NCBI GenBank assembly: GCA_002104985.1
Contig: MCGO01000017.1
Coordinates: forward strand, 558,001-622,000
Length of the DNA: 64,000 nt
Direction: 5' to 3'
From: Rhizoclosmatium globosum
Lineage: Eukaryota > Chytridiomycota > Chytridiomycetes > Chytridiales > Chytriomycetaceae
A model generated the notes under the pieces. It made no database searches, was not told where the DNA came from, and saw only the letters and a program-made list of their open reading frames with translations. A program made the translations under genes and the position numbers. Below, one piece after another: positions 1 through 64,000 of the stretch. Positions within the stretch are counted from its first letter, which is position 1. Every line of letters begins with the position of its first letter.

Positions 1-12
1 ATTGAGTGAAAG

Positions 13-300
13 GTGAGCACGGTGCTGCACGTAAAAATGCAACTCACCTCGTTTTCATTCCAGATTGCGAGTCCATTCCCAAAGCATTGTATCAACTTCG
101 CTTGCACAAAATGACAGCTGTGCTGGATCTGTAGCAAGAGTGAGTACTTTTTTAGACAATATAAACCTAACTCACCTCTTTTCCCTCCAAATTCACGTCC
201 ATTCCTTCCGTATCGTTCCGAAAGCCGTATGTTCCAAATAACGGACGCACTGGATCGGTGTAACAGGTGAGTACTTTAGTCCACACTACGAACTCAACTT
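13..300. repeat. Degenerate tandem repeat, about 127-bp unit
   Basis: The marker GTGAGYAC occurs at 13, 140 and 267, exactly 127 bp apart each time, and a second marker AACTCAMCT recurs at 41, 169 and 291. Between them the units share a patchy backbone (GCGAGTCCATTCC versus CACGTCCATTCC; GCTGGATCTGTA versus ACTGGATCGGTG). At least two full units and a partial third are visible. The markers resemble 5' splice sites on both strands, so duplicated exons of a gene starting left of the window are possible, but no consistent reading frame runs through the units. Confidence 0.6.
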
Positions 301-1320
301 GCTCTCATAACGATTGAAGGAACGAACGACGAAGGGGCTGAATGTGCAGGTTAAAATGAAAACAGCGAATTCGTACCTTTGCCTCTGAGTTGACGGCCAA
401 TGCTGCACTAAGGCAGGATTTAAGATGACGAGCAGAACAGAGTCAAATCAGCCATCAACGATGAGGGAAAAAGAAAAAAAAAATAAGTAAAGATTGCATT
501 AGCGCAAGACTAACCCAAGGTTGATTGGAATCATCGTTGATCAAAGGGTTGGATTGGAGCGGACTCAAACGTCAAGACGAGACGTACCGTCTCTAAAATG
601 CAGATACTAAGGTTAACAAAAAGATGCATCACCGAGACAGGGAGAGGAAGTTGGTTGCGAACCGCCGATTCTCCACAACCCAAGACGACTCACTTGTTCT
701 GGCAGCTGTGGCTATGGTCGGGCGAAAGCGCTAGCTGGCCAATTTGCAATGCTGGTTGATTGATGAATTTTGATGGAAAAAAGGCAAAGAGAAAGGCAGC
801 GATACCACTTTTCTGCTAAGTATTTGACACAAGTCCCATATTTAGGCCAGGCTTTCAAACAGTGGATACAAAATAAAGCATTTAGATTGTTTGACAGATA
901 TCTATAATAAATGAGACGCCTTTAAAAGGCCCCGTTTGTCCACATGTTGTTCGTTTAGGCTGCAATTTGATTATCAACCCAGTCTCAAGCGCTAATTATT
1001 TTATATTGCGCCAGTTTCATAACGTAATTGTCACAACTAATTCAAAGTTAAATCTCGACTTATGTGTGTGTGTTACGACAAAAAGCAGATATAGTATCTG
1101 TTACTATTCTGGCATAATATTTACGACGCTTATTGGTAAAAGAAACAATGTTAGTGTCTCACAATATACGGTAAACATCTGGCACCATATTTTGTTGATG
1201 TTCGACTATTACAAATGGCAAGTCCGCTTTGAAATACGCCGCCACCAAAACTCAACCGTAAAACAATAGCATGACGTCAGCATTTATTATTAATCAAATT
1301 TCAAGCTTTCAATACGGCAC
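301..1320. other. No supported gene
   Basis: This stretch is AT-rich with scattered stops. The only open frame of note (967-1269) lacks an ATG, has no recognisable motif and an amino-acid composition typical of translated intergenic DNA. I see no RNA gene here. Confidence 0.5.
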
Positions 1321-1323
1321 CAA

Positions 1324-1533
1324 TTGAGTATCGATCCTCATAGGGTCAAATTTTGCGATGAATCTGATCAAAAGTTTCCTATTATCTGGACCATCTTTCT
1401 TGCCGTCTTTTTCGCGATTCTTGTCCTCTGTTGTTTTGGTCGGTGTCTACGGTCTTACTATGAACACCATCGTGTACCAGTCCGTGTTGTTCCTGGAGAA
1501 CTCAAAGAATCTCATTACATTCAGGCCTCTTGA
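1324..1533 (+). CDS. Possible small single-pass membrane protein or terminal exon
   Basis: The open frame has no ATG and is preceded by TTGAG, so it may be a last exon after an unseen acceptor site. It encodes about 69 residues: a charged head, a hydrophobic helix at roughly residues 18-38 (motif IIWTIFLAVFFAILVLCC), a Cys/Arg boundary and a basic tail. That is the shape of a type III single-pass protein. No homologue is recognised and the upstream exon is not identified, so this is a weak call based on hydropathy alone. Confidence 0.25.
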   Translation: MSIDPHRVKFCDESDQKFPIIWTIFLAVFFAILVLCCFGRCLRSYYEHHRVPVRVVPGELKESHYIQAS

Positions 1534-1720
1534 ACTTGTTTGTTCAAACTTACGTATTTTATTCCGTTTTGAATTTTGATATAATTATAAAAACTGCCTC
1601 ATCTACATTTGGTGTGCCATAAAGAAGGATTCTTTGCCATCCCCCCAAAACTTTCTCCACCCCCTAAACACAATTTCTTACTTAAAAGAAACTCTTTGAA
1701 ACGATATACTCGAGATATCA

Positions 1721-2521
1721 ATGTCCAACAACTCCGCACTCCAATCAAAAGCCCCAACAGAAATCGTTCAAGCAATTTTTGAACACATCCATCCAACCAA
1801 AGTCCTCTACTTGAAACGCCTCTGTCGACATGTGAATGAATGTCTTAGTGATCCCCACTTCGCCGTCCTGAATATCCGCCGCCATATCAAATCAGTCACA
1901 AGAATCGAGTCCTTCAGTCCAACAAAGACGGACAAATCATGGTTCCATTGGCCGTATTCATACCAAGACGCACACATCAAAGCAACAATGTCATCTCTTG
2001 TCTCAATTTCCTGGTTCGCAAAGATAGATGGCAAGATTCCAGAGTCCATTGGAACGTTACATAACCTGCAGTACCTCAATCTGAATGGAAACTTTTTACA
2101 AGGTGGTATTCCGGCTGAAATAGGGTGTCTCGTGTTGTTAAAGGAGCTTTCAATCCGAAATAACCAACTTAGTGGTCCGATTCCACAAGAAATTGGTTAC
2201 CTAGTAAATCTCGTGCACTTAGACTTGAGTCGAAACAAGTTGGGCGGATGTATCCCCAGCAAAATCGGAAACCCTATTTGTCTCGAGAGTCTATGTCTTG
2301 GATGCAACGAGCTTGAAGGCCAGATTCCAAGAGAACTTGGAAAGTTGTCAAAATTGAGGGACTTCATGTTGGACGGAAACAGGCTCTCAGGAATTATCCC
2401 TGCTGAACTTGAGGGGTTGGAAGAGTTGGAGCAGGTGTTGCTTGGAGGGAATGAGTTTGAGTCTGTTCCGTCCTTGTTTAATGTTTTGCCGAATCTTAAG
2501 AAATGGAATATCAGCAAGTAA
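1721..2521 (+). CDS. F-box-like leucine-rich repeat protein (plant-type LRR)
   Basis: A single exon of 266 residues. The first 50 residues (PTEIVQAIFEHIHPTKVLYL, then a Leu/Arg helix) look like an F-box-type helical head. Residues about 110-250 hold six repeats of the plant-type consensus LxxLxxLxLxxNxLxGxIPxxIG, for example LNLNGNFLQGGIPAEIG. Such F-box/LRR proteins are abundant in some chytrids. By family analogy it would be a substrate-recognition or scaffold protein; no partner can be named. There is no signal peptide or transmembrane segment, so it is probably cytosolic. The stop codon is followed within 10 nt by AATAAA. The ATG at 1721 is the first in frame. Confidence 0.8.
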   Translation: MSNNSALQSKAPTEIVQAIFEHIHPTKVLYLKRLCRHVNECLSDPHFAVLNIRRHIKSVTRIESFSPTKTDKSWFHWPYSYQDAHIKATMSSLVSISWFAKIDGKIPESIGTLHNLQYLNLNGNFLQGGIPAEIGCLVLLKELSIRNNQLSGPIPQEIGYLVNLVHLDLSRNKLGGCIPSKIGNPICLESLCLGCNELEGQIPRELGKLSKLRDFMLDGNRLSGIIPAELEGLEELEQVLLGGNEFESVPSLFNVLPNLKKWNISK

Positions 2522-3138
2522 GGTGAATAAAGAGATTTTTGTGTTCTCAAAGTTCTGAATTGCTGTTGAAATGAAAAACAATCGACAGGTTCAGACTTCA
2601 TTGTTTATACTATTTTTCCAGCTATTTTTCCTCCTAGTGCACCCTTCTTTCTGCAACTTTATGTTTATTCCAACCTTCGCGACTTGATCTTTCGAGAAAA
2701 GTTTCTGTCTCTTCATCGGTCTCTCTCGCGAAAAAACTCCTCTCCCTTTTTTTTACACTCATTCAAAAATCAAGCGATCCAAGTGTTTAATCCACCAGAT
2801 ATCAATATCAATTATGGCATAACATTCTCAGGCACATGAATCTGCTTCCGTGGCACTTGGAACTTTCCGAATTCTGACAAAGGCCCCGATTCCGGAAGGA
2901 ATGCGGAAGTTTTACAACACTCATTGCTGATCCTATCCTCCCGCTGAATACTGTGGACTATTACATATTTAACAACAGTCTACATGCACTCCTCTTGAAG
3001 AGTCTACCTTCAACCGTGACTGTGATTGATACCCTGATTGGTTATGTACAATATAGTTCACTTTCAATAAATAGCATATCTTGTTTACCTAAGAGGTTAT
3101 GAAGTACAACGTCATATTTTGTTTGTTTTTTCCAACGG
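2522..3138. other. Intergenic, no supported gene
   Basis: It contains polyadenylation-type AATAAA at 2526-2531 (after the LRR gene) and near 3066. Several pyrimidine-rich tracts are present. A stretch around 2850-3000 has mildly coding-like composition but no continuous frame or family match I recognise. Confidence 0.45.
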
Positions 3139-5291
3139 ATGGACATCACACGCAAAACTCTTCAGAGTTCACTTCCGCTCTTGAGACAGGCCATCAAGAC
3201 ATGCGATTTCATTTGCGGTTGATACAGAATTGAGTGGTCTCCATCGAGTTGCCAGCGAGGTACCTCATCAGATGATTTGTGTCAAGACATCTCTGCTCAC
3301 CACTGTTTCACAAAGGGACCCCACGGCTCTGATACAGCCCAAGTCCGTTACGAAAAGCTCAAAGCATCGTCTCAAGCATTCGCTATTCTTCAGTTCGGAG
3401 TTGCAAACGTTCACCTGGGACAGCACAATCAAGAAGTAAACCAACATTTCCCACAGCAGCGATACAAACAATCCCTCTAACAGTTACTCCCCCTTCATTT
3501 CAGATACGTCGTAAGATCATTCAACTTCCCTGTCTTCCCACAAGCTGGAAAGCAGATCTTGGGCCTGGACAGACGTTTCCTAGTTGAATCCTCTGCCGTC
3601 GATTTCTTGCTTTCCACAGGCTTCAACTTTGACAACACGTTCAAGACGGGGATTCCGTATGTCCGGTTCGACGAGGAAGGAGATTGCAAAGGCCAATATT
3701 GACAAGATTGAGAATGCGAGTAACAGCAATGTCATTCCACTTGATCATACGAATAGGGATTTCGTGGAAACTGCAATGTGTGTTTTCGTTGAAGGCTTCT
3801 TTTTTTTAAATGATTGAACTGAATGGAGGCTTGAATAGGACCCGTGTTCAGGAATGGCTTGATAGTTCTACGGAGCCTTTCATCAGCATTATTGCAGAAA
3901 ATGGATTCAAGAAGAGACTGATTCACCAGGAAATCCGGTTGAGGTTCAACTCTACCTTGTCAACACGCTCTCGTCACAGGGAAATCATTGTTTCGAAAAT
4001 GTCGGATGCAGAGAGGGAAAGGATCTTGAATGGAGAGGATGAGCGAGAAGCGAAAGCTCTTGGAGAATTGGATTACTTGGTTGGATTCGCCGTGTGATTG
4101 AGTTGATTTCAAAGTCAGATAAGCCTCTGATCGGTCATAATATGTACCTTGGTGAGTATTTGCAGTTGTTGTTATTATACAAAAAGACATCTGATTGGTT
4201 ATTTTAGATTTATGTCAACTATTCAAAAGTTCTGTTTCGAATTGCCTCCAACCGTTGGAGAATTCAAGTCTCTCTGTCATTCTGTTTTCCCTGTGTAAGT
4301 ATCACCAACGGTTGATTAAGTTCTCTAATAAGTTTTGACAGTATTTATGATACAAAGCACATTGCCAACACTGACAAAAAGATCAAGGATTTAGTCACAG
4401 TTTCTGCTCTTTCAGAAATGGTCTCACAACTTTCATCGGAGCCATTTTCTAAACCTGAATTTGGTTTGTTTAATTCCACTTCAAGCATTCCCAGCTAACA
4501 GTCAACCATCTCAGTGATGCACCCTGACTTCCATGATTACTTATCTCCTTCAGCCACAGAAAGATTCCACGAAGCCGGATACGACGCTTTCTCGACGGGA
4601 GTCGCGTTTGCAAAGATGATGTACCATATTGCTGATGTCCCTGAAGGAGAGCCATTGGATCTATCACCCACGATTGAAGCTCAGACAGAACCCGTGTCTA
4701 CAACTCGGTACCACCTCAACCGCTTTGAAAACAAATTGAATGTGATGCGATCTGACGAGCCTATTCTGAATCTCGTTGGTGATGAAGGTGATCAATCGCC
4801 ATTAGGTTATCAGAAAACTGAAAACTTATGTCCTCTGCACAGACCCAATCGACCGATCAAACGTCATGTATCTTGCCAACTTCCCAACCTCCTGGAAAAC
4901 ACACACGATCGTCAGTCTCTGCCAACCACATGTTGGCCACTCCTTTGTCCGTTGGATCAATGAACTTCTGTTTTGTTCAGGTTGCGGACAGGAATCGTGT
5001 TTTGGACCATGTTGCTATCAACGCCATCAAAGTTGCGATTTTGTCGAAGCGTATTCTTGAAGGAAGAGCCGTCGGGTGCTGGAACTCTTCCGCTTAGAGT
5101 TATGCTTCACGAAGAATTTGTTGTTGCTGAGGAGGAGTTGAAGGCGGAAGAGAAGGCGTGAAAGAAGACTCGAAAGCATTGCCACCTCAAGGCAAGAAAC
5201 GTCTCGTAGTGAAGTTGAGGCGGATGCTGAGGATGGGGAGATTTTGGATGAAGATGACGGAACTATTGATGTTGAGCCGGCGCAAAGTTGA
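3139..5291 (+). CDS. PARN-family poly(A)-specific ribonuclease (deadenylase)
   Basis: A CAF1/PARN-type DEDDh 3'-5' exoribonuclease that would shorten mRNA poly(A) tails. The N-terminus MDITRKTLQSSLPLLRQAI matches the family start. The active-site blocks are in order: VDTELSGL (Asp, Glu; ~3215), RYEKLKASSQAFAILQFGV (~3340), FPVFPQAG (~3530), VDFLLSTGF (~3600), LIGHNMYL continuing across an intron into DLCQLF (third Asp; ~4130-4215), and HEAGYDAFSTG (His and last Asp; ~4575). The acidic tail (EADAEDGEILDEDDG) ends at 5291. At least five short introns are implied. One extra T near 3211 breaks the first active-site block, and further frame changes occur downstream; all catalytic residues survive, so sequence error is more likely than a pseudogene. 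PARN is absent from budding yeast, which supports an early-diverging fungus. Confidence 0.85.
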
Positions 5292-5373
5292 AGCGCCAGA
5301 AGAGCGATAGTTCTTGTGTAATTTCCTAAATGAAATAAACAAGAAAATTGGGTGATATAGAAGATCGAATGTG

Positions 5374-5378
5374 ATTGG
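5374..5378 (-). promoter_or_regulatory. CCAAT box upstream of secreted-protein gene A
   Basis: ATTGG lies 81 nt before the ATG at 5455. Equivalent boxes sit at similar distances before the three paralogues. NF-Y binds this pentamer in either orientation, and the window encodes NF-YA at 28.8 kb. Functional use is inferred from position only. Confidence 0.4.
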
Positions 5379-5454
5379 TGGAAGGTATTGTTGTTGGGAC
5401 AACAAAGGAATTCTGACTCCATTGTGAAAGAATACCCGAAACAAGAACGCAAAC

Positions 5455-5726
5455 ATGAAAACCGCTTTGCTGATGCTGTTTGCTACCGTTTGCTTGTCAC
5501 AGCCACTGCCATCAGATCCTCTCAAGAGCTCGAACCATATTCTCCCAACAAATGTCCCCATTGGAGCTTATGGCTGCAGTGGTCGCAAAGTGTATCAGTA
5601 CGGTTATCCGTACAACGACAAACGGTACCAACCAGATTGGCTCTTGGTGGGCAAGTGCCCTACGGAAGTACTTGCAACTATGATCCCACGGATATGACTG
5701 TCGAATGCACTGATGATAATAACTGA
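5455..5726 (+). CDS. Small secreted cysteine protein, array copy A (one frameshift)
   Basis: First of four tandem paralogues. A signal peptide (MKTALLMLFATVCLSQPLPS) leads into the family core IGAYGCSG, YQYGY and W, and ends with TCNYDP and a final Cys (VECTDDNN). Reading the last third requires a one-base shift near 5660; the other three copies need none. Four conserved cysteines and the spacing Cys-Ser-Gly, Trp, Cys, Gly-Thr-x-Cys recall CBM19-type chitin-binding modules, which is a weak similarity. Likely role: extracellular or wall-associated carbohydrate-binding protein. AATAAA follows at about 5771. Confidence 0.65.
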
Positions 5727-5936
5727 CATTTGGACTGACGTACTCTTAATTCATTTATGATATACCCAAAATGAATAAACTTAGGTTTCTTCCTTCTTTG
5801 TTTTATATGTAGATGAGAAAAGAGAACGAAATGTACGACGGTGACTGATATATTCATTCGCTATCACTAATCGATACATTTTCTTGATTGGTTGTTATGT
5901 GATGCCAATCAAAATTCAAACTAAGGAATAGAATTG

Positions 5937-5941
5937 ATTGG
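5937..5941 (-). promoter_or_regulatory. CCAAT box upstream of copy B
   Basis: ATTGG lies 73 nt before the ATG at 6010; a second ATTGG is at 5887-5891. This is the same arrangement as upstream of copies A, C and D. Confidence 0.4.
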
Positions 5942-6009
5942 GGGTTTCAAGGTATTCAAATTCCATCGTTGAAACAAAACCACAATTCAATTACCTCAAA
6001 TTGCGTCCA

Positions 6010-6273
6010 ATGAGAACCACAATTGCCTTACTCTTTGCTGTCATCGGACAATGTCTTGCTCAAAGCCTTCCTGCTGCTCCACTAAGAAGTTCAAAGAACG
6101 GATTGAGTAAAGATGTTGCTATCGGAGCGTATGCCTGCAGCGGGGCTAATATGTATCAATATGGATACGTGACAACCGACAAAGTAGATTGGATTTATAT
6201 GACCACGTGTGGTGCGGGCACAGTTTGCAAGTATGATCCAGTCAATTTATATGTTGGCTGCATTGCAGCTTGA
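6010..6273 (+). CDS. Small secreted cysteine protein, array copy B
   Basis: An intact single exon of 87 residues. The ATG at 6010 is chosen over the upstream open frame because it starts a clean signal peptide (MRTTIALLFAVIGQCLAQ). The mature part carries DVAIGAYACSG, MYQYGY, KVDWIYMTTC, GTVCKYDP and YVGC, giving four conserved Cys. The core is shared almost word for word with copies C and D. It is predicted secreted; a CBM19-like chitin-binding role is a hypothesis only. AATAAA is at about 6313. Confidence 0.8.
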   Translation: MRTTIALLFAVIGQCLAQSLPAAPLRSSKNGLSKDVAIGAYACSGANMYQYGYVTTDKVDWIYMTTCGAGTVCKYDPVNLYVGCIAA

Positions 6274-6333
6274 ACATTTATTTCCCCTGTTACATTTTGC
6301 AGTTAATATACCAATAAATCCACAATGCTTCTG

Positions 6334-6338
6334 ATTGG
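6334..6338 (-). promoter_or_regulatory. CCAAT box upstream of copy C
   Basis: ATTGG (within CTGATTGGG) lies 88 nt before the ATG at 6422, matching the arrangement in the other array members. Confidence 0.4.
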
Positions 6339-6421
6339 GTTGAGCACCTTACACAAATCCGACAGAAGTTTCATTGTCATTGTCACCCATTTGAAAAAAT
6401 CAACACAAACAAAAACGCGAT

Positions 6422-6685
6422 ATGAACGCAGTTCTTTTATTCCTTGCCACAGCAATTATTAGCTGTGCGGCGCAGAACCCACCTACGACCCCCTTCAAGA
6501 GTACTAAAAATGGTTTGCCTACTGATGTGGCAATTGGAGCCTATGCCTGCAGTGGACCCAACATTTATCAGTACGCCTACGTTTCGCTCAACAAGGTAGA
6601 CTGGATTTTGCTCAACACTTGTGCTTCTGGAACTACTTGCAAATATGACACGCAGAACCTGTATGTTGGTTGTATCCCACTTTGA
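6422..6685 (+). CDS. Small secreted cysteine protein, array copy C
   Basis: An intact single exon of 87 residues: signal peptide MNAVLLFLATAIISCAAQ, then TDVAIGAYACSG, IYQYAY, KVDWILLNTC, GTTCKYDT and YVGC. All four core cysteines are kept. The two ends of the protein vary more than the core. Short 3' UTR with AATAAA near 6709. Confidence 0.8.
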   Translation: MNAVLLFLATAIISCAAQNPPTTPFKSTKNGLPTDVAIGAYACSGPNIYQYAYVSLNKVDWILLNTCASGTTCKYDTQNLYVGCIPL

Positions 6686-6801
6686 TTACCTCTTCAACTA
6701 TTATACCAAATAAACGTCTATATAATCCACCAGTAGACTATAATTGCATTATACTTGATTTTTACTCAAGTGACACACAGTTCCGAACTAGACCTGTTCT
6801 G

Positions 6802-6806
6802 ATTGG
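6802..6806 (-). promoter_or_regulatory. CCAAT box upstream of copy D
   Basis: ATTGG (within CTGATTGGCG) lies 104 nt before the ATG at 6906; same arrangement as the other copies. Confidence 0.4.
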
Positions 6807-6905
6807 CGTGTCTGAAGAATGCGAATCAAATTCGACCTTCTCTATTCCAAACTTCACTCCAAAATAATTAATCCAAATCTCTTGATAGGCCGTACCTGCA
6901 ACAGC

Positions 6906-7163
6906 ATGCGCTCAGTTCTCTTGTTTTTAGCTACAGCTATTACCTACAGCACTGCACAGAAACTCCCAGCGGCACCATTCAAGAGTACAAAAAAAAGCTT
7001 TGCAACTGATGTAGCTATTGGAGCTTACGCTTGTAGTGGACCTGATATGTATCAGTACGGCTACGTAGCCATCAACAAGGTTGATTGGATTTATATGACT
7101 TCCTGCCAAACTGGTACGACTTGCAAGTACGATCCTGTAAACTTTTACGTTGGTTGCGTTTGA
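6906..7163 (+). CDS. Small secreted cysteine protein, array copy D
   Basis: An intact exon of 85 residues. The ATG at 6906 opens the signal peptide MRSVLLFLATAITYSTAQ and is preferred to the longer upstream frame. The core DVAIGAYACSG, MYQYGY, KVDWIYMTSC, GTTCKYDP and YVGC is nearly identical to copies B and C. Last member of the head-to-tail array; AATAAA at about 7188. The next gene is convergent. Confidence 0.8.
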   Translation: MRSVLLFLATAITYSTAQKLPAAPFKSTKKSFATDVAIGAYACSGPDMYQYGYVAINKVDWIYMTSCQTGTTCKYDPVNFYVGCV

Positions 7164-7274
7164 TACCTTTTCGAGTTAACTACTTCAATAAATACATATC
7201 TTTACTCTCAAATTACTGTTCTCATTCATGATATCATTGTAACAATATCCGTGATCCTATAGCTTCCTCATGCG

Positions 7275-9028
7275 TTAGTGGCCGCCAGGTTTACTTGGAC
7301 CCTTCGCCCCACTTATGTCATTCGCCAAAGCAACGACAGCCTCAAAACCTCCCACTACACCTCCAAACACACCAACTATCATGATCACAATACCAAATAC
7401 TTTCTCATTCCAAGTGCGATTGTGAAATCCAAATAATTTGAAGTCAAATAGCACAGGGAACACGAAAATCAGTGCCTTAATCTTAATTAGTACTAATAAC
7501 TTCAGAAACCAATGAGATATTACCGTATTAGCCAACGCTCCCAGCAATGTCATGAAATCCTTAAAAAAGGGAACTGCCATAGCGAGACCTACAATTACCA
7601 CCATTATCACACTTCTTAGAGCCCATCTATATTTTGTTTCGACCACAATATTTGAGTTTGACAGAGCTGCAAGGTCGAGCCTTCGTTCCACTTCCAACGA
7701 GAAAGAAGTGACAAGCACAGGAATTGCGAAAAGAATATGCGCGGTGATAAGGAACACAGCCGAGTTTGCGATGATTCCGGGAGGCAGGTTGTTGAGAATC
7801 GGGAATCGGTGAGATTTCCGTACGCGGCTGTAGGGAAATCAAAGTCAGCGCTGAAATCGAATTGATTACTCTGACCGTATCCTACTATTGCCGTGACGAG
7901 GTACATTGCGGAAATGATCACCATTGAGAGACTCAACACCATTCGGAACTTCTTGGGCTCAGCCATCGATGCCTCTACTTCAGGATACTTATAAACGCGA
8001 ATATTAGTGTAGGGCTCAATAGTTAACGCGGTCTTACGATGAAGTTTCCAGAATATGAAAACGAGATGCTTCCTAAGGCTGACGCAAATTGTCGAAAATC
8101 GATGAACTTGTGCGTTACTTTGTCGTAATTGATGGGCATATCATGAATTGAGGACACAATGACCGTTCCAATAACGACAAGAGTCGCGAATACTCCGAAA
8201 GCACTGATTTTCGTTACGAAGTTTAGCTCAATTAAACGAATGATCGACTGTACCTGAATATAGCAATCTCCTTTAGTGTTTTGTACATCAAGAACGGTAT
8301 CATAATGAGGAAGGCGCTTAGAACCATCCTGTGAAAGTGAATCAGACCCCAAATCCAATCTCATGGAACCAAACACACCACACTTTCATCGAAAACGTCC
8401 CGAAAAGAAACTCCAAATTCATTCCAGTCAGAATAAAGTACACAATAGGGACACCTGTTAATCAAGATTGAGAAGGCCAACAAGAGGAACTCAACATGTC
8501 ATACCCAACAACATAGCATCTGTGAACAGCTCCACAAGTATTTTCCCGGGCTTTCCGTAAGCTTCGTAACCAACAGCAGAGAACCCGGTCAGTCTCCTCC
8601 CACTTGAACCCCGGCTATTGGCATATAGGCACTTGATCAACAACCCACCAGCATACTGATTCGAGAAGGCGGAAAAGACAATCAGTCCAACTCCAATCCA
8701 ACCACTTTGATTTAATGCGTATGGAAGTTGAAGAACTCCTGATCCAGCAATCACACAACTGTCAAACGTCAAATTGATATTAGGATGTCACTGCTTACTT
8801 TGACTGCTCAAACTCACATAATGTGATATATTGCTTCTGCGACAGTGTTACCCTTGTGGCCGTGAGATGGTTCTTCAATCTCAAACGTATGATCTGGTGA
8901 GTGAGGAAGTCAATCATCGTGCCTCGCGAGACAAGAAGCATACCAGATGCTGCATCCGACAAAGAGGGAGACTCGGGTCGACTTCTCAAGTTGGAGTATG
9001 ACTCACTGCGAATGAGTGGAGCCTGCAT
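7275..9028 (-). CDS. AAAP-family amino-acid permease, copy 1
   Basis: A multi-pass transporter of the amino acid/auxin permease family (Aa_trans), similar in layout to vacuolar AVT-type carriers. The ATG at 9028 starts MQAPLIRSESYSNL. A 51-nt intron precedes the acidic segment (HTFEIEEPSHGHKGNTVAEA), and a second intron ends just before CVIAGSGVLQLPYALNQSGW, the first helix with the family GxGxLxLPYA signature. Further blocks are VGLIVFSAFSNQYAGGLLIK, GYEAYGKPGK, VPIVYFILTGMNLEFLFG and, near the C-terminus, GVFGGVVGGFEAVVALANDI. About ten hydrophobic helices can be counted. Introns are 50-70 nt. It probably moves neutral amino acids across the vacuolar or plasma membrane; substrate is not predictable. 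A paralogue lies at 10935-12740 in the same orientation. Confidence 0.75.
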
Positions 9029-9320
9029 TTGAATGCACAATCTTACGGTGGAAAACACATATGGCTGAGACTAATCTATTACACAAGAGCAACGAACTAG
9101 TAAAGCAAAACACTCAGCTTGAATAAAAACAGAGATGAAAACTCCAATGCAGAAGGTACTGTCTCAATTGAGAAATAAAGAATCCAGAAAATAAACACAG
9201 ACACAAGGTCTTTAGATACAGAAGGGAAAAAAGGGGAAACTCAAAGCCCCATTATAACATCAGAATAAACAGAAGATACAGAAGATTAAAATTAAGTTAC
9301 TCAACTGGGTTCCCAGAAAT

Positions 9321-10433
9321 TTAGAGCAAAAGAACCATGGCAGCGGCAGCAACGGCGGAGAAGGCAACAGAAGCGGCAGATCCAACCTTGATGTTGATTG
9401 AAGTGGTGGTGGTGGTGGCAGAGGCTGGGGCAACAGCTGCAGTAGTAACTGTAACTGGAGCGGCAGTGGTGGTAGCAGCAGCGGCGGTGGTAGTAGCAGC
9501 AGCGGCGGTGGTGGTAGCGGTGGTAGTGGCAGCAGTTCCAACGGTAGTCACGGGAGCAGAACCCAAAACCAAGTTGAAAGTCTGGGCAGCTGCCTGACGT
9601 CTTCTACGAGCAGCCTGGACAGAGTACAAAATAGAAACAAGACCAGCGTCTGATCCATCGATGGCGTTGAAGTAGGTGATAGAGAAGACAGTACCAGTAA
9701 CATCAAGGTGGAAAACGATGTATGGAGTCTGGCTAACAGATGGTCCAGCAAGGAATCCAAAGACAGGGTCACTGATAACAATGGAAGAAACAGCGTTGGC
9801 GTCCACTACGAGAGTTTTTGACAAGGAGACCTTTTTTCCGCTAGCAGAGGCCTTGCCAACAACAACGTCGGCGCTTTGGGAAAGGACTGGTGATTTAGTG
9901 AGGAGGGACTGTCCTGGAACAAGAGTAACTGGGAAAGTGACAAAAGATTTGGACAAAACAGTCACATCAAAGGTGGTACCAGCTGGGAGAGCGATGGATT
10001 TGGCAACGTTGGCAAGGGTAGAAGCATCATCACCAGTGTAGGCGGTACCGTTGGTGTTGACAACACCCTTGGCCAATGCATCTTGGAAGGAGACAACCGC
10101 CGCACAGACATTGTTGACATAAGCACTGACAAGGTCCTTGCCGGAGGATCCCAAGTTGGAGTTAGCAAAGTCACGTCTGCCCTTGGCAGCACCAGTGGCA
10201 GATGGAGCAGCAGAGGCGGCAGCAGTTGTGGTGGTGGCAGTGGTAGCAGCTGGGCATCCGTTGATGAGGGCTGGGCAAGCCTGGACAAAGGTTGGGAGGT
10301 CGACTACAGTCTTCAAGAGGACATCACAGGAGGTGATTCCGATACTGTTCTGGTATGCTCCGATCTGAGCAGCAGTTTGCTTGTAGGTAGACGCAGAGGC
10401 GACGGCAGCAACGAGGAGCAATGGAGCGAACAT
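9321..10433 (-). CDS. GPI-type Ser/Thr/Ala-rich surface protein
   Basis: A single intronless frame of 370 residues. The ATG at 10433 begins a signal peptide (MFAPLLLVAAVASAS), so the upstream 17 in-frame residues are excluded. A short Cys-containing N-terminal module follows (Cys at TSCDVLL, QACPAL, NGCPA), then a Thr/Ala-rich linker, a beta-rich middle segment, and basic clusters KGRR and ARRRRQ that look like Kex2-type processing sites. A long (TTA)n-type Thr/Ala tail leads to a final hydrophobic run (AVAAAAMVLLL) without charged residues, as expected for GPI attachment. Likely a heavily O-glycosylated wall or membrane protein. It sits between the two permeases and was not part of their duplication. 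Confidence 0.7.
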   Translation of the reverse strand: MFAPLLLVAAVASASTYKQTAAQIGAYQNSIGITSCDVLLKTVVDLPTFVQACPALINGCPAATTATTTTAAASAAPSATGAAKGRRDFANSNLGSSGKDLVSAYVNNVCAAVVSFQDALAKGVVNTNGTAYTGDDASTLANVAKSIALPAGTTFDVTVLSKSFVTFPVTLVPGQSLLTKSPVLSQSADVVVGKASASGKKVSLSKTLVVDANAVSSIVISDPVFGFLAGPSVSQTPYIVFHLDVTGTVFSITYFNAIDGSDAGLVSILYSVQAARRRRQAAAQTFNLVLGSAPVTTVGTAATTTATTTAAAATTTAAAATTTAAPVTVTTAAVAPASATTTTTSINIKVGSAASVAFSAVAAAAMVLLL

Positions 10434-10934
10434 CTTTATAGTATGACTGAGGTTAGGGAAGGAAGATGAGGAATGGCAGAACACTCACACTTTTCCTTTT
10501 TTTGGAGGTTGTTTTTTGGTTGCTTTTGATTTTCGGTGAGTATGGATGTGCGCGTTTTTTCTCTCTTGTTCCGTTCAAGGTTCAGTCTCCAAAATCCGGG
10601 GTAACCCTAGTTTTTTTCATTACAGTCCGCACCAATGTCAACTTCTAATTGTTTGGTTCAAGTTAGTCACATGCAGTTGATGGATGTATACTGTAAACGA
10701 ATAGTCTGTCAGTGTGGTTAGGGTCAATCAATCTTGTGATGAGTCGAACACCAGCTTATCATGGTGGCTGGCTGTGATTCTAAATGCTTCTTTGATGCGT
10801 CATCTTGCACACCCTTGCAAAGACCCCGGACCGCTTCTGCAAAATGATCTTTGATATGAGATTATAGAAATGCACTCAAACACATTGCAACTTGTGTATT
10901 TCATATCAACCCGATTCTTTATGAGTGACGTTAA
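10434..10934. other. Intergenic, upstream of the GPI-type gene
   Basis: No open frame of note. It should hold the promoter of the minus-strand GPI-type gene and the 3' end of permease copy 2. No repeat or RNA gene seen. Confidence 0.45.
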
Positions 10935-12740
10935 TCAAAAATGCCCCCCACCTCCTCCTTTGTTAGGAACGCCATTGATATCGTTGATCAATGCGACGAT
11001 GGCCTCAAAGCCGCCAACAACACCTCCAAACACACCTACAATCAAAATCAAAATTCCAAACACCTTGTCAAACAGTGGTCGATCCTTGAATCCAAATAGT
11101 TTGAAGTCAAACACAACAGGGAAAACGAAAATGAGAGCCTGCCAAGATTTTTAAGTGCCGATAAACTCAAATAAAATCACTCACAGTATTTGCAACGGCA
11201 CCCAATAGCGTCATAAAGTCTTTGAAGAAAGGGATGGCGATAGCAAGTCCAACAATCACACCCATAATCACAATTCTCAACAACACTCTGTAACGATCCT
11301 CACGTTGTGTATCTCCATTCGCAACTTTAAGCAAATCCAGTCGACGTTCCATTTCAAGTGAGAAAGTGGTGACAACAACCGGAATCGCGAGGAGGACGTG
11401 AAGGGTAATAACAAACACGCTAAAATTGGAAATGAATCCCTTGGGCAAGTTATTGAGGATAGGCGAGTCCGTGAGGTTTCCGTAGGCGGCTGAGAAAATG
11501 ATTCAATACCGTGGTTCTTATAAGTTTATCCTCACCGTATCCAAGTGCGGCTGTGACAAGGTACATGATGGAAATGATAATCATTGATAGCGAAAGAACT
11601 TGTTGAAACTTTTTGGGTTCCGCCATAGACTGTTCAACTTCAGGATACTGTGTTTGTTTTTAGCGAAATCGCCGATAGTCTTCAAAAATGTTGGCCCACT
11701 CACAATGTAGTTACCGGCATACGAAAAACTAATGCTTCCAAGCGCAGACGCAAATTGAGTCAGATCAACAAACTTGTGGGTAACCTTGCCAGAGTTGAGT
11801 GGGATATCAATGATTGCATAGTACACCACGGTCCAATAACCACGAAAGTTGCAAATACTCCAAATGCACTAAAAATGGCGATTTCTTTCAGGGTCTTGAA
11901 CAAAAGGAATGGAATCAAGACGACAAGTGCGCTCAACACAATCCTGCGACGCAGAGAATCAGGGACAACTCCATACAACAGCAAAACTAACCAAGTCTGC
12001 ATAGAAAATACGCCGAAAATGAGCTCCAAGTTCATACCAGACAAGATTAAATACACAATCGGGACACCTGTATTCCGCCAACCAGAAATCAGTATCACAC
12101 ATATCAAATGCCAACCCAAACCTTACCCATCAACATAGCACTGGTAAACCCTTCCACCAACCACCGCCCCGTGTCCCCAAACGCCTCATACCCAATATGA
12201 GAAAACCCCTTCAACCGCCGTCCACCTTCTGCTATCCCCATTCGCATACAAACACTTGATGAGAAGTCTTCCAGAGTAGTTGTTTGCGAACGCTGCAAGA
12301 GAACGAGTCCGATCCCAACCCAACCGGCTTGGTTTAATGCGTACGGGAGTTGTAAGACTCCGGACCAGCAATCACGCAACTGTAGGAGGGAAGAATGAGT
12401 CTGTTGGTGGTGTGGTGTGTAACGCATGCGCGACGTAATGTCAAGTTGTGAATGTGGCGGATGACTGTTATCCGGTTGTTCCGGAAGGATGGGGTCTTCA
12501 AGAGCGATACAGCCAATCGAAGTGGAAAGGGTTGAAAGAAGATTACTTGTGCCTTACATGACATGGTAGACTGCTTCCAAGACTGTGTTTCCACGGTGGT
12601 GTGTTTCGTCTGTCACTTCAATGTCTACAGGAGAAGGTATGAGAAGCGCTTCTTGAGATAAAAGCGTCACCTTCTTCATTGATGGTCGCCGGTGGAGGAG
12701 CCAAAAGAGGTGTTGAGGAATCTATGGTTGCTTGGGTCAT
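10935..12740 (-). CDS. AAAP-family amino-acid permease, copy 2 (frameshifts)
   Basis: Paralogue of the permease at 7275-9028 with the same exon order. The ATG at 12740 starts MTQATIDSSTPLLAPP; then come VTDETHHRGNTVLEAVYHV, an intron, and the GSGVLQLPYALNQAGWVGIG helix. The end carries GGVVGGFEAIVALINDING and a Gly-rich tail (NKGGGGGHF). Frame breaks occur near 12375 (one base missing in the GxGxLQLPYA block) and again at about 12250-12320, between SLAAFANNYSGRLLIKCLYA and LKGFSHIGYEAFG. The rest reads cleanly, so assembly error is more likely than decay, but a pseudogene cannot be excluded. N-terminal tails of the two copies differ, which may mean different sorting. Confidence 0.7.
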
Positions 12741-13059
12741 GTCTGGGTTTGGAATGAAATCAGACACTTTTTTTAAGTGATTTCTTGAGGTAAATATTAC
12801 AAAGTACATTCTTCGGCTTTAAATAAGGAATGGGTGCTCTCGATGTAGTCTGATGCTTTTGGCCTTCGAGAGTTGGGATCTGCGATCAAAACTATTGCGT
12901 ATCCAACCTTGTTAAACATTTACCTCATTAGCCTTTAAATAAATTATTGTTTTACACAGTTATTTTGTTCATTATTCATCGTCAAGTTGAGTTTTGAAAT
13001 CCTCATCCTGATTGCACCATCGCTGATAACACATCCAGCGAAAAAACACAAGTCAAAGA
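12741..13059. other. Divergent intergenic region between permease 2 and MetX copy 1
   Basis: About 320 bp with no coding frame of interest. It must contain both promoters. No recognisable operator was found. Confidence 0.4.
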
Positions 13060-14646
13060 ATGCTCCTCTCCGCCGTTCGTTCAGCAAACGGTTGAGCTCA
13101 CAGTACCTCCAACTCGCCTCCATCAGATCCACTCGTCTGTTCTCGCTGGAAGTTCATACCCAACACAACGATCCCACAACAACCAACCAACATCAATCCA
13201 CCACCGCACCCTAACTACAGCCACAAACTCCAACCTGGCACCTAGGAAACCAACCTCTCCTCCAGGCCCAAAACTCCAACCATACAAACTCTTTCCCATG
13301 ATTCCCCCTTCAAGCTGCACCTTGGCGGCCAACTCCCCAGTTTCGAAATAGCTTACGAGTCATGGGGAAAACTAACGAGAAGAAAGACAACGTGATCTTG
13401 TTAACAACGGGACTAAGTGGATCCAGCCACGCAAAGAGCCATTACGGAAACAGGGCTGATGGATGGTGGGAGAAGTTTATTGGTGAGTTGATTCCCGCGT
13501 CACCAAGCAAACCCCAACCCTCGTTTTTGGAATAGGACCTGGATTACCGCTTGATACCAACAAATTCCATATTATATGCACGAACGTGATTGGAGGTGTT
13601 ATGGCTCAACAGGGCCTTCTTCAATCGACCCACACGCATCAGAAAAAGCTGGCAAACCCGTTCGATATGGAACAAATTTCCCCATGATTACAGTTTGGGA
13701 TATGGTCGCGCGCAGTTTCGGTTGATGGATCATTTGGGAATCCAGCGGTTGCATGCAGTTGTGGGGAGTTCGATGGGAGGAATGCAATCGCTTGCTGCTG
13801 CTTCGCTGTTTCCAGAGCGTGTGAATAGAGTGATTTCGATTTCGGCGGCGGCACGGTCGCATCCTTATTCGATTGCGCTTCGACATGCTCAACGACAAGT
13901 TCTGATGAGCGATCCTAACTGGATGGGTGGAATGTATTATGAGCATGGTGTTATTCCGGATAAGGGATTAAGTGAGTGTGTGTTTTAGTTGATTGCAATC
14001 GCTCACTCCATTTGTTGTAGTTGGCACGTCAGATTGGAACTATTACGTATCGTTCAGGACCTGAATGGGAAATGCGATTTGGCCGAAAGCGATCAAATCC
14101 ATCACTGAAACCTAGTTTGAAAACAGATTTCATGATTGAATCTTATTTGGAGCATCAGGTACGTGTATTCTCTAGGTGTCTTTTCCTAATTATCTTACTG
14201 CAGGGAAACAAATGGGTCGGTAAATATGATGCCAACTCATTGTTATACATCTCAAGGCCATGGATATGTTTGACATGACAGATCGGCCGTCGTTTGATCC
14301 AAACGACATTTCAAGTTCTTCACTTTCAGAGACTGGATACGATGAAAAGTATTCACTGATTACAACATACCCGGTACCTTGTGGAAGGAATGCTACAATT
14401 CAGTCCACACTCGTAATTGGTGTGAAATCCGATTTCTTGATCCCTTCATGGCAACAACAAGAGATTGCGACATGTTTGAAGGATGCAGGGAACAAAATGG
14501 TGACGCATTTTGAAATCGATGGAGTGTATGGGCACGACACATTCCTCCTTGATTTTAGCAATGTGGGTTCAGCAGTGAAAGGACATCTTGAGATTCCCAC
14601 CATGGTTCAACCTGAAACAACAAAATCAGTACCCAAGCCTCTTTAG
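13060..14646 (+). CDS. MetX-family homoserine/serine O-acetyltransferase, copy 1
   Basis: An alpha/beta hydrolase of the MetX family, which transfers acetyl from acetyl-CoA to homoserine (methionine route) or, in some fungal members, to serine. Blocks in order: [47 protein letters not shown], the nucleophile elbow [41 protein letters not shown], and near the end [11 protein letters not shown] (catalytic Asp) and GHDTFLLDF (catalytic His). Four short introns are implied. The N-terminal 80 residues are poorly defined and contain an in-frame stop (TGA near 13093). One-base losses near 13595 (TGTTATGGC) and 14252 (AGGGCC) break the frame but not the catalytic residues. The leader is Ser/Arg-rich, which may indicate mitochondrial import. 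The next gene is its tandem copy. Confidence 0.8.
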
Positions 14647-14840
14647 CAGACGAATCAAAGGATGGTGAGCAGCTTGAGACATCCATTGAAATGCCGTCGC
14701 TTGAGGCACCAACAGAAGCACGCCTCTTGATACAACGACGAAAGTGATATAAATGATGATGCTGTATTTTCTATAAAAGAATGTAATTTGTTTGATTTGT
14801 GTTTTCGTTTGATTGAAATTGCACCATCTTCTTCAATCAA

Positions 14841-16506
14841 ATGAAACACCTCTTCCGACCAACAACATCGCGGCTTCTCAGCGGCACTTCAAACGCGGCT
14901 GCTTCAATCACTTCAACGCCAACGTTTGTCAAGCCGCCGTTCGCCGGGCATTCGAAGCCAACCGAGGCGACTCCAAAAGTGGCGCACAAACTGTATTCGC
15001 ACGAATCGACCTTCAAACTTCACCTTGGCGGATCGCTGCCTCGCTTTGACGTGGCCTTTGAGTCGTGGGGCCGCCTCAACGAGCGCAGGGACAATGTCAT
15101 CTTGTTAACAACGGGTCTCAGTGCATCGAGCCATGCGAAGAGCCACTTTGGAAACAGGGCCGATGGGTGGTGGGAAAAGTTTATTGGTATGCGAGTAGTC
15201 TGCTTGGATTACCTGCTTCGAAGCTCACTCGATACACAGGCCCGGGACTGCCCTTGGACACAGACAAGTTTCACGTCATTTGCACAAACGTTATCGGTGG
15301 CTGCTATGGCTCCACGGGTCCGTCTTCCATCGATCCCGTCGCCTCAGAAAAGTCAGGGTTGCCAGTCAGATATGGAACAAACTTCCCCATGGTTACAATC
15401 TGGGATATGATGCGTGCGCAATTCAAATTACTGGATGGGTTGGGAATCCATCGGGTTCATATGTTGTGGGCAGTTCCATGGGTGGAATGCTTTCTTTGGC
15501 TGCTGCTGCCATGTATCCTGACCGTGTTGGCCGTGTTATTTCTATTTCAGCAGCAGCTAGATCGCATCCGTATTCCATTGCTTTGAGGCATATGCAGCGA
15601 AGTGTTTTGATGAGTGATCCAAACTGGTTGGGTGGCCATTACTACGATTCCGGTGTGATTCCAGCTCAAGGATTAAGTGTACGTACAGTTATGTGTAGTA
15701 GTGGAGCTTTAAGTAAGCGCAGCGAACGAATCTTTGTGAAAAATGTGTAGCGATATCACGAGCGGCACTCGCATCATCACACCGAAACGAAGAATACTTC
15801 CCATAATTAATGAAAGATAAACTGATGGGCAAGGCTAATAAGGTTTTTGATTAGTTGGCACGACAAATGGGTACAATCACATATCGATCGGTCCGGAATG
15901 GGAACAACGCTTCGGTCGCAAGAGAAAGGACCCAAAAGCGGAACGAACGCTCAAGACAGACTTTATGATTGAATCTTATTTGGAGCACCAGGTTTGTACC
16001 ACGTGAAGGTTGAATTGATGAATATCTAATGCCAAGAACTTGTAGGGAAACAAATGGGTGGGCCAGTACGACGCGAATTCCCTCATTTATCTCTCACGCG
16101 CAATGGATATGTTTGACATGACCGAATGTCCCATTTGATCCAAATGATCCATCCAGGTTGTGAAGCAGCCACCAACACTGTCTGCAAAGGAAGAAGCTCA
16201 ACTCTTGGAAGACACGACCGTCACAGATTATAAACATACCCAATATCTCAGTGCCGGAATGTCTTCGATTCAGTGCCCCGTGTTGGTCATTGGCGTAAAG
16301 TCGGACTTCTTAATTCCATCCTGGCAGCAAAAGAGATTGCGACGTGTCTTCGTGATGCAGGGAACAAGAGAGTAACTCACTTTGAAATTGACGGCGTGTA
16401 TGGACACGATACATTCTTGCTTGATTTCACAAACGTCGGGAGTGCAGTAAAAGGTCATGTTGAAATTGAGCTCACTCATGCAGCACCTGGAGAATGGCAC
16501 ATTTAA
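14841..16506 (+). CDS. MetX-family homoserine/serine O-acetyltransferase, copy 2
   Basis: Tandem paralogue starting 194 bp after copy 1. The leader [20 protein letters not shown] is basic, Ser-rich and free of acidic residues, as in a mitochondrial presequence. Catalytic blocks are retained: [59 protein letters not shown] and GHDTFLLDF. Frame changes occur near 15465 (just before the nucleophile Ser) and 15890 ([12 protein letters not shown]). Intron positions match copy 1, so the duplication copied genomic DNA rather than cDNA. AATAAA lies at about 16510. Whether one copy acts on homoserine and the other on serine cannot be told from sequence. Confidence 0.8.
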
Positions 16507-16540
16507 TCCAATAAATTTGCACATAGTTTTAATATCATAA

Positions 16541-17148
16541 TCAGTAAACATATTCAACGCCTCTCCTCAAGTTCCCATCCGCCACAGGTCCCATCCGTTC
16601 GGGCGGCCACACAATGTATTTGCAACGAGCCTGCAAAAGCCCCACAGGAATCGGCCCAAACAGATTCGAATCAATGCCCCTATAACTTTCATCCGACTCC
16701 ACCCACACGTGTCCCTTTGGCACTTTCACGACCCGAGGAGGAGGATCGAATTTGATGTTTTTATCCTTGTATTCGTATTTGAGGGCTGGGGGAGGCCGTG
16801 TGGACAATATCGCCTTCGAGGGCAATGATTCGTTTGATTAGGGTCATGTCTGGGTCGTGCGGGGCTGTGAATGTGACGACATCGTTGTGGATGATGTTTC
16901 CTCGAGTCACTGATAGCTTGTCGAGCAAGACTGTTGAAATACACGGAGTCAGCGATATTGAATGCTTCCTAAATGGCAGTTTTAACCATACCCCAATCCC
17001 GCTCGTCGTACCGCATTGTGTCTGGGTTGAGTGTTGGTGTCATTGACTTTCCATTCACTGGAGTAACTGATAGGACAAACTCATTCACGCATAGTATAGG
17101 CGCTAAAGAAAGAAGGAACCTCTTGGTTCCTGCAAAACGAGTGGCCAT
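16541..17148 (-). CDS. Mitochondrial inner-membrane protease subunit 2 (IMP2-like)
   Basis: An S26-family membrane-bound signal peptidase that trims presequences of inner-membrane and intermembrane-space proteins. The ATG at 17148 starts MATRFAGTKRFLLSLAPILC, a hydrophobic anchor, followed by VNGKSMTPTLNPDT with the catalytic Ser, a 50-60-nt intron, then LLDKLSVTRGNIIHNDVV and the catalytic Lys in LIKRIIALEGDIV. The C-terminal VPKGHVWVESDESYRGIDSN and FGPIPVGLLQARCKYIVWPP are diagnostic for IMP2 rather than IMP1. A one-base shift near 16797 separates the two halves. Length (about 180 aa) fits the family. Confidence 0.85.
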
Positions 17149-17285
17149 CTCCCTCTTGAGTTTGTGGTGACAATTTTTGGTGAATCTTTGTTCTTGTTAC
17201 TTGACCTATTCACCCGAGCTTAACGTTCTTTCGCTCTTAGTACTGTATTTATTGGCTTGAGAAGCTTGATCACTCCATATTCATC

Positions 17286-20200
17286 ATGGGGAGCTCGTTT
17301 TCATCCACACCAGGCCCAAAGACTTTGGAACAAGTTGCATCGTCTAAAGCCTCGAAACAGCGCGCGCGACAAGCGTTGGAAACATGCGCCTCCTGGAGAC
17401 AAACTATTGTGATATTCTCAGACTCTCTAGACAAATGTTGTTTCGCTGCCGCCTTGTGGGCAGAGGTGAAGATTACCAACCAAAACGATCTGATGAGAAA
17501 TGCCTAACACCAATATGATCACAATAATGTAGGATGAACGAGACATTCCCTTTTCAAAGGCTTTCAAGAACTTGTCATTGACTGCTTCCGAACTCAGCAT
17601 TGTGTCTCGTGAGTTTCTTGAATCTATCGACGCTCATGCGTGCGTCCTCTCACGGATACTGGCTCTCCAAAGAGAACACCATGATGCAGTGAAACGTGTC
17701 GCGAGACAGCAAAAGATATTCCGTGATATCAAATTAAAGCTTGAGACCGCCCAGTTCATCAAACGATCGCACAGTACACTAAACCTACAAGCGACGCGAA
17801 TAAAAGACAAGGAAAAAATAAGGAGATATGTTGATCCAGAGGAAATTTTTACTGGCGTGGATACACTCGACTTTGCTTCACAAATCAATGCGCGGGCTCT
17901 ATTGGACGAACTGATTCACCAGGAGCAAGAAAAATGGAACAAATTGAATCATGAACGGGAAGATAAACTCGTGGAAGCTTTTCACGCCTTGTTTATCGCA
18001 GAAAGTGACCTATGGACCAAATTCTCAATAATTTTCGAACGAATGAGACGGATCTGTAGTTACTATTGTAAACAACAGGATCTAGCTAATGCAGTGGGTG
18101 GGAAGAAAGCCTTGGTCGTTGATGGCATTGAGTCAAAAAATATGACCACGCGGAGAAAGTCCATCACCAACAATTCGGATCAAGCTTTCGCAAGCAAACA
18201 GCAGAAACTTCTTATTTTTCAGAACCCAGAGACAAATATCCAGATCTGTAAAAAGCGGCTCAAATTGTTAAAGCGATGGCATTACTTGACACAAACCACC
18301 CTCCAATTGTGGCTAGACTTACGGGAATACGAGCTTCGACATGTAAAAGCGTGTACTGAATGGTTGATGCTTGATGGAGAATGCCATAAGCTTGTTCGAA
18401 GCTTCACCTATTATGATTTCGCTGATGGACGTCACCCGTAAATCCTGAGAGTAAACGAGACTACTTGAGTATGCTACATGGATGGGCCGAAATTCTTAAA
18501 ACTGGTCAAGGCGGTATAGAGAGGCCAAACCATTTGAATATCGCAAAACCGCTTTCGGTTGTTCAGAACTGTCTTCAATACGTTGAAAGAACCGTTTACA
18601 ACGTGAATGAACGAGAGAAGACAGCTCTCGATCAAGTTCAAAAGTTGGCAACCGCTACAGCTGAAAAGAAAAGTTTCTTTGGAAAGAAAGCAAATGCTCC
18701 AGTTGATCTAGACTCTCGACGTATTTCTGTTATAGGACATGGTCGACAAATTGCACCGGAATCAAATCACGCTGCTGAATTATTGAGACACAAACTGGAT
18801 AAAGTCTTGATCGATAACCGTATATTTCGGAGAACGAAATTGATAAAGTGTCAGATGGAGTTATGGCGTGGACTGGAATTTTGTACTAAATTCATGGGGA
18901 CTCTCTACGTATACTTGGGTTCAGAACACAAAGAAAAAGTCCCAGTCAGACTTGTGGGGAATGACCAAGGGCTCCTTAAGTTTGGACTTTCACCAAAAGG
19001 AAGTGTTACTTTGGGTGATATCAACAGCCATGGAACATCAGTAACGGAAATGGTGTCTCCAACGACTCAATTATTTGACAATTTTGTATCAGCAACTGAA
19101 GGAATATCTTCGGTCTCGATGGATGCGGGAACTCTGCAATTGGAGTCACCAATGTCATCAGTGTCAGATCCGTTCCAAACCTATGAGCAGCTTGTTCAGC
19201 CCAAGGACTTAACAAATATACAGACTGTTAAAGAACAGCGCAAGTTAGGAACCAGCTCTTTAACTTCTGTGTCTACTGCTCCTCCAACGAAAGGGTTATC
19301 ACTGAAAGAGAGAATTGCGAATCGCTTGACAAAGTCGATGATAAAAATTCATCCAATGCCTATTCCTCAGGTTGATAGTGAGGAAGAATTCGCAGGGTTG
19401 ACGAAAAAAGATGAGGCTGACATGAGATCTCAAGCGAGTTTACTCATGTCTCAAATTGAACCCGCCAGTTTGAAAGGGAATGATCAGATTCGGAACTCGT
19501 TAGGCAAATTGTTAAATCTTAATTCCACTCAAGCTTCCAATTTGAACGAGGAAGACTTAGTTACTACTGTTCAAAACAAAGAGGATGTACCATCTGTATT
19601 TGTTATACCTGGAAGCAATATGGATATTTCAGAAGATGGGCCAATGGATATACCTGTGTATGAAAGCATCGAATACACGCCAAAACCTCCGAGCCCTGAA
19701 CCTAAAATACGCGTTCAAGTTCCATCGATTGAGTTGAGCGAAGCATCAACTGGATGTGCATTACAACTGGCTATTGATCAAACGCCCATCGAAACGTCAT
19801 CATTGCCAACATCACCCCAAACTGGCGAACCAAAGAAGAAAGCCAAAAAGAAAAAGAGGCACTCATCAAAACCTCCGAAAGAAGCAGGAAATGCTGTTTC
19901 TCCCTCAGCTCCGCCCGCTGAATTGGTGATTGATGAAAATGGAAACTCCATTCCGATACCGATTACTTCGCCAACAAAACAACGAAGGAACCGGCATTCT
20001 TCTTCAAGAAAGAATGAAAAGGGCCCTCCTCCGCCTCCTCCCTTGAACCCTTCGGCTATTGGGGGCAATCTGGAAGCCTTGCCTGAACCATATCGGACAC
20101 CTAGTCTTGTAGTTTCCTCTGCATCAATGACGAATACTCGTCTAGTCACTGCTTTGTCGAATGGTGATATTAAATTAAGTGATGGTAAGAACAATGGACA

Positions 20201-21114
20201 TTTGTACTTCTTAACTGAAATTGCTCTAAATGTTCAGCGATTCCAATTCCAACCAATCTCAGTAGCTCAAATTTATCAATGGATACTCCATCATCTAATC
20301 ATTCGTTTGTTTCTACGGCTTCGGCAGAACCATCATCTGCACCACCGTCACAAACCGTTACTGCAAAATCTCCATCTCCTCCACCGCAAATAGTGAATAT
20401 CCTTGAAAATGAGCTTAAGGCGATGGCTCCTAGGGCTATATCACCTGAAGCATTTGAAGCGGAAAATAGTCAGCAAATTCAGCAAACAAATACCAAACCC
20501 AAATACACCGAAATGGATTCGTCAGAAGTCAAATATCCTAAGCTGCCTGGACTGTCTCGAGTTTCTACTGCTTTACCAGCAAATTCGTCGCACTCTTTAC
20601 CAGACAGCAAAGAAACTGTAAAAAGGCGACCACCCCCAGACCCTCCAAAAGATTCTCCAGCGACAACAAGACGAAGCTTCAATAGAAAATCAAGTGATGA
20701 AATAATAATACCAAAATATTTGGCAAATGAAACCGGCCCATACTCCAAGCAATAATTCTTTGTCGCAGTGGAAGTGGAACTTTCCCTGGATATATGACGC
20801 CTCCAATATCACATCAACAGACAAAAGTTTCAACATCGACGGATAATACACCAAGAAGCGAGTTAAGGAAGAAATCAAATGTCTCAACCCATGAGAATGC
20901 ACTCGCATCTGGAGGAGCCCGCGTGAAAAGTCAAATCTTCAATGTCGGTGAAAGTTCAAACACAGCTGCATCTTATGTCCTTCACACACATCTTAAAAAA
21001 CCGGAGCCTCCAAGGCAACCGTATCCTGGCGAAGGAACCAGAGGAAATACGCTCGGTGTTGGTGGATTGAGACATTTGTATTCCTCCAGTAAAGGAGCTT
21101 TGTCATCCTCATAA
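17286..21114 (+). CDS. Myristoylated coiled-coil (BAR-like) scaffold with disordered tail
   Basis: No named family is recognised. The N-terminus MGSSFSSTPGPK fits an N-myristoylation site. A 66-nt intron (17466-17531) joins it to DERDIPFSKAFKNL and about 290 residues of heptad-rich helix (FLESIDAHACVLSRILAL, AVKRVARQQKIFRDIKLKLE). Then, after a one-base shift near 18437, comes a second helical block with SMLHGWAEILKTG and LWRGLEFCTKFMGTLYVYLG. Helix length and membrane anchor suggest a BAR/AH-type membrane-shaping protein. From about 19000 on the protein is disordered and Pro/Ser/Lys-rich with several polyproline stretches (KGPPPPPPLNP, KRRPPPDPPK) typical of SH3 or profilin ligands. An intron at about 20184-20238 and another frame shift near 20755 precede the end. 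Probably a cortical actin or endocytosis adaptor; this is inference. Confidence 0.6.
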
Positions 21115-21149
21115 TGATAATAAATGATGGTATATTTGTACAGGAGAAT

Positions 21150-24140
21150 TTAAACGTCTAATGCTATAGTCCAGTAGCTTGGTACATCATAAAAATACTG
21201 GTCTATACCAGCACAGAAACGTTGAGCATAGTTTTCTGGCGGTATCACGGTTGCGTTTCCTCGCAAAGCTGTCTTTCCCTTCGTTTCAACCATTTTTAAC
21301 ATCGTGTAAGGTCCAATAAAATCTGAAATGCATGTTTGAGACTGTAGCTACACAATAAATACATCTTACCAATGATTCCAACACGAATCTGATTGGAATC
21401 TTTCCCAATTCCAATTAACAACGAGTAATCCATGGTATTGGCTTGTGTTAAAAATTTAGTGTCAGATTCCAGCGCTTCCATTAACACTCGTTTTGATGGA
21501 GGACTCAAAAGTGTCGATAGTTTAAAGCCACCGTCAATCCAATCACCATCCCACAAAACTCGAGATTCTCCTTTCTCATTTGACGTATCATTGCCGCCAC
21601 TTCGCCTGTCCGGAATCCCCTTGAAATCGAAAAACGCGTTCGACTTCAAACGAATGGAAAACATTCTCCATGACTAAAAGATCGATTTGATTCACAATCC
21701 CAGACTCCAAATTCTTTTGCTTGATTGAAAAGAACCCGAAAATTTTTGCGAGAACACTCGGTTTGTTTTTTTGGTTCAGGTATTCGAAGTATTGCGGAGC
21801 AAAGTCCAGTAAATGATCTTTCTCGACAATGCTCCAGTTGGAAGCAAGCTGCTTGACAACAAATCGATCATCTTGTTGAGCAGTCCTTAATATTATTACA
21901 TTTGCTTGTCAAGTACTCACCCTGAGTCTTGAAAAATGCTGCCTTAGTTTTACCGCCAGATGCATTCCAGCTCGAACATCTTGCGAGTGATTCCACAAAC
22001 CCAGATTCAATATCGCATCTTCGCCGAAGAGATTCAAATTCTGCAGCATAATATATTTTGCACGTGAAAACCATCTTATCTTCAGCAAACTCTATTTTCA
22101 AGTTTGATCAGAACACTAAATGTCAAAAAAGTAGACACTTACTAAGCCTGATATGCTTCGGCGAATCTGTTGCGGTTTGTGCGAGAAAACGGAGCACTCC
22201 ATTATGAAATCGGCAGCATCAATTGCGGGAGAACCAACTCCAAGCTGGAGAGCTTTTGAAGCAGTGTCCACAATACCCCCTGAGATCGTGAAAATTGCGG
22301 CTGATAAATTGATTATTGGCGATGAAGACTTGGTGGATTCGGTGACGTCTGTGCCCCAGTTAGAGTTGTCAGTTTCGCCTTGAACTCTTCGCAACTAACG
22401 CAACAAATTCAGCTCCTAAAAACATGATATATAAATATACCTCAGCGCATAAGCAAGTATTGAAGTAGGCTCAGTTTCGCGTACAATCACAGCGGACTTT
22501 GGATAAATACGACAAGTAGATGATTGACAGTATTCGGTAATTGCCATGGAATCCGGTCCTTCATTCCTCCAAATTGCGCTTTCTGGAAAGCTTCAATAGC
22601 TTTCACGAGGTTTGCACTGGTTTCCTTGAACTTTCTCCTCACATCGTTCACCCACCAAGGCCACCGCTCATCGCATTGATCCAAAAGTGCCATGAGCTCT
22701 ATCTCGGCTGAGGCAGTTTCCGTCATAAAAGCTGTAATTTGATTCTTTGCAGCAATTGTTTGTTCAGACTCTTGAATATCAGGAAAGCTCAACGAGTATG
22801 ATTCCATAGCCTCAAGGCTGTTTAGTTGATGCGAAAAAGTACGATATTTCAAGACGAGTTCGTCGAATGCCGTCGTTGAATGATACTGGTAAGGATTCGA
22901 GCCTTTTTTGAGTTGTTTGGACGAGATACGTGTCTGCAAAGAAGAGGGGGCATGATTCAATGCCTCAGTGAGCATTTTACCTTGTACGATTGCCTCTTCA
23001 TTTCGCGGTAGCACTTGAAGCTGAGGTAAAACAAGCGAAAACACATCAATTGCTTCAACCGAGAAAGACACGACGAATCCACCCCGCTGAAAATTCCATT
23101 GAATCAAATCGCGCTGATTATGATGAAGGCAAAGAGAATCCGGAACCAGTCTGGTGTGATAACATAGAAAGCTCAGAAATCTAATCAGAGGAAGCCTCAA
23201 TGTTCAGCAGACAGTGGTTTTGGGTTCGAGGACGCTTTGCAGAGAGTGCAAGTTGTCCACAAGGATGTACACGAATCAGAATCATTTGTAATGGTTAACG
23301 GTGACTCAGAGGATTTGACCGAAACTTCTATTCGGGAGTTGGAGTGAACGAAAATAGCTATGTGTGAACCTTTCTTGTGCTCGCATGAACTACTAGTGCA
23401 TACATCATTCGAGGCGGTACAGACGAAATTATATAGTCGTCCAAAGATTTGTCCTCAGTTTGAAGTACAGGCCCAACGCAAATAGAGCCAGGATTCCAAT
23501 AACTGTACGCCAAAAACTGAATGCTTTGAATGAATTTGATAGATTCTATAGAGTCCCAGATTTTGAAGTAAGGGGAATATTGCCTCCAAATTGACATGTA
23601 TCGAGAATCTGAATCCGAATCGAAAGACGCCTTCCATTCGTTCAATAAATAGGCAGGGGTGACATGAGGTGAAATTGTTGGTAGACTTTCCAAACGATAT
23701 GCGTTGATTCAATCAAATTGGGCTCGGATGGAGTGTCCGGCAATGGAGGAGAGTTCGGAGCAGATGCAGAAGAATCCCGCCGTATCCAAGAGAGGGCTTT
23801 ACTTCATTGATAGCTTGAGAGCGTGTTTGAGTTGTTTGGTTGGCTTCTTGTTATCGTTTGCCGATTGTGCCAGCCTCTCCTCAGTACGGTCCTCCAATGC
23901 GACACCCAAGTCGGTCAACAGAGCTTCTTCTTGTTGCAGTGAATGGAAGATGAGGCGGCATTGGTTGATGATATCCGATCCAACTTGGTCTGTCCCCTTT
24001 GATTCTGTTTCCGTGAAGTAATAAGGCCACTTCAACAGATGCTCTCTATCTTGAAGCGATATTGAACTCGAAGTGTCTGAGTTAAGGACATGCTGCACTA
24101 GCAGGTCAAGGTGGCGGCTTGAACGGCTGCTGAGTGGCAT
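21150..24140 (-). CDS. Type III phosphatidylinositol phosphate kinase (Fab1/PIKfyve kinase part, no FYVE)
   Basis: A lipid kinase that by family makes PI(3,5)P2 on endosome/vacuole membranes. The C-terminal kinase blocks are clear: KIEFAEDKMVFTCKIYYAAE, SLARCSSWNASGGKTKAAFF, DDRFVVKQLASNW (ATP Lys), FAPQYFEYLNQKNKPSVLAK, DLLVMENVF, TKFLTQANTMDYSLLIGIG (catalytic Asp) and VGIIDFIGPYTMLKMVETKG (Mg-binding Asp). Upstream segments (SFSVEAIDVFSLVLPQL; FLAYSYWNPGSICVGPVLQT plus DKSLDDYI) match the region before the kinase in Fab1. The ATG at 24140 (MPLSSRSSRHLDLLVQHVLN) begins the locus, and the next gene starts 190 bp away on the same strand, so neither a FYVE finger nor a full CCT/TCP1 domain fits. 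Roughly 850-900 residues against 2000 or more for Fab1. Multiple short introns. Confidence 0.75.
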
Positions 24141-24332
24141 TAAATTAGGAAGACAAGAAGAATAAGAAAAAGAATGAAAAGAGGTTTCTGGTTTATCACA
24201 TCAAAGAGGTTTCATGAATAAGAATGAGGTCATCAGGATAGAACAGAAATACAGTAAGAGAATACGAGGCACAAACAACCTCCCAAGCAACCAACACTAC
24301 AACACAACGCTAGGTAACACAGGCACAGAATG

Positions 24333-25810
24333 TCATCGGCCAGTACCATGCAACACCATCAACTTTCTCTCTCTAAACCCTTTTGGTTCAGCAACGCAAA
24401 CAACCAATCCCTTGGGCACACCAACTGGATCCAACACAAACCCATTCAACGCCTCCATCGCAACACGAGCTTCCTCCTCATCACGAAAACTCACAAACCC
24501 AAACCCTTTGCTAACCCAATTCACCTCATCCATCATAACTTTCGCCGACACAATTGTTCCATATTCTGAAAAGAGCGCATACAGGTCCTGCGTATCGAAA
24601 ATCGGATCAATCGGCAAGTTCTTGACGTACAAGTTGCGTGGGTCTAATAGTGGTGCTGCTGCTGCTGAATACGATCCGTTCGAGGAATAAGAGTCACGGT
24701 GTGACGCGGCAGGGGTATTATTCAAGTCTGACTCGTAACTGGATGCAAGTACCGCGTGGGCAGGACTGATTGATTTCAAATCATCGAGTGTGATTGTCAT
24801 GGATTCGTCCCATGTGTGTTCGGCGGGTTGTTTGGGGTCGTTCACAATCAGGGATGCATTCACAGTTGCGCGAGAGTGCCAGCCGGTTGTGGGAAGGATT
24901 GTAATTGTACGTGGAGAGGTTGGAAGTGGGGAGGAATTGGTGCGGTCAGAATAAGGGTCGGTTCGCATCATCCAGTGAGCACGGTTTGGTGATGGATATG
25001 AACCATATGGAGTTGTTGGTTCTTCAGTGAGTGGTTGCTCCGTCCAACCGGCGCTGACGGCGAGACTGATACCGCCTTCAAGCCCAGAAGGCATGCGTTG
25101 CTGTTGCTGTTGCATTTGACTATAATTGGACATTGCACTCGATGATCGCATGGATGGATAAATGTGATTTGAGTTCTTGGGGAATTGCCAATTGAAAGTG
25201 CTAGTTTGTAATATGAGTACAGCTGCTAGTAAACGGATTATGAGAGTACTTACAGAGCACTTCCTCGCAAAACGAATCCATTCATCTCAGCGATACAGTG
25301 CTCAGCAGCCAATTGCTCTTCAAACTGCAAGAGAGCATACGATTCCAATCCACCACGATCCATCATGACTTTACAAAAGATGATTCGCCCAAATGCTCTA
25401 ACAGCGTCATACAACTCCAACGAAGTAACTTGAAGAGGAATGCGCTTCACAACAATCGTCTTGGATCCAGATGTGTTGGAGAAGTTCATGTTGGGATCTT
25501 TGAAGGTCAGATGTACTTTGGAGCCCAAGAATGCAGAGCCATTGACAGTTGCAAAGAAGCGTTCAGCTGATATAAAAGGTTTGTTAAGGGTTTAAGGTAG
25601 TCAATTTAAGGGGCACCCATCCTGCTCACCATCTGGGATGTATCTGAATACTACTTTGACCCGAGGAGCTTGTGTCACTGGGTCCTTGTCAATAATGACT
25701 TTGGCTTCAATCTGGTTGTCTGCCATTACATTGACTATGTCCAGCTCTGTAATGTTGGGTGGCAGACCGTTGATGAACAAAGTGGGAAAGGCATCCAACG
25801 GGTCAGCCAT
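24333..25810 (-). CDS. Three-RRM RNA-binding protein
   Basis: The ATG at 25810 (MADPLDAFPTLFINGLPPN) is used rather than the longer open frame because it opens directly into RRM1. RRM1 is LFINGLPPNITELDIVNVM and FLGSKVHLTF; RRM2 is KTIVVKRIPLQVTSLELYDA with YALLQFEEQLAAEHCI; after a Gln/Ser/Pro-rich linker (QQQQQRMPSG) RRM3 is RNLYVKNLPIDPIFDTQDLY with KGFGFVSFRDEEEARVAME. RRM3 has the canonical RNP1 aromatic pattern; RRM1 is degenerate. Two short introns. Overall similar to fungal RNA-binding regulators with PABP-like RRMs, but no orthologue is named. Confidence 0.75.
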
Positions 25811-25982
25811 AGTGGTTATGAGGTACGTGGAGTGAGTGTGGAAGGTGGTAGAAAAGAGTGACTGATGAGGTGTGCTTGGCTTGGAGAGGTTGGAACTCTC
25901 TTTGAGCAAACAGCACTCGTTTTGGATTCAAAAAAGAAGATCACAAGCATTTTATTCCAGCTATACTCCAGCTATAGATATT

Positions 25983-28220
25983 CTACACAGTGCTTTGCAA
26001 AGCTGCCAGTAAAGGTTCCAAGTACTGATCGATTTGATCCATCGGAACCTGACACGAGAATGCAATAATCTTCCGCATCTTACTCACAGACTCTGAAAAG
26101 TCTCCATGTCCATGCACTCTTAATGCCGTCTTTTGGAGCCCTAACCGTCTCCCTTCTTCTTCAAGTTCATCAAACCTCGCTTGCAGGCGTTCAATTTCTT
26201 GCTCCAAATTTCCAAGAGGATTCGTATTATCAGCGTCTCGCATCAGCGCGTCTGTCTCTCCCAGTTCAGAAACAGCAGCAGATCCTGCATTCTCTTTGAT
26301 AGGAACTTGCTGCTCTAGCTTGATTGGAGCAGCAAGTTCCGCCTCAATACTCTTTTGAATCATTCCAATACGATGTGCGGTCTCGCTCAATTTCACATTC
26401 TGTCCTCTCAAGCCCTTGTTCTTTTTCCGCAACTCTGCAACTTTGTCCATCAGGCCTGAGACATGATCTTCGGCTTCAATCAACGCCAACTCCTGAGAGT
26501 GAAGAGCTTTTGCATACACTGTTGAAAGTTCATTCATTAAGGTAAGACTGGTTGTTTGGATTTCTTGCGATTTAGCGACAAATTCAGGGTTGCCCAAGAA
26601 AGGCGTTGTGTCGTCAGTGTGTGGTTTAGGAGGCTCAACAGCGGTCGCAGGGATCGGAATAGGGGAAACCAAGTCAATGTCCATTGCTTTTCTTTTGCTG
26701 CGATGGCATCAGCTTTCTTCGCAGCTGTACCAAAAGGTGAGTATTTTTTAGTTTCGTAACGGCATGAACAATACCTTCAAATGACACAGGGTCGGTATAT
26801 CAGAAGCACCCATTGAAATCAGCAAATCTGCAATGGGTCCGGCACCAGGAATACAACGACGAGCAAGACTGAGTGCCGTGTCACCATTCCAGTCCTTTTC
26901 ATTCAAAAACGAAACACTGGAAGATTCAAGTTTCAAGGAAGAAGACGAAGAAGTGGTAGAAGCGGATGAGGATATGCACCCTCTTGTGCTGGATGCAATA
27001 GCCCAAAGACATCCTTGATGCAGGACAAGTAATATACACAGGCTTCAATTGAGATGGACGATGCAATGACCGATGCAACAGCATGATGGAAAAGAGTCTG
27101 GTTGTGTGCATCTTTCAGGTGCAGCAAGTCCTTTGTGGTAGAAGGGAAAGAATGAGATGACTTGCGGATGTGGTTGTTTGGAAGATGGAGGGCGCGCATT
27201 AGAGCAGTTTCTTGAGCATAGTTTACACTTGTGAGAGGGTTATCCTTGTGGGTTGCAGCAAAGGCCAAGATCTCTTGCAGAGTGTCAGTATGTCCTAGTG
27301 AGGCAGCCCAGTGCACTGCCGTGTTACCCTTCACATCAAGAGGAGTGGCCAGCGACAGATAGTCTGGCCAAGACTTCTTTGTAGCAGTAGTAGTTTGAGG
27401 AGTCGAAGAGATGAAGAGGGAGAGAATGCCTTTGACTTGTCGCTCTAGTTGCATCTGGGCGAACAAAAAGAAGTGGTTTTGAAGGCGCGGCAAAGACCTC
27501 GTCTTCCGAGTCGTCCGTGCGCTGTTTCTTTGCGGGCACTTGGTTTCCGCCGTCGTCCGTGGCCTTTCTGCGTCCGCGTCGTCCCGGCTGCCCAACCGGT
27601 GTCGATGTTCCGCTTCCGGGATTGTCTGTTGTTTGGTGCAGAGAAAGAGGTGGTTTAGTGGTGGTAACAGAGTGAAGGTCGAAGAACAGACCGCCTTCTT
27701 TTGCACTGAGATCACGGAGGCTGCTGCTGAGTTGGCTGGCGGGACATAGTCTACGAGCTGCTGCACAATCTTCTCAACCCCGTAGTCCTTAGCCAGCTGC
27801 AGTGCGTGTACAACCGGCATCCTGGTACCAGCATTAGCCTCATTGTCCTGCAAAGTGATGTTGCGTGTTGTTGTTGCATTGAAGGCAAAAGAGATTTTTC
27901 GAGAAACCCTCTCTTACACACAACCAACCACAATCCAACACACAAAAAAGAAGTCTTTTAACTCACCATGTGCCTTGAAACTTTCCAGCCCCGCCCTGCA
28001 CTTTCTCAACAGGCCACCCCTCTCCGATGCATTTAACGTCCAATATGCGTGCACGTTTCGCTCGTTCAGTAACTCCTCCGATAGTCAGGATTTGCGTGCC
28101 ATTGATGGCCAAATACCCAGATCGACGCAAAACTGACATGCCCTTGTATATCAACTCAATCACGGGCGTATTGGAGTAGGTGCTTGTCTTGATTGTTACT
28201 TCAGCATCTTTAGCAGTCAT
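25983..28220 (-). CDS. APSES/ankyrin cell-cycle transcription factor (MBF/SBF subunit, Mbp1/Swi4-like)
   Basis: The DNA-binding subunit of the G1/S regulator. The APSES (KilA-N type) domain starts at the N-terminus: ELIYKGMSVLRRSGYLAING, TQILTIGGVTERAKRARILD and KVQGGAGKFQGTW, continuing after an intron as HALQLAKDYGVEKIVQQLVD. An NLS-like basic stretch (PAKKQRTDDSEDE) follows, then ankyrin repeats (DVKGNTAVHWAASLGHTDTL; NQTLFHHAV; DWNGDTALSLARRC), and finally a coiled coil and the family C-terminal heterodimerisation block (MRKIIAFSCQVPMDQIDQYL, then EPLLAALQ). The last exon (25983-26684) has its own ATG but belongs here by domain order. Frame shifts separate the ankyrin segments. It is transcribed divergently from HAP2. 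Confidence 0.8.
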
Positions 28221-28818
28221 TTTTTGTGAAGTTTCTTTCTTCTGCTTTTTTTAAAGGTCATTAATGTGATATTAGACTGTCCCAAATCGCAGACATTTAT
28301 CTTCGTATTTCCACTGTATTTGTTTTCAACCATAATAACTTGTCGGCTTTTGGTGTGATGGGACTGCTTGGGTATCATTTCACCTCACTTCTTCACTAGA
28401 AAACTAAATATAAACACCCTCCTTGCTAAGACTGCCTTTATTTCCTTCACAATTTCCATCGGCTGTTTCACCTTCCGTTTTTGGCATTGGGTTGGTTTTT
28501 TCTTTGTGCTCTTCGTTTTCCTATTGGCTCGCTGCTCCACCCAATCACAACCTCTCCTACTCTTTTGGCTTATCCGTGCTTGTGTGAGTAACCAGTCTTT
28601 TCACCCCTCTTTCGTCACCCCATCATCATCAACTGTCAGAGGGGATGTACGGGAATTGGCGCCTTAATCGCCAGCCTCTTCTCGTTTGCTTCCCTTTTAC
28701 CACTCCTTTGTTGGTTTCTGTCAGGCTTTTCCAGCCGCCTTCTTTCGCTTCACTAACCTTCTTCTCAACTACAAGCTTCGTTCCGATCAGCCTATAACTT
28801 GTCTTTGATCGATCAAGC
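28221..28818. promoter_or_regulatory. Divergent promoter region with clustered CCAAT boxes
   Basis: The 598 bp between the MBF-like gene and the HAP2-like gene have no coding signal. Three CCAAT pentamers lie within 60 bp: ATTGG at 28486-28490, ATTGG at 28523-28527 and CCAAT at 28541-28545. They are 275-335 nt upstream of the HAP2-like ATG. No ACGCGT (MBF site) was seen. Autoregulation by NF-Y is a reasonable but untested reading. Confidence 0.4.
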
Positions 28819-29708
28819 ATGAACTTCCAACAGCAACTTGATATTCAGACTGATTCTGAGTCTGCCGCAGCGGCTGCATACCTGGCGATGGGATTGCCCG
28901 GTTCTTCTCCACAAGGTATAGTTTTTCTGATTAGGAGGTTCGGAGGAGTGGGGAGGAGTGTTTGTCCATTGTCCATTGTGTTCGATTGGTTGAAACTGTA
29001 TTCCCCAACAGATTACCATCGCCGGTACCAACAACATGATCATAATTCATCCCCGTCTAATAATCCATCGGCACAACAACATCAGCAACAGCATCATCAT
29101 CAGCAACAGCAACATCAGCAACAGTTTCAGCAGCAACAATCTCAGCCTCCATTGTTGTTGCTCCAACAGCACCTCCCCCCACAGTTCCAGCCCCAACCGC
29201 CCGCATTACAACACCATCACAATAACCAACAGCATTTTCAACAATCGTCTCACCCACCTCACTCTACTGCTCATCCAACTCACCAACAACTCCACCACTC
29301 TCAACACCAACAACAAAACCAACAACCACAAGAAGAACACCCATCTAACGTGAACGTGAAACAATACCACAGAATTCTAAAACGCAGAGAAGCACGCGCA
29401 GCCTGATGGCCAAAATCAAGCCAGGCCTTGTTGGAAAGCAAACAACGCCATACGCACACGAGAGCCGACACAAGCACGCCATGAGACGACCGAGAGGACC
29501 TGGAGGGCGGTTCTTGAGTGCAGCTGAGTTGGCGGCGTTGAAAGAGGTGGAAGCAAGTGGAAGTGGTGGGGGTGTGATGGAAGCGATTGCAATGGTTGCT
29601 TGCTGCTGCTGCGGCTGCTGCTACTGCGGGAGCGGGGGGAGGGAGGAAGGGAATGGACAGTTGTCGCGGGGTGCGAGTAGTTTTGGTTTTGTGGTGTTCT
29701 CTACATAA
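28819..29708 (+). CDS. HAP2/NF-YA subunit of the CCAAT-binding factor
   Basis: The sequence-specific subunit of the HAP2/3/5 (NF-Y) complex. Exon 1 is MNFQQQLDIQTDSESAAAAA; an intron of roughly 100 nt follows GSSPQ; then about 110 residues extremely rich in Gln and His. The conserved core comes last: VNVKQYHRILKRREARA (subunit association), a linker, and TPYAHESRHKHAMRRPRGPG plus GRFLSA (DNA contact). One base is off at about 29403 between the two halves of the core, so a naive translation stops just before the DNA-binding part. The linker is close to normal length. The C-terminal tail reads as Cys-rich in the annotated frame but as poly-Ala in the next frame, so its end is uncertain. Confidence 0.85.
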
Positions 29709-29762
29709 TTTAAAGATTAATAAGTTACTGCTTTCTTTTTGTCTTAAACACACACACCCAAG

Positions 29763-32522
29763 ATGACAGTTGGATCTTCGTGGCTCACTGCGCTTCCAAG
29801 TCTTGCGCCAACACTGTTTCCAGCAAGCACGCCAGTGCCAGTACTTCACTCGTAGTTGTTCGCGGAACAACGACTGGCGACAGCGACTGTATTTCAGTGA
29901 CGGCATCAACGAGCGGGTCCGTCGTGCGTCTGTTGAACCTTGCGCGTGTGAAGAAATCGGCGGAGAATTCGAAGGCCGCGATTCAGGTGTGTTGTTTGGT
30001 GTTTCTTGGGTCTGCGTTGCTGACTGTGGTTGGTGCCTTGGAAAGGAACTCTCGCCTGGCGTTCCCTTCGAAGTTAAGTCGCTGGCTCTTAGCTCTAATG
30101 GGAAGCTGCTGGCACTGGCGGGTGAATTTCACGTGGCAGTTATGGTCCTGCCACCTTCGCTCAAGTACTCTGCTGCTTTGAAGACCTCGGAGACTTTACA
30201 AACTGTCAGAGAAGTCAAGTACGCTTTCTCTTTCTTGCTTGAGCTTATTATTAATAACTCAGCCCAGATTGCACACTATTGGTGACGTGTATCATTCGCA
30301 GAACAGCTCTCCAATTGCAAAGGTTGCATGGCACCCTCTCAGTGAAAAGCCATTGTCATCTCGTTGTTCTCACTGCTGATGGAATTTTGAGGTTTGAAAT
30401 TGATACCGCTCAATGCGAAGGCTTACCTTGTATTTAAGAATGTACGACATGTCATCAGACCCAAGCGAACCAGAACAAGTCGCCTACTTTTCTGATCAGA
30501 GTGAATACGCTCCGTACAAATCGCCATCGTCTACTAACCCAAGTCCCGTTAAACGCACCAACTCGAAAGGTGTGTTTGGAATTGACTTGGATGAACGTGA
30601 AGCTGTATCGTTTGCGTTTGGACACTCTCCTCTCTCGCGGTCCTCCTCAGTTTCGCCAAATTCAGAAACCTTTCAAGGATGGACGCCATTCACTGTTTAT
30701 GGATTAATGAAAAGTGGCCACATTTACGTTGTCTGCCCCTTTATTCCTTTCAAAAGGTGAGGAAAAGAGTCTATTTATTCTACGTTCCATGTATTCACTC
30801 ACATTTGTCAAAAAATCAGCGTCTGGAGTTATACATATCTCACTCTCCTCAAATCTTTCAACGAAAGTGAATGGAAATCAACAAAATCTGGCAAGAACAA
30901 AGTATTCCTCGAGAAACAGTTTTATTGGCGTAACCGATGGCTTTGATGAAGCAATTGACAGCGCAAATGCTGGAATGCAGGAACAGTTACCCTCAGATGT
31001 GATTGGGTTCTCAGTGTCTCGGAATTTGCAGGCAAAACTGGTACCAACACGTCAAGGACCAGTTTCATTGGTACCCGAAGATGGAAGTGGTGCTGGAGAC
31101 GATGACTTTGCCGGTAGATTTGTTTTCATTGGAGACTGAAGCAACCAGTGTGTTTGTTGCTGCCTTTGAAAGCGGTACCTTGAATGTGTGTATCGAAGTT
31201 GGTAAAGTGTGTGCAAAATGGAATCTTCCCGAAGAGGTTAGTTAAACATTGACTATATGGGAAAATCCTGCTGAAAAGTTTGGAATAGGATCTTGAAGGA
31301 AGTGCACCAACCTTCCTATTGTATGAACGAATTCAACTTGTGTATCCAACTGATGAAGCCAACACTGGAATCAAGATTCACACTGACCCCAATCATTCAG
31401 ATGCTTTCTTTGTTTCTCATTCTAAGGGAGCTCATTTGGTTTCTTTACGACCGTGGTTGCCCAAACTCAACCAAGAAGGAGGACCTAAGGAGCTATTTAA
31501 CAGCGAAACACACATTTCAAGTGATGTGCAGTGTTTGGTGGACCTTGATTTCAGGTAATTCCATATGAATACTCTTGGCCAACTGACAATCTTCATTTAC
31601 AGCCCCAAAGATAAAATCTCTTCGTTTACAGTTATTGGCGATATTCTTCTGGGATACTCGTTCCTTGTGACTACTTCCTCAAACCAGTTGCTTGCCCATC
31701 CATTATTCATCCGACCAAGCTATCCTCTCCAACAAACCAGTGTCCTCAACAACCCCGCTTCCAAAATCCACCATCAATATTGTCCCATATGCACCAAAGA
31801 TCAAAGCACCCTTTGAAACCCCAGCAATCCTCAACAAACAGCAACCACTCATTGTCTCTCAAAAGGACACTGCAGAGCCGATTGACGACGACGCCCTCTT
31901 GAAAACTATGGCCCAAAAAGTGACTGAAATTCGCACAGACATTGCAGCAATCAAAGCCGCTGGACTCACAGTCCAGCACCGCGTCGAGGATGTTCAAGAA
32001 GAAGCCATCAAACAACACAAGGCCCTTGAATCATACCAAGCCATCGTTGAAAACAATCTCACGGAGCAGTCTCGCCGTCTCGATGAACGTGTGGAGAAAA
32101 CACAAAAGAATCTAGAATCGATGCATTCTCGTGTCGATGCTGTTCTTCAATTGTTGATGGATCAGACGCAGCCTGAATTGAGTCCTGCTGAATTAGCATT
32201 TATGGAAGAGTTGAAGGAACTGGGGAGCCGAATTCGGAGTCATTTGAAACCTCGGTTAGGACAGGTTCAGCGACAGAAGGAGTTGTTGTTGAAGCAGGCG
32301 GAAACCGTCAAAGCTCAAGTTGGAAAGAGTTTCGCTCGAAGTGAGGAAGTGCTCTTGGATGCTCTGCAAGTGCAGAAGATGGATGAGGCGTTGGCTTTCG
32401 AGTTGAGTTCTTTGCAGTTTTTGCTTTCGTTTTTGACTGACCAAATATTCCTCCAATTTAGATTCAAGCTGCTTACTGAGACTTGGAAGAAAGTGGACGA
32501 AGTTCGGAATTTGTTGAAGTAA
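29763..32522 (+). CDS. Nup88/Nup82-like nucleoporin
   Basis: The ATG at 29763 (MTVGSSWLTALPSLAPTLFP) is followed by beta-propeller-like blocks: LALSSNGKLLALAGEFHVAV, PIAKVAWHPLSEKPLSSHLV, VVLTADGILRFEID and DVQCLVDLDF. The C-terminal 220 residues are a coiled coil (MAQKVTEIRTDIAAIKAAGL; ELKELGSRIRSHLKPRLGQV). The propeller plus C-terminal coiled coil, and the WHP...LVVLT.D..LR signature, match Nup88/Nup82, which anchors the cytoplasmic filaments of the nuclear pore and supports mRNA export. At least five short introns and several frame changes (first near 29860) are needed. Start of the nucleolin-like genes follows 50 bp downstream. Confidence 0.7.
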
Positions 32523-32572
32523 TAAACGTTGTTCTACTTGTCCTTTCTTTCTTTTTTTCGTATCACAATAGA

Positions 32573-34014
32573 ATGGGGAAGGACGTTGCTAAGAAGGGAA
32601 AGACTGCGGCTCAGCCCGTTCCAGCGTCATCAAAGCAGATTGCTGATATTGCTGCAAAGGTTATAACTGTTTCTTATTTCACGGTCGTTTTAAACTGAAC
32701 GTTTTGAATCAGATCGCTGAACAAACGACATTCAACCACGACTCGTCAGATGATGAAGATGATGACAACAGCGACGAAAGTGATGATGATGAAGATGAAG
32801 ACGAGGGCGAGGAGGAAGGAGACTATGACGAGAAAGATGGGTGAGCTGATGTGAATGATCAGGGAAACTGACAAAGGATTTAACCCTTGCAAGAAATAGA
32901 GACGATGAAGATGAGGATGACCAAGAGGAATCAAATGATGAGGACGATGAAGATGTAAATGAGTGGTTAGTTTGAACCAAAACCTGACACAACCCTTAGA
33001 ATGAAGAAGAAGCTGAGAAAACTACAAAGAAGCGTTCAGCAGAAAGTGAAAACGCGTCATCTTCGAAAAAGGCGAAGGTGGAGAACGATGATACAACAAG
33101 TATGTTAACAACTTGGAATTAATGCCGTGAAACTAACGAAAATACCTCCCTATTCATTTCTCGTTCCAAGTTTTCGTCGGAAATTTGTCTTGGGGAACCG
33201 ATGAAAAGAGCCTCACAAAAGTCTTTTCAGAGGCTGGAAAAGTCCTTGGTGTCCGTCTCATCAGTGGCCCCGACGGAAAGAAAAAGGGCTTCGGATACAT
33301 TGAATTCGATACCAACGCAGCTGCCACACTAGCACTCACATTCGGAGGACGTGAAATTGACGGCCGTCACATCCGTGTCGACAGGTCAACTCCAATCCAA
33401 TCCAAAAAAGGCCCTACAACAACGGAATGCGACAGTTTATTCATTGGAAACCTCAGTGCGAATGCAACTGAAAAGAGTCTCAAGGAGTTGTTTGGAAAGC
33501 ACGGGAAAGTGACTGAGATTCGTATCCCTACTGATAGGGAGAGTGGAACTCCAAAAGGATTTGCGTATATTACGTTTGCGGAAAAGAAGTCGGCTCAGGC
33601 TGCGTTGGAAGCATTGCATGGACATGAGTATGAAGGGCGTAACTTGAGACTTGATATTCGACGCCGCTGAAGAATGAAGGTGTAAGCATATTTTCAAACA
33701 TGGGCGTGGTGGAAGAGTGGTGCTTTTAGAGGGCGGGGTGGATCTGATCGTGGTGGACGAGGAGGTTAGTCTGAAACGCTTGTTTGTTTTTGGTAGTCTT
33801 ACTTTCTGTTTTTAGGTGGTCGAGGTGGTTTTAGCTCAGAAAGAGGCGGTAGAGGTGGTCGAGGCGGAAGCCGTGGTAAGTGCCTTCTTTAGAAGAGGGT
33901 TTCTGTTTCTCTAAACGTTCGTTTCAAGGTGGTCGCGGAGGTGGTTCAGATCGTGGAGGAAGGGGACGAGGTGGTAGAGGAGGAAACCGAGGAGCTCATT
34001 CAACTTCTGAATAA
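32573..34014 (+). CDS. Nucleolin/Nsr1-like protein, copy 1
   Basis: A nucleolar RNA-binding protein for pre-rRNA processing by family. The N-terminus MGKDVAKKGKTAAQPVPASS is Lys-rich, followed by acidic stretches over several short exons (SSDDEDDDNSDESDDDEDED), an NLS-like KKRSAESENASSSKKAKVE, then RRM1 (VFVGNLSWGTDEKSLTKVFS; KGFGYIEFDTNAAATL) and RRM2 (LFIGNLSANATEKSLKELFG; KGFAYITFAEKKSAQAALEA), and finally an RGG tail split over about four exons (RGGRGGFSSERGG-type repeats), ending HSTSE at 34014. Introns in the RGG region are about 50 nt. First of three tandem paralogues. Confidence 0.8.
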
Positions 34015-34118
34015 AAAAAACCAATTCCATGGGAAATTCCTCGAGATGTGGTGACCTGGCAGAGCCATGTTTTCTTTTTCTTTTTGCAAACCGAAAAAAA
34101 TCAAACTCGAAACACAAG

Positions 34119-35439
34119 ATGGGCAAAGAGGTCGCGAAGAAAGGAGCTAGCAAAGTAGCAGCTAAGGCTGCTCCAGCTGGAAAGGACACCAAGAAGGCTG
34201 CCGCAGTCTCAAAGAAGGTTACTATACAAACTCATTGCCCACAACCTTTGACTGCTCTCCTCTTGGTGCCTGTATCTAAAATAAACTACCTTTCTTTTCA
34301 AAGATTTCCAAAGAGGAGGACGATGAAGATGAGGAAGATGACGATGAGGATGAGTGCGTGTTTAACCTCGACAATATGTGTGTGTAACTTTGACTGATCG
34401 TTTCCCTCGTTTCCTTAATAGTGATGAAGACGACGAGGATGAGGACGATGACGAGGACGAGGAGGAAGATGAGGAAGAGGTTGGTTTGGGTGTTCTTGAT
34501 CATGTTTAGAGCTGCCTCCCTAAATATTCATGAATTAGGAGGAGAAGCCAGCTTCCAAGAAGCGTGCTGCTGGAAGACAGCTCTGCATCTTCCCCAAAGA
34601 AGCAAAAGTCTGACGACGGTGCCTCAAAGACTAGTACGTTTAAATTGATCATTTACACCTCCTTTTCGCGCAGTACTCATCCTATCATTCCCTTAGTTTT
34701 CGTCGGAAACTTGTCTTTCAAGGCTGATGAGGACATGATCACTGAGCACTTTTCCTCCGCCGGAGAAGTTGTCAGCGTTCGTATCATCAACGGACCAGAC
34801 GGACGCAAGAAGGGTTTCGGTTACGTCGAGTTTGCCGACTCTGCTTCCGCCAAGAAGGCTCTCGAGCTTGCCGACTCTGAGCTTGATGGACGCAACATTC
34901 GTGTTGACCTTTCCGCTCCACGCCCAGAGAGGACCGAGAAGATTTCTGCCCCAGCTGACACCTTGTTTGTTGGAAACTTGAGCTTCGATGCTACTGAGGA
35001 TGGTCTCAGAGAGCTTTTCAGCGAGCACGGAGAGATTGTTTCTTGCCGTCTCCCAACTGACCGTGAGTCTGGAAACCCTAAAGGGTGAGTTACATTTTTA
35101 ATCCTAATTCCGAGATGCCAATTTGTTTCTTTGCTGACATATTATCCAGATTTGCTTACGTTCAGTACTCTGACATTGAGAACGCCAAGGCTGCTCTTGA
35201 GGCTCTCAACGGTGCCGAATACGAGGGCCGCAAGATCCGTCTCGACTTTAGCACTCCAAGACCAGAGGGAGGTTCTGACCGTGGAGGTCGTGGTGGCCGT
35301 GGTGGTCGCGGAGGATTCGTGGGGGCCGTGGGGGAGCCGTGGTGGATTTGGCGGAGGTCGTGGAGGAGGCCGTGGAGGATTCGGTGGAGGCCGTGGACGT
35401 GGAGGAGGTGGTCGTGGACGAGGTCGTGGTGGTTTCTAA
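34119..35439 (+). CDS. Nucleolin/Nsr1-like protein, copy 2
   Basis: Same architecture as copy 1, starting 105 bp after it. The N-terminus [20 protein letters not shown] is followed by an acidic Glu/Asp block (about 34310-34480), a basic patch ([13 protein letters not shown]), RRM1 ([40 protein letters not shown]), RRM2 ([20 protein letters not shown]; split by an intron before [20 protein letters not shown]) and an RGG tail ending GRGRGGF. A frame shift falls in the first RGG block near 35320. The acidic exons are almost pure GAY/GAR codons. Confidence 0.8.
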
Positions 35440-35620
35440 AGAAGCCCCTTTTGATTTCATTCACTCACTGCTGGAGCTTTCCTTCATTATTTTTAAGATA
35501 TTTTCAAGCAAATACACTATTCTTTGGGAGACAGTTTATGTATCATTTGGGGGGGACGCCTTGTTTTTCTTTTTGTTTTTTTCGGGGAAGTGAAACTAGT
35601 CGCAAAAAAGGAATCCAATC

Positions 35621-38600
35621 ATGGCCAAAAGCGACGTCATCAAGAGTGTCAAGGGAGGAAAGGTCGAGAAGAAGGCTGCTCCAGTTAAGGAAGTCAAGAA
35701 GGCCGCTCCAGCTGCCAAGAAGGTTTGTTCAATATTGTCAGTCGATAATGTTATGGCAATCTCACTCCTACTTGTCAACCAATCAGCCTGTGAAGGAGGA
35801 GAGCTCAGACGATGATAGCTCCGACGACGACAGCTCTGAGGAGGAAGCCCCAAAGAAGGTTGCCGCCAAGGTTGGTTCTTGTCAGTTGAAACCAGTAAAT
35901 CTGTTATTGATCATTCCAAAATAGCCTGCAGCCAAGAAGCCTGTCGAGTCTGAGTAAGTATTCTAATTGAATTCATGAATTTCCGCTAATATTGATCAAT
36001 CTAGCTCTGATGACCTGACTCAAGCGATGATTCCAGCGATGAAGAGCCTCCAAAGAAGGCACCAGCCAAGGTATTGTATTTTATCTATCCACTATCAATC
36101 GTTGGTATTCATCGGTTGTAAAATGTAGGCTGTAGCCAAGAAGGAGGAATCCAGCGACGATGAATCTTCATCTGATGACGACAGCAGCGACGATGAGCCA
36201 CCAAAGAAGGCTGCTCCTGTGAAGGTTGATTTAATTTTACAATTTTAAAAAATATCCTAACAATAAGTTTCAGGCTGCTGCCAAGAAGGAGGAGTCCAGT
36301 GACGAAGAGTCTTCCTCTGATGACGACAGCAGTGATGATGAGCCACCAAAGAAGGCTGCCGCCAAGCCTGTTGCCAAGGCTGTTGCCAAGAAGGAGGAAT
36401 CCGATGACGATGACTCTTCCAGCGATGATGACAGCGAGGACGAGAAGCCTGCCCCAAAGAAGGGCCGCTGCTAAGGTTTGTTTTGCTCCATTTTTTTGTA
36501 TGGGAACTTGTCAGGGGATCTGACGGAGGGAGGGTTGCGGACTTCTCTTTTATTCTTTCTTTATTTATTTGTTTATTATCCGGTGGCTGTGTGGGAAAGC
36601 ACCGGAAGGGGAAAATGTAAAAATAGAAACTACCTTGTGAACAAAGCAGCGTGCGAACGGGCTCTGTTGGTGGAGGGCGTCTGGAACAGGACGGGACGCC
36701 ACCCGACATACTTGAGCGAGGTGGCCTAGGTACGTTTCTCCCCCTTTCGAGCGTAGTGTCTAGCCTGAGTGTCGGGTTGACCTCCTGTAAGGGATGGAAG
36801 GGAGGCACCATGACTGCAGGCATGTAAGGACAGGAGGGTTAGTACGGGTTTCAAAGCTGGATGGTTTCCCACCTACCCAGACCCGCGCTACGGGAATAGG
36901 GGACTGATCAACGATCAACTGGGGATCACTGGACGGGTTCGGTGGATGTGGACCGAGGACAGTGATCGACTGCGGATGCGAACAGGACGGCTTGCGACAG
37001 GGATTCGCTGTAATGTGGGCTTGGACCTACTGGACGGACTGTGGGAAGGAGGGGACTTCCACTGGCGCATCCGAGATGAGGGGATCGGTGATAAGGTGAT
37101 GTTTTCCTTTTTTATGTATGATGAGTGAGATACTATTGACTACGTGCTAGGTACCGTTACGTCAGACATGGACAACCTGACGTGCTTGGCGACGGCCGAG
37201 CCGGTATCCCGGTCACAGTGGGGGCCCAACACCAAATGCGAGTGTAGCGAGACGATTGGTCCGTCGATCGCTGGTCTTATTCCTCCGGCCTTCGGGCCGT
37301 CGAGATGATTATTTATAGCGTTGAGCTTAGCTCCGCACTGCGTTGAGTTATACTCCGCCTCTATACAGGGCTCCGGCCTACCTTTATAAATGATGAAACT
37401 ATGGTGTCGTAATGACACTGACAAATAGATGACTAATCATCGAGGATCACCAGCAACTACTACAACAACAACTACAACTACAACACCATACAACTCGAAA
37501 TCGATTCGAAACGATTCAGCATTGCAGTAAACACAGGACTGTGGAGATTGGAGGATGAAGGAGCAGGCTTATTCTAACTCCCCTAACACACCCCAACACC
37601 TTTTACACTTTATAATCAAATAAAACCCTTTATTTCACGAATATCAATCACTCGAGCCTTACCTGGTTGACAAAGACGTGAAGGAAGAAAAATGACAAAT
37701 GAAATTTTTAGAAATATTCCGACTCACCAAAGGAATATGATTCTTTCTTTCCTTTTCCTTTTTTTCTTCACTTTCAAAAGAATGCAAACAAACCGTATGA
37801 ACCTCGACCCGCCCGCTGGGCCGACCTCGACTGCAGCTGCTGCCAATAGAGCCGGCGAGTCTACTCACCCGTATACTAATCCTGCAAAGCAGGGGCGGTA
37901 TTTCGAAACGAGGAGGTCGTAACCGTGTTGCTGCACGCAGCATGGATTCTTCTTGTCGAATAAGTCGGCAAACATTCGGCGCACAGGTGCGCTACCTTCG
38001 AGCCCTAAGCTCTACCTAATACTTATACTAATACAATTCATTTTATTATATTAGGTCGCGAAATGCCGGCTAACATTATTATTAACCAAAACAGCCACTT
38101 CATGGCAGAATCGGCGAAGTTATTAGCCCATACGGTGCAGCTGATGGCTTCCATGGGTCAAAACTTGATGAACGAAGGCCTCCCTTACGACAAGGCTTGG
38201 GACGCTTGCCTCAAAACATCCAGCTTCCAATTGGAGCGACTCCTTGAACGCCAAAGAGAAGCCGACGCTATCGCTGCAGCAACACCACCTCTCCCACCAC
38301 CTACCGAGGAGAACGCTACCCGTTACTTCCAACCTCAAGGAGGTCGCTACAGCCGTAACCATAACCAAGGCTCCTCCTCGAACGATACTACCACTCGTTC
38401 CGGACGTCCGTCCAATAGCACCAACCAGAACCCTGAGTTCATCCCAGTAAACGACCGAGAAGACGGAGAAATCCTAACCGATGCGCCCCGCTCGCCAGCT
38501 CAATCAAGTAAGGAGAACTTCATTCCCAAACTATATTTAACTGTAACACAGCCTCGGGTCTCACCGATGCCCTCGGCTCTACTGCGATCAACTAAAACAA

Positions 38601-41600
38601 GTAACAACAAAAACACTCCTCTTTTTTTTTGCGACCACTTTACAAAACCAATAAAATCTATTTGGAAAGTATAAACTTTGGACTTCTTCGAACAGACGTA
38701 CCAAAACGAGAAGAACCACATCCCCAAAGTCAGAAACTTCGGAAAATTCCCAGATCCAACGCAGGTTTTCTTTTCTTCCTGCTCTTTTTTATTCTCCGAA
38801 AGAAAAATTGTGATTCACGTAACGATAACAGGAAGGTACAACCTTACCTTAATACGACCCCAACTAATCTACCTAATAGCATGAAAGTACAGCATAGCCC
38901 GAACAACATCAGAGCCAAACTCCGAAACCGAAACCTTCTCGGCCGTGAAAGAACGACGTTCAGTTTTAGTCAGTCACAAGCCGACAACTTTGTAAGGATT
39001 CGCTTATGACAATTCCAAAAGAAGGTGATAAACTAGTGATTGAGTGCGATGCGTCCGGCACGGGACTCGGCGGAGCTCTTTTATTCAAGGGAATCAAACA
39101 AGAAAACTGACCGTAAACCGGTCGCATTTATATCCAGAACACTTACAGACGTCGAAAAACGTTACTCGAATACAGATCGCGAAGGGCTCGCGGTGATATG
39201 GGCAGTAACATGTTTCGATCGATATATCTTCAACCAACCGGCGACTGTCGAAACCGATCATAGCGCCTTATTAAGCCTTTTCAAAAATGGAGCACTTACA
39301 GGACGGTTCTCAAGATGGGCCTATGCCCTTTCGCATTACGACTTGACACTGGTCCATGTCCCGGCGACACGCAAATTGTGCCGATACTCTATCAAGAGTA
39401 TATTTAGGACGAAAAGAAAAGAATTTGAGAACGTTGGTACTCAGACAGAACCAACAACATTGGTTCAAGCTTTATCTCAAAACAATAAAACTGCTTTTAT
39501 TAAACTTGCAAACCAAACAATCGACAAATTTACCTCACTTGGTGATACGATGCGAGGTATATGGAAGAAACTACAAAAGAAGAACGACCAGCTACGCGCT
39601 GTCAATAAAAAATCCCATCTTGAGGCCTATAAAAAAACCGCGAACCACTCGAAGGAACGCGATGCCCAAGTCTGAACTTCACGTCTCAGAATCTAAATGG
39701 TTTTAGTAATTCATACACGCTTGGAAGAAGAGTAATACCGAAATAAATGAAGAACAGACCGAGGCTACAATTATGGAACAATACTTAGACATGTTAGGAG
39801 GAAGTGTCATATGTTTTCAAGAGACGCGACTGGGACGCAAGTCCACAAAACTCCTCTCACAAATGCAAACCCTTCCAAATTGGAGTTGCGCTATAAGCGA
39901 CAACCTTTCGGGACATTACGGAGTAGCCACTCTATGGAGAAAGGACTTGAAAGGCGAGATTCACTCGTATGGCGCGATGGACGAGGCTGACCCGGAGGGT
40001 CGTATCCTTACCATTACACTCGGCGACTTTGCTATTGTCAATTGTTACGCACCAAGTGGGAATAGAGATGAGAAAAGACATCTATTTAAAATAAACTTCC
40101 TTGAAAAATTAAAACGACACTGCCTACACCTACGTAAGAAACACTTTGTTCTGCTTATGGGCGACTTAAACATTGCCCCAGATTCGGAGAAAGATGTGAT
40201 GCCGTTTGCCGTCAAAGAAAACTTGGTGGATTGTTTCGGTTCGACTATCAGCGCCGAAGAACAAATTTGGTTCAAATCAATGACTGAACACTTCCACGAC
40301 GGCTTTCGAGTAAAACACCCAGAACCTCATGGCTCTACTTGGCTTTTAAAAGCATATGATAATAAAGTATACCCTTTTTGGAGAGTTGACCACATACTTA
40401 TAGACAATAGGATTGATAAGAAACACTTCGACGTGAGGATCGACTCAAGAAAATGGGAAAGCGACCACGTCGCCCTGCAGTTACACACAACTTTCCACGG
40501 AAATGATAAATCGATTTTGATTGACAGAACATCATGGACAAATAAAGAGAATCCTCAATACTATACCTTCTGTTCAGATGTAAACATTGATAACTTTGAA
40601 ACAAATCTTAACATAACATTACCGAATTCAGGTAAAACAGTTAAGGAAATCCGCGAACTTCAACTCGCCGATACCCACTTTGGCCCACTTTTAAGATTTC
40701 GCCAGTATGGTACAGTACCTGAACCAAAGGAGGGTGAAACAACTTTAACAAAAGATAACCTAATTGCATTGTCAAAGGACCTCATCGTCGACAGCAATGG
40801 ACTCCTTTTCAAAATCCATAACGCCTCAAAACAACAAGTTCGAAAGCAACCAGCGCGCGTGACGTTATGTGTACCAGACAACATGCGACGAGAAATCCTG
40901 GATCTCCTCCACTCAGACCTGTTTGCTGGACATTATGGGTTTGAGAAAGTTTATACACCCCTCCTTGATCGCTATTGGTGGCCAACAGTAAAGAACGATT
41001 TAGAAAATGAAATAAAATCTTGTCCTGAATGTAATACTGCCAAAGATTTCCGGCAAAAAGCTGGATATGTCTTTCCAATTCCAATTGGAAAACACCCTTG
41101 GGAAAGAGTGTTTGTTGACTTTATGCAACCACCAAAACCAGATGAGAAAACAGGTAACAAATACATCATGGTTGTTGTAGACTCTTTCACTAAATGGGCA
41201 GAAGCCATCCCAATACCGGACCTTAAAGCCAAAACAGTCGCTGAGGCGTTAGTGGAGAAAGTATTCTGCCATACCGGCGTCCCTGTTTACTTACATTCTG
41301 ACGGTGGAGAACCCTTCAACAGCAATCTTATGTTGCAACTCTCCAGGAGATTTGGATTTTATAAGACGTTCACCAGTCCCTACTGGCCCAGAGCAAATGG
41401 GATGGTCGAGCGACTTATCAAAAACTTATCAGAACGAATAAGACATTACATTAATAAATACACTTTTGATGATTGGGAAACCATACTCCCTTATGTTTTA
41501 TTTGCGTATAGAACTCATGCCCATGGCACTACAGGAGAAACACCATTCTTTATGTTCCATGGATTTGACGCACGATTACCTTCTGACTTACTTCTGGGAA

Positions 41601-44600
41601 TTAACCCCATTGACATTGAAAAAGTCCTACCTGACTGTAAGGCAGACCTTACTGAAAAACCAACTTCTCTTGACCCCACCCCACAGACACTCACTATGAC
41701 TTCCCAAGAAACTGTTGAAGAACCATTCCCGGAAAAACTCCCTAAAATAGCCATCGCGTCCTACCGATCCTTTCGACAGTTTGTTCAAAGTAAACTATCC
41801 AAACATCTTTATGGATACGAAACAGAATATAACCCACAACGCGTATTGAGGAAACTGTTTGAAAAATACAACTTAGATGCAATAGTCCTCATTCACAACT
41901 TACACCCAAAACAAGATTATCGAACAGACTACCCAGTTCCATATACTTTTAAATTAGAAGATGGGACAGATATCCCAAGAATTGGGAACTTCCGCATTGG
42001 AGCGGCAACAGCGGATGGCAAAGTTAGAACTGTACTTGAGAACAAACCTGCAAAAAGAATAATAAATGTCTTCTCCCGAAAGAACTTAATACAAATAGGA
42101 AACAACTTACCTGATAGTCTCCCTGAAGATAACCCTGAACCTCAGCTGTTCTTGGGAACACCAGGTATTTTACGCTGTATGTACCGCGCCTATAACTTTA
42201 CCACTAAAACATATGTGGATTACATCATACCTTTAGTTGATGCAACTACTAAAGACTTTGTTGTAGTGAGAGGTGTCCCTTTGTGGGATGGAGCCACTCA
42301 ATTCTTTACAGTTGGTGAATCCTTCTTATTTGATGAAGCTCCTATCCAAACTTTTATAATTAATGACTTTGAACCCACAAATGATGAAACTCCCATGACT
42401 TTGGTGAACGAGATGGACAGTGACTTTGATGATGTAGCGGTGGTTGGCGAAACCTCACCAGAAGACATCAAATCATTTACTGAGAGATTAGTAAGAGGCC
42501 TACAAGCTTCTAGATCTGTCATTATAGATAATGTTAATAAAGAACAAGAAAAGTATGCAACCCAAACAAATAGTAATGTTGACCCTTCTCATGAATTTAG
42601 AGTAGGAGAGCGCGCCTGGTTGGCGGTTCCCCTTACTGCTGAAGCGCAACGCCTTAAAGTTGGAAAGAAGTTTATTCCACGATGGGTTGGACCTGTTAGA
42701 ATTGTTGACCGAGCGGAAGGAGACGCTCAAACAAAATATAGAGTCGTTGAACGATTCCCTGGTAACCAAATTGTTGTTAGAACAGTGCATGCTAGTCGAC
42801 TCAGACCATTCACAGCGCGAGTACCTGTTGACAGTGCAGAGGATGCCATGAAATTAGCAGGTGATGACTTTGAGACTGAGTACAAGAAATGGTTAGACGA
42901 TGAGAAGCTAACAAGAAGACCTACCCACAAACAACAATATGCATCCGGCGCAAGCCCTTGGCTACTTGCAAAGATTGACCCTACTTTTAGTCAAGAAGAC
43001 ATCGATAACCCAAAATTAATTATTGATAAAATCTTAGATGTTAAAAAGACTGTCAATCCAACCTCCTTTGAGTATCTCACCAGTTGGGAGATGTGGGGAC
43101 GAAAGGAACGCCATTGGCAACGAGAAGAGGATATGCCCTCGGAAGTTATAAGTGACTTCTGGGAACAAATAAAAGAAAGTATAGGCCTTTATGGAATGAA
43201 TACAAAAAGATGAAAGAGCGAATGTCTGAGAAAGTTAGTGGTGACTTAGCAATACCACTTGAGATTGACACGACTCCAACTGAAGTCCAACAGCAGAAAA
43301 GAAAGACAAAAGCCAAACCGGTAGAAAAGATTATCCAACCACCTGTAGTTACCGACGCCGTTGAACAAAGAGCTTTAAGATTACTTAAGAGGAATCAAAA
43401 AGAGGATGAGGCTACCCGCAAGTAGCCCCTTCCTAACACCACTTTTAGGTAATTAAATACAAGATCTTTGGATCCACCGGTGACCAGGGCACTACTAGGA
43501 CGAACGCGCCTACTCATACAATTATGGCAAGAAAGGTGTTCTCATGGCTCGCGCCCTGGAGCGAGTTGAGAACAGCCCTTTCATTTCTTCAGCAGCTGGA
43601 TGAGTGGTGGAGTTGGTTGTGTTGGTTTTTAGTTTCGTTTGGACATGTCGGTAGCCTTTCCTTGTTTCAGACTCTAGGTAACGGAGTACCTAGGGGTTTT
43701 TTGGAAAAGGGCCCACTGTCAGGGGATCTGACGGAGGGAGGGTTGCGGACTTCTCTTTTATTCTTTCTTTATTTATTTGTTTATTATCCGGTGGCTGTGT
43801 GGGAAAGCACCGGAAGGGGAAAATGTAAAAATAGAAACTACCTTGTGAACAAAGCAGCGTGCGAACGGGCTCTGTTGGTGGAGGGCGTCTGGAACAGGAC
43901 GGGCGCCACCCGACATACTTGAGCGAGGTGGCCTAGGTACGTTTCTCCCCCTTTGAGCGTAGTGTCTAGCCTGAGCGTCGGGTTGACCTCCTGTAAGGGA
44001 TGGAAGGGAGGCACCATGACTGCAGGCATGTAAGGACAGGAGGGTTAGTACGGGTTTCAAAGCTGGATGGTTTCCCACCTACCCAGACCCGCGCTACGGG
44101 AATAGGGGACTGATCAACGATCAACTGGGGATCACTGGACGGGTTCGGTGGATGTGGACCGAGGACAGTGATCGACTGCGGATGCGAACAGGACGGCTTG
44201 CGACAGGGATTCGCTGTAATGTGGGCTTGGACCTACTGGACGGACTGTGGGAAGGAGGGGACTTCCACTGGCGCATCCGAGATGAGGGGATCGGTGATAA
44301 GGTGACGTTTTCCTTTTTTATGTATGAGTGAGATACTATTGACTACGTGCTAGGTACCGTTACGTCGGACATGGACAACCTGACGTGCTTGGCGACGGCC
44401 GAGCCGGTATCCCGGTCACAAACTGACTTCGAGTTCTAGGAGGAATCCAGCGATGACGACAGCAGCGACGATGATGACGAAGAGGAGGAGGAAAGCCAGC
44501 CGCCAAGAAGCGTGTTGCTGAAGAAGAGGAGCAAGAGGAGGAGCCAGTTGCCAAGAAGCAGAAGTCTGAGGAGTCTGGAAGCGGTGAAACTAGAAACGGT

Positions 44601-45453
44601 ATGTCCTTTTGACCAAAAGAAATCCTTAATAATTTGTTTTATTTGTTAGTGTTCGTTGGAAACCTCTCATGAATGCCGATGAGGATATGGTTGCTGCTCA
44701 CTTTGCGGAATGTGGAGAGGTTCTTGCTGTCCGTATCATCACCGACCAAGAATCTGGCCGAAAGAAGGGTTTTCGGTTACGTTGAATTTGCTGACGCCGA
44801 ATCTGCCAAGAACGCTCTTAAGATGCACGAAACCGAGCTCGATGGCCGTGCTATCCGAGTTGACCTCTCTATCCAAAAGGAGCGTGCTGAGAAGAAGAGC
44901 TTCAACAACAAGAACAGCTTTACTCCATCTGCCCCAACTTCTGCCCCAGCTGACACATTATTTGTTGGAAACATGAGCTTTAACGCTCACGTTGATGGCC
45001 TCAAGGAACTCTTTGGAGAGTACGGAAACGTTACATCTGTCCGTATCCCAACTGATCGCGAGACTGGAGCTGTTAAAGGGTATGTGTATTCGAGGCTGAT
45101 GTGTATTTGTTTCCTAAACTCTTTATTCCTCTAGTTTCGGTTACGTCTCATTCTCTAGTGTCGATGAGGCCAAGGCTGCCCTCGAGGCCCTTAATGGAGT
45201 TGACTATGAAGGACGAGGATTGCGTCTTGACTACAGCACACCAAGAGACAACGCTGGCGGTGCCGGTGGAGCTCGTGGTGGCCGAGGTGGGGGCCGTGGT
45301 GGATTCGGAGGTGACCGTGGAGGTCGTGGAGGAGCTCGCGGTGGCCGTGGTGGATTTGGTGGAGGTCGTGGAGGCGGTCGTGGAGGATTTGGAGCTCCAA
45401 GCCGTGGAGGTTTTAGCGCACAGCCAGCTGGAAAGAAAATTACTTTCGACTAA
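35621..45453 (+). CDS. Nucleolin/Nsr1-like protein, copy 3, with Nopp140-like repeats, split by a retrotransposon in an intron
   Basis: Starts MAKSDVIKSVKGGKVEKKAA. Five or more short exons each encode a Ser/Asp/Glu acidic run followed by PPKKA-type basic residues (EESSDDESSSDDDSSDDEPP then KKAA), as in Nopp140/Srp40 CK2-site repeats. The exon ending at 36475 (KPAPKKAAAK after allowing one extra G near 36467) is followed by an intron 36476-44439 that contains the whole LTR element; the next exon begins GAGGAATCCAGC. Then come RRM1 (ADEDMVAAHFAECGEVLAVR), RRM2 ([40 protein letters not shown]) and a long RGG tail ending PAGKKITFD. AATAAA is at about 45487. Expression depends on splicing out a 7964-nt intron in an organism whose introns are about 50 nt, so the gene may be impaired. 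Confidence 0.75.
36509..37217 (+). repeat. 5' LTR
   Basis: 709 bp, beginning TGTCAGGGGATCTGACGG (itself containing the inverted repeat GTCAG/CTGAC) and ending CCCGGTCACA. Matches 43717-44420 along its whole length with a few substitutions and short indels. It should carry the element promoter and polyadenylation signal; no clear TATA box was identified. Confidence 0.95.
37218..38062 (+). other. Retroelement leader with primer-binding-site position
   Basis: Directly after the 5' LTR comes GTGGGGGCCCAACACC, the expected place for a tRNA primer site (TGG start), but I cannot assign the tRNA. Further on are the hairpin-like GGCCTTCGGGCC and repeats of CTCCGGCC, then a CAA/ACT-rich run near 37455-37490. 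The open frame 37692-37922 has no recognisable domain. Confidence 0.5.
38063..38674 (+). CDS. Gag-like ORF of the retroelement
   Basis: 203 residues: MPANIIINQNSHFMAESAKL, an N-terminal helical part (LMASMGQNLMNEGLPYDKAW; LERLLERQREADAIAAA), then Pro-, Asn- and Arg-rich disordered sequence (GGRYSRNHNQGSSSND). Position directly after the leader and the helix-plus-basic-tail layout suggest a capsid/nucleocapsid protein, but there is no CCHC zinc knuckle and it is shorter than a usual Gag, so it may be truncated. Confidence 0.5.
   Translation: MPANIIINQNSHFMAESAKLLAHTVQLMASMGQNLMNEGLPYDKAWDACLKTSSFQLERLLERQREADAIAAATPPLPPPTEENATRYFQPQGGRYSRNHNQGSSSNDTTTRSGRPSNSTNQNPEFIPVNDREDGEILTDAPRSPAQSSKENFIPKLYLTVTQPRVSPMPSALLRSTKTSNNKNTPLFFCDHFTKPIKSIWKV
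39006..39675 (+). pseudogene. Ty3/Gypsy RNase H segment, RT core missing
   Basis: Begins MTIPKEGDKLVIECDASGTG, the start of a retroelement RNase H with the first catalytic Asp; a one-base shift near 39107 leads to RKPVAFISRTLTDVEKRYSN, TDREGLAVIWAV (catalytic Glu), FDRYIFNQPATVETDHSALL (Asp) and LSHYDLTLVHVPATRK. The segment just upstream (frame with ETETFSAVKER) resembles the thumb end of a reverse transcriptase, but the fingers/palm with the YxDD motif are absent. The tail to 39675 is Lys-rich. Likely an internally deleted pol gene. Confidence 0.7.
39773..43213 (+). CDS. Endonuclease (ExoIII/APE)-integrase-chromodomain polyprotein
   Basis: An uninterrupted ORF of 1146 residues. Residues about 1-235 form an endonuclease/exonuclease/phosphatase fold of the ExoIII/APE kind: ICFQETRLG (metal Glu), YGVATLWRKDL, VNCYAPSG, LMGDLNIAPDS (Asp, Asn), FWRVDHILID and ESDHVALQL (Asp-His). 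Residues about 235-375 are the usual RNase H-integrase linker. The H2C2 finger (LLHSDLFAGHYG; SCPECNTAK) is at about 378-425, and the integrase core at about 440-560 with Asp in FVDFMQ, Asp in HSDGGEPF and Glu in NGMVERL; the last two are 35 residues apart (DD35E). A GPY/F-like module (IPRWVGPVRIVD; VRTVHASRLRPF) lies at about 960-1015 and a chromodomain-like tail (ILDVKKT; EYLTSWEMWG; HWQREEDMP) at about 1085-1140. All catalytic residues are present. Confidence 0.85.
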   Translation: MEQYLDMLGGSVICFQETRLGRKSTKLLSQMQTLPNWSCAISDNLSGHYGVATLWRKDLKGEIHSYGAMDEADPEGRILTITLGDFAIVNCYAPSGNRDEKRHLFKINFLEKLKRHCLHLRKKHFVLLMGDLNIAPDSEKDVMPFAVKENLVDCFGSTISAEEQIWFKSMTEHFHDGFRVKHPEPHGSTWLLKAYDNKVYPFWRVDHILIDNRIDKKHFDVRIDSRKWESDHVALQLHTTFHGNDKSILIDRTSWTNKENPQYYTFCSDVNIDNFETNLNITLPNSGKTVKEIRELQLADTHFGPLLRFRQYGTVPEPKEGETTLTKDNLIALSKDLIVDSNGLLFKIHNASKQQVRKQPARVTLCVPDNMRREILDLLHSDLFAGHYGFEKVYTPLLDRYWWPTVKNDLENEIKSCPECNTAKDFRQKAGYVFPIPIGKHPWERVFVDFMQPPKPDEKTGNKYIMVVVDSFTKWAEAIPIPDLKAKTVAEALVEKVFCHTGVPVYLHSDGGEPFNSNLMLQLSRRFGFYKTFTSPYWPRANGMVERLIKNLSERIRHYINKYTFDDWETILPYVLFAYRTHAHGTTGETPFFMFHGFDARLPSDLLLGINPIDIEKVLPDCKADLTEKPTSLDPTPQTLTMTSQETVEEPFPEKLPKIAIASYRSFRQFVQSKLSKHLYGYETEYNPQRVLRKLFEKYNLDAIVLIHNLHPKQDYRTDYPVPYTFKLEDGTDIPRIGNFRIGAATADGKVRTVLENKPAKRIINVFSRKNLIQIGNNLPDSLPEDNPEPQLFLGTPGILRCMYRAYNFTTKTYVDYIIPLVDATTKDFVVVRGVPLWDGATQFFTVGESFLFDEAPIQTFIINDFEPTNDETPMTLVNEMDSDFDDVAVVGETSPEDIKSFTERLVRGLQASRSVIIDNVNKEQEKYATQTNSNVDPSHEFRVGERAWLAVPLTAEAQRLKVGKKFIPRWVGPVRIVDRAEGDAQTKYRVVERFPGNQIVVRTVHASRLRPFTARVPVDSAEDAMKLAGDDFETEYKKWLDDEKLTRRPTHKQQYASGASPWLLAKIDPTFSQEDIDNPKLIIDKILDVKKTVNPTSFEYLTSWEMWGRKERHWQREEDMPSEVISDFWEQIKESIGLYGMNTKR
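43210..43425 (+). CDS. Small basic ORF overlapping the integrase stop
   Basis: 71 residues (MKERMSEKVSGDLAIPLEID, then QQQKRKTKAKPVEK and RALRLLKRNQKEDEATRK). Its ATG overlaps the integrase TGA as ATGA at 43210-43213, which would allow termination-reinitiation. Strongly charged, probably nucleic-acid binding or a displaced C-terminal piece of the polyprotein. No family recognised. Confidence 0.4.
   Translation: MKERMSEKVSGDLAIPLEIDTTPTEVQQQKRKTKAKPVEKIIQPPVVTDAVEQRALRLLKRNQKEDEATRK
43703..43711 (+). other. Polypurine tract
   Basis: GGAAAAGGG, six bases before the 3' LTR: the expected plus-strand priming site. Confidence 0.6.
43717..44420 (+). repeat. 3' LTR
   Basis: 704 bp, TGTCAGGGGATC to CGGTCACA, matching the 5' LTR. 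Followed by the AACT target duplication and the last 15 nt of the host intron (GACTTCGAGTTCTAG). Confidence 0.95.
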
Positions 45454-45611
45454 ATTTCAGACGGATTCTTGTTTCTACATATGAACAAATAAATGCTTCG
45501 TAAACTTCAAGTTTTATTGGGCGAATGGGCCCAGTTCTTTCTTTACTCGAGCCCTGATTTCTTGATGATAGCGGTTATCTTTGAAACCTGATCCCTCCTC
45601 AGCTTCCTTTC

Positions 45612-46242
45612 TCAATCTTCTTTCCACGCAAGTGCAAATTCGTAGGCAGCGTCATCCACTTCGTTGTCATGGTTGTCAGAATATTGTCCCTTCAGACTGG
45701 GCATTCCGTTGTTACTCAAAAGCTTCATCTTGTAGAATTCCTTCAACTATAGTCGCAAATCAAGTTAATCGAGGTGGTCAGGGTTGGGCAGAGGGCAGTA
45801 ATACATTGTTGACGTCAAGGGCAGCCGCAACAGCCATTGTGACAGCGAGCGATGCAGAGAGGGTCAGGGCAGTTCCAGTCATGAATGCTCGACCAGCAAA
45901 CAAGTAGGCTGCAAGTTTTGGGTCGGCGCCGGTGCAGCATGACTGGTCTCCATCAGCTTTGCAATTGGAAGCTCCATTTTGCCTGTAACAAGAGAAGTAA
46001 GACCAAGAAGATCCCTCGAAGTAACGAATCTACCTGATCTCATTTTCATTGTGAACAGGATGCCTGAATAGAGTTGGTGGTGAGCAACAGGAACCACGTC
46101 ACATGAACTAAACACCTCCAAAGACAGCCGCAGAGCCAAGACTGACAGCAATCCTAGAAAATGTTAATCTCAACCTTAGAAACCACCCAACTCACTTTCC
46201 GAATCGTGCAACATTGCTGGTTTCTGGTTCGGTTTGAATCAT
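45612..46242 (-). CDS. TMEM242-like small mitochondrial membrane protein
   Basis: The ATG at 46242 starts MIQTEPETSNVARFG; a 45-50-nt intron leads to IAVSLGSAAVFGG (first membrane helix), then ILFTMKMRS, a Cys-containing loop (SNCKADGDQSCCTGADPK), the second helix region LFAGRAFMTGTALTLSASLA with VTMAVAAALDVNN, and after another intron LKEFYKMKLLS and an acidic tail. The pattern of LALRALxxGSLxA...ALGVxSMKEFxxKM in TMEM242 fits the last half; in animals that protein helps assemble the ATP synthase c-ring. Four introns of about 50 nt in a coding sequence of only about 400 nt. The end at 45612 is uncertain because another frame continues as coding-like sequence. Confidence 0.5.
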
Positions 46243-46539
46243 TCTTTCTTTCTACTTCTGTGAGGAAAAAAAGAACGCTGCATAATCAAATGGTACTGTG
46301 GACGAATCCAATCAATCCTCATCAGTTGATAAGAACGAGTATTTCAGAAGTGATGATTTCATCGTTGATGTTTATCTACTTTTTTGTGTTAACAACCTAT
46401 GAGGCCAATAGTTCCTATTTATTGCAAATTTATGTGATTTCTTGTGGTTCATCTTTTCTCCACTGTCAATTGTTAGTTTGAAGTTCTCATCCTTTCTTGT
46501 CCATTTATTCTATTTTCCGTGGGTAAATCTCCATTTTAA

Positions 46540-47627
46540 ATGGCCACACCAACGCGGCCGCCACCAGGAGGCCACTCATCGCTCTCGTTGGCGCACGTTG
46601 ACCGAACAGCGGCCGCGGGAGTTCCATCGTCGAACGCTTTGGGTGGGCGTGGATTCCGTGCGTTTGAGTCGAATGTGTGTTTGGCGACGACGGCGCTGGA
46701 CGGACGGCGCAGGCGACAAGACGAGACGGTTTGAGTTTGTTTTTTTGGTGGTTGGTTGTTTGGCGGGTTGTCTGACGTGTGTGTTTTGTGGCAGGCGCAA
46801 CTGAGTCAACTTCGATTCAAACTCCGACTCGACGGGCGTCGACGGGTGTTCTGCCTGGCCATTCAACAGACGAACTTGTCCCGGTTTATCGACCTGGGAG
46901 GAAACCAGGGCCGCAGCATCGGCACTCTCTCGCCTTCTCCTCGGAAGCAGAACCACATCAACACCTGGGAAAGAAACGTGTTGTCTTGACTCCGCAATCT
47001 TCCTTCAAGTTGGTATATGATGAGTTGCCTGAAAAGCAATCGGTTAAATCGCTGCAACAACCAGCCCCTGCTGTTCAATCAACATCGGAAACTCATGCAG
47101 CTGGCAGAAGAAATGTCTTTGCAACACATAACATATTGAATCCTCCTGATGATATTGATTTTCCTCGTCCTCGTTCCGCAATGTCTTGCAGCAAAAACAA
47201 AAGCTCTATTTCATTCGCTTCTCCTCCATCTGGCGATATTGTGGAGCCAATTCGGCCTCATCGAAGACCACACTCAACATCATCCCTGAAAAGTAATATT
47301 GTCTTTGGATCGAACGACTCAACTATACCCTCGACTTCTTCTCCGTCTCAATCAAAGTCTCGGTTCGGCCATTTGATGAACAAGAGCTCAATTATATTTG
47401 GGGACGATGGCGAACGCGCTGAGACCTGTCGGTTCCAAGATTCCCATCCGATACGCCGAACTTTTACACCAGAACCAAAGTTGACTTTTGCTGAATTTAC
47501 GGGGAATTCGGGCACTTCTGATTCTATTCACACCAACTCATCTCCATCCCAACAAAGAAAGAAACTGGATCCAGCGTCTATCGAGATAGTTGCAGGCAAG
47601 GCATCTGGGAAACACCGTGTCTTCTGA
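46540..47627 (+). CDS. Disordered protein with Jupiter-like PPGG and (N/S)I(V/I)FG motifs
   Basis: Exon 1 (46540-46731) starts MATPTRPPPGGHSSLSLAHV; a 62-nt intron ends GTGGCAG; exon 2 continues in frame GATESTSIQTPTRRAS to HRVF at 47627. About 340 residues, disordered, Ser/Pro/Arg-rich. It holds PPGG+SSLSL at the N-terminus and repeats KSSISFAS, KSNIVFGSND and KSSIIFGDDG, recalling PPGGxSS and SNIFG motifs of Jupiter/HN1 microtubule-associated proteins. A conserved-looking FKLVYDELPEK is present. The role is inferred only; a link to zoospore microtubules would fit. No globular domain. Confidence 0.55.
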
Positions 47628-47740
47628 TAATTATTATACGTTCGTTCGTTTATTTAGTTAGATTATATAACCATTAAATCACTTGTTTCGTGGGTTTAAG
47701 TAGTGTAATTGGCCGCATATTTTGTGATGAAGCCTCTTGT

Positions 47741-48144
47741 TTATCGTGGAGGACTCCCTTGGAGTCTGGAACAAACATAAAGAGGGAAAAGTCCCTGCGA
47801 CCTCGTGCTCAAATTCATACCTCTGATCCATCCGTCATCAACACGTGTTGAATGAAAATATCGTCACCCGCTTGAACATTCAACTCATCGGCCAGGTTTT
47901 CTGGTATGCGTACTTGGCTTGAACGGTTTGGCCAGGTACAAAGTTTGAGGATGCAGCTGCAAGATTAGAATGTATCACTTGCTCCTCGTGTGTCAATGTC
48001 TTTTGAAGGGTTGGTTTTTGTTGAACTGATCGGTCACAATCAGAACCGCGATTCCAGAGGCAAGTACCAAAACGGAAGCGCACACAATTAGAGTTATGAA
48101 CGCTGGAATAGATATTCCAAGAATACGAGGTGCGGGTGCCATTT
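47741..48144 (-). CDS. Membrane-anchored SH3 domain protein
   Basis: The ATG at 48144 starts MAPAPRILGISIPAFITLIV, a strong transmembrane helix running to about residue 40 (SGIAVLIVTDQFNK). After a frame change or short intron comes a linker, then an SH3-like fold: VQAKYAYQKTWP, DELNVQAGDDIFIQHVLMTD, and after a 26-nt gap or very short intron GLFPLYV, the end strand of SH3. It ends at TAA 47741. Architecture resembles fungal membrane SH3 proteins of the Fus1/Sho1 kind, which bind proline-rich ligands (the scaffold at 17.3 kb has such motifs). Divergent from the PhoD gene, 249 bp apart. Confidence 0.55.
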
Positions 48145-48393
48145 TCTATGTAAGTTCGATTTCATCTCAAGGTTTCTAGAAGGGATCCAAGAACCGCGAT
48201 TTACGATTGGTTCTCACAATCCTATATTGTCGCCAAAAGATTCGCGAGGTGTGCGTGTCTGTTCATAGCGAGACGGGTTGATTTCTGCTTGACTTGAGCT
48301 TGGACGGCCAACACGTGTTTGGCCACGCAGGGAAAGGGAGAATCTGATTGGTCGTTGAACCAACACTGAAACTTCACCTACAACAAACATCAT

Positions 48394-50587
48394 ATGGGCC
48401 GAATAACTGGAGGTGAGGCTATTCTCTTCTTAGCTGTGAAGCAGGTGTTCTGGTTCACTGATTCAAGACGTTCACATCCAGTCTTCCATCACGACCATCC
48501 CAAACGAACGTTATTCATAATCGCCGTCTTCTTAATAACCTCTGCCCGTTTCTCTCTCGTCGTTCCTCGATCCAAGCTGTTTGCTCACGATAAAATCGCA
48601 ACAAGGATATCAATCGAGACTGCAGAATCAGTACCATTCGTTCCATTCTCGCCTGAAATAGAAACCCTTGCGGTCACGGAAAATCTCGTGTATCAGCACG
48701 CTTCGGAGAGCCAGTTCTACAGCCAATGGACAACTGGTCGTGTAAAGTTCAACAAGAATGTGAGGGATTTACGACAACCCACTGGACATCCACCATTTTC
48801 TTCCACGGAGCCTCGATTTCTGCACGGTGTTGCAAGTGGTGACGCTCTCTCAGATCGTGTTATGTAAGGCGGACTTTCTCCTTCCTCCATTTTACTAAAT
48901 TGTGCAACCAAAAGAATCTGGACCAAAGTTTCCCCACCGCCCGAAACCGCATCTTTCTATGTCCGATACGACATCTCGTTATCTGCAACAGAGCCTGATT
49001 CTTCCCTTCCGGGCTCTCCTTTTTCTAAACTCGAAACCTCAATCCGTTCTGGTGTCGTTTTGACCGGCCCTGAAGTTGATTACACTGTCAAAATTGACTT
49101 GACAGGCCTAGATCCCAAAACTGTCTACTATTTCCAGTTTTCAGCACCGTCCAATATCGCCGACCATAAATACGGAAAACCTCATTCACTGGTGTTTAGT
49201 CCTGTCGGGCAAACCAAAACTCTGCCAACAAAGGATGATCCCACCATTTCTTCTGTTCAATTCGCTGTTGTGTCTTGTTCCAACTGGCCTCGTGGGTTCT
49301 TCAATGTGTACTCGTCGATCGCTGCAAGAGACGAAGTCGACGTTGTATTGCATTTGGGTGATTACATCTATGAATATAGGAATGGAGAATACGGCGACGG
49401 GAGCTCTATTGGAAGAATCCCGAAGCCGGACAGAGAGCTATTGACATTAGGAGATTATCGGTAAGAAATTGTTTGTGGCATGAAATGAACTCATTCGACC
49501 TTAAGTGAGCGTCACGCCCAGTACAAAGAAGATGAAGACTTACAGTCGCTTCATCGATTGAAACCGTGGATTGTGATTTGGGAGTAAGTTATTACCAACG
49601 CATTGAATTATTTTGCTAAACTTGCTATGATAGTGACCACGAATTTGTGGGATGAAATATCTGGATTCTTCAACAGCGCCATTCAAATGAAACTCTTATT
49701 CGGATACCAGCCGCTATGCGAGCCTACTTTGAGTATCTACCCATCCGTGTCCCAAAAGAACTTCCACTACAAGCCAGCGCACCTTTCTCTCCAATCTCAG
49801 AACCGTGATCTTGCAATTGAAGCCGACCACACAACGGTATCTACCGAAACTTCCACTTCGGGAAGCTCCTAGACCTCATGATGCTGGATACTCGAATCCA
49901 CGGCCGCGATCGAAGTGACTGGGCAACTGTTTTGAACGAAGATCGAACCATTCTTGGTGATGATCAAGAACAATGGCTTGTTCAACAATTACAGGAGTCG
50001 TCAGATAGAGGAGCTGCATGGCGAGTGATTGGAAATCAAGTCGTCTTTGCTCAAATGGATTGGTGGGGCTTGATGTTCAACAGCGATGCATGGGATGGGT
50101 ATCCAGCCAGTCGAAAAAGAATTTTGGAGGCAATAGAGAAGAGGGGCATAAAGGATGTTGTCGTCTTGACTGGAGAGTGAGGTTCATTCATTATAATCGC
50201 ACAAGCTAAAACCAATTCAGTGTCCACGCATCCCTCTCGTTCAATGTTCCGAAATCACTAGAGACATATAATTCCAAGACTGGGGAAGGATCTCTTTTGG
50301 TCGAATTTGTGGCTCCTGCTGTAACTTCTCCGTCGCCTTTGGAATCAATTCATATCGGCTTCTTGAATCCTGTGGCAGAAACGTTATTCCCTAGACTTGA
50401 ACCTCATTTGCAGTTCATGGATCTTTCACGGCGAGGCTATATTATTCTGAAGATTGGAATTGAACGAACTCTCTGCGAGTACTGGTATAATAACAACGTA
50501 CGAACGCGAGGTTCAGGAGAAAGTTTGGGTGTTCTTGTAGAGACTGATAGGGGTACTGGGCGAATAACAAGAGTGATGCTACAATAA
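48394..50587 (+). CDS. PhoD-type metallophosphatase (alkaline phosphatase D family)
   Basis: A PhoD family phosphodiester/phosphomonoester hydrolase. A hydrophobic stretch near residues 45-60 (LFIIAVFLITSARFSLVV) is a signal anchor. Motifs in order: FLHGVASGDALSDRVM, IWTKVSPPP after an intron, FAVVSCSNWPRGFFNVYSSI, VVLHLGDYIYEY (metal Asp), ERHAQYKEDEDLQSLHRLKP, DHEF (metal Asp-His), MLDTRIHGRDRSDW, ILGDDQEQWL, WRVIGNQVVFAQ, VVVLTGE and VHASLSF (normally GDVHxS; here split by an intron). About five introns of 40-60 nt. A frame break lies around 49650-49860. CTGATTGG (CCAAT box) lies about 45 nt upstream of the ATG. Likely secretory pathway or vacuole. Confidence 0.85.
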
Positions 50588-51063
50588 AATAATAGGCATT
50601 TTTGATAAACGAAGAAGTGTCTTGTTGATTCAACGCTTACACAATATATTCATCGATTACTACTACTATGAGGAAGAATTGATTTGTTATTACGTTATTT
50701 GGCTTCTTAAAGTCAAAGGGTTCGAGTTTCTCTTTTACGATACAAAGTGATATTTAAAACCTTCCAAATAAATACCATGGAGTTGACTAACATTAATTCT
50801 TTCAAGACGAAATCAACCGTTTAAAGGCAAAATGGCTAAGGTTCAGGTTCAGGTTCTTTGTGTTTCCGACTGCCACTGGTGTCTATGGGTCATTTTGTGA
50901 GACAATAAATTATGGAAGTAAATCTGCAAAATGGTTATTTGAAATCAACAAAGGACAGCAAGCTCAAGACAAACAAGGATGTGAAACTCCCAGCAAAAAG
51001 AAAGCAATTCAACAAAGTATGAGAACAGCAAGGACGAAAATAGAAGAACAAGACCCCAGCAAA
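50588..51063. other. Convergent intergenic region
   Basis: 3' ends of the PhoD gene (plus) and the Argonaute gene (minus). An open frame on the plus strand (50860-51099) has no motif and overlaps the Argonaute end, so it is not called. GGTTCA is repeated three times near 50838-50856. Confidence 0.4.
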
Positions 51064-54000
51064 TCATTGACACACACAACTTCTCCACCACCAACTTAAC
51101 CTCTCAGAGAAGTACATTTTCGACTTCAGCTCCTCAACAACATTTTCAAAATCTTCTGCCCGAATCCGGCAGTCCCTGCTCTCGCGGTAGCTCAGTGCAC
51201 GGATTGCCACAATATTGGCGTAGCGAATTGCTGGAACCAACGCCGTAGTTCTCGTGCTATTTAAAAGTTGATGACATTCAAAACCTCAAACATTTTGAAC
51301 AAACTTTGTGTCCAGACGGCATAATTTGAAGCACATCTCTTCAAGTTCCGAATTATTAAAGTTACTTTCATTGAGAATGACTCGGTAGTTTACAGGGGAT
51401 TCTCCTCTTTCTCCTGAATGCAAGACAAAATCGTGGATGTGAGGCTCAGTTACACCTATCAGACGTGTAAACATTCACACCCAAAATAAATACTCTCACC
51501 AGAGTTCACCACTGTCCCAAAATCAACTTCCTTTTTACTGTTGAGGCAGTCTTTCTGAAAAAAGAGTCGCCCGTGATTTCTGTTGACAAGGATAAAAGTG
51601 ATCCTGCACTCCACACTTCAAGGCACCTTTCATGATATCAACTTCCCGTTTTGCGACGTAAGAACAATTTTCCTCAAGTACCCCGTCACGGAAGTAAATA
51701 ACACGCGAAGGAGCTCGAAGCTTCGTTTCAAACTTTTTCAAAAGTCCACTAAATTTGGAAGACAAATTAGTGATGATTCTTTCGCGCGGACCTTGGACTC
51801 CAACTTCAGCGTTTGGTAACGTATCTGCAAGCAAAGTTATCGACATAATATGTTGTTTGAAGACTTACTCTTTGTCCATAGAAGCAACGACAGAGCCAAT
51901 CGACGCCTGGCCTTGATACTGTGGCGGATGCATGATTGTACCAGCAACGAACATAGCCCCCTCAGTCTGTGATACGTCACTAAGGATATTAAAATCTGTG
52001 ACAAAATTGATCCCACCCAGCTTGGAGTTAATAAGCATCAGAAGATCTAGCATTTTGAAATGGCAATATTCTGGGTCAAGCGATTGGGTTCCGACGATGT
52101 ATGTCAAATTCCAAGTTCTGTATCGGCACATCTTTCAATCAACTTCCGAGAGGCAATGCAACCACACATAATACAAATTTACTTGATCGAGAAGACTTGA
52201 TGGTCGACAGAAACTCCGAATGCCCGCCCCGCCTTGATGGGCAATAGCGGGTCTTTTCCACAACCATGCCAAACTCCTCCCCAGTATTTTGAACCATTTT
52301 CACAAATTGAGCCGGATTTTCGGTGGTTAATCTTGTGGCTGAGTCAAAGACAGCAATTGTCCAACTTTCAAGACGTGTTGGACGCACAAACTAAAGTTCT
52401 TTAGACACAATACCACCAATATCAACGACTAACCTGAACAAAATTAATACCCTCGCCAATTCTATTGATTTTTAACGCCAGGATCCAATAATCAGACAGG
52501 CTGGGAAGTTGCGCTCCCAACCAACCGTAATCCACAAAGCAAAAGACGACTTTGATACTTGGATTGAAGAATTTCGTGAGCTTCGAACAGCTGGCTTGTG
52601 CGTAATATCATTCGTCATGAAACAAAAGATAGTCACAACAGCAACATCGCCATGCTGCTTCATCACCTCTGCCACAGCTCGAGCAGAGTATCTTGTACGT
52701 TCCATCATTCTTCCACACAAAGGTGTCACAATGGGCCTTCAATTCCACTCCATACTGAACACATGCCTCTTTGGTCTTATCAAAAAACAAAGTCGCCTTC
52801 TTCATGGCTTCTGGCGTCTCAGTTGAAAATACAGCGCATACACTACTGCCTATGTTGCCTGACTTGTGAACTTTGTACTGAGACAAAATTCGTTAATTTC
52901 GGGCTTTTAAGCAATGATAGTGGCTTACATCGGCAAGTTCCGAACTAAATGAGCTATCCTTAAGAACATGTCCATGCTTTCCTTGCATACGAGGCACCTT
53001 CATTATGTTGGCATTGACGCTCTTCATTTGACTCTCAACTGACATTCCCCAACGGGCCAAGAAATCTTTCTTTGCTTGCAACAACATGATTCCGTTCTCA
53101 ATAAGTCGGAATCTGTCATCGGGTGCAAGCGACATTCTCAGTTTTTGAGCGTCAGTTAACGGTCCAACATAAGTTTGCTGGCCTAACACCATCAAATCCT
53201 CCATTCTATGCAGTGAAACTACATTCTCTTGGTTGATGCAGGAAACAAGTGGGACAAGAGTAAAATACTTGGTGCGATCAAATTTTTCGGACAATGAAAA
53301 AATTTTGAGCGCACCAGTGATGGCATCAGAGGTGCAGACAACAAACAGCCCTGACAGAAATCCAGACAGTTGCTCGTACTCAACAGATCCAATTGTGATA
53401 ATTTCTGATTCCAAATTTGGCTTCTTCAAATAGGCAGCAGCAAGCTCCGCGATTGAACCTTGGAGAGAATAATGCAAATTGTTAAAAGAGAAAGGGTACA
53501 TTTTCGAGTGTAAAACCTTGATTGAAGACTAGGCAAGTCGTAACGCCAACATTTAAGAGGAGTTCGGAGCAGGTATACTCGACCGCAACCTGCCAGTTTC
53601 GAACAAGTTTAAGGCCCCCAGGAAAGTTGCTATCGATTGCTTTGGTGCTAAGGATGGATTTGGACTTGGGGGACTCTTCTTCAAAGACTGTGGAGACCAA
53701 TACCGCATCAATGAACGACAAACCTTGCTGAACTTGATGAGAAATTTCCAATTTTGATTCAGACTGGATGAACGCACGGACGTCTTTGAGGTCAAATGAT
53801 GAAGGCTTTGCCAATGATACTTTATAGTGGCTGTCAGACAAATGTAATGAGCACAAGACGAAACAAGATATATCAAGAAATGAGTATTCTCACGTCGCGA
53901 CATCTTCATCCATGATGGTAACATACGAAATGGCTGTAATATCAACCAGGTATGGTAAATAGACAGTGCCGAAACCGTCAAAGATAGCCGTCGCTAAGTA

Positions 54001-54344
54001 TAGAGTGGGCAATTGTTTTTTCCATGCATTGAAGACGTGACGCTTGGCGTTTGATTCGGGAGTGGTTGTGAATGCTTATGACTCATCAATACCCCATTTG
54101 AGTCAATCAGAACAAACTCACTGTACGCAAAGATATGGCAATCTTGAATCGATATGGCGAAGCTGTTGGTGTGGAGGGCCGTGTCGGAACCACGGTGCAA
54201 GTGTTGAAGTTTGTTGTCGCTGGGAGTGGGTGGGGCCGTTACACTGTTCCCCGACGGCATTCGCTTACGAGGCGTCTTTGTTTGGGGCGGAATGCCACGG
54301 AATGGACTCGTTGGCTGCGAAGAGGCTGGCGTGATTGGATCCAT
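51064..54344 (-). CDS. Argonaute, slicer residues degenerate, MID segment apparently duplicated
   Basis: ATG at 54344 (MDPITPASSQPTSPFRGIPP). N-terminal domain to about 53500, PAZ-side region at 53501-52893 (FLSGLFVVCTSDAITGALKI; RLIENGIMLLQAKKDF), then MID and PIWI. PIWI blocks: LLMLINSKLGGINF, MFVAGTIMHPPQYQGQASIG with SVVASMD, PSRVIYFRDGVLEENCSYVA, VNYRVILNESNF and a C-terminal KSKMYFSERL. In the usual GADVTHP motif the catalytic Asp position is Thr (AGTIMHP), and the His positions of HYHVLxDEN are Asn and Arg (VNYRVILNE); the Asp in YFRDG is kept. Slicing is therefore unlikely; guide-directed binding may remain. Two successive MID-like segments are seen (about 52880-52440 and 52390-52140). 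At least eight introns and a frame shift near 52680. Confidence 0.8.
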
Positions 54345-54486
54345 TTTGAGATGGATTTTCAGAAACCCTGTTTCTAACCTGTAGCATTCTTTCGTCGAAC
54401 TAAACAATAAAATCTGTATTAATCTGAGACACCAGCAATAAACGCAATCTTTCTGCAATCACATCATTCTGCTCCTGTAACAGCTC

Positions 54487-55716
54487 TCACAAACTACATC
54501 CATCCAAACTCCTCACCAAATTTTCATACTTTGTCGTCGCTTCTTTCAATTGCCGCATAAGATGTTCTGACTTCTTGACATCTTTCGCAATAACAGCTGG
54601 GAATACAAAAATATCAACCATGATCACATGCCATGCAAACATTCTTACCTGCTGAGAGGGCCTTCAAAAGTGTATTTTCAGCTTCTTCTTCATATATTCT
54701 CTCACCAAGTTGCTCCAATGGTTCCCTAATTCCAAATGAGTAATCATGGAAAAAACAAAAACAAAATGCACTCACTCAATAAGAAGTGAATTCGCAGCTT
54801 TTTTCCCGTCCGTAATCTTTTGAGAATAATCAGGTTGTTTGGGTGTCTTCAATTTTGAAGAAATCGGAGGCAGGTTCGTCCACGACGATGGTGCTGTTGT
54901 TTTCAAGTGACGAACTAATTGTAAGCCACTTTCCACTGAAAGTGCGACAATTCGCTGTCGCTTATCGCTTGCAACGGATGCCGTCGCAGGGACGTAAGTA
55001 CGTTTTGGTTTGAACTTTGAAGGGATGTCAAATATGTGTGTTTTCAACAATCGGATTCTCATTACCTCAAAAATCGGTCGAGCTTGCGACGCTGCTCTTG
55101 CATTTTGAACCAGGATGCGATCAAGGGCTTCTTGTTCCAGCATACGATTGACGGATTTTTGTAAATCCGCCACGGTAAAGGATAGAAGTCCAATTTGTTT
55201 GATAGCAGCAGAGATAAACTCCTTGTAGTTGTAGAGCCAAGCAGTGAACATAGAAACAACAGTCAAATTGGGGGTAATAAATGCAAGCTGCCGGCTTCTG
55301 AGCAGTCTGGGCCCACAAGCAAATCCAAATTCATAACCGAGATTCTCTTTCATTTTGAGCATACTTTCAAGCTTCAAGAAATCCTTCACGAACTTCTGGT
55401 TTTCCTTGGGTTTCCCTGAGTTATACACTTCCGCCATACTATGAAGGTTGAAACCAGATATCGATCCGTCGTCAGAGACATACACGTCAAGAGCAGAATC
55501 GGTGTGGGCCTGGAACTCGGCCAAATTTACCACAAGCCGGAGACCAATGGGAATCGCCAGCTGCTCCAAAGGCGAATAGTTTTCGTTGTCGTTTTCGCTG
55601 TCGTTGTCGTTTTCGTTTTCGTTCTCACTCGCACTTCCGGAAATCAGGTCGGCGAAGGCGCTATGTGCGTGTGGCGTGGGTTCTGTCAATTGTGTCGCCA
55701 TGAGTGCTTCTTGCAT
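54487..55716 (-). CDS. Conserved-looking coiled-coil protein, function unknown
   Basis: Starts MQEALMATQLTEPTPHAHSA (ATG 55716; the second Met at 55701 is possible). An Asn/Asp/Glu-rich run (ENENENDNDSENDNENY), then a folded-looking segment (LEQLAIPIGLRLVVNLAEF; FACGPRLLRSRQLAFI; VSMFTAWLYNYKEFISAAIK), a helix (LQKSVNRMLEQEALDRIL), a basic region (PSKFKPKRTYVPA) and, after two short introns, a C-terminal coiled coil (LGERIYEEEAENTLLKALSA; KKSEHLMRQLKEATTKYEN) ending CSL at 54487. No family recognised. Same strand as the Argonaute gene, which begins 143 bp downstream. Confidence 0.6.
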
Positions 55717-55859
55717 TACGGATACCCTCTGGAAAAATTTGCAGACAACAGTCGATCATTGTCAATCCCCCATGTCACAGTCAATCAGCGCGGTGAGGAT
55801 CGCCAATTGCTTTAATTATATCTATACCATTATCTGATCTATTACTACAGCTGCTGGAT

Positions 55860-58004
55860 ATGTTCTTTCGGTTTACAATTGATGGCGTTCACCAAGGAAG
55901 AATTGCTGATGTTGCCGCCTTAACAGCACGGCTCCAACAGGCAGCTATCGCCATGGCTGATGGAGTCGATGACTTGGATGTGGAGAAGATTGCGGAAGGG
56001 TGGGTTTTATTGTTCTCGGGCCTCTCTCATTTGCTGATCGGGTGTTCGCCAGGCCTCCTCCATTCACTGGAAACGTTGATCCCATCAAATCTGCGGAGCA
56101 AGCACAATTAAACACTGTCTTGATTGCACCTGATGTCCTCCTACCAGCGAATTCACATGGAATACTTCCATCAAACTTTGTTGAAGAGGTGACTCTTGCG
56201 TTATGCAATCCCCATTCCAACGACATAAAAATAGATTGACGCAAGCGACGAAGACAGTATGCTGCCCAAATTGCAAATGCTACTCTCTGCAATCCAAAAT
56301 GATCGTTTGTCTTCTAATTTTGTGTATTGGCTTAACTGTTTGATAAAAAGCGCAACAAGCTATTTCATTTGGATGTAACATTGCCTTATTGAGCCTACTT
56401 GGTCGACTCCTTGATAGATTTTTAATCAAGAGCTGAAGGTATACATTTGTTTGGAGGACTGTTGCTGTGCTTATACATCCCAACACAACTAGGTGCAGAT
56501 CCTTTACATTATACTACGTCTGTCTGAACGCCAAGGGACACAAAGCTTAGTTTTTGGCAAGAATATTGGGGATATAATGATGGATGAGTCAACACAACTG
56601 TGTGTTAGAGTTGTTGAAAATACCAGAAGACTTAATACTACCGTTGCCAGCGCTATTGAGCAGTTGGGTCTGGTACAACAAGTATATGCCACTTATTTTG
56701 AGGTTTTAACCATTTGTCCTTACAGGGCTTTGGTATCCTTGCCAATATTGGTGTCAACCCATCTCACATGAATATTCTGGTTGTATCCATGAGTCCATCG
56801 TTGTTTTACTGGAGTGGCATTATTTACTCACATGAGCATTTGGAAACATATGTTACGTTGACTGCCTCAAGTTTAAAGTTCCTACACTTGTCGTTGATGA
56901 CACTTCTTGCAGTTGAAACACCTATGGTTTATGAACAAGTACGTCTGGATATTAAATTTATGATGTTGATAGACCTTTTCAGCTGCTGCAAGCTACTGAA
57001 CATACATTGTGTTCAGTTCTCACTGGGCGAATTCCTGAATCGTGCAACGCGAAGCATGGGCTTGCATTGCATCTGCTTGCAACAAGTGTGATGTTTTGTC
57101 CGCACAGTGTTGTATGAGTTGGGACCAAACAAGACTTCAAGCCTTAACTACAATCCACATGTGTCAGCATTGCGCCCTCAATTGGCTCCAAAACTTGAAG
57201 CTGCTTTCAATCAGTCCATAACACAAATATATGTGTGCAAGCTCTTGCTCAACTTGGCATTCACGCGCCTTGGGGCAAAGGTGACTTTTGGTTTCTATTT
57301 TCTTGCATGATAAAACTAAGCATCAATTACAGTATCTTGTTGAAGTGAATCCGAAACTGGTTGAATCAATGGTAAAGGAATACCCAGCCTCATTCACTGA
57401 ACCATTATTGCTGAGCTTGTGTCGTCATGATAGTCTTAGCTATGAAGTCCATATCTTTACGTCCTTGATCTTATCTGAATGTGACAAGGAATTGAATCAT
57501 TTGAACATGCGTGGATATATTGCAACATATCACAGGATGACTCAGATTGTGCTCAAATCAAGCAGAGGTGCAACTTGGTTTGGCCACCCCCAAAATCGAA
57601 CCAAACATATCAAGGTTGCAATTGAATCCATCAAGTTTTTTTTGAAGAGAGAGGAATATTTTGAAGCCCTCATTGTTGTTAATTGTCTCGCGCGTCTTGC
57701 CCATCAGCGTTCTTCTGACATGCATGCTGAGTTTAGATTTCAATCCAGGAATTATAATGAGCTTCAGTCAGAGTTGATGAAGGTATGGACGTATGAAGAG
57801 CAAGAACGTACAGAACTGGAGGAAACTTTCAAAAATGTGCTGCAGAAAGTAGTTCAGGAAATTGGAAGACACGACAATATGGAAGACGTTACAACAATGA
57901 TTTTTCAGTCTGCTCAATCTGTCGTTCAAGACGAAGGATTGAAGTATCTTGTGTGTAAATCCCTGACTCAGTTTCTTGCTCAAATGAATCCCCAGCGACG
58001 TTAG
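55860..58004 (+). CDS. Helical-repeat (armadillo-like) protein, function unknown
   Basis: Starts MFFRFTIDGVHQGRIADVAA; a first exon with Ala-rich helices (LTARLQQAAIAMADGVDDLD) is followed by several exons with helical-repeat character (LCVRVVENTRRLNTTVASAI; GFGILANIGVNPSH; TASSLKFLHLSLMTLLAVET). The last, longest exon (from about 57333) has YLVEVNPKLVESMVKEYP, VAIESIKFFLKREEYFEALI and a charged coiled coil (EEQERTELEETFKNVLQKVV), ending NPQRR at 58004. Repeating amphipathic helices suggest an ARM/HEAT-like fold. No named family recognised. About six introns of 40-70 nt and at least one frame change (about 56240). Confidence 0.55.
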
Positions 58005-58020
58005 GCTTTGATAATTTTTT

Positions 58021-58135
58021 TTTGCTGTGCTGCATTCCCTTGGTCATTAGTATATATTGCTGCATTCCCTTTGTTTATGAGTATTTTTGCTGTACTCCCT
58101 CATCATCCATCATTATTTTTTCTTGCTGCATTCGT
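58021..58135 (+). repeat. Short degenerate tandem repeat in the 3' flank
   Basis: Four imperfect copies of TTGCTG(C/T)(A/-)TTCCCT, spaced about 25-50 bp, directly after the gene ending at 58004. Probably simple-sequence slippage. Confidence 0.5.
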
Positions 58136-58443
58136 GGTTGTCATTGCTTTTTGCAGAATATAATGTGTTCCATATGAGCAAATTAAGGATATTACAGCCA
58201 TCATTCTGAAAGATTGTCTAAAGAACCTCTTGAACAGCCGCTCAACTCACACAGTCAACAAGTACTCTGGCAGAAAAGACCAAGGACCCCAGTATAGACG
58301 TTGACATTCTTACTTTAGGATTGACATCAGCTGAAAAATCTTGACTTTGCAGCAAATTTTAACTGATCCCTTTTCCAGTATTTACATAAAGCTGAACCAC
58401 CATGTAATCTTTTTTGATTCAAAGCTTGCAACAAGTTCCAAGG

Positions 58444-58501
58444 GGCTAACAACATTCACTCTAACACAAAGAGGCTAACAACATTCACTCTAACACAAAG
58501 A
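58444..58501 (+). repeat. 29-bp perfect direct repeat, two copies
   Basis: Two adjacent copies of a 29-nt unit beginning GGCTAACAACATTCACTCTA, at 58444-58472 and 58473-58501. Recent slippage or footprint duplication. Confidence 0.85.
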
Positions 58502-58611
58502 CGATGAAAATACCAGTTGACCCTGAGAACAGCCACACAAAACTCATTTTGCGAGATGGTAGCAAAGTAGAAATATTAAGCTACAACGAGGAGAGAGTAT
58601 TAGGGAACCAT

Positions 58612-58643
58612 TGAGTGCGTCAGTCAATTTTCGGAAAATCCAA
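58612..58643 (-). repeat. Partial third copy of the inverted-repeat arm
   Basis: On the minus strand it reads TTGGATTTTCCGAAAATT followed by GACTGACGCACTCA; the first 18 nt are identical to the arm at 59214 and the end resembles it after a 10-nt gap. Confidence 0.5.
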
Positions 58644-59212
58644 GGAACAAAAAATCCAACAAAACCAACAGTCACATCTGGTTTCTATTTCCCAAATTTG
58701 ATTCATAATATTCAAAATAACAGCCCTAAATTAAAGAATAAAGCAACAAATAACTGTGGTTAGAAAGGGAATATCAAAACAGTTTTGTTGATGAAGATAA
58801 TTGCAGAAGTAAGAGTTTTTGCATCAACCCAGCATCAGGACTTATAAAGCCCTTATTTTTTGTCCAGACTAAGAGCGCGTTTACGCATGCGCACATATCA
58901 ACGCATTGAAGTTTGTCCAGTTGATTGAATTAAAGAAGTCCTGTCCAGTCAGGAGTAAATATTATTGCTGTTACACATCTTCTTGTTCAAGAAGAGCTTT
59001 CTTTTGCCTGCTTTATTCTAATCTCCTTCTCAATATCAAGAAAACTATTTGTTATTTTGAATTTCAATTTTATAGAGGCAATAAAGCTGATATTAGTTTC
59101 AATAAGCGACTTTGAATTTCCACTGTGTTTTCAGCAGTGAACCTTTACCGATATCGATAAAATAACAATTAAAATCCTACTTTATTTGATATAGTAACAA
59201 GGAATCAATGGC

Positions 59213-59474
59213 TTTGGATTTTCCGAAAATTCCTCGGATCAAGCGACACACTCATTTATTTCTCAGCAGACAACAGAGGGACAATGTTGCTCAGAGAAAT
59301 CAAAGAATAAGTAGAAACAACAGTCAACTCCCACAAAGAATCACAGATAAAACAGCAATATACATCAAAAATAATGTTCTTCTGGCACAAATCCAATACA
59401 GGTAGAAAACACTGGCACTTACAACAAAGGAAGTGAGTGTGTCACTTAATCTGAGAGACTTCCAGAAAATCCAA
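59213..59474. repeat. MITE-like inverted-repeat element, about 260 bp
   Basis: Arms at 59213-59254 (TTTGGATTTTCCGAAAATTC... ending CGACACACTCA) and 59434-59474 are inverted copies of about 41 bp. I count eight mismatches, all transitions. The 180-bp centre has no coding frame of interest. Similarity of the right arm to the 58612 copy extends a little outward (CCAAGGAACAA). A non-autonomous DNA transposon relic is the likeliest reading; no target duplication was identified. Confidence 0.5.
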
Positions 59475-62400
59475 GGAACAACAAAACAACTTCTTTTGAG
59501 TGTCATCCCAAGAACTCCGAAACTTAACTTGTATAATCTTTACATATGAGTTAATATGAAATTTAAACGGCATAATAATATGTCCACTGTAACAGTTGCT
59601 GCAACAAGTTAATTAGTGTTAAACTCCATAGCTCCATATGAGCCATCTCTTCCTTCCCTCCCCTCCTTCAACCAGGACAATGTTTAAATCAATTACAATT
59701 GCTGCAAGTGAATGATTTAGGGAGGACGGCCACATACAAGTGGAGTTATTGAGTCCTTAGCTTTTGCCTTTCACTTCCAGCCTTGCATTTTCTTTGTTCC
59801 TCAACTGTTATTTTCAATTCTCAAGTGCTTGTTGTGTGGCTGTGTGAGGTTGCTTGGAGCTGCAATATTGGTTCTATAGTATGTACTTTTGACATAGAAT
59901 ACAACAGAAAAATACCTGTTTCTCAAAATTCATATAGTGACACATTAGTCAAGTAGTTTTGTGCAACATGTGCTGCCTGGACAGCCAGTCACACAAGAAT
60001 ATGTGAATACATGGTGGCAAGCGTTTTCCAGCAAAATCCAGAAGCCGCTTATGCACATTATTATGCTCTGACAGGACAATATGGCTCAATCACCATACCA
60101 GACCAAAATAGGTAGGCCAATCAGATTGTTCCACAATTTGTTACTAGGTCAACCAATGAGAAAACACCCAGCAACTGTGACCGCTCAACTTCACCGACGC
60201 TTCTCGAAATTTGTGTATAGCTTAATAAATACGTTTTGAACATCTTATTAAATTTTTAGAAGGTTTGAGAAAGAACTGAAGTTACGGCATTGAGTTGTGG
60301 CTCAAGTACAATCCCAATGACTGTAGTCATGGATATCGCTCCAAAAGCCACCAAAAGCTGCGGAAATGCTATATTTATTTATCAAAGACACTCATATTCT
60401 CAGAATAGGCCCGAACTTCACTGTTCTCCTTACATTGTTCAGGACCCTCACGCTACTCCGGAACGGCACCGAATACGACTATAAATAGTATTTCAGTCAG
60501 TTTAAAATTACTCACACGCCTTATTTTTTTCAGTCGCTACTTCGCGAACTGTACCGTTCTCGCGGTAGATTCTCGATTAACCCTCCTTTTTCAAGTTCTA
60601 ACATCAGCTGACAAAGTCATAATAAACGACATGTTCTATTGCAATAAACATATATATTCTCGAATTTTACACTTGTTATATTGTGTTAAGGAGTCATCAA
60701 GCTCACACTGAACGGAGTGAATCTAACCAAACACCACCAACACACCACCAACACACTCTCAAACATTCCAGTTTACAGAAGGAGCTAATGGTTTCTATTT
60801 TTTGCGCTTTTTATTATCCATATTCCAAATCCCCTCTTTTTTCCTTCTTTCTCCTTACTCTTTTCAAGTTGAGCTGGACCGGTACGGGAATTGAGCCAAC
60901 AATATCCTCAACAGGGCCAGTTTCCCAATCAACCAATGCAACAGTACCCTTGTTTGCAACAGAATCATATCCTCCACCTCTGCAGTAAAGGTTATAGATT
61001 TGTTTGTTCACTGCCTTGTATTGTAAAGATTTATACATTAACCACTCAGAAATAAAATAGATCATGGAATTTACCTTGGCTCTACTGTTTCTATAAGGTA
61101 CACTTTGGTTGAGGTCTTGTTTATGTTTGGCATTTTTTAGGCAGGTTGTGCTTTTTGCTGCTGTGTATTTTAGTTTTTGCTTTGATATCTGCTTAAGATT
61201 CTTGAGAGAGGTGCTGAACTGCAGAATTTTCAATTTTCAAGTTCAGCTTATCTTTCTTCACCGTATCTCTTTGGCTCAAGAACTAAATGCAAATTGCAAT
61301 TGCTGTAGTCACAAAGTAAGTGAGTGCCAAGGGAAGTGACAGGAGGAGTGGAAAAGCTGGTGAACGCACAATAAAGTTGGCATATCTCATTTTTTAAACC
61401 AGCAAAAGTTGCATGATCAATTGGCTGTCTGCAGTGAGCATTTTTCACATGTAAAAAAAGTCCCATAATAGTTAAGGCCCTGATCAGTGACAAAAATTGC
61501 TATTTGTTGGGTGGTGATTTAGTGTGACTTTAAAAAAATATTCATCAATTTTTGCCCATTTTGTTTGTCCATTTTTGCTTCTTTTGGTTTCTGCAAAAAG
61601 GCGCATTTTGGCAGGATTGCAATTATAAACGGTTTTGAGAACATCACTACTTTGGTGCAGATGAGTCTTGGGGTTGGGTGTCTCAGCAACAGAGAATGCC
61701 GGCAGACATCAATATATAATATAACCCACACATAGCTAACAAACTAGTAGATTTGGAGACTGTTTGGTGCTTGCAACTATGCAGCTAATCAAATAGAAAG
61801 CAATAACACTTTCTTCATTGAGAAATGAAGAAATCAATTTGGTTATCCTGAGGTTATATCAATTTCAGTGGCTGCCTGCCTGTCAGAAATCTGTTACCCA
61901 ACCTTACCAACCGCACAAGGTGCAAGAAAACCTTTGTCTTTTGGCGCAGAACAATTGTGATATAACAAGATGCAATGAAGTTGGCAGCAGGAGACCTGGG
62001 TCTGTCAGATTGATGATCCAAGACGTGAGCTATTCAGCTTCTGTACCATAGTGTTGGGGTTACAAACACTTTGGTTATCAATGTATTTATATTGAGATTG
62101 AAGATAGGGAAGAATGAAATTAAAGACTTAATGTTTTGCTTTATTTGCTTCATTCAAAAAACTATTCGAACCAACGGTTGAAATACCAGTTGAAGGCATC
62201 CAGTTCTGAATTACTTGAACAGTGATTGGAGAATTGTCATCCTGGTTTGACACCGTTCTGCTTTGGATGATCTCAGCACCATTGTTGTGCCTCTTACACG
62301 AAATTCATGTCTCTGCATGCACTTGTCAAACCATTTGTGTGCTGGCCAAGTTGAGTCCAAATGCTTTTTCAGGTGCAATTTTGTGGCCAATGCAATTGAG

Positions 62401-63172
62401 TGGGCAATGGATCAGGCTTCCAGAAAAGATTGTATTGCCATCAGCACAATCTCCAGTCTTTTCCTTCACTCTGTAGTAGGATAAAGCTTGATCTATGTGG
62501 ATTCAAACGGTTGGCAACCAAAATAGTCTAATTGACTGATTAGTTGTTCTTGGTCATATCAGCAAGAACTTGCTTCTTGATTGTGTTGTGGTCCTTGTCT
62601 TTGGCAGCCTGTGAAGCAGACTATTGTTTTCCTTTGATCGTGCGGTGGAGGGCTGGAGAGGTTTATTGCACATGATTTTACAACTGAAAGGTAAGAAGCA
62701 ATTGCCGTTTTCTCAGTAAATTTGCTAGATTAACAGACTCACTCAGTGTAGAATGTGCTGGAACATTGTAAAAGAGAGCCCAAGCTCATGACAAGAGCTA
62801 AATAAATCAGTAATTTGATATTGTTTTATTCCCATCATAAAGAAGTATGGCGTCGTCCTGGATTTAACTTGGGCCAGGTTTGTGGTTTGAGTTTTGGTTG
62901 AACACCACTTGGCTGTGACTCGGGAACAACTAATGTGAAATGCCTGAAACTGCACATAAAAATTAATAAAGTTAATATAAATATCTGGTTAAAATATTGA
63001 ATAGATTGATGAAATATTAAATTGAAGCCAACACACGTTACTCAGGACCCTGAGCCGTTATCAGGAAAACAGCTATAGGGTGCCTTTGTATTTTAGTGTT
63101 TCATCATTTACTGAAGTTGGAGGCAAGGATTGAGGGAGGAGATAGGTTTTCTATGACGTGGTGTGCAAACTT

Positions 63173-64000
63173 ATGGCATCACAAACAAAGTGTCACACAA
63201 AGAGCATCGTCAGCGGCTAGCACAACAACTGAATGTCCCGGAAACAAGAATCACAGTGAGTCCTCAAGCAAACCCCCACGCTACGATATTGCATTCATAT
63301 CCTCCCGTCAACAATCAAAACTTCAACCCACAAGAACCAGTCAACTGGATTATCTTCCACACACACCCTCCATTGTAGCTAGTGTCATATAACTCCTCTC
63401 TCATTTCTAACGAATCCCACAGAATTTCTTTCAAAACAAAGGCGCGAAACATAGAAAGATTCTGCGTCAACAAGAAGCTACTGCAGTTGCGATTTCAGCT
63501 GCCCCTGCCGCAGAATCCGAAGGACTTCAAAGCGCTATTGAGCATACAGTCCGAGAATCCGCTGCAAGCATTGTTCGGATGCGACAGGATTTGAAGAAGA
63601 CATCGACAACCAATGCATGGCTAGAGTATAAGAAGGACCACATTGAAAGCGCGAGTATGTGTTTAATTTTTGATTTGTTATACATTGGCACTAATTGGGC
63701 TATTAAGTGGCAACAGTTGCCGAACAGCATCCAAATGTCCCAGAGGAGGATCGCATGCCCCTCGCAAGCACTATTCTCTCCACGAGTTGGAATAGTCTAA
63801 AAGATACCAACAAAGAAGCGGCGGATGTTTACTTTACGCGAGCGAAGGAGAAGAACTTGCGTCCAGAAATTGACACCACGGACTTGACTGAGGACGAGAG
63901 GGAAAAGTTGATCCGAGATAGCTTGGACGGAATCAAACAGTTACAAGAGAACTTAAGTGAGTACCTTCAGAGACTGAATGCATTGATTCTGATGTTATTT
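63173..64000 (+). CDS. Partial gene with HMG-box-like domain (runs off the window)
   Basis: The start is uncertain (ATG at 63173 or an upstream exon). The first part is Gln/Asn/Pro-rich (HRQRLAQQLNVPETRITVSP). After an intron ending CCCACAG comes an Ala/Glu helix (ATAVAISAAPAAESEGLQSA) and then, across a 68-nt intron, TNAWLEYKKDHIESA joined to IAEQHPNVPEEDRMPLASTI, LSTSWNSLKDTNKEAADVYF and TRAKEKN. The NA-x-L-x-Y-KKDH start, IL-xxxW-xxL centre and A-E end have the spacing of an HMG-box. A coiled acidic segment follows and a GTGAGT donor lies at 63956. Likely a DNA-binding protein. Confidence 0.45.

What the first reader, a model, noticed from the sequence alone, without database searches (positions are those of the whole stretch)
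39773..43213. LTR retrotransposon encoding an ExoIII/APE-type endonuclease fused to a DD35E integrase
One unbroken 1146-residue frame starts with a complete endonuclease/exonuclease/phosphatase domain (FQETRLG, GDLNIAP, RVDHILID, SDHVAL) and continues into an H2C2 finger, a DD35E integrase core, a GPY/F-like module and a chromodomain-like tail. APE-type endonucleases are the hallmark of LINE/non-LTR elements, where they nick target DNA; LTR elements use integrase alone. Here both sit in one polypeptide inside real LTRs with target duplication and polypurine tract. Intact catalytic residues in both enzymes imply selection for both. I know of no described Ty3/Gypsy lineage with this order. Possible roles: trimming or repair at the integration site, AP-site targeting, or second-strand processing.
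Basis: partly seen in the sequence, partly recalled or inferred. Interest (0 to 1): 0.92.

Follow-up and report, generated by a model that had tools for sequence, protein, structure and literature searches.

The report
Jumping genes carrying DNA-repair nuclease
This genome holds many retrovirus-like jumping genes whose polyprotein carries, besides the usual integrase, an intact-looking nuclease of the DNA-repair (AP-endonuclease) family, a pairing found in none of the papers searched; the nuclease is predicted to mend or trim the element's DNA copy before it is inserted.

Summary
The finding is real. Window 36509-44420 is a Ty3/gypsy-type LTR retrotransposon (4-bp target duplication, primer site, purine tract). 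Frame 39710-43213 joins an endonuclease/exonuclease/phosphatase (EEP) domain to H2C2, a D,D-35-E integrase and a weak chromodomain. This copy is defective: 5.1 kb (zinc knuckle, RT) is deleted and a frame change cuts off the EEP's first strand. Another copy (C113) has 100% identical LTRs and one 3609-aa frame: RT, RNase H, EEP, integrase.

It is no nested LINE. In this genome 48 of 60 H2C2 integrase matches have an EEP upstream on the same strand: 41 directly upstream, 7 further upstream (before RT where read). The EEPs are ExoIII/APE1-like (35 of 67 matches pass the curated xth cut-off, all of them element copies), apart from LINE endonucleases, with catalytic residues kept and a strong amino-acid constraint. 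A database protein absent from this genome shares the architecture; another has the EEP before RT. The number of captures (one to three) is open.

Function is inferred: likely abasic-site repair or 3'-end trimming of element cDNA before integration. LINE-style target nicking is disfavoured: five of five EEP-bearing insertions examined have 4-bp duplications. Eight completed literature searches found no precedent.

The parts
36505..36508 (.). target-site duplication AACT, left copy
36509..37217 (+). 5' LTR (TG...CACA)
   Evidence: 33 matches of this LTR in the genome
37219..37233 (+). primer-binding site TGGGGGCCCAACACC, one base after the LTR; family B has TGGGGGCCCAACG
37700..38985 (+). N-terminal (gag-side) remnant of the polyprotein, broken frames
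   Evidence: alignment to C113
38985..38986 (.). junction of the 5131-bp internal deletion that removed the zinc knuckle, protease region and RT
39040..39675 (+). RNase H remnant, frame broken
   Evidence: RNase H domain in C113 copy
39663..39710 (+). first strand of the EEP domain (LNFTSQNLNGF), out of frame with the rest in this copy
   Evidence: read
39710..43213 (+). open frame EEP - H2C2 - integrase - inserted segment - GPY/F-like - chromo-like
39806..40468 (+). EEP (ExoIII/APE1-like) domain, Pfam match
   Evidence: TIGR00633 106.6 bits; model, fold match
40871..41044 (+). integrase H2C2 zinc finger
41093..41410 (+). integrase core with D, D-35-E
41840..42490 (+). inserted segment of unknown fold between integrase core and tail (approximate borders); present in the other families of group I, least constrained part of the pol frame
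   Evidence: structure prediction failed (pLDDT 35)
43019..43165 (+). chromodomain-like tail, below the Pfam cut-off
43703..43711 (+). purine tract GGAAAAGGG, followed by CCCAC and the 3' LTR
43717..44420 (+). 3' LTR
44421..44424 (.). target-site duplication AACT, right copy

Best explanation
The window holds a broken copy of a Ty3/gypsy LTR retrotransposon whose polyprotein carries an ExoIII/APE1-family nuclease between RNase H and integrase, and this nuclease likely works as the element's own AP-endonuclease and 3'-end cleaner on its cDNA before integrase inserts it.

Steps shown here: LTR structure, domain order, ExoIII/APE1 family membership by sequence, catalytic residues, constraint on the EEP, recurrence in several families of this genome and in a database protein from elsewhere, integrase-type 4-bp target duplications. 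Steps inferred: that the nuclease is active, that it is released or stays joined to integrase, and that it acts on cDNA. The proposed path: the polyprotein is packaged; reverse transcriptase makes cDNA that holds abasic sites, misprimed or ragged 3' ends; the EEP cuts at abasic sites and removes blocked or extra 3' nucleotides so that repair synthesis can finish and integrase meets a usable CA-3' end; integrase alone then cuts the target.
For: Domain order in an uninterrupted 3609-aa frame with 100% identical LTRs, C113. Same order in families at 42-45% identity. 48 of 60 H2C2 matches have an EEP upstream (on the 83 matches plus 3). TIGR00633 cut-off passed by 35 of 67 matches, one of them only with its neighbours in the frame; every one of the 35 is an element copy. 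PDB: 57, 54 and 53 matches at E up to 1 for groups I, II, III, led by ExoA/ExoIII/APE1, no L1 endonuclease; a LINE-like EEP of the same genome matches L1 endonuclease first. Residues equivalent to APE1 N68, E96, Y171, D210, N212, D283, D308, H309 are kept in all rows of groups I-III where the stretch was in the alignment; group I and both database proteins also keep Trp at APE1 position 280, where L1 endonuclease has Ser (the meaning of that Trp for the abasic pocket is recalled). Families B and D: EEP pN 0.10 at saturated pS 0.79, against 0.053 (integrase), 0.075 (RT+RNase H), 0.23 (inserted segment). P0004, a database protein not present in this genome (best match 42-48%), has RNase H-EEP-H2C2-rve; its EEP joins group I at 99/98 and its integrase at 93/98. 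4-bp duplications in five of five EEP-bearing insertions examined: window AACT, C113 GAAC, C416 CGCT, C90 CTAC, C368 GAGG. Unprocessed ends look non-standard: bases between LTR and primer site are 1 (A), 3 (B), 0 (C), 1 (C368), against 2 in the EEP-less element C399.
Against: No activity, expression or protein-processing data. The spacing argument rests on four families and one control and on where I place primer site and purine tract; group II (C90) shows no TGG primer site and no clear purine tract. Groups II and III lack the Trp (Phe; Met or Ala), so AP specificity may not hold for them. The C301 EEP falls below the Pfam and xth cut-offs. No dUTPase or uracil-DNA glycosylase was found in the C113 polyprotein, which a cDNA base-repair kit might include. 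12 of 60 H2C2 matches have no EEP, so gypsy elements do without it.
Confidence: 0.45

Rival explanations
1. The EEP mainly trims the 3' ends of linear cDNA as a 3'-5' exonuclease, because the termini carry more or fewer bases than the usual two that integrase removes. Abasic sites are not its substrate.
For: ExoIII-family membership; primer-site spacing of 1, 3, 0 and 1 bases in A, B, C and C368, and 4-5 bases between purine run and LTR in A and B, against 2 and 0 in the EEP-less C399; position next to integrase in groups I and II.
Against: Small sample; purine-tract cut sites are assumed; in group III the EEP sits before RT, not next to integrase.
Confidence: 0.25
2. LINE-like role: the EEP nicks target DNA and so helps or replaces integrase in insertion.
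For: EEP nucleases do this in LINEs (recalled); the EEP lies before RT in group III, as in LINEs.
Against: EEP is ExoIII/APE1-like, not LINE-like; five of five EEP-bearing insertions examined have 4-bp duplications and full LTRs; integrase keeps D,D,E.
Confidence: 0.1
3. Counter-defence or host-directed role: the EEP acts on host or competitor nucleic acid, or blunts a host editing or repair defence.
For: Accessory domains in elements can be host-derived and host-directed (PMC6338049, passages only).
Against: No direct evidence; fusion into pol rather than a separate frame suggests action inside the particle.
Confidence: 0.1
4. Nested LINE fragment or chance fusion without function.
For: The window copy itself is a defective deletion derivative.
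Against: Same joint in six group I families, constraint on EEP, shared by P0004.
Confidence: 0.03

Closest known systems
Ty3/gypsy LTR retrotransposons, chromovirus-like
   Same: LTRs TG...CA, tRNA-type primer site, order RT-RNase H-integrase, D,D-35-E, 4-bp duplication, chromo-like tail
   Different: extra ExoIII/APE1 domain before the integrase (groups I, II) or before RT (group III); long inserted segment after the integrase core in group I
ExoIII/APE1 repair AP-endonucleases (TIGR00633 xth)
   Same: passes the curated cut-off in most families, all catalytic positions, Trp 280 in group I
   Different: embedded in a retroelement polyprotein; activity unknown
LINEs with APE-type endonuclease; Dualen (APE plus restriction-like endonuclease)
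   Same: EEP fold plus RT; Dualen shows two different endonucleases in one retroelement (Kojima and Fujiwara 2005, seen only as a reference in PMC5348765)
   Different: those are non-LTR elements; their EEP forms a separate clade; no DDE integrase (recalled)
LTR elements with other captured enzymes: dUTPase (fungi, rotifers), DnaQ-like exonuclease, m6A demethylase in orchids
   Same: a cellular enzyme domain fixed in a gypsy polyprotein (PMC6431247 and PMC6338049 passages; PMC9289625 abstract)
   Different: different enzyme; none of those passages names an AP-endonuclease in an LTR element
Fungal and animal Helentrons with AP-endonuclease domain
   Same: AP-EN captured by a mobile element (PMC6431247 passage)
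   Different: DNA transposons with Rep-helicase, no RT or integrase

Membership tests
Ty3/gypsy (Metaviridae) | two LTRs and short target duplication | tested here: met
   also C113, C416, C90, C368
Ty3/gypsy (Metaviridae) | order RT - RNase H - integrase | tested here: met
   met in full-length C113 and C416; the window copy itself has lost RT
Ty3/gypsy (Metaviridae) | integrase with H2C2 and D,D-35-E | tested here: met
Ty3/gypsy (Metaviridae) | aspartic protease | tested here: inconclusive
   Asp_protease_2 in C113 at E 0.015, below cut-off
Chromovirus | C-terminal chromodomain | tested here: inconclusive
   E 0.025 in the window, 4e-5 in P0004 (23.8 bits, cut-off 25.1), both below cut-off
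ExoIII/APE1 nucleases (TIGR00633) | curated score cut-off 99.05 bits | tested here: met
   window copy 106.6, B 136, C90 130.6, C368 121.5, C146 130.8; C301 68.7 does not pass
ExoIII/APE1 nucleases (TIGR00633) | catalytic N, E, Y, D, N, D, D, H | tested here: met
   in the window copy the first strand with N is out of frame; the final H of family A was outside the aligned stretch but is (SDHVAL)
ExoIII/APE1 nucleases (TIGR00633) | AP-endonuclease / 3' exonuclease activity | not testable with these tools
   needs an enzyme assay
LINE APE-type endonuclease | groups with L1-type endonucleases | tested here: not met
   PDB searches (against 40) and tree, LINE clade 98/94 apart from the gypsy EEPs
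LINE APE-type endonuclease | no LTRs, target-primed insertion | tested here: not met
   LTRs and 4-bp duplications

The most novel reading that the evidence does not exclude
LTR retrotransposons have taken up repair AP-endonucleases of the ExoIII/APE1 type more than once, in two places of the polyprotein, and kept them as a standing part of the replication machine: a retroelement that brings its own base-excision-type repair enzyme to make its cDNA fit for integration.
Probability: 0.4. Interest if true: 0.88.

Novelty: new variant of a known kind. Interest (0 to 1): 0.78.

Why it matters
APE-type nucleases are the hallmark of LINE insertion and integrases that of LTR insertion; elements that encode both make it testable which step of an LTR life cycle gains from an AP-endonuclease. 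If the nuclease repairs or trims cDNA, it would point to abasic sites or ragged 3' ends as a real bottleneck for LTR elements (and perhaps retroviruses, which rely on host enzymes), and would give a ready source of fused or co-packaged repair enzymes to study. It also shows that 'APE domain = LINE' is an unsafe rule for annotating repeats.

Tried and rejected
Nested LINE or assembly artefact: rejected, the joint recurs in six group I families.\n\nLINE-type origin of the EEP: rejected by PDB scores, the xth model and the tree. The LINE labels of the comparison rows rest on L1-endonuclease match (C46) and Exo_endo_phos_2 'endonuclease-reverse transcriptase' (C212, C90:10k); Pfam found no RT in the pieces held of C212:299k and C69.\n\nFold as a discriminator: the model of the window EEP (3 rows, mean pLDDT 63.8, pTM 0.71) matches XthA, APE1 and ARP first, but LINE-1 endonuclease is rank 36 with a similar TM-score, so it confirms the EEP fold only. 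The inserted segment gave no usable model (pLDDT 35).\n\nCounting captures: trees do not settle it. In the first EEP tree all gypsy EEPs as one clade are not rejected (p 0.19); with P0004 and P0059 added they are at p 0.04, a group named after seeing the tree. RT tree: EEP-bearing rows already on one side, support only 52/15; integrase: one clade not rejected, p 0.24 and 0.35. EEP presence needs 3 changes on the integrase tree if P0005, P0029 and P0030 count as EEP-less, 2 if they are left unlabelled, as their frames may be cut before the place where an EEP could sit.\n\nDatabase reach: EEP region of family B against 5.8 billion proteins, none at E 0.001 among 1886 candidates. Integrase region: 25 proteins, 1 with PF03372 (P0004). 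Group II: 239 proteins, 120 listed, 1 of the 120 with PF03372 (P0059). Viral contigs: none in two scans. A source in the host's own repair genes was not shown; an Apn2-like host gene was seen at C113:178600-179900 but not placed in a tree.\n\nLiterature: completed searches; passages seen in PMC3248453, PMC9926174, PMC6431247, PMC6338049, PMC5348765, the rest as listings. No AP-endonuclease in an LTR element was reported there; PMC3391268 (holds PF03372 and PF00665) was not opened. Only open-licence papers are held.\n\n
Full report
What is in the window. 36509-44420 is an LTR retrotransposon: LTRs 36509-37217 and 43717-44420 (3 mismatches, 6 gap columns in 710), AACT duplicated at both ends, a primer site one base after the 5' LTR and a purine run before the 3' LTR. 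The joined flanks read as a short GT...AG intron of a nucleolin-like gene (acidic stretch upstream, RRM and GAR exons downstream), so the insertion seems intronic. The frame 39710-43213 holds EEP, H2C2, rve with D,D-35-E, an inserted segment, a GPY/F-like stretch and a weak chromo-like tail.

This copy is broken. Against the C113 copy it lacks 5131 bp and shows frame changes at the RNase H/EEP border and at the C-terminus. C113 has LTRs identical over 709 bp and one 3609-aa stop-to-stop frame: zinc knuckle (residue 1043), weak protease (1353), RVT_1 (1891-2050), RNase H (2113-2245), EEP (from 2364), then H2C2, rve, weak chromo. The EEP there starts LNFTSQNLNGF, with the catalytic Asn that the window copy has out of frame.

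A family trait of this genome. The 1146-aa protein gives 49 matches in the 56.9-Mb genome (lower bound). I sorted those with sequence in hand into six group I families, A (window, C113), B (C416, C43, C324, C372), C (C114, C363, C401), D (C214), E (C124, C245) and F (C130, C298), all with the EEP between RNase H and H2C2. Pfam EEP (83 matches) set against H2C2 (60 matches), with 3 EEP pieces added: 48 of 60 H2C2 matches have an EEP upstream on the same strand, 41 within 1.5 kb and 7 at 2.0-3.3 kb; 12 have none. Many of these are near-identical copies, so families, not loci, are the independent units. The far ones are group III: in C368, C146 and C301 the order EEP-RT-RNase H-H2C2 was read. Group II (C90, C13, C397) has RNase H-EEP-H2C2 again but is far from group I. 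LTRs were found for A, B, C, II and III, 100% identical in the C113, C416, C90 and C368 copies.

What the EEP is. The xth model TIGR00633 (cut-off 99.05) is passed by 35 of 67 matches, one of them only with its frame neighbours, and these are all element copies, the window's with 106.6 bits; LINE-like EEPs get 39 to 85 bits, and element EEPs such as C301 (68.7) also fall below. PDB searches lead to ExoA, ExoIII, ARP and APE1 for all three groups, with no L1 endonuclease at E up to 1, while the LINE-like C46 finds L1 endonuclease first. Catalytic positions are kept in every row that covers them; group I keeps Trp at APE1 position 280, groups II and III have Phe, Met or Ala. An AlphaFold model of the truncated window EEP (pLDDT 63.8) matches XthA and APE1 best, LINE-1 endonuclease at rank 36.

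Constraint. Families B and D have saturated synonymous sites (pS 0.79-0.84) but pN 0.100 in the EEP, 0.053 in the integrase, 0.075 in RT+RNase H and 0.233 in the inserted segment. The EEP is therefore kept nearly as strictly as the core enzymes.

Elsewhere. P0004 (ENA contig of 6438 bp, organism not named) has RNase H-EEP-H2C2-rve-weak chromo. It is not from this genome, where its best matches are 42-48% alike over the EEP-integrase part. Its EEP joins group I at 99/98 and its integrase joins group I at 93/98, so the pair has travelled together. P0059 (NCBI contig of 10430 bp) has EEP-RT-RNase H-SET-H2C2-rve; its EEP falls among the repair enzymes (100/99), on a long branch. These are 1 of 25 and 1 of 120 listed hits, so the architecture is rare among gypsy proteins of that database.

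History. EEP, RT and integrase trees agree in parting group I from II+III. Whether the EEP was gained once, twice or three times is open: single-clade tests are not rejected for EEP (0.19), integrase (0.24, 0.35), and only at 0.04 when P0059 is included; the count of changes drops from 3 to 2 if three possibly incomplete EEP-less rows are left out.

How it likely works. Integration itself looks like ordinary integrase work: 4-bp duplications in five of five EEP-bearing insertions examined (window, C113, C416, C90, C368), 5 bp in the EEP-less C399. The EEP's kinship and its kept Trp in group I point to abasic sites and 3' ends, not to target nicking. Bases between LTR and primer site are 1, 3, 0 and 1 in A, B, C and C368 and 2 in C399, a hint that EEP-bearing elements may need extra end trimming; group II shows no usual primer site or purine tract. 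This is inference; no activity or expression was measured.

Novelty. Eight completed searches of open-licence full texts and passages of five papers gave LTR elements with dUTPase, DnaQ-like exonuclease, helicase or chromodomain, and Helentrons with AP-endonuclease, but no LTR element with one. Subscription papers and Repbase were not searchable.

Noticed in passing
window 34534-35439 and 36127-36464 / 44430-45453: Two neighbouring nucleolin-like genes (acidic repeats, RRM, glycine-arginine repeats); the element sits in an intron of the second.
   Followed up: partly
L001 (G000:C68:42672-49109): Identical to the window over 6438 bases including host flank: duplicated or allelic contig.
   Followed up: partly
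window 41840-42490: Segment of about 200 residues between integrase core and tail in group I, no Pfam match, fast evolving.
   Followed up: partly
P0004: Carries in the corresponding place a stretch that looks by eye like a retropepsin-type fold (NGVATIAEIDTLATF); not tested.
   Followed up: no
P0059: SET domain between RNase H and integrase in the same polyprotein as an EEP.
   Followed up: no
G000:C90:231170-242304 (group II): 483-bp identical LTRs but no TGG primer site after the 5' LTR and no clear purine tract: priming may be unusual.
   Followed up: partly
L044 (group III, C146): RT motif reads LQDD instead of YxDD and the Pfam RT match is below cut-off (E 0.003) in an otherwise open frame.
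   Followed up: no
L071 (G000:C113:178600-179900): Intron-split Apn2-like gene of the host, seen by eye in three-frame translation.
   Followed up: no
G000:C399:737936-743465: Compact EEP-less gypsy element, 220-bp identical LTRs, 5-bp duplication, single 1530-aa frame: useful control.
   Followed up: yes
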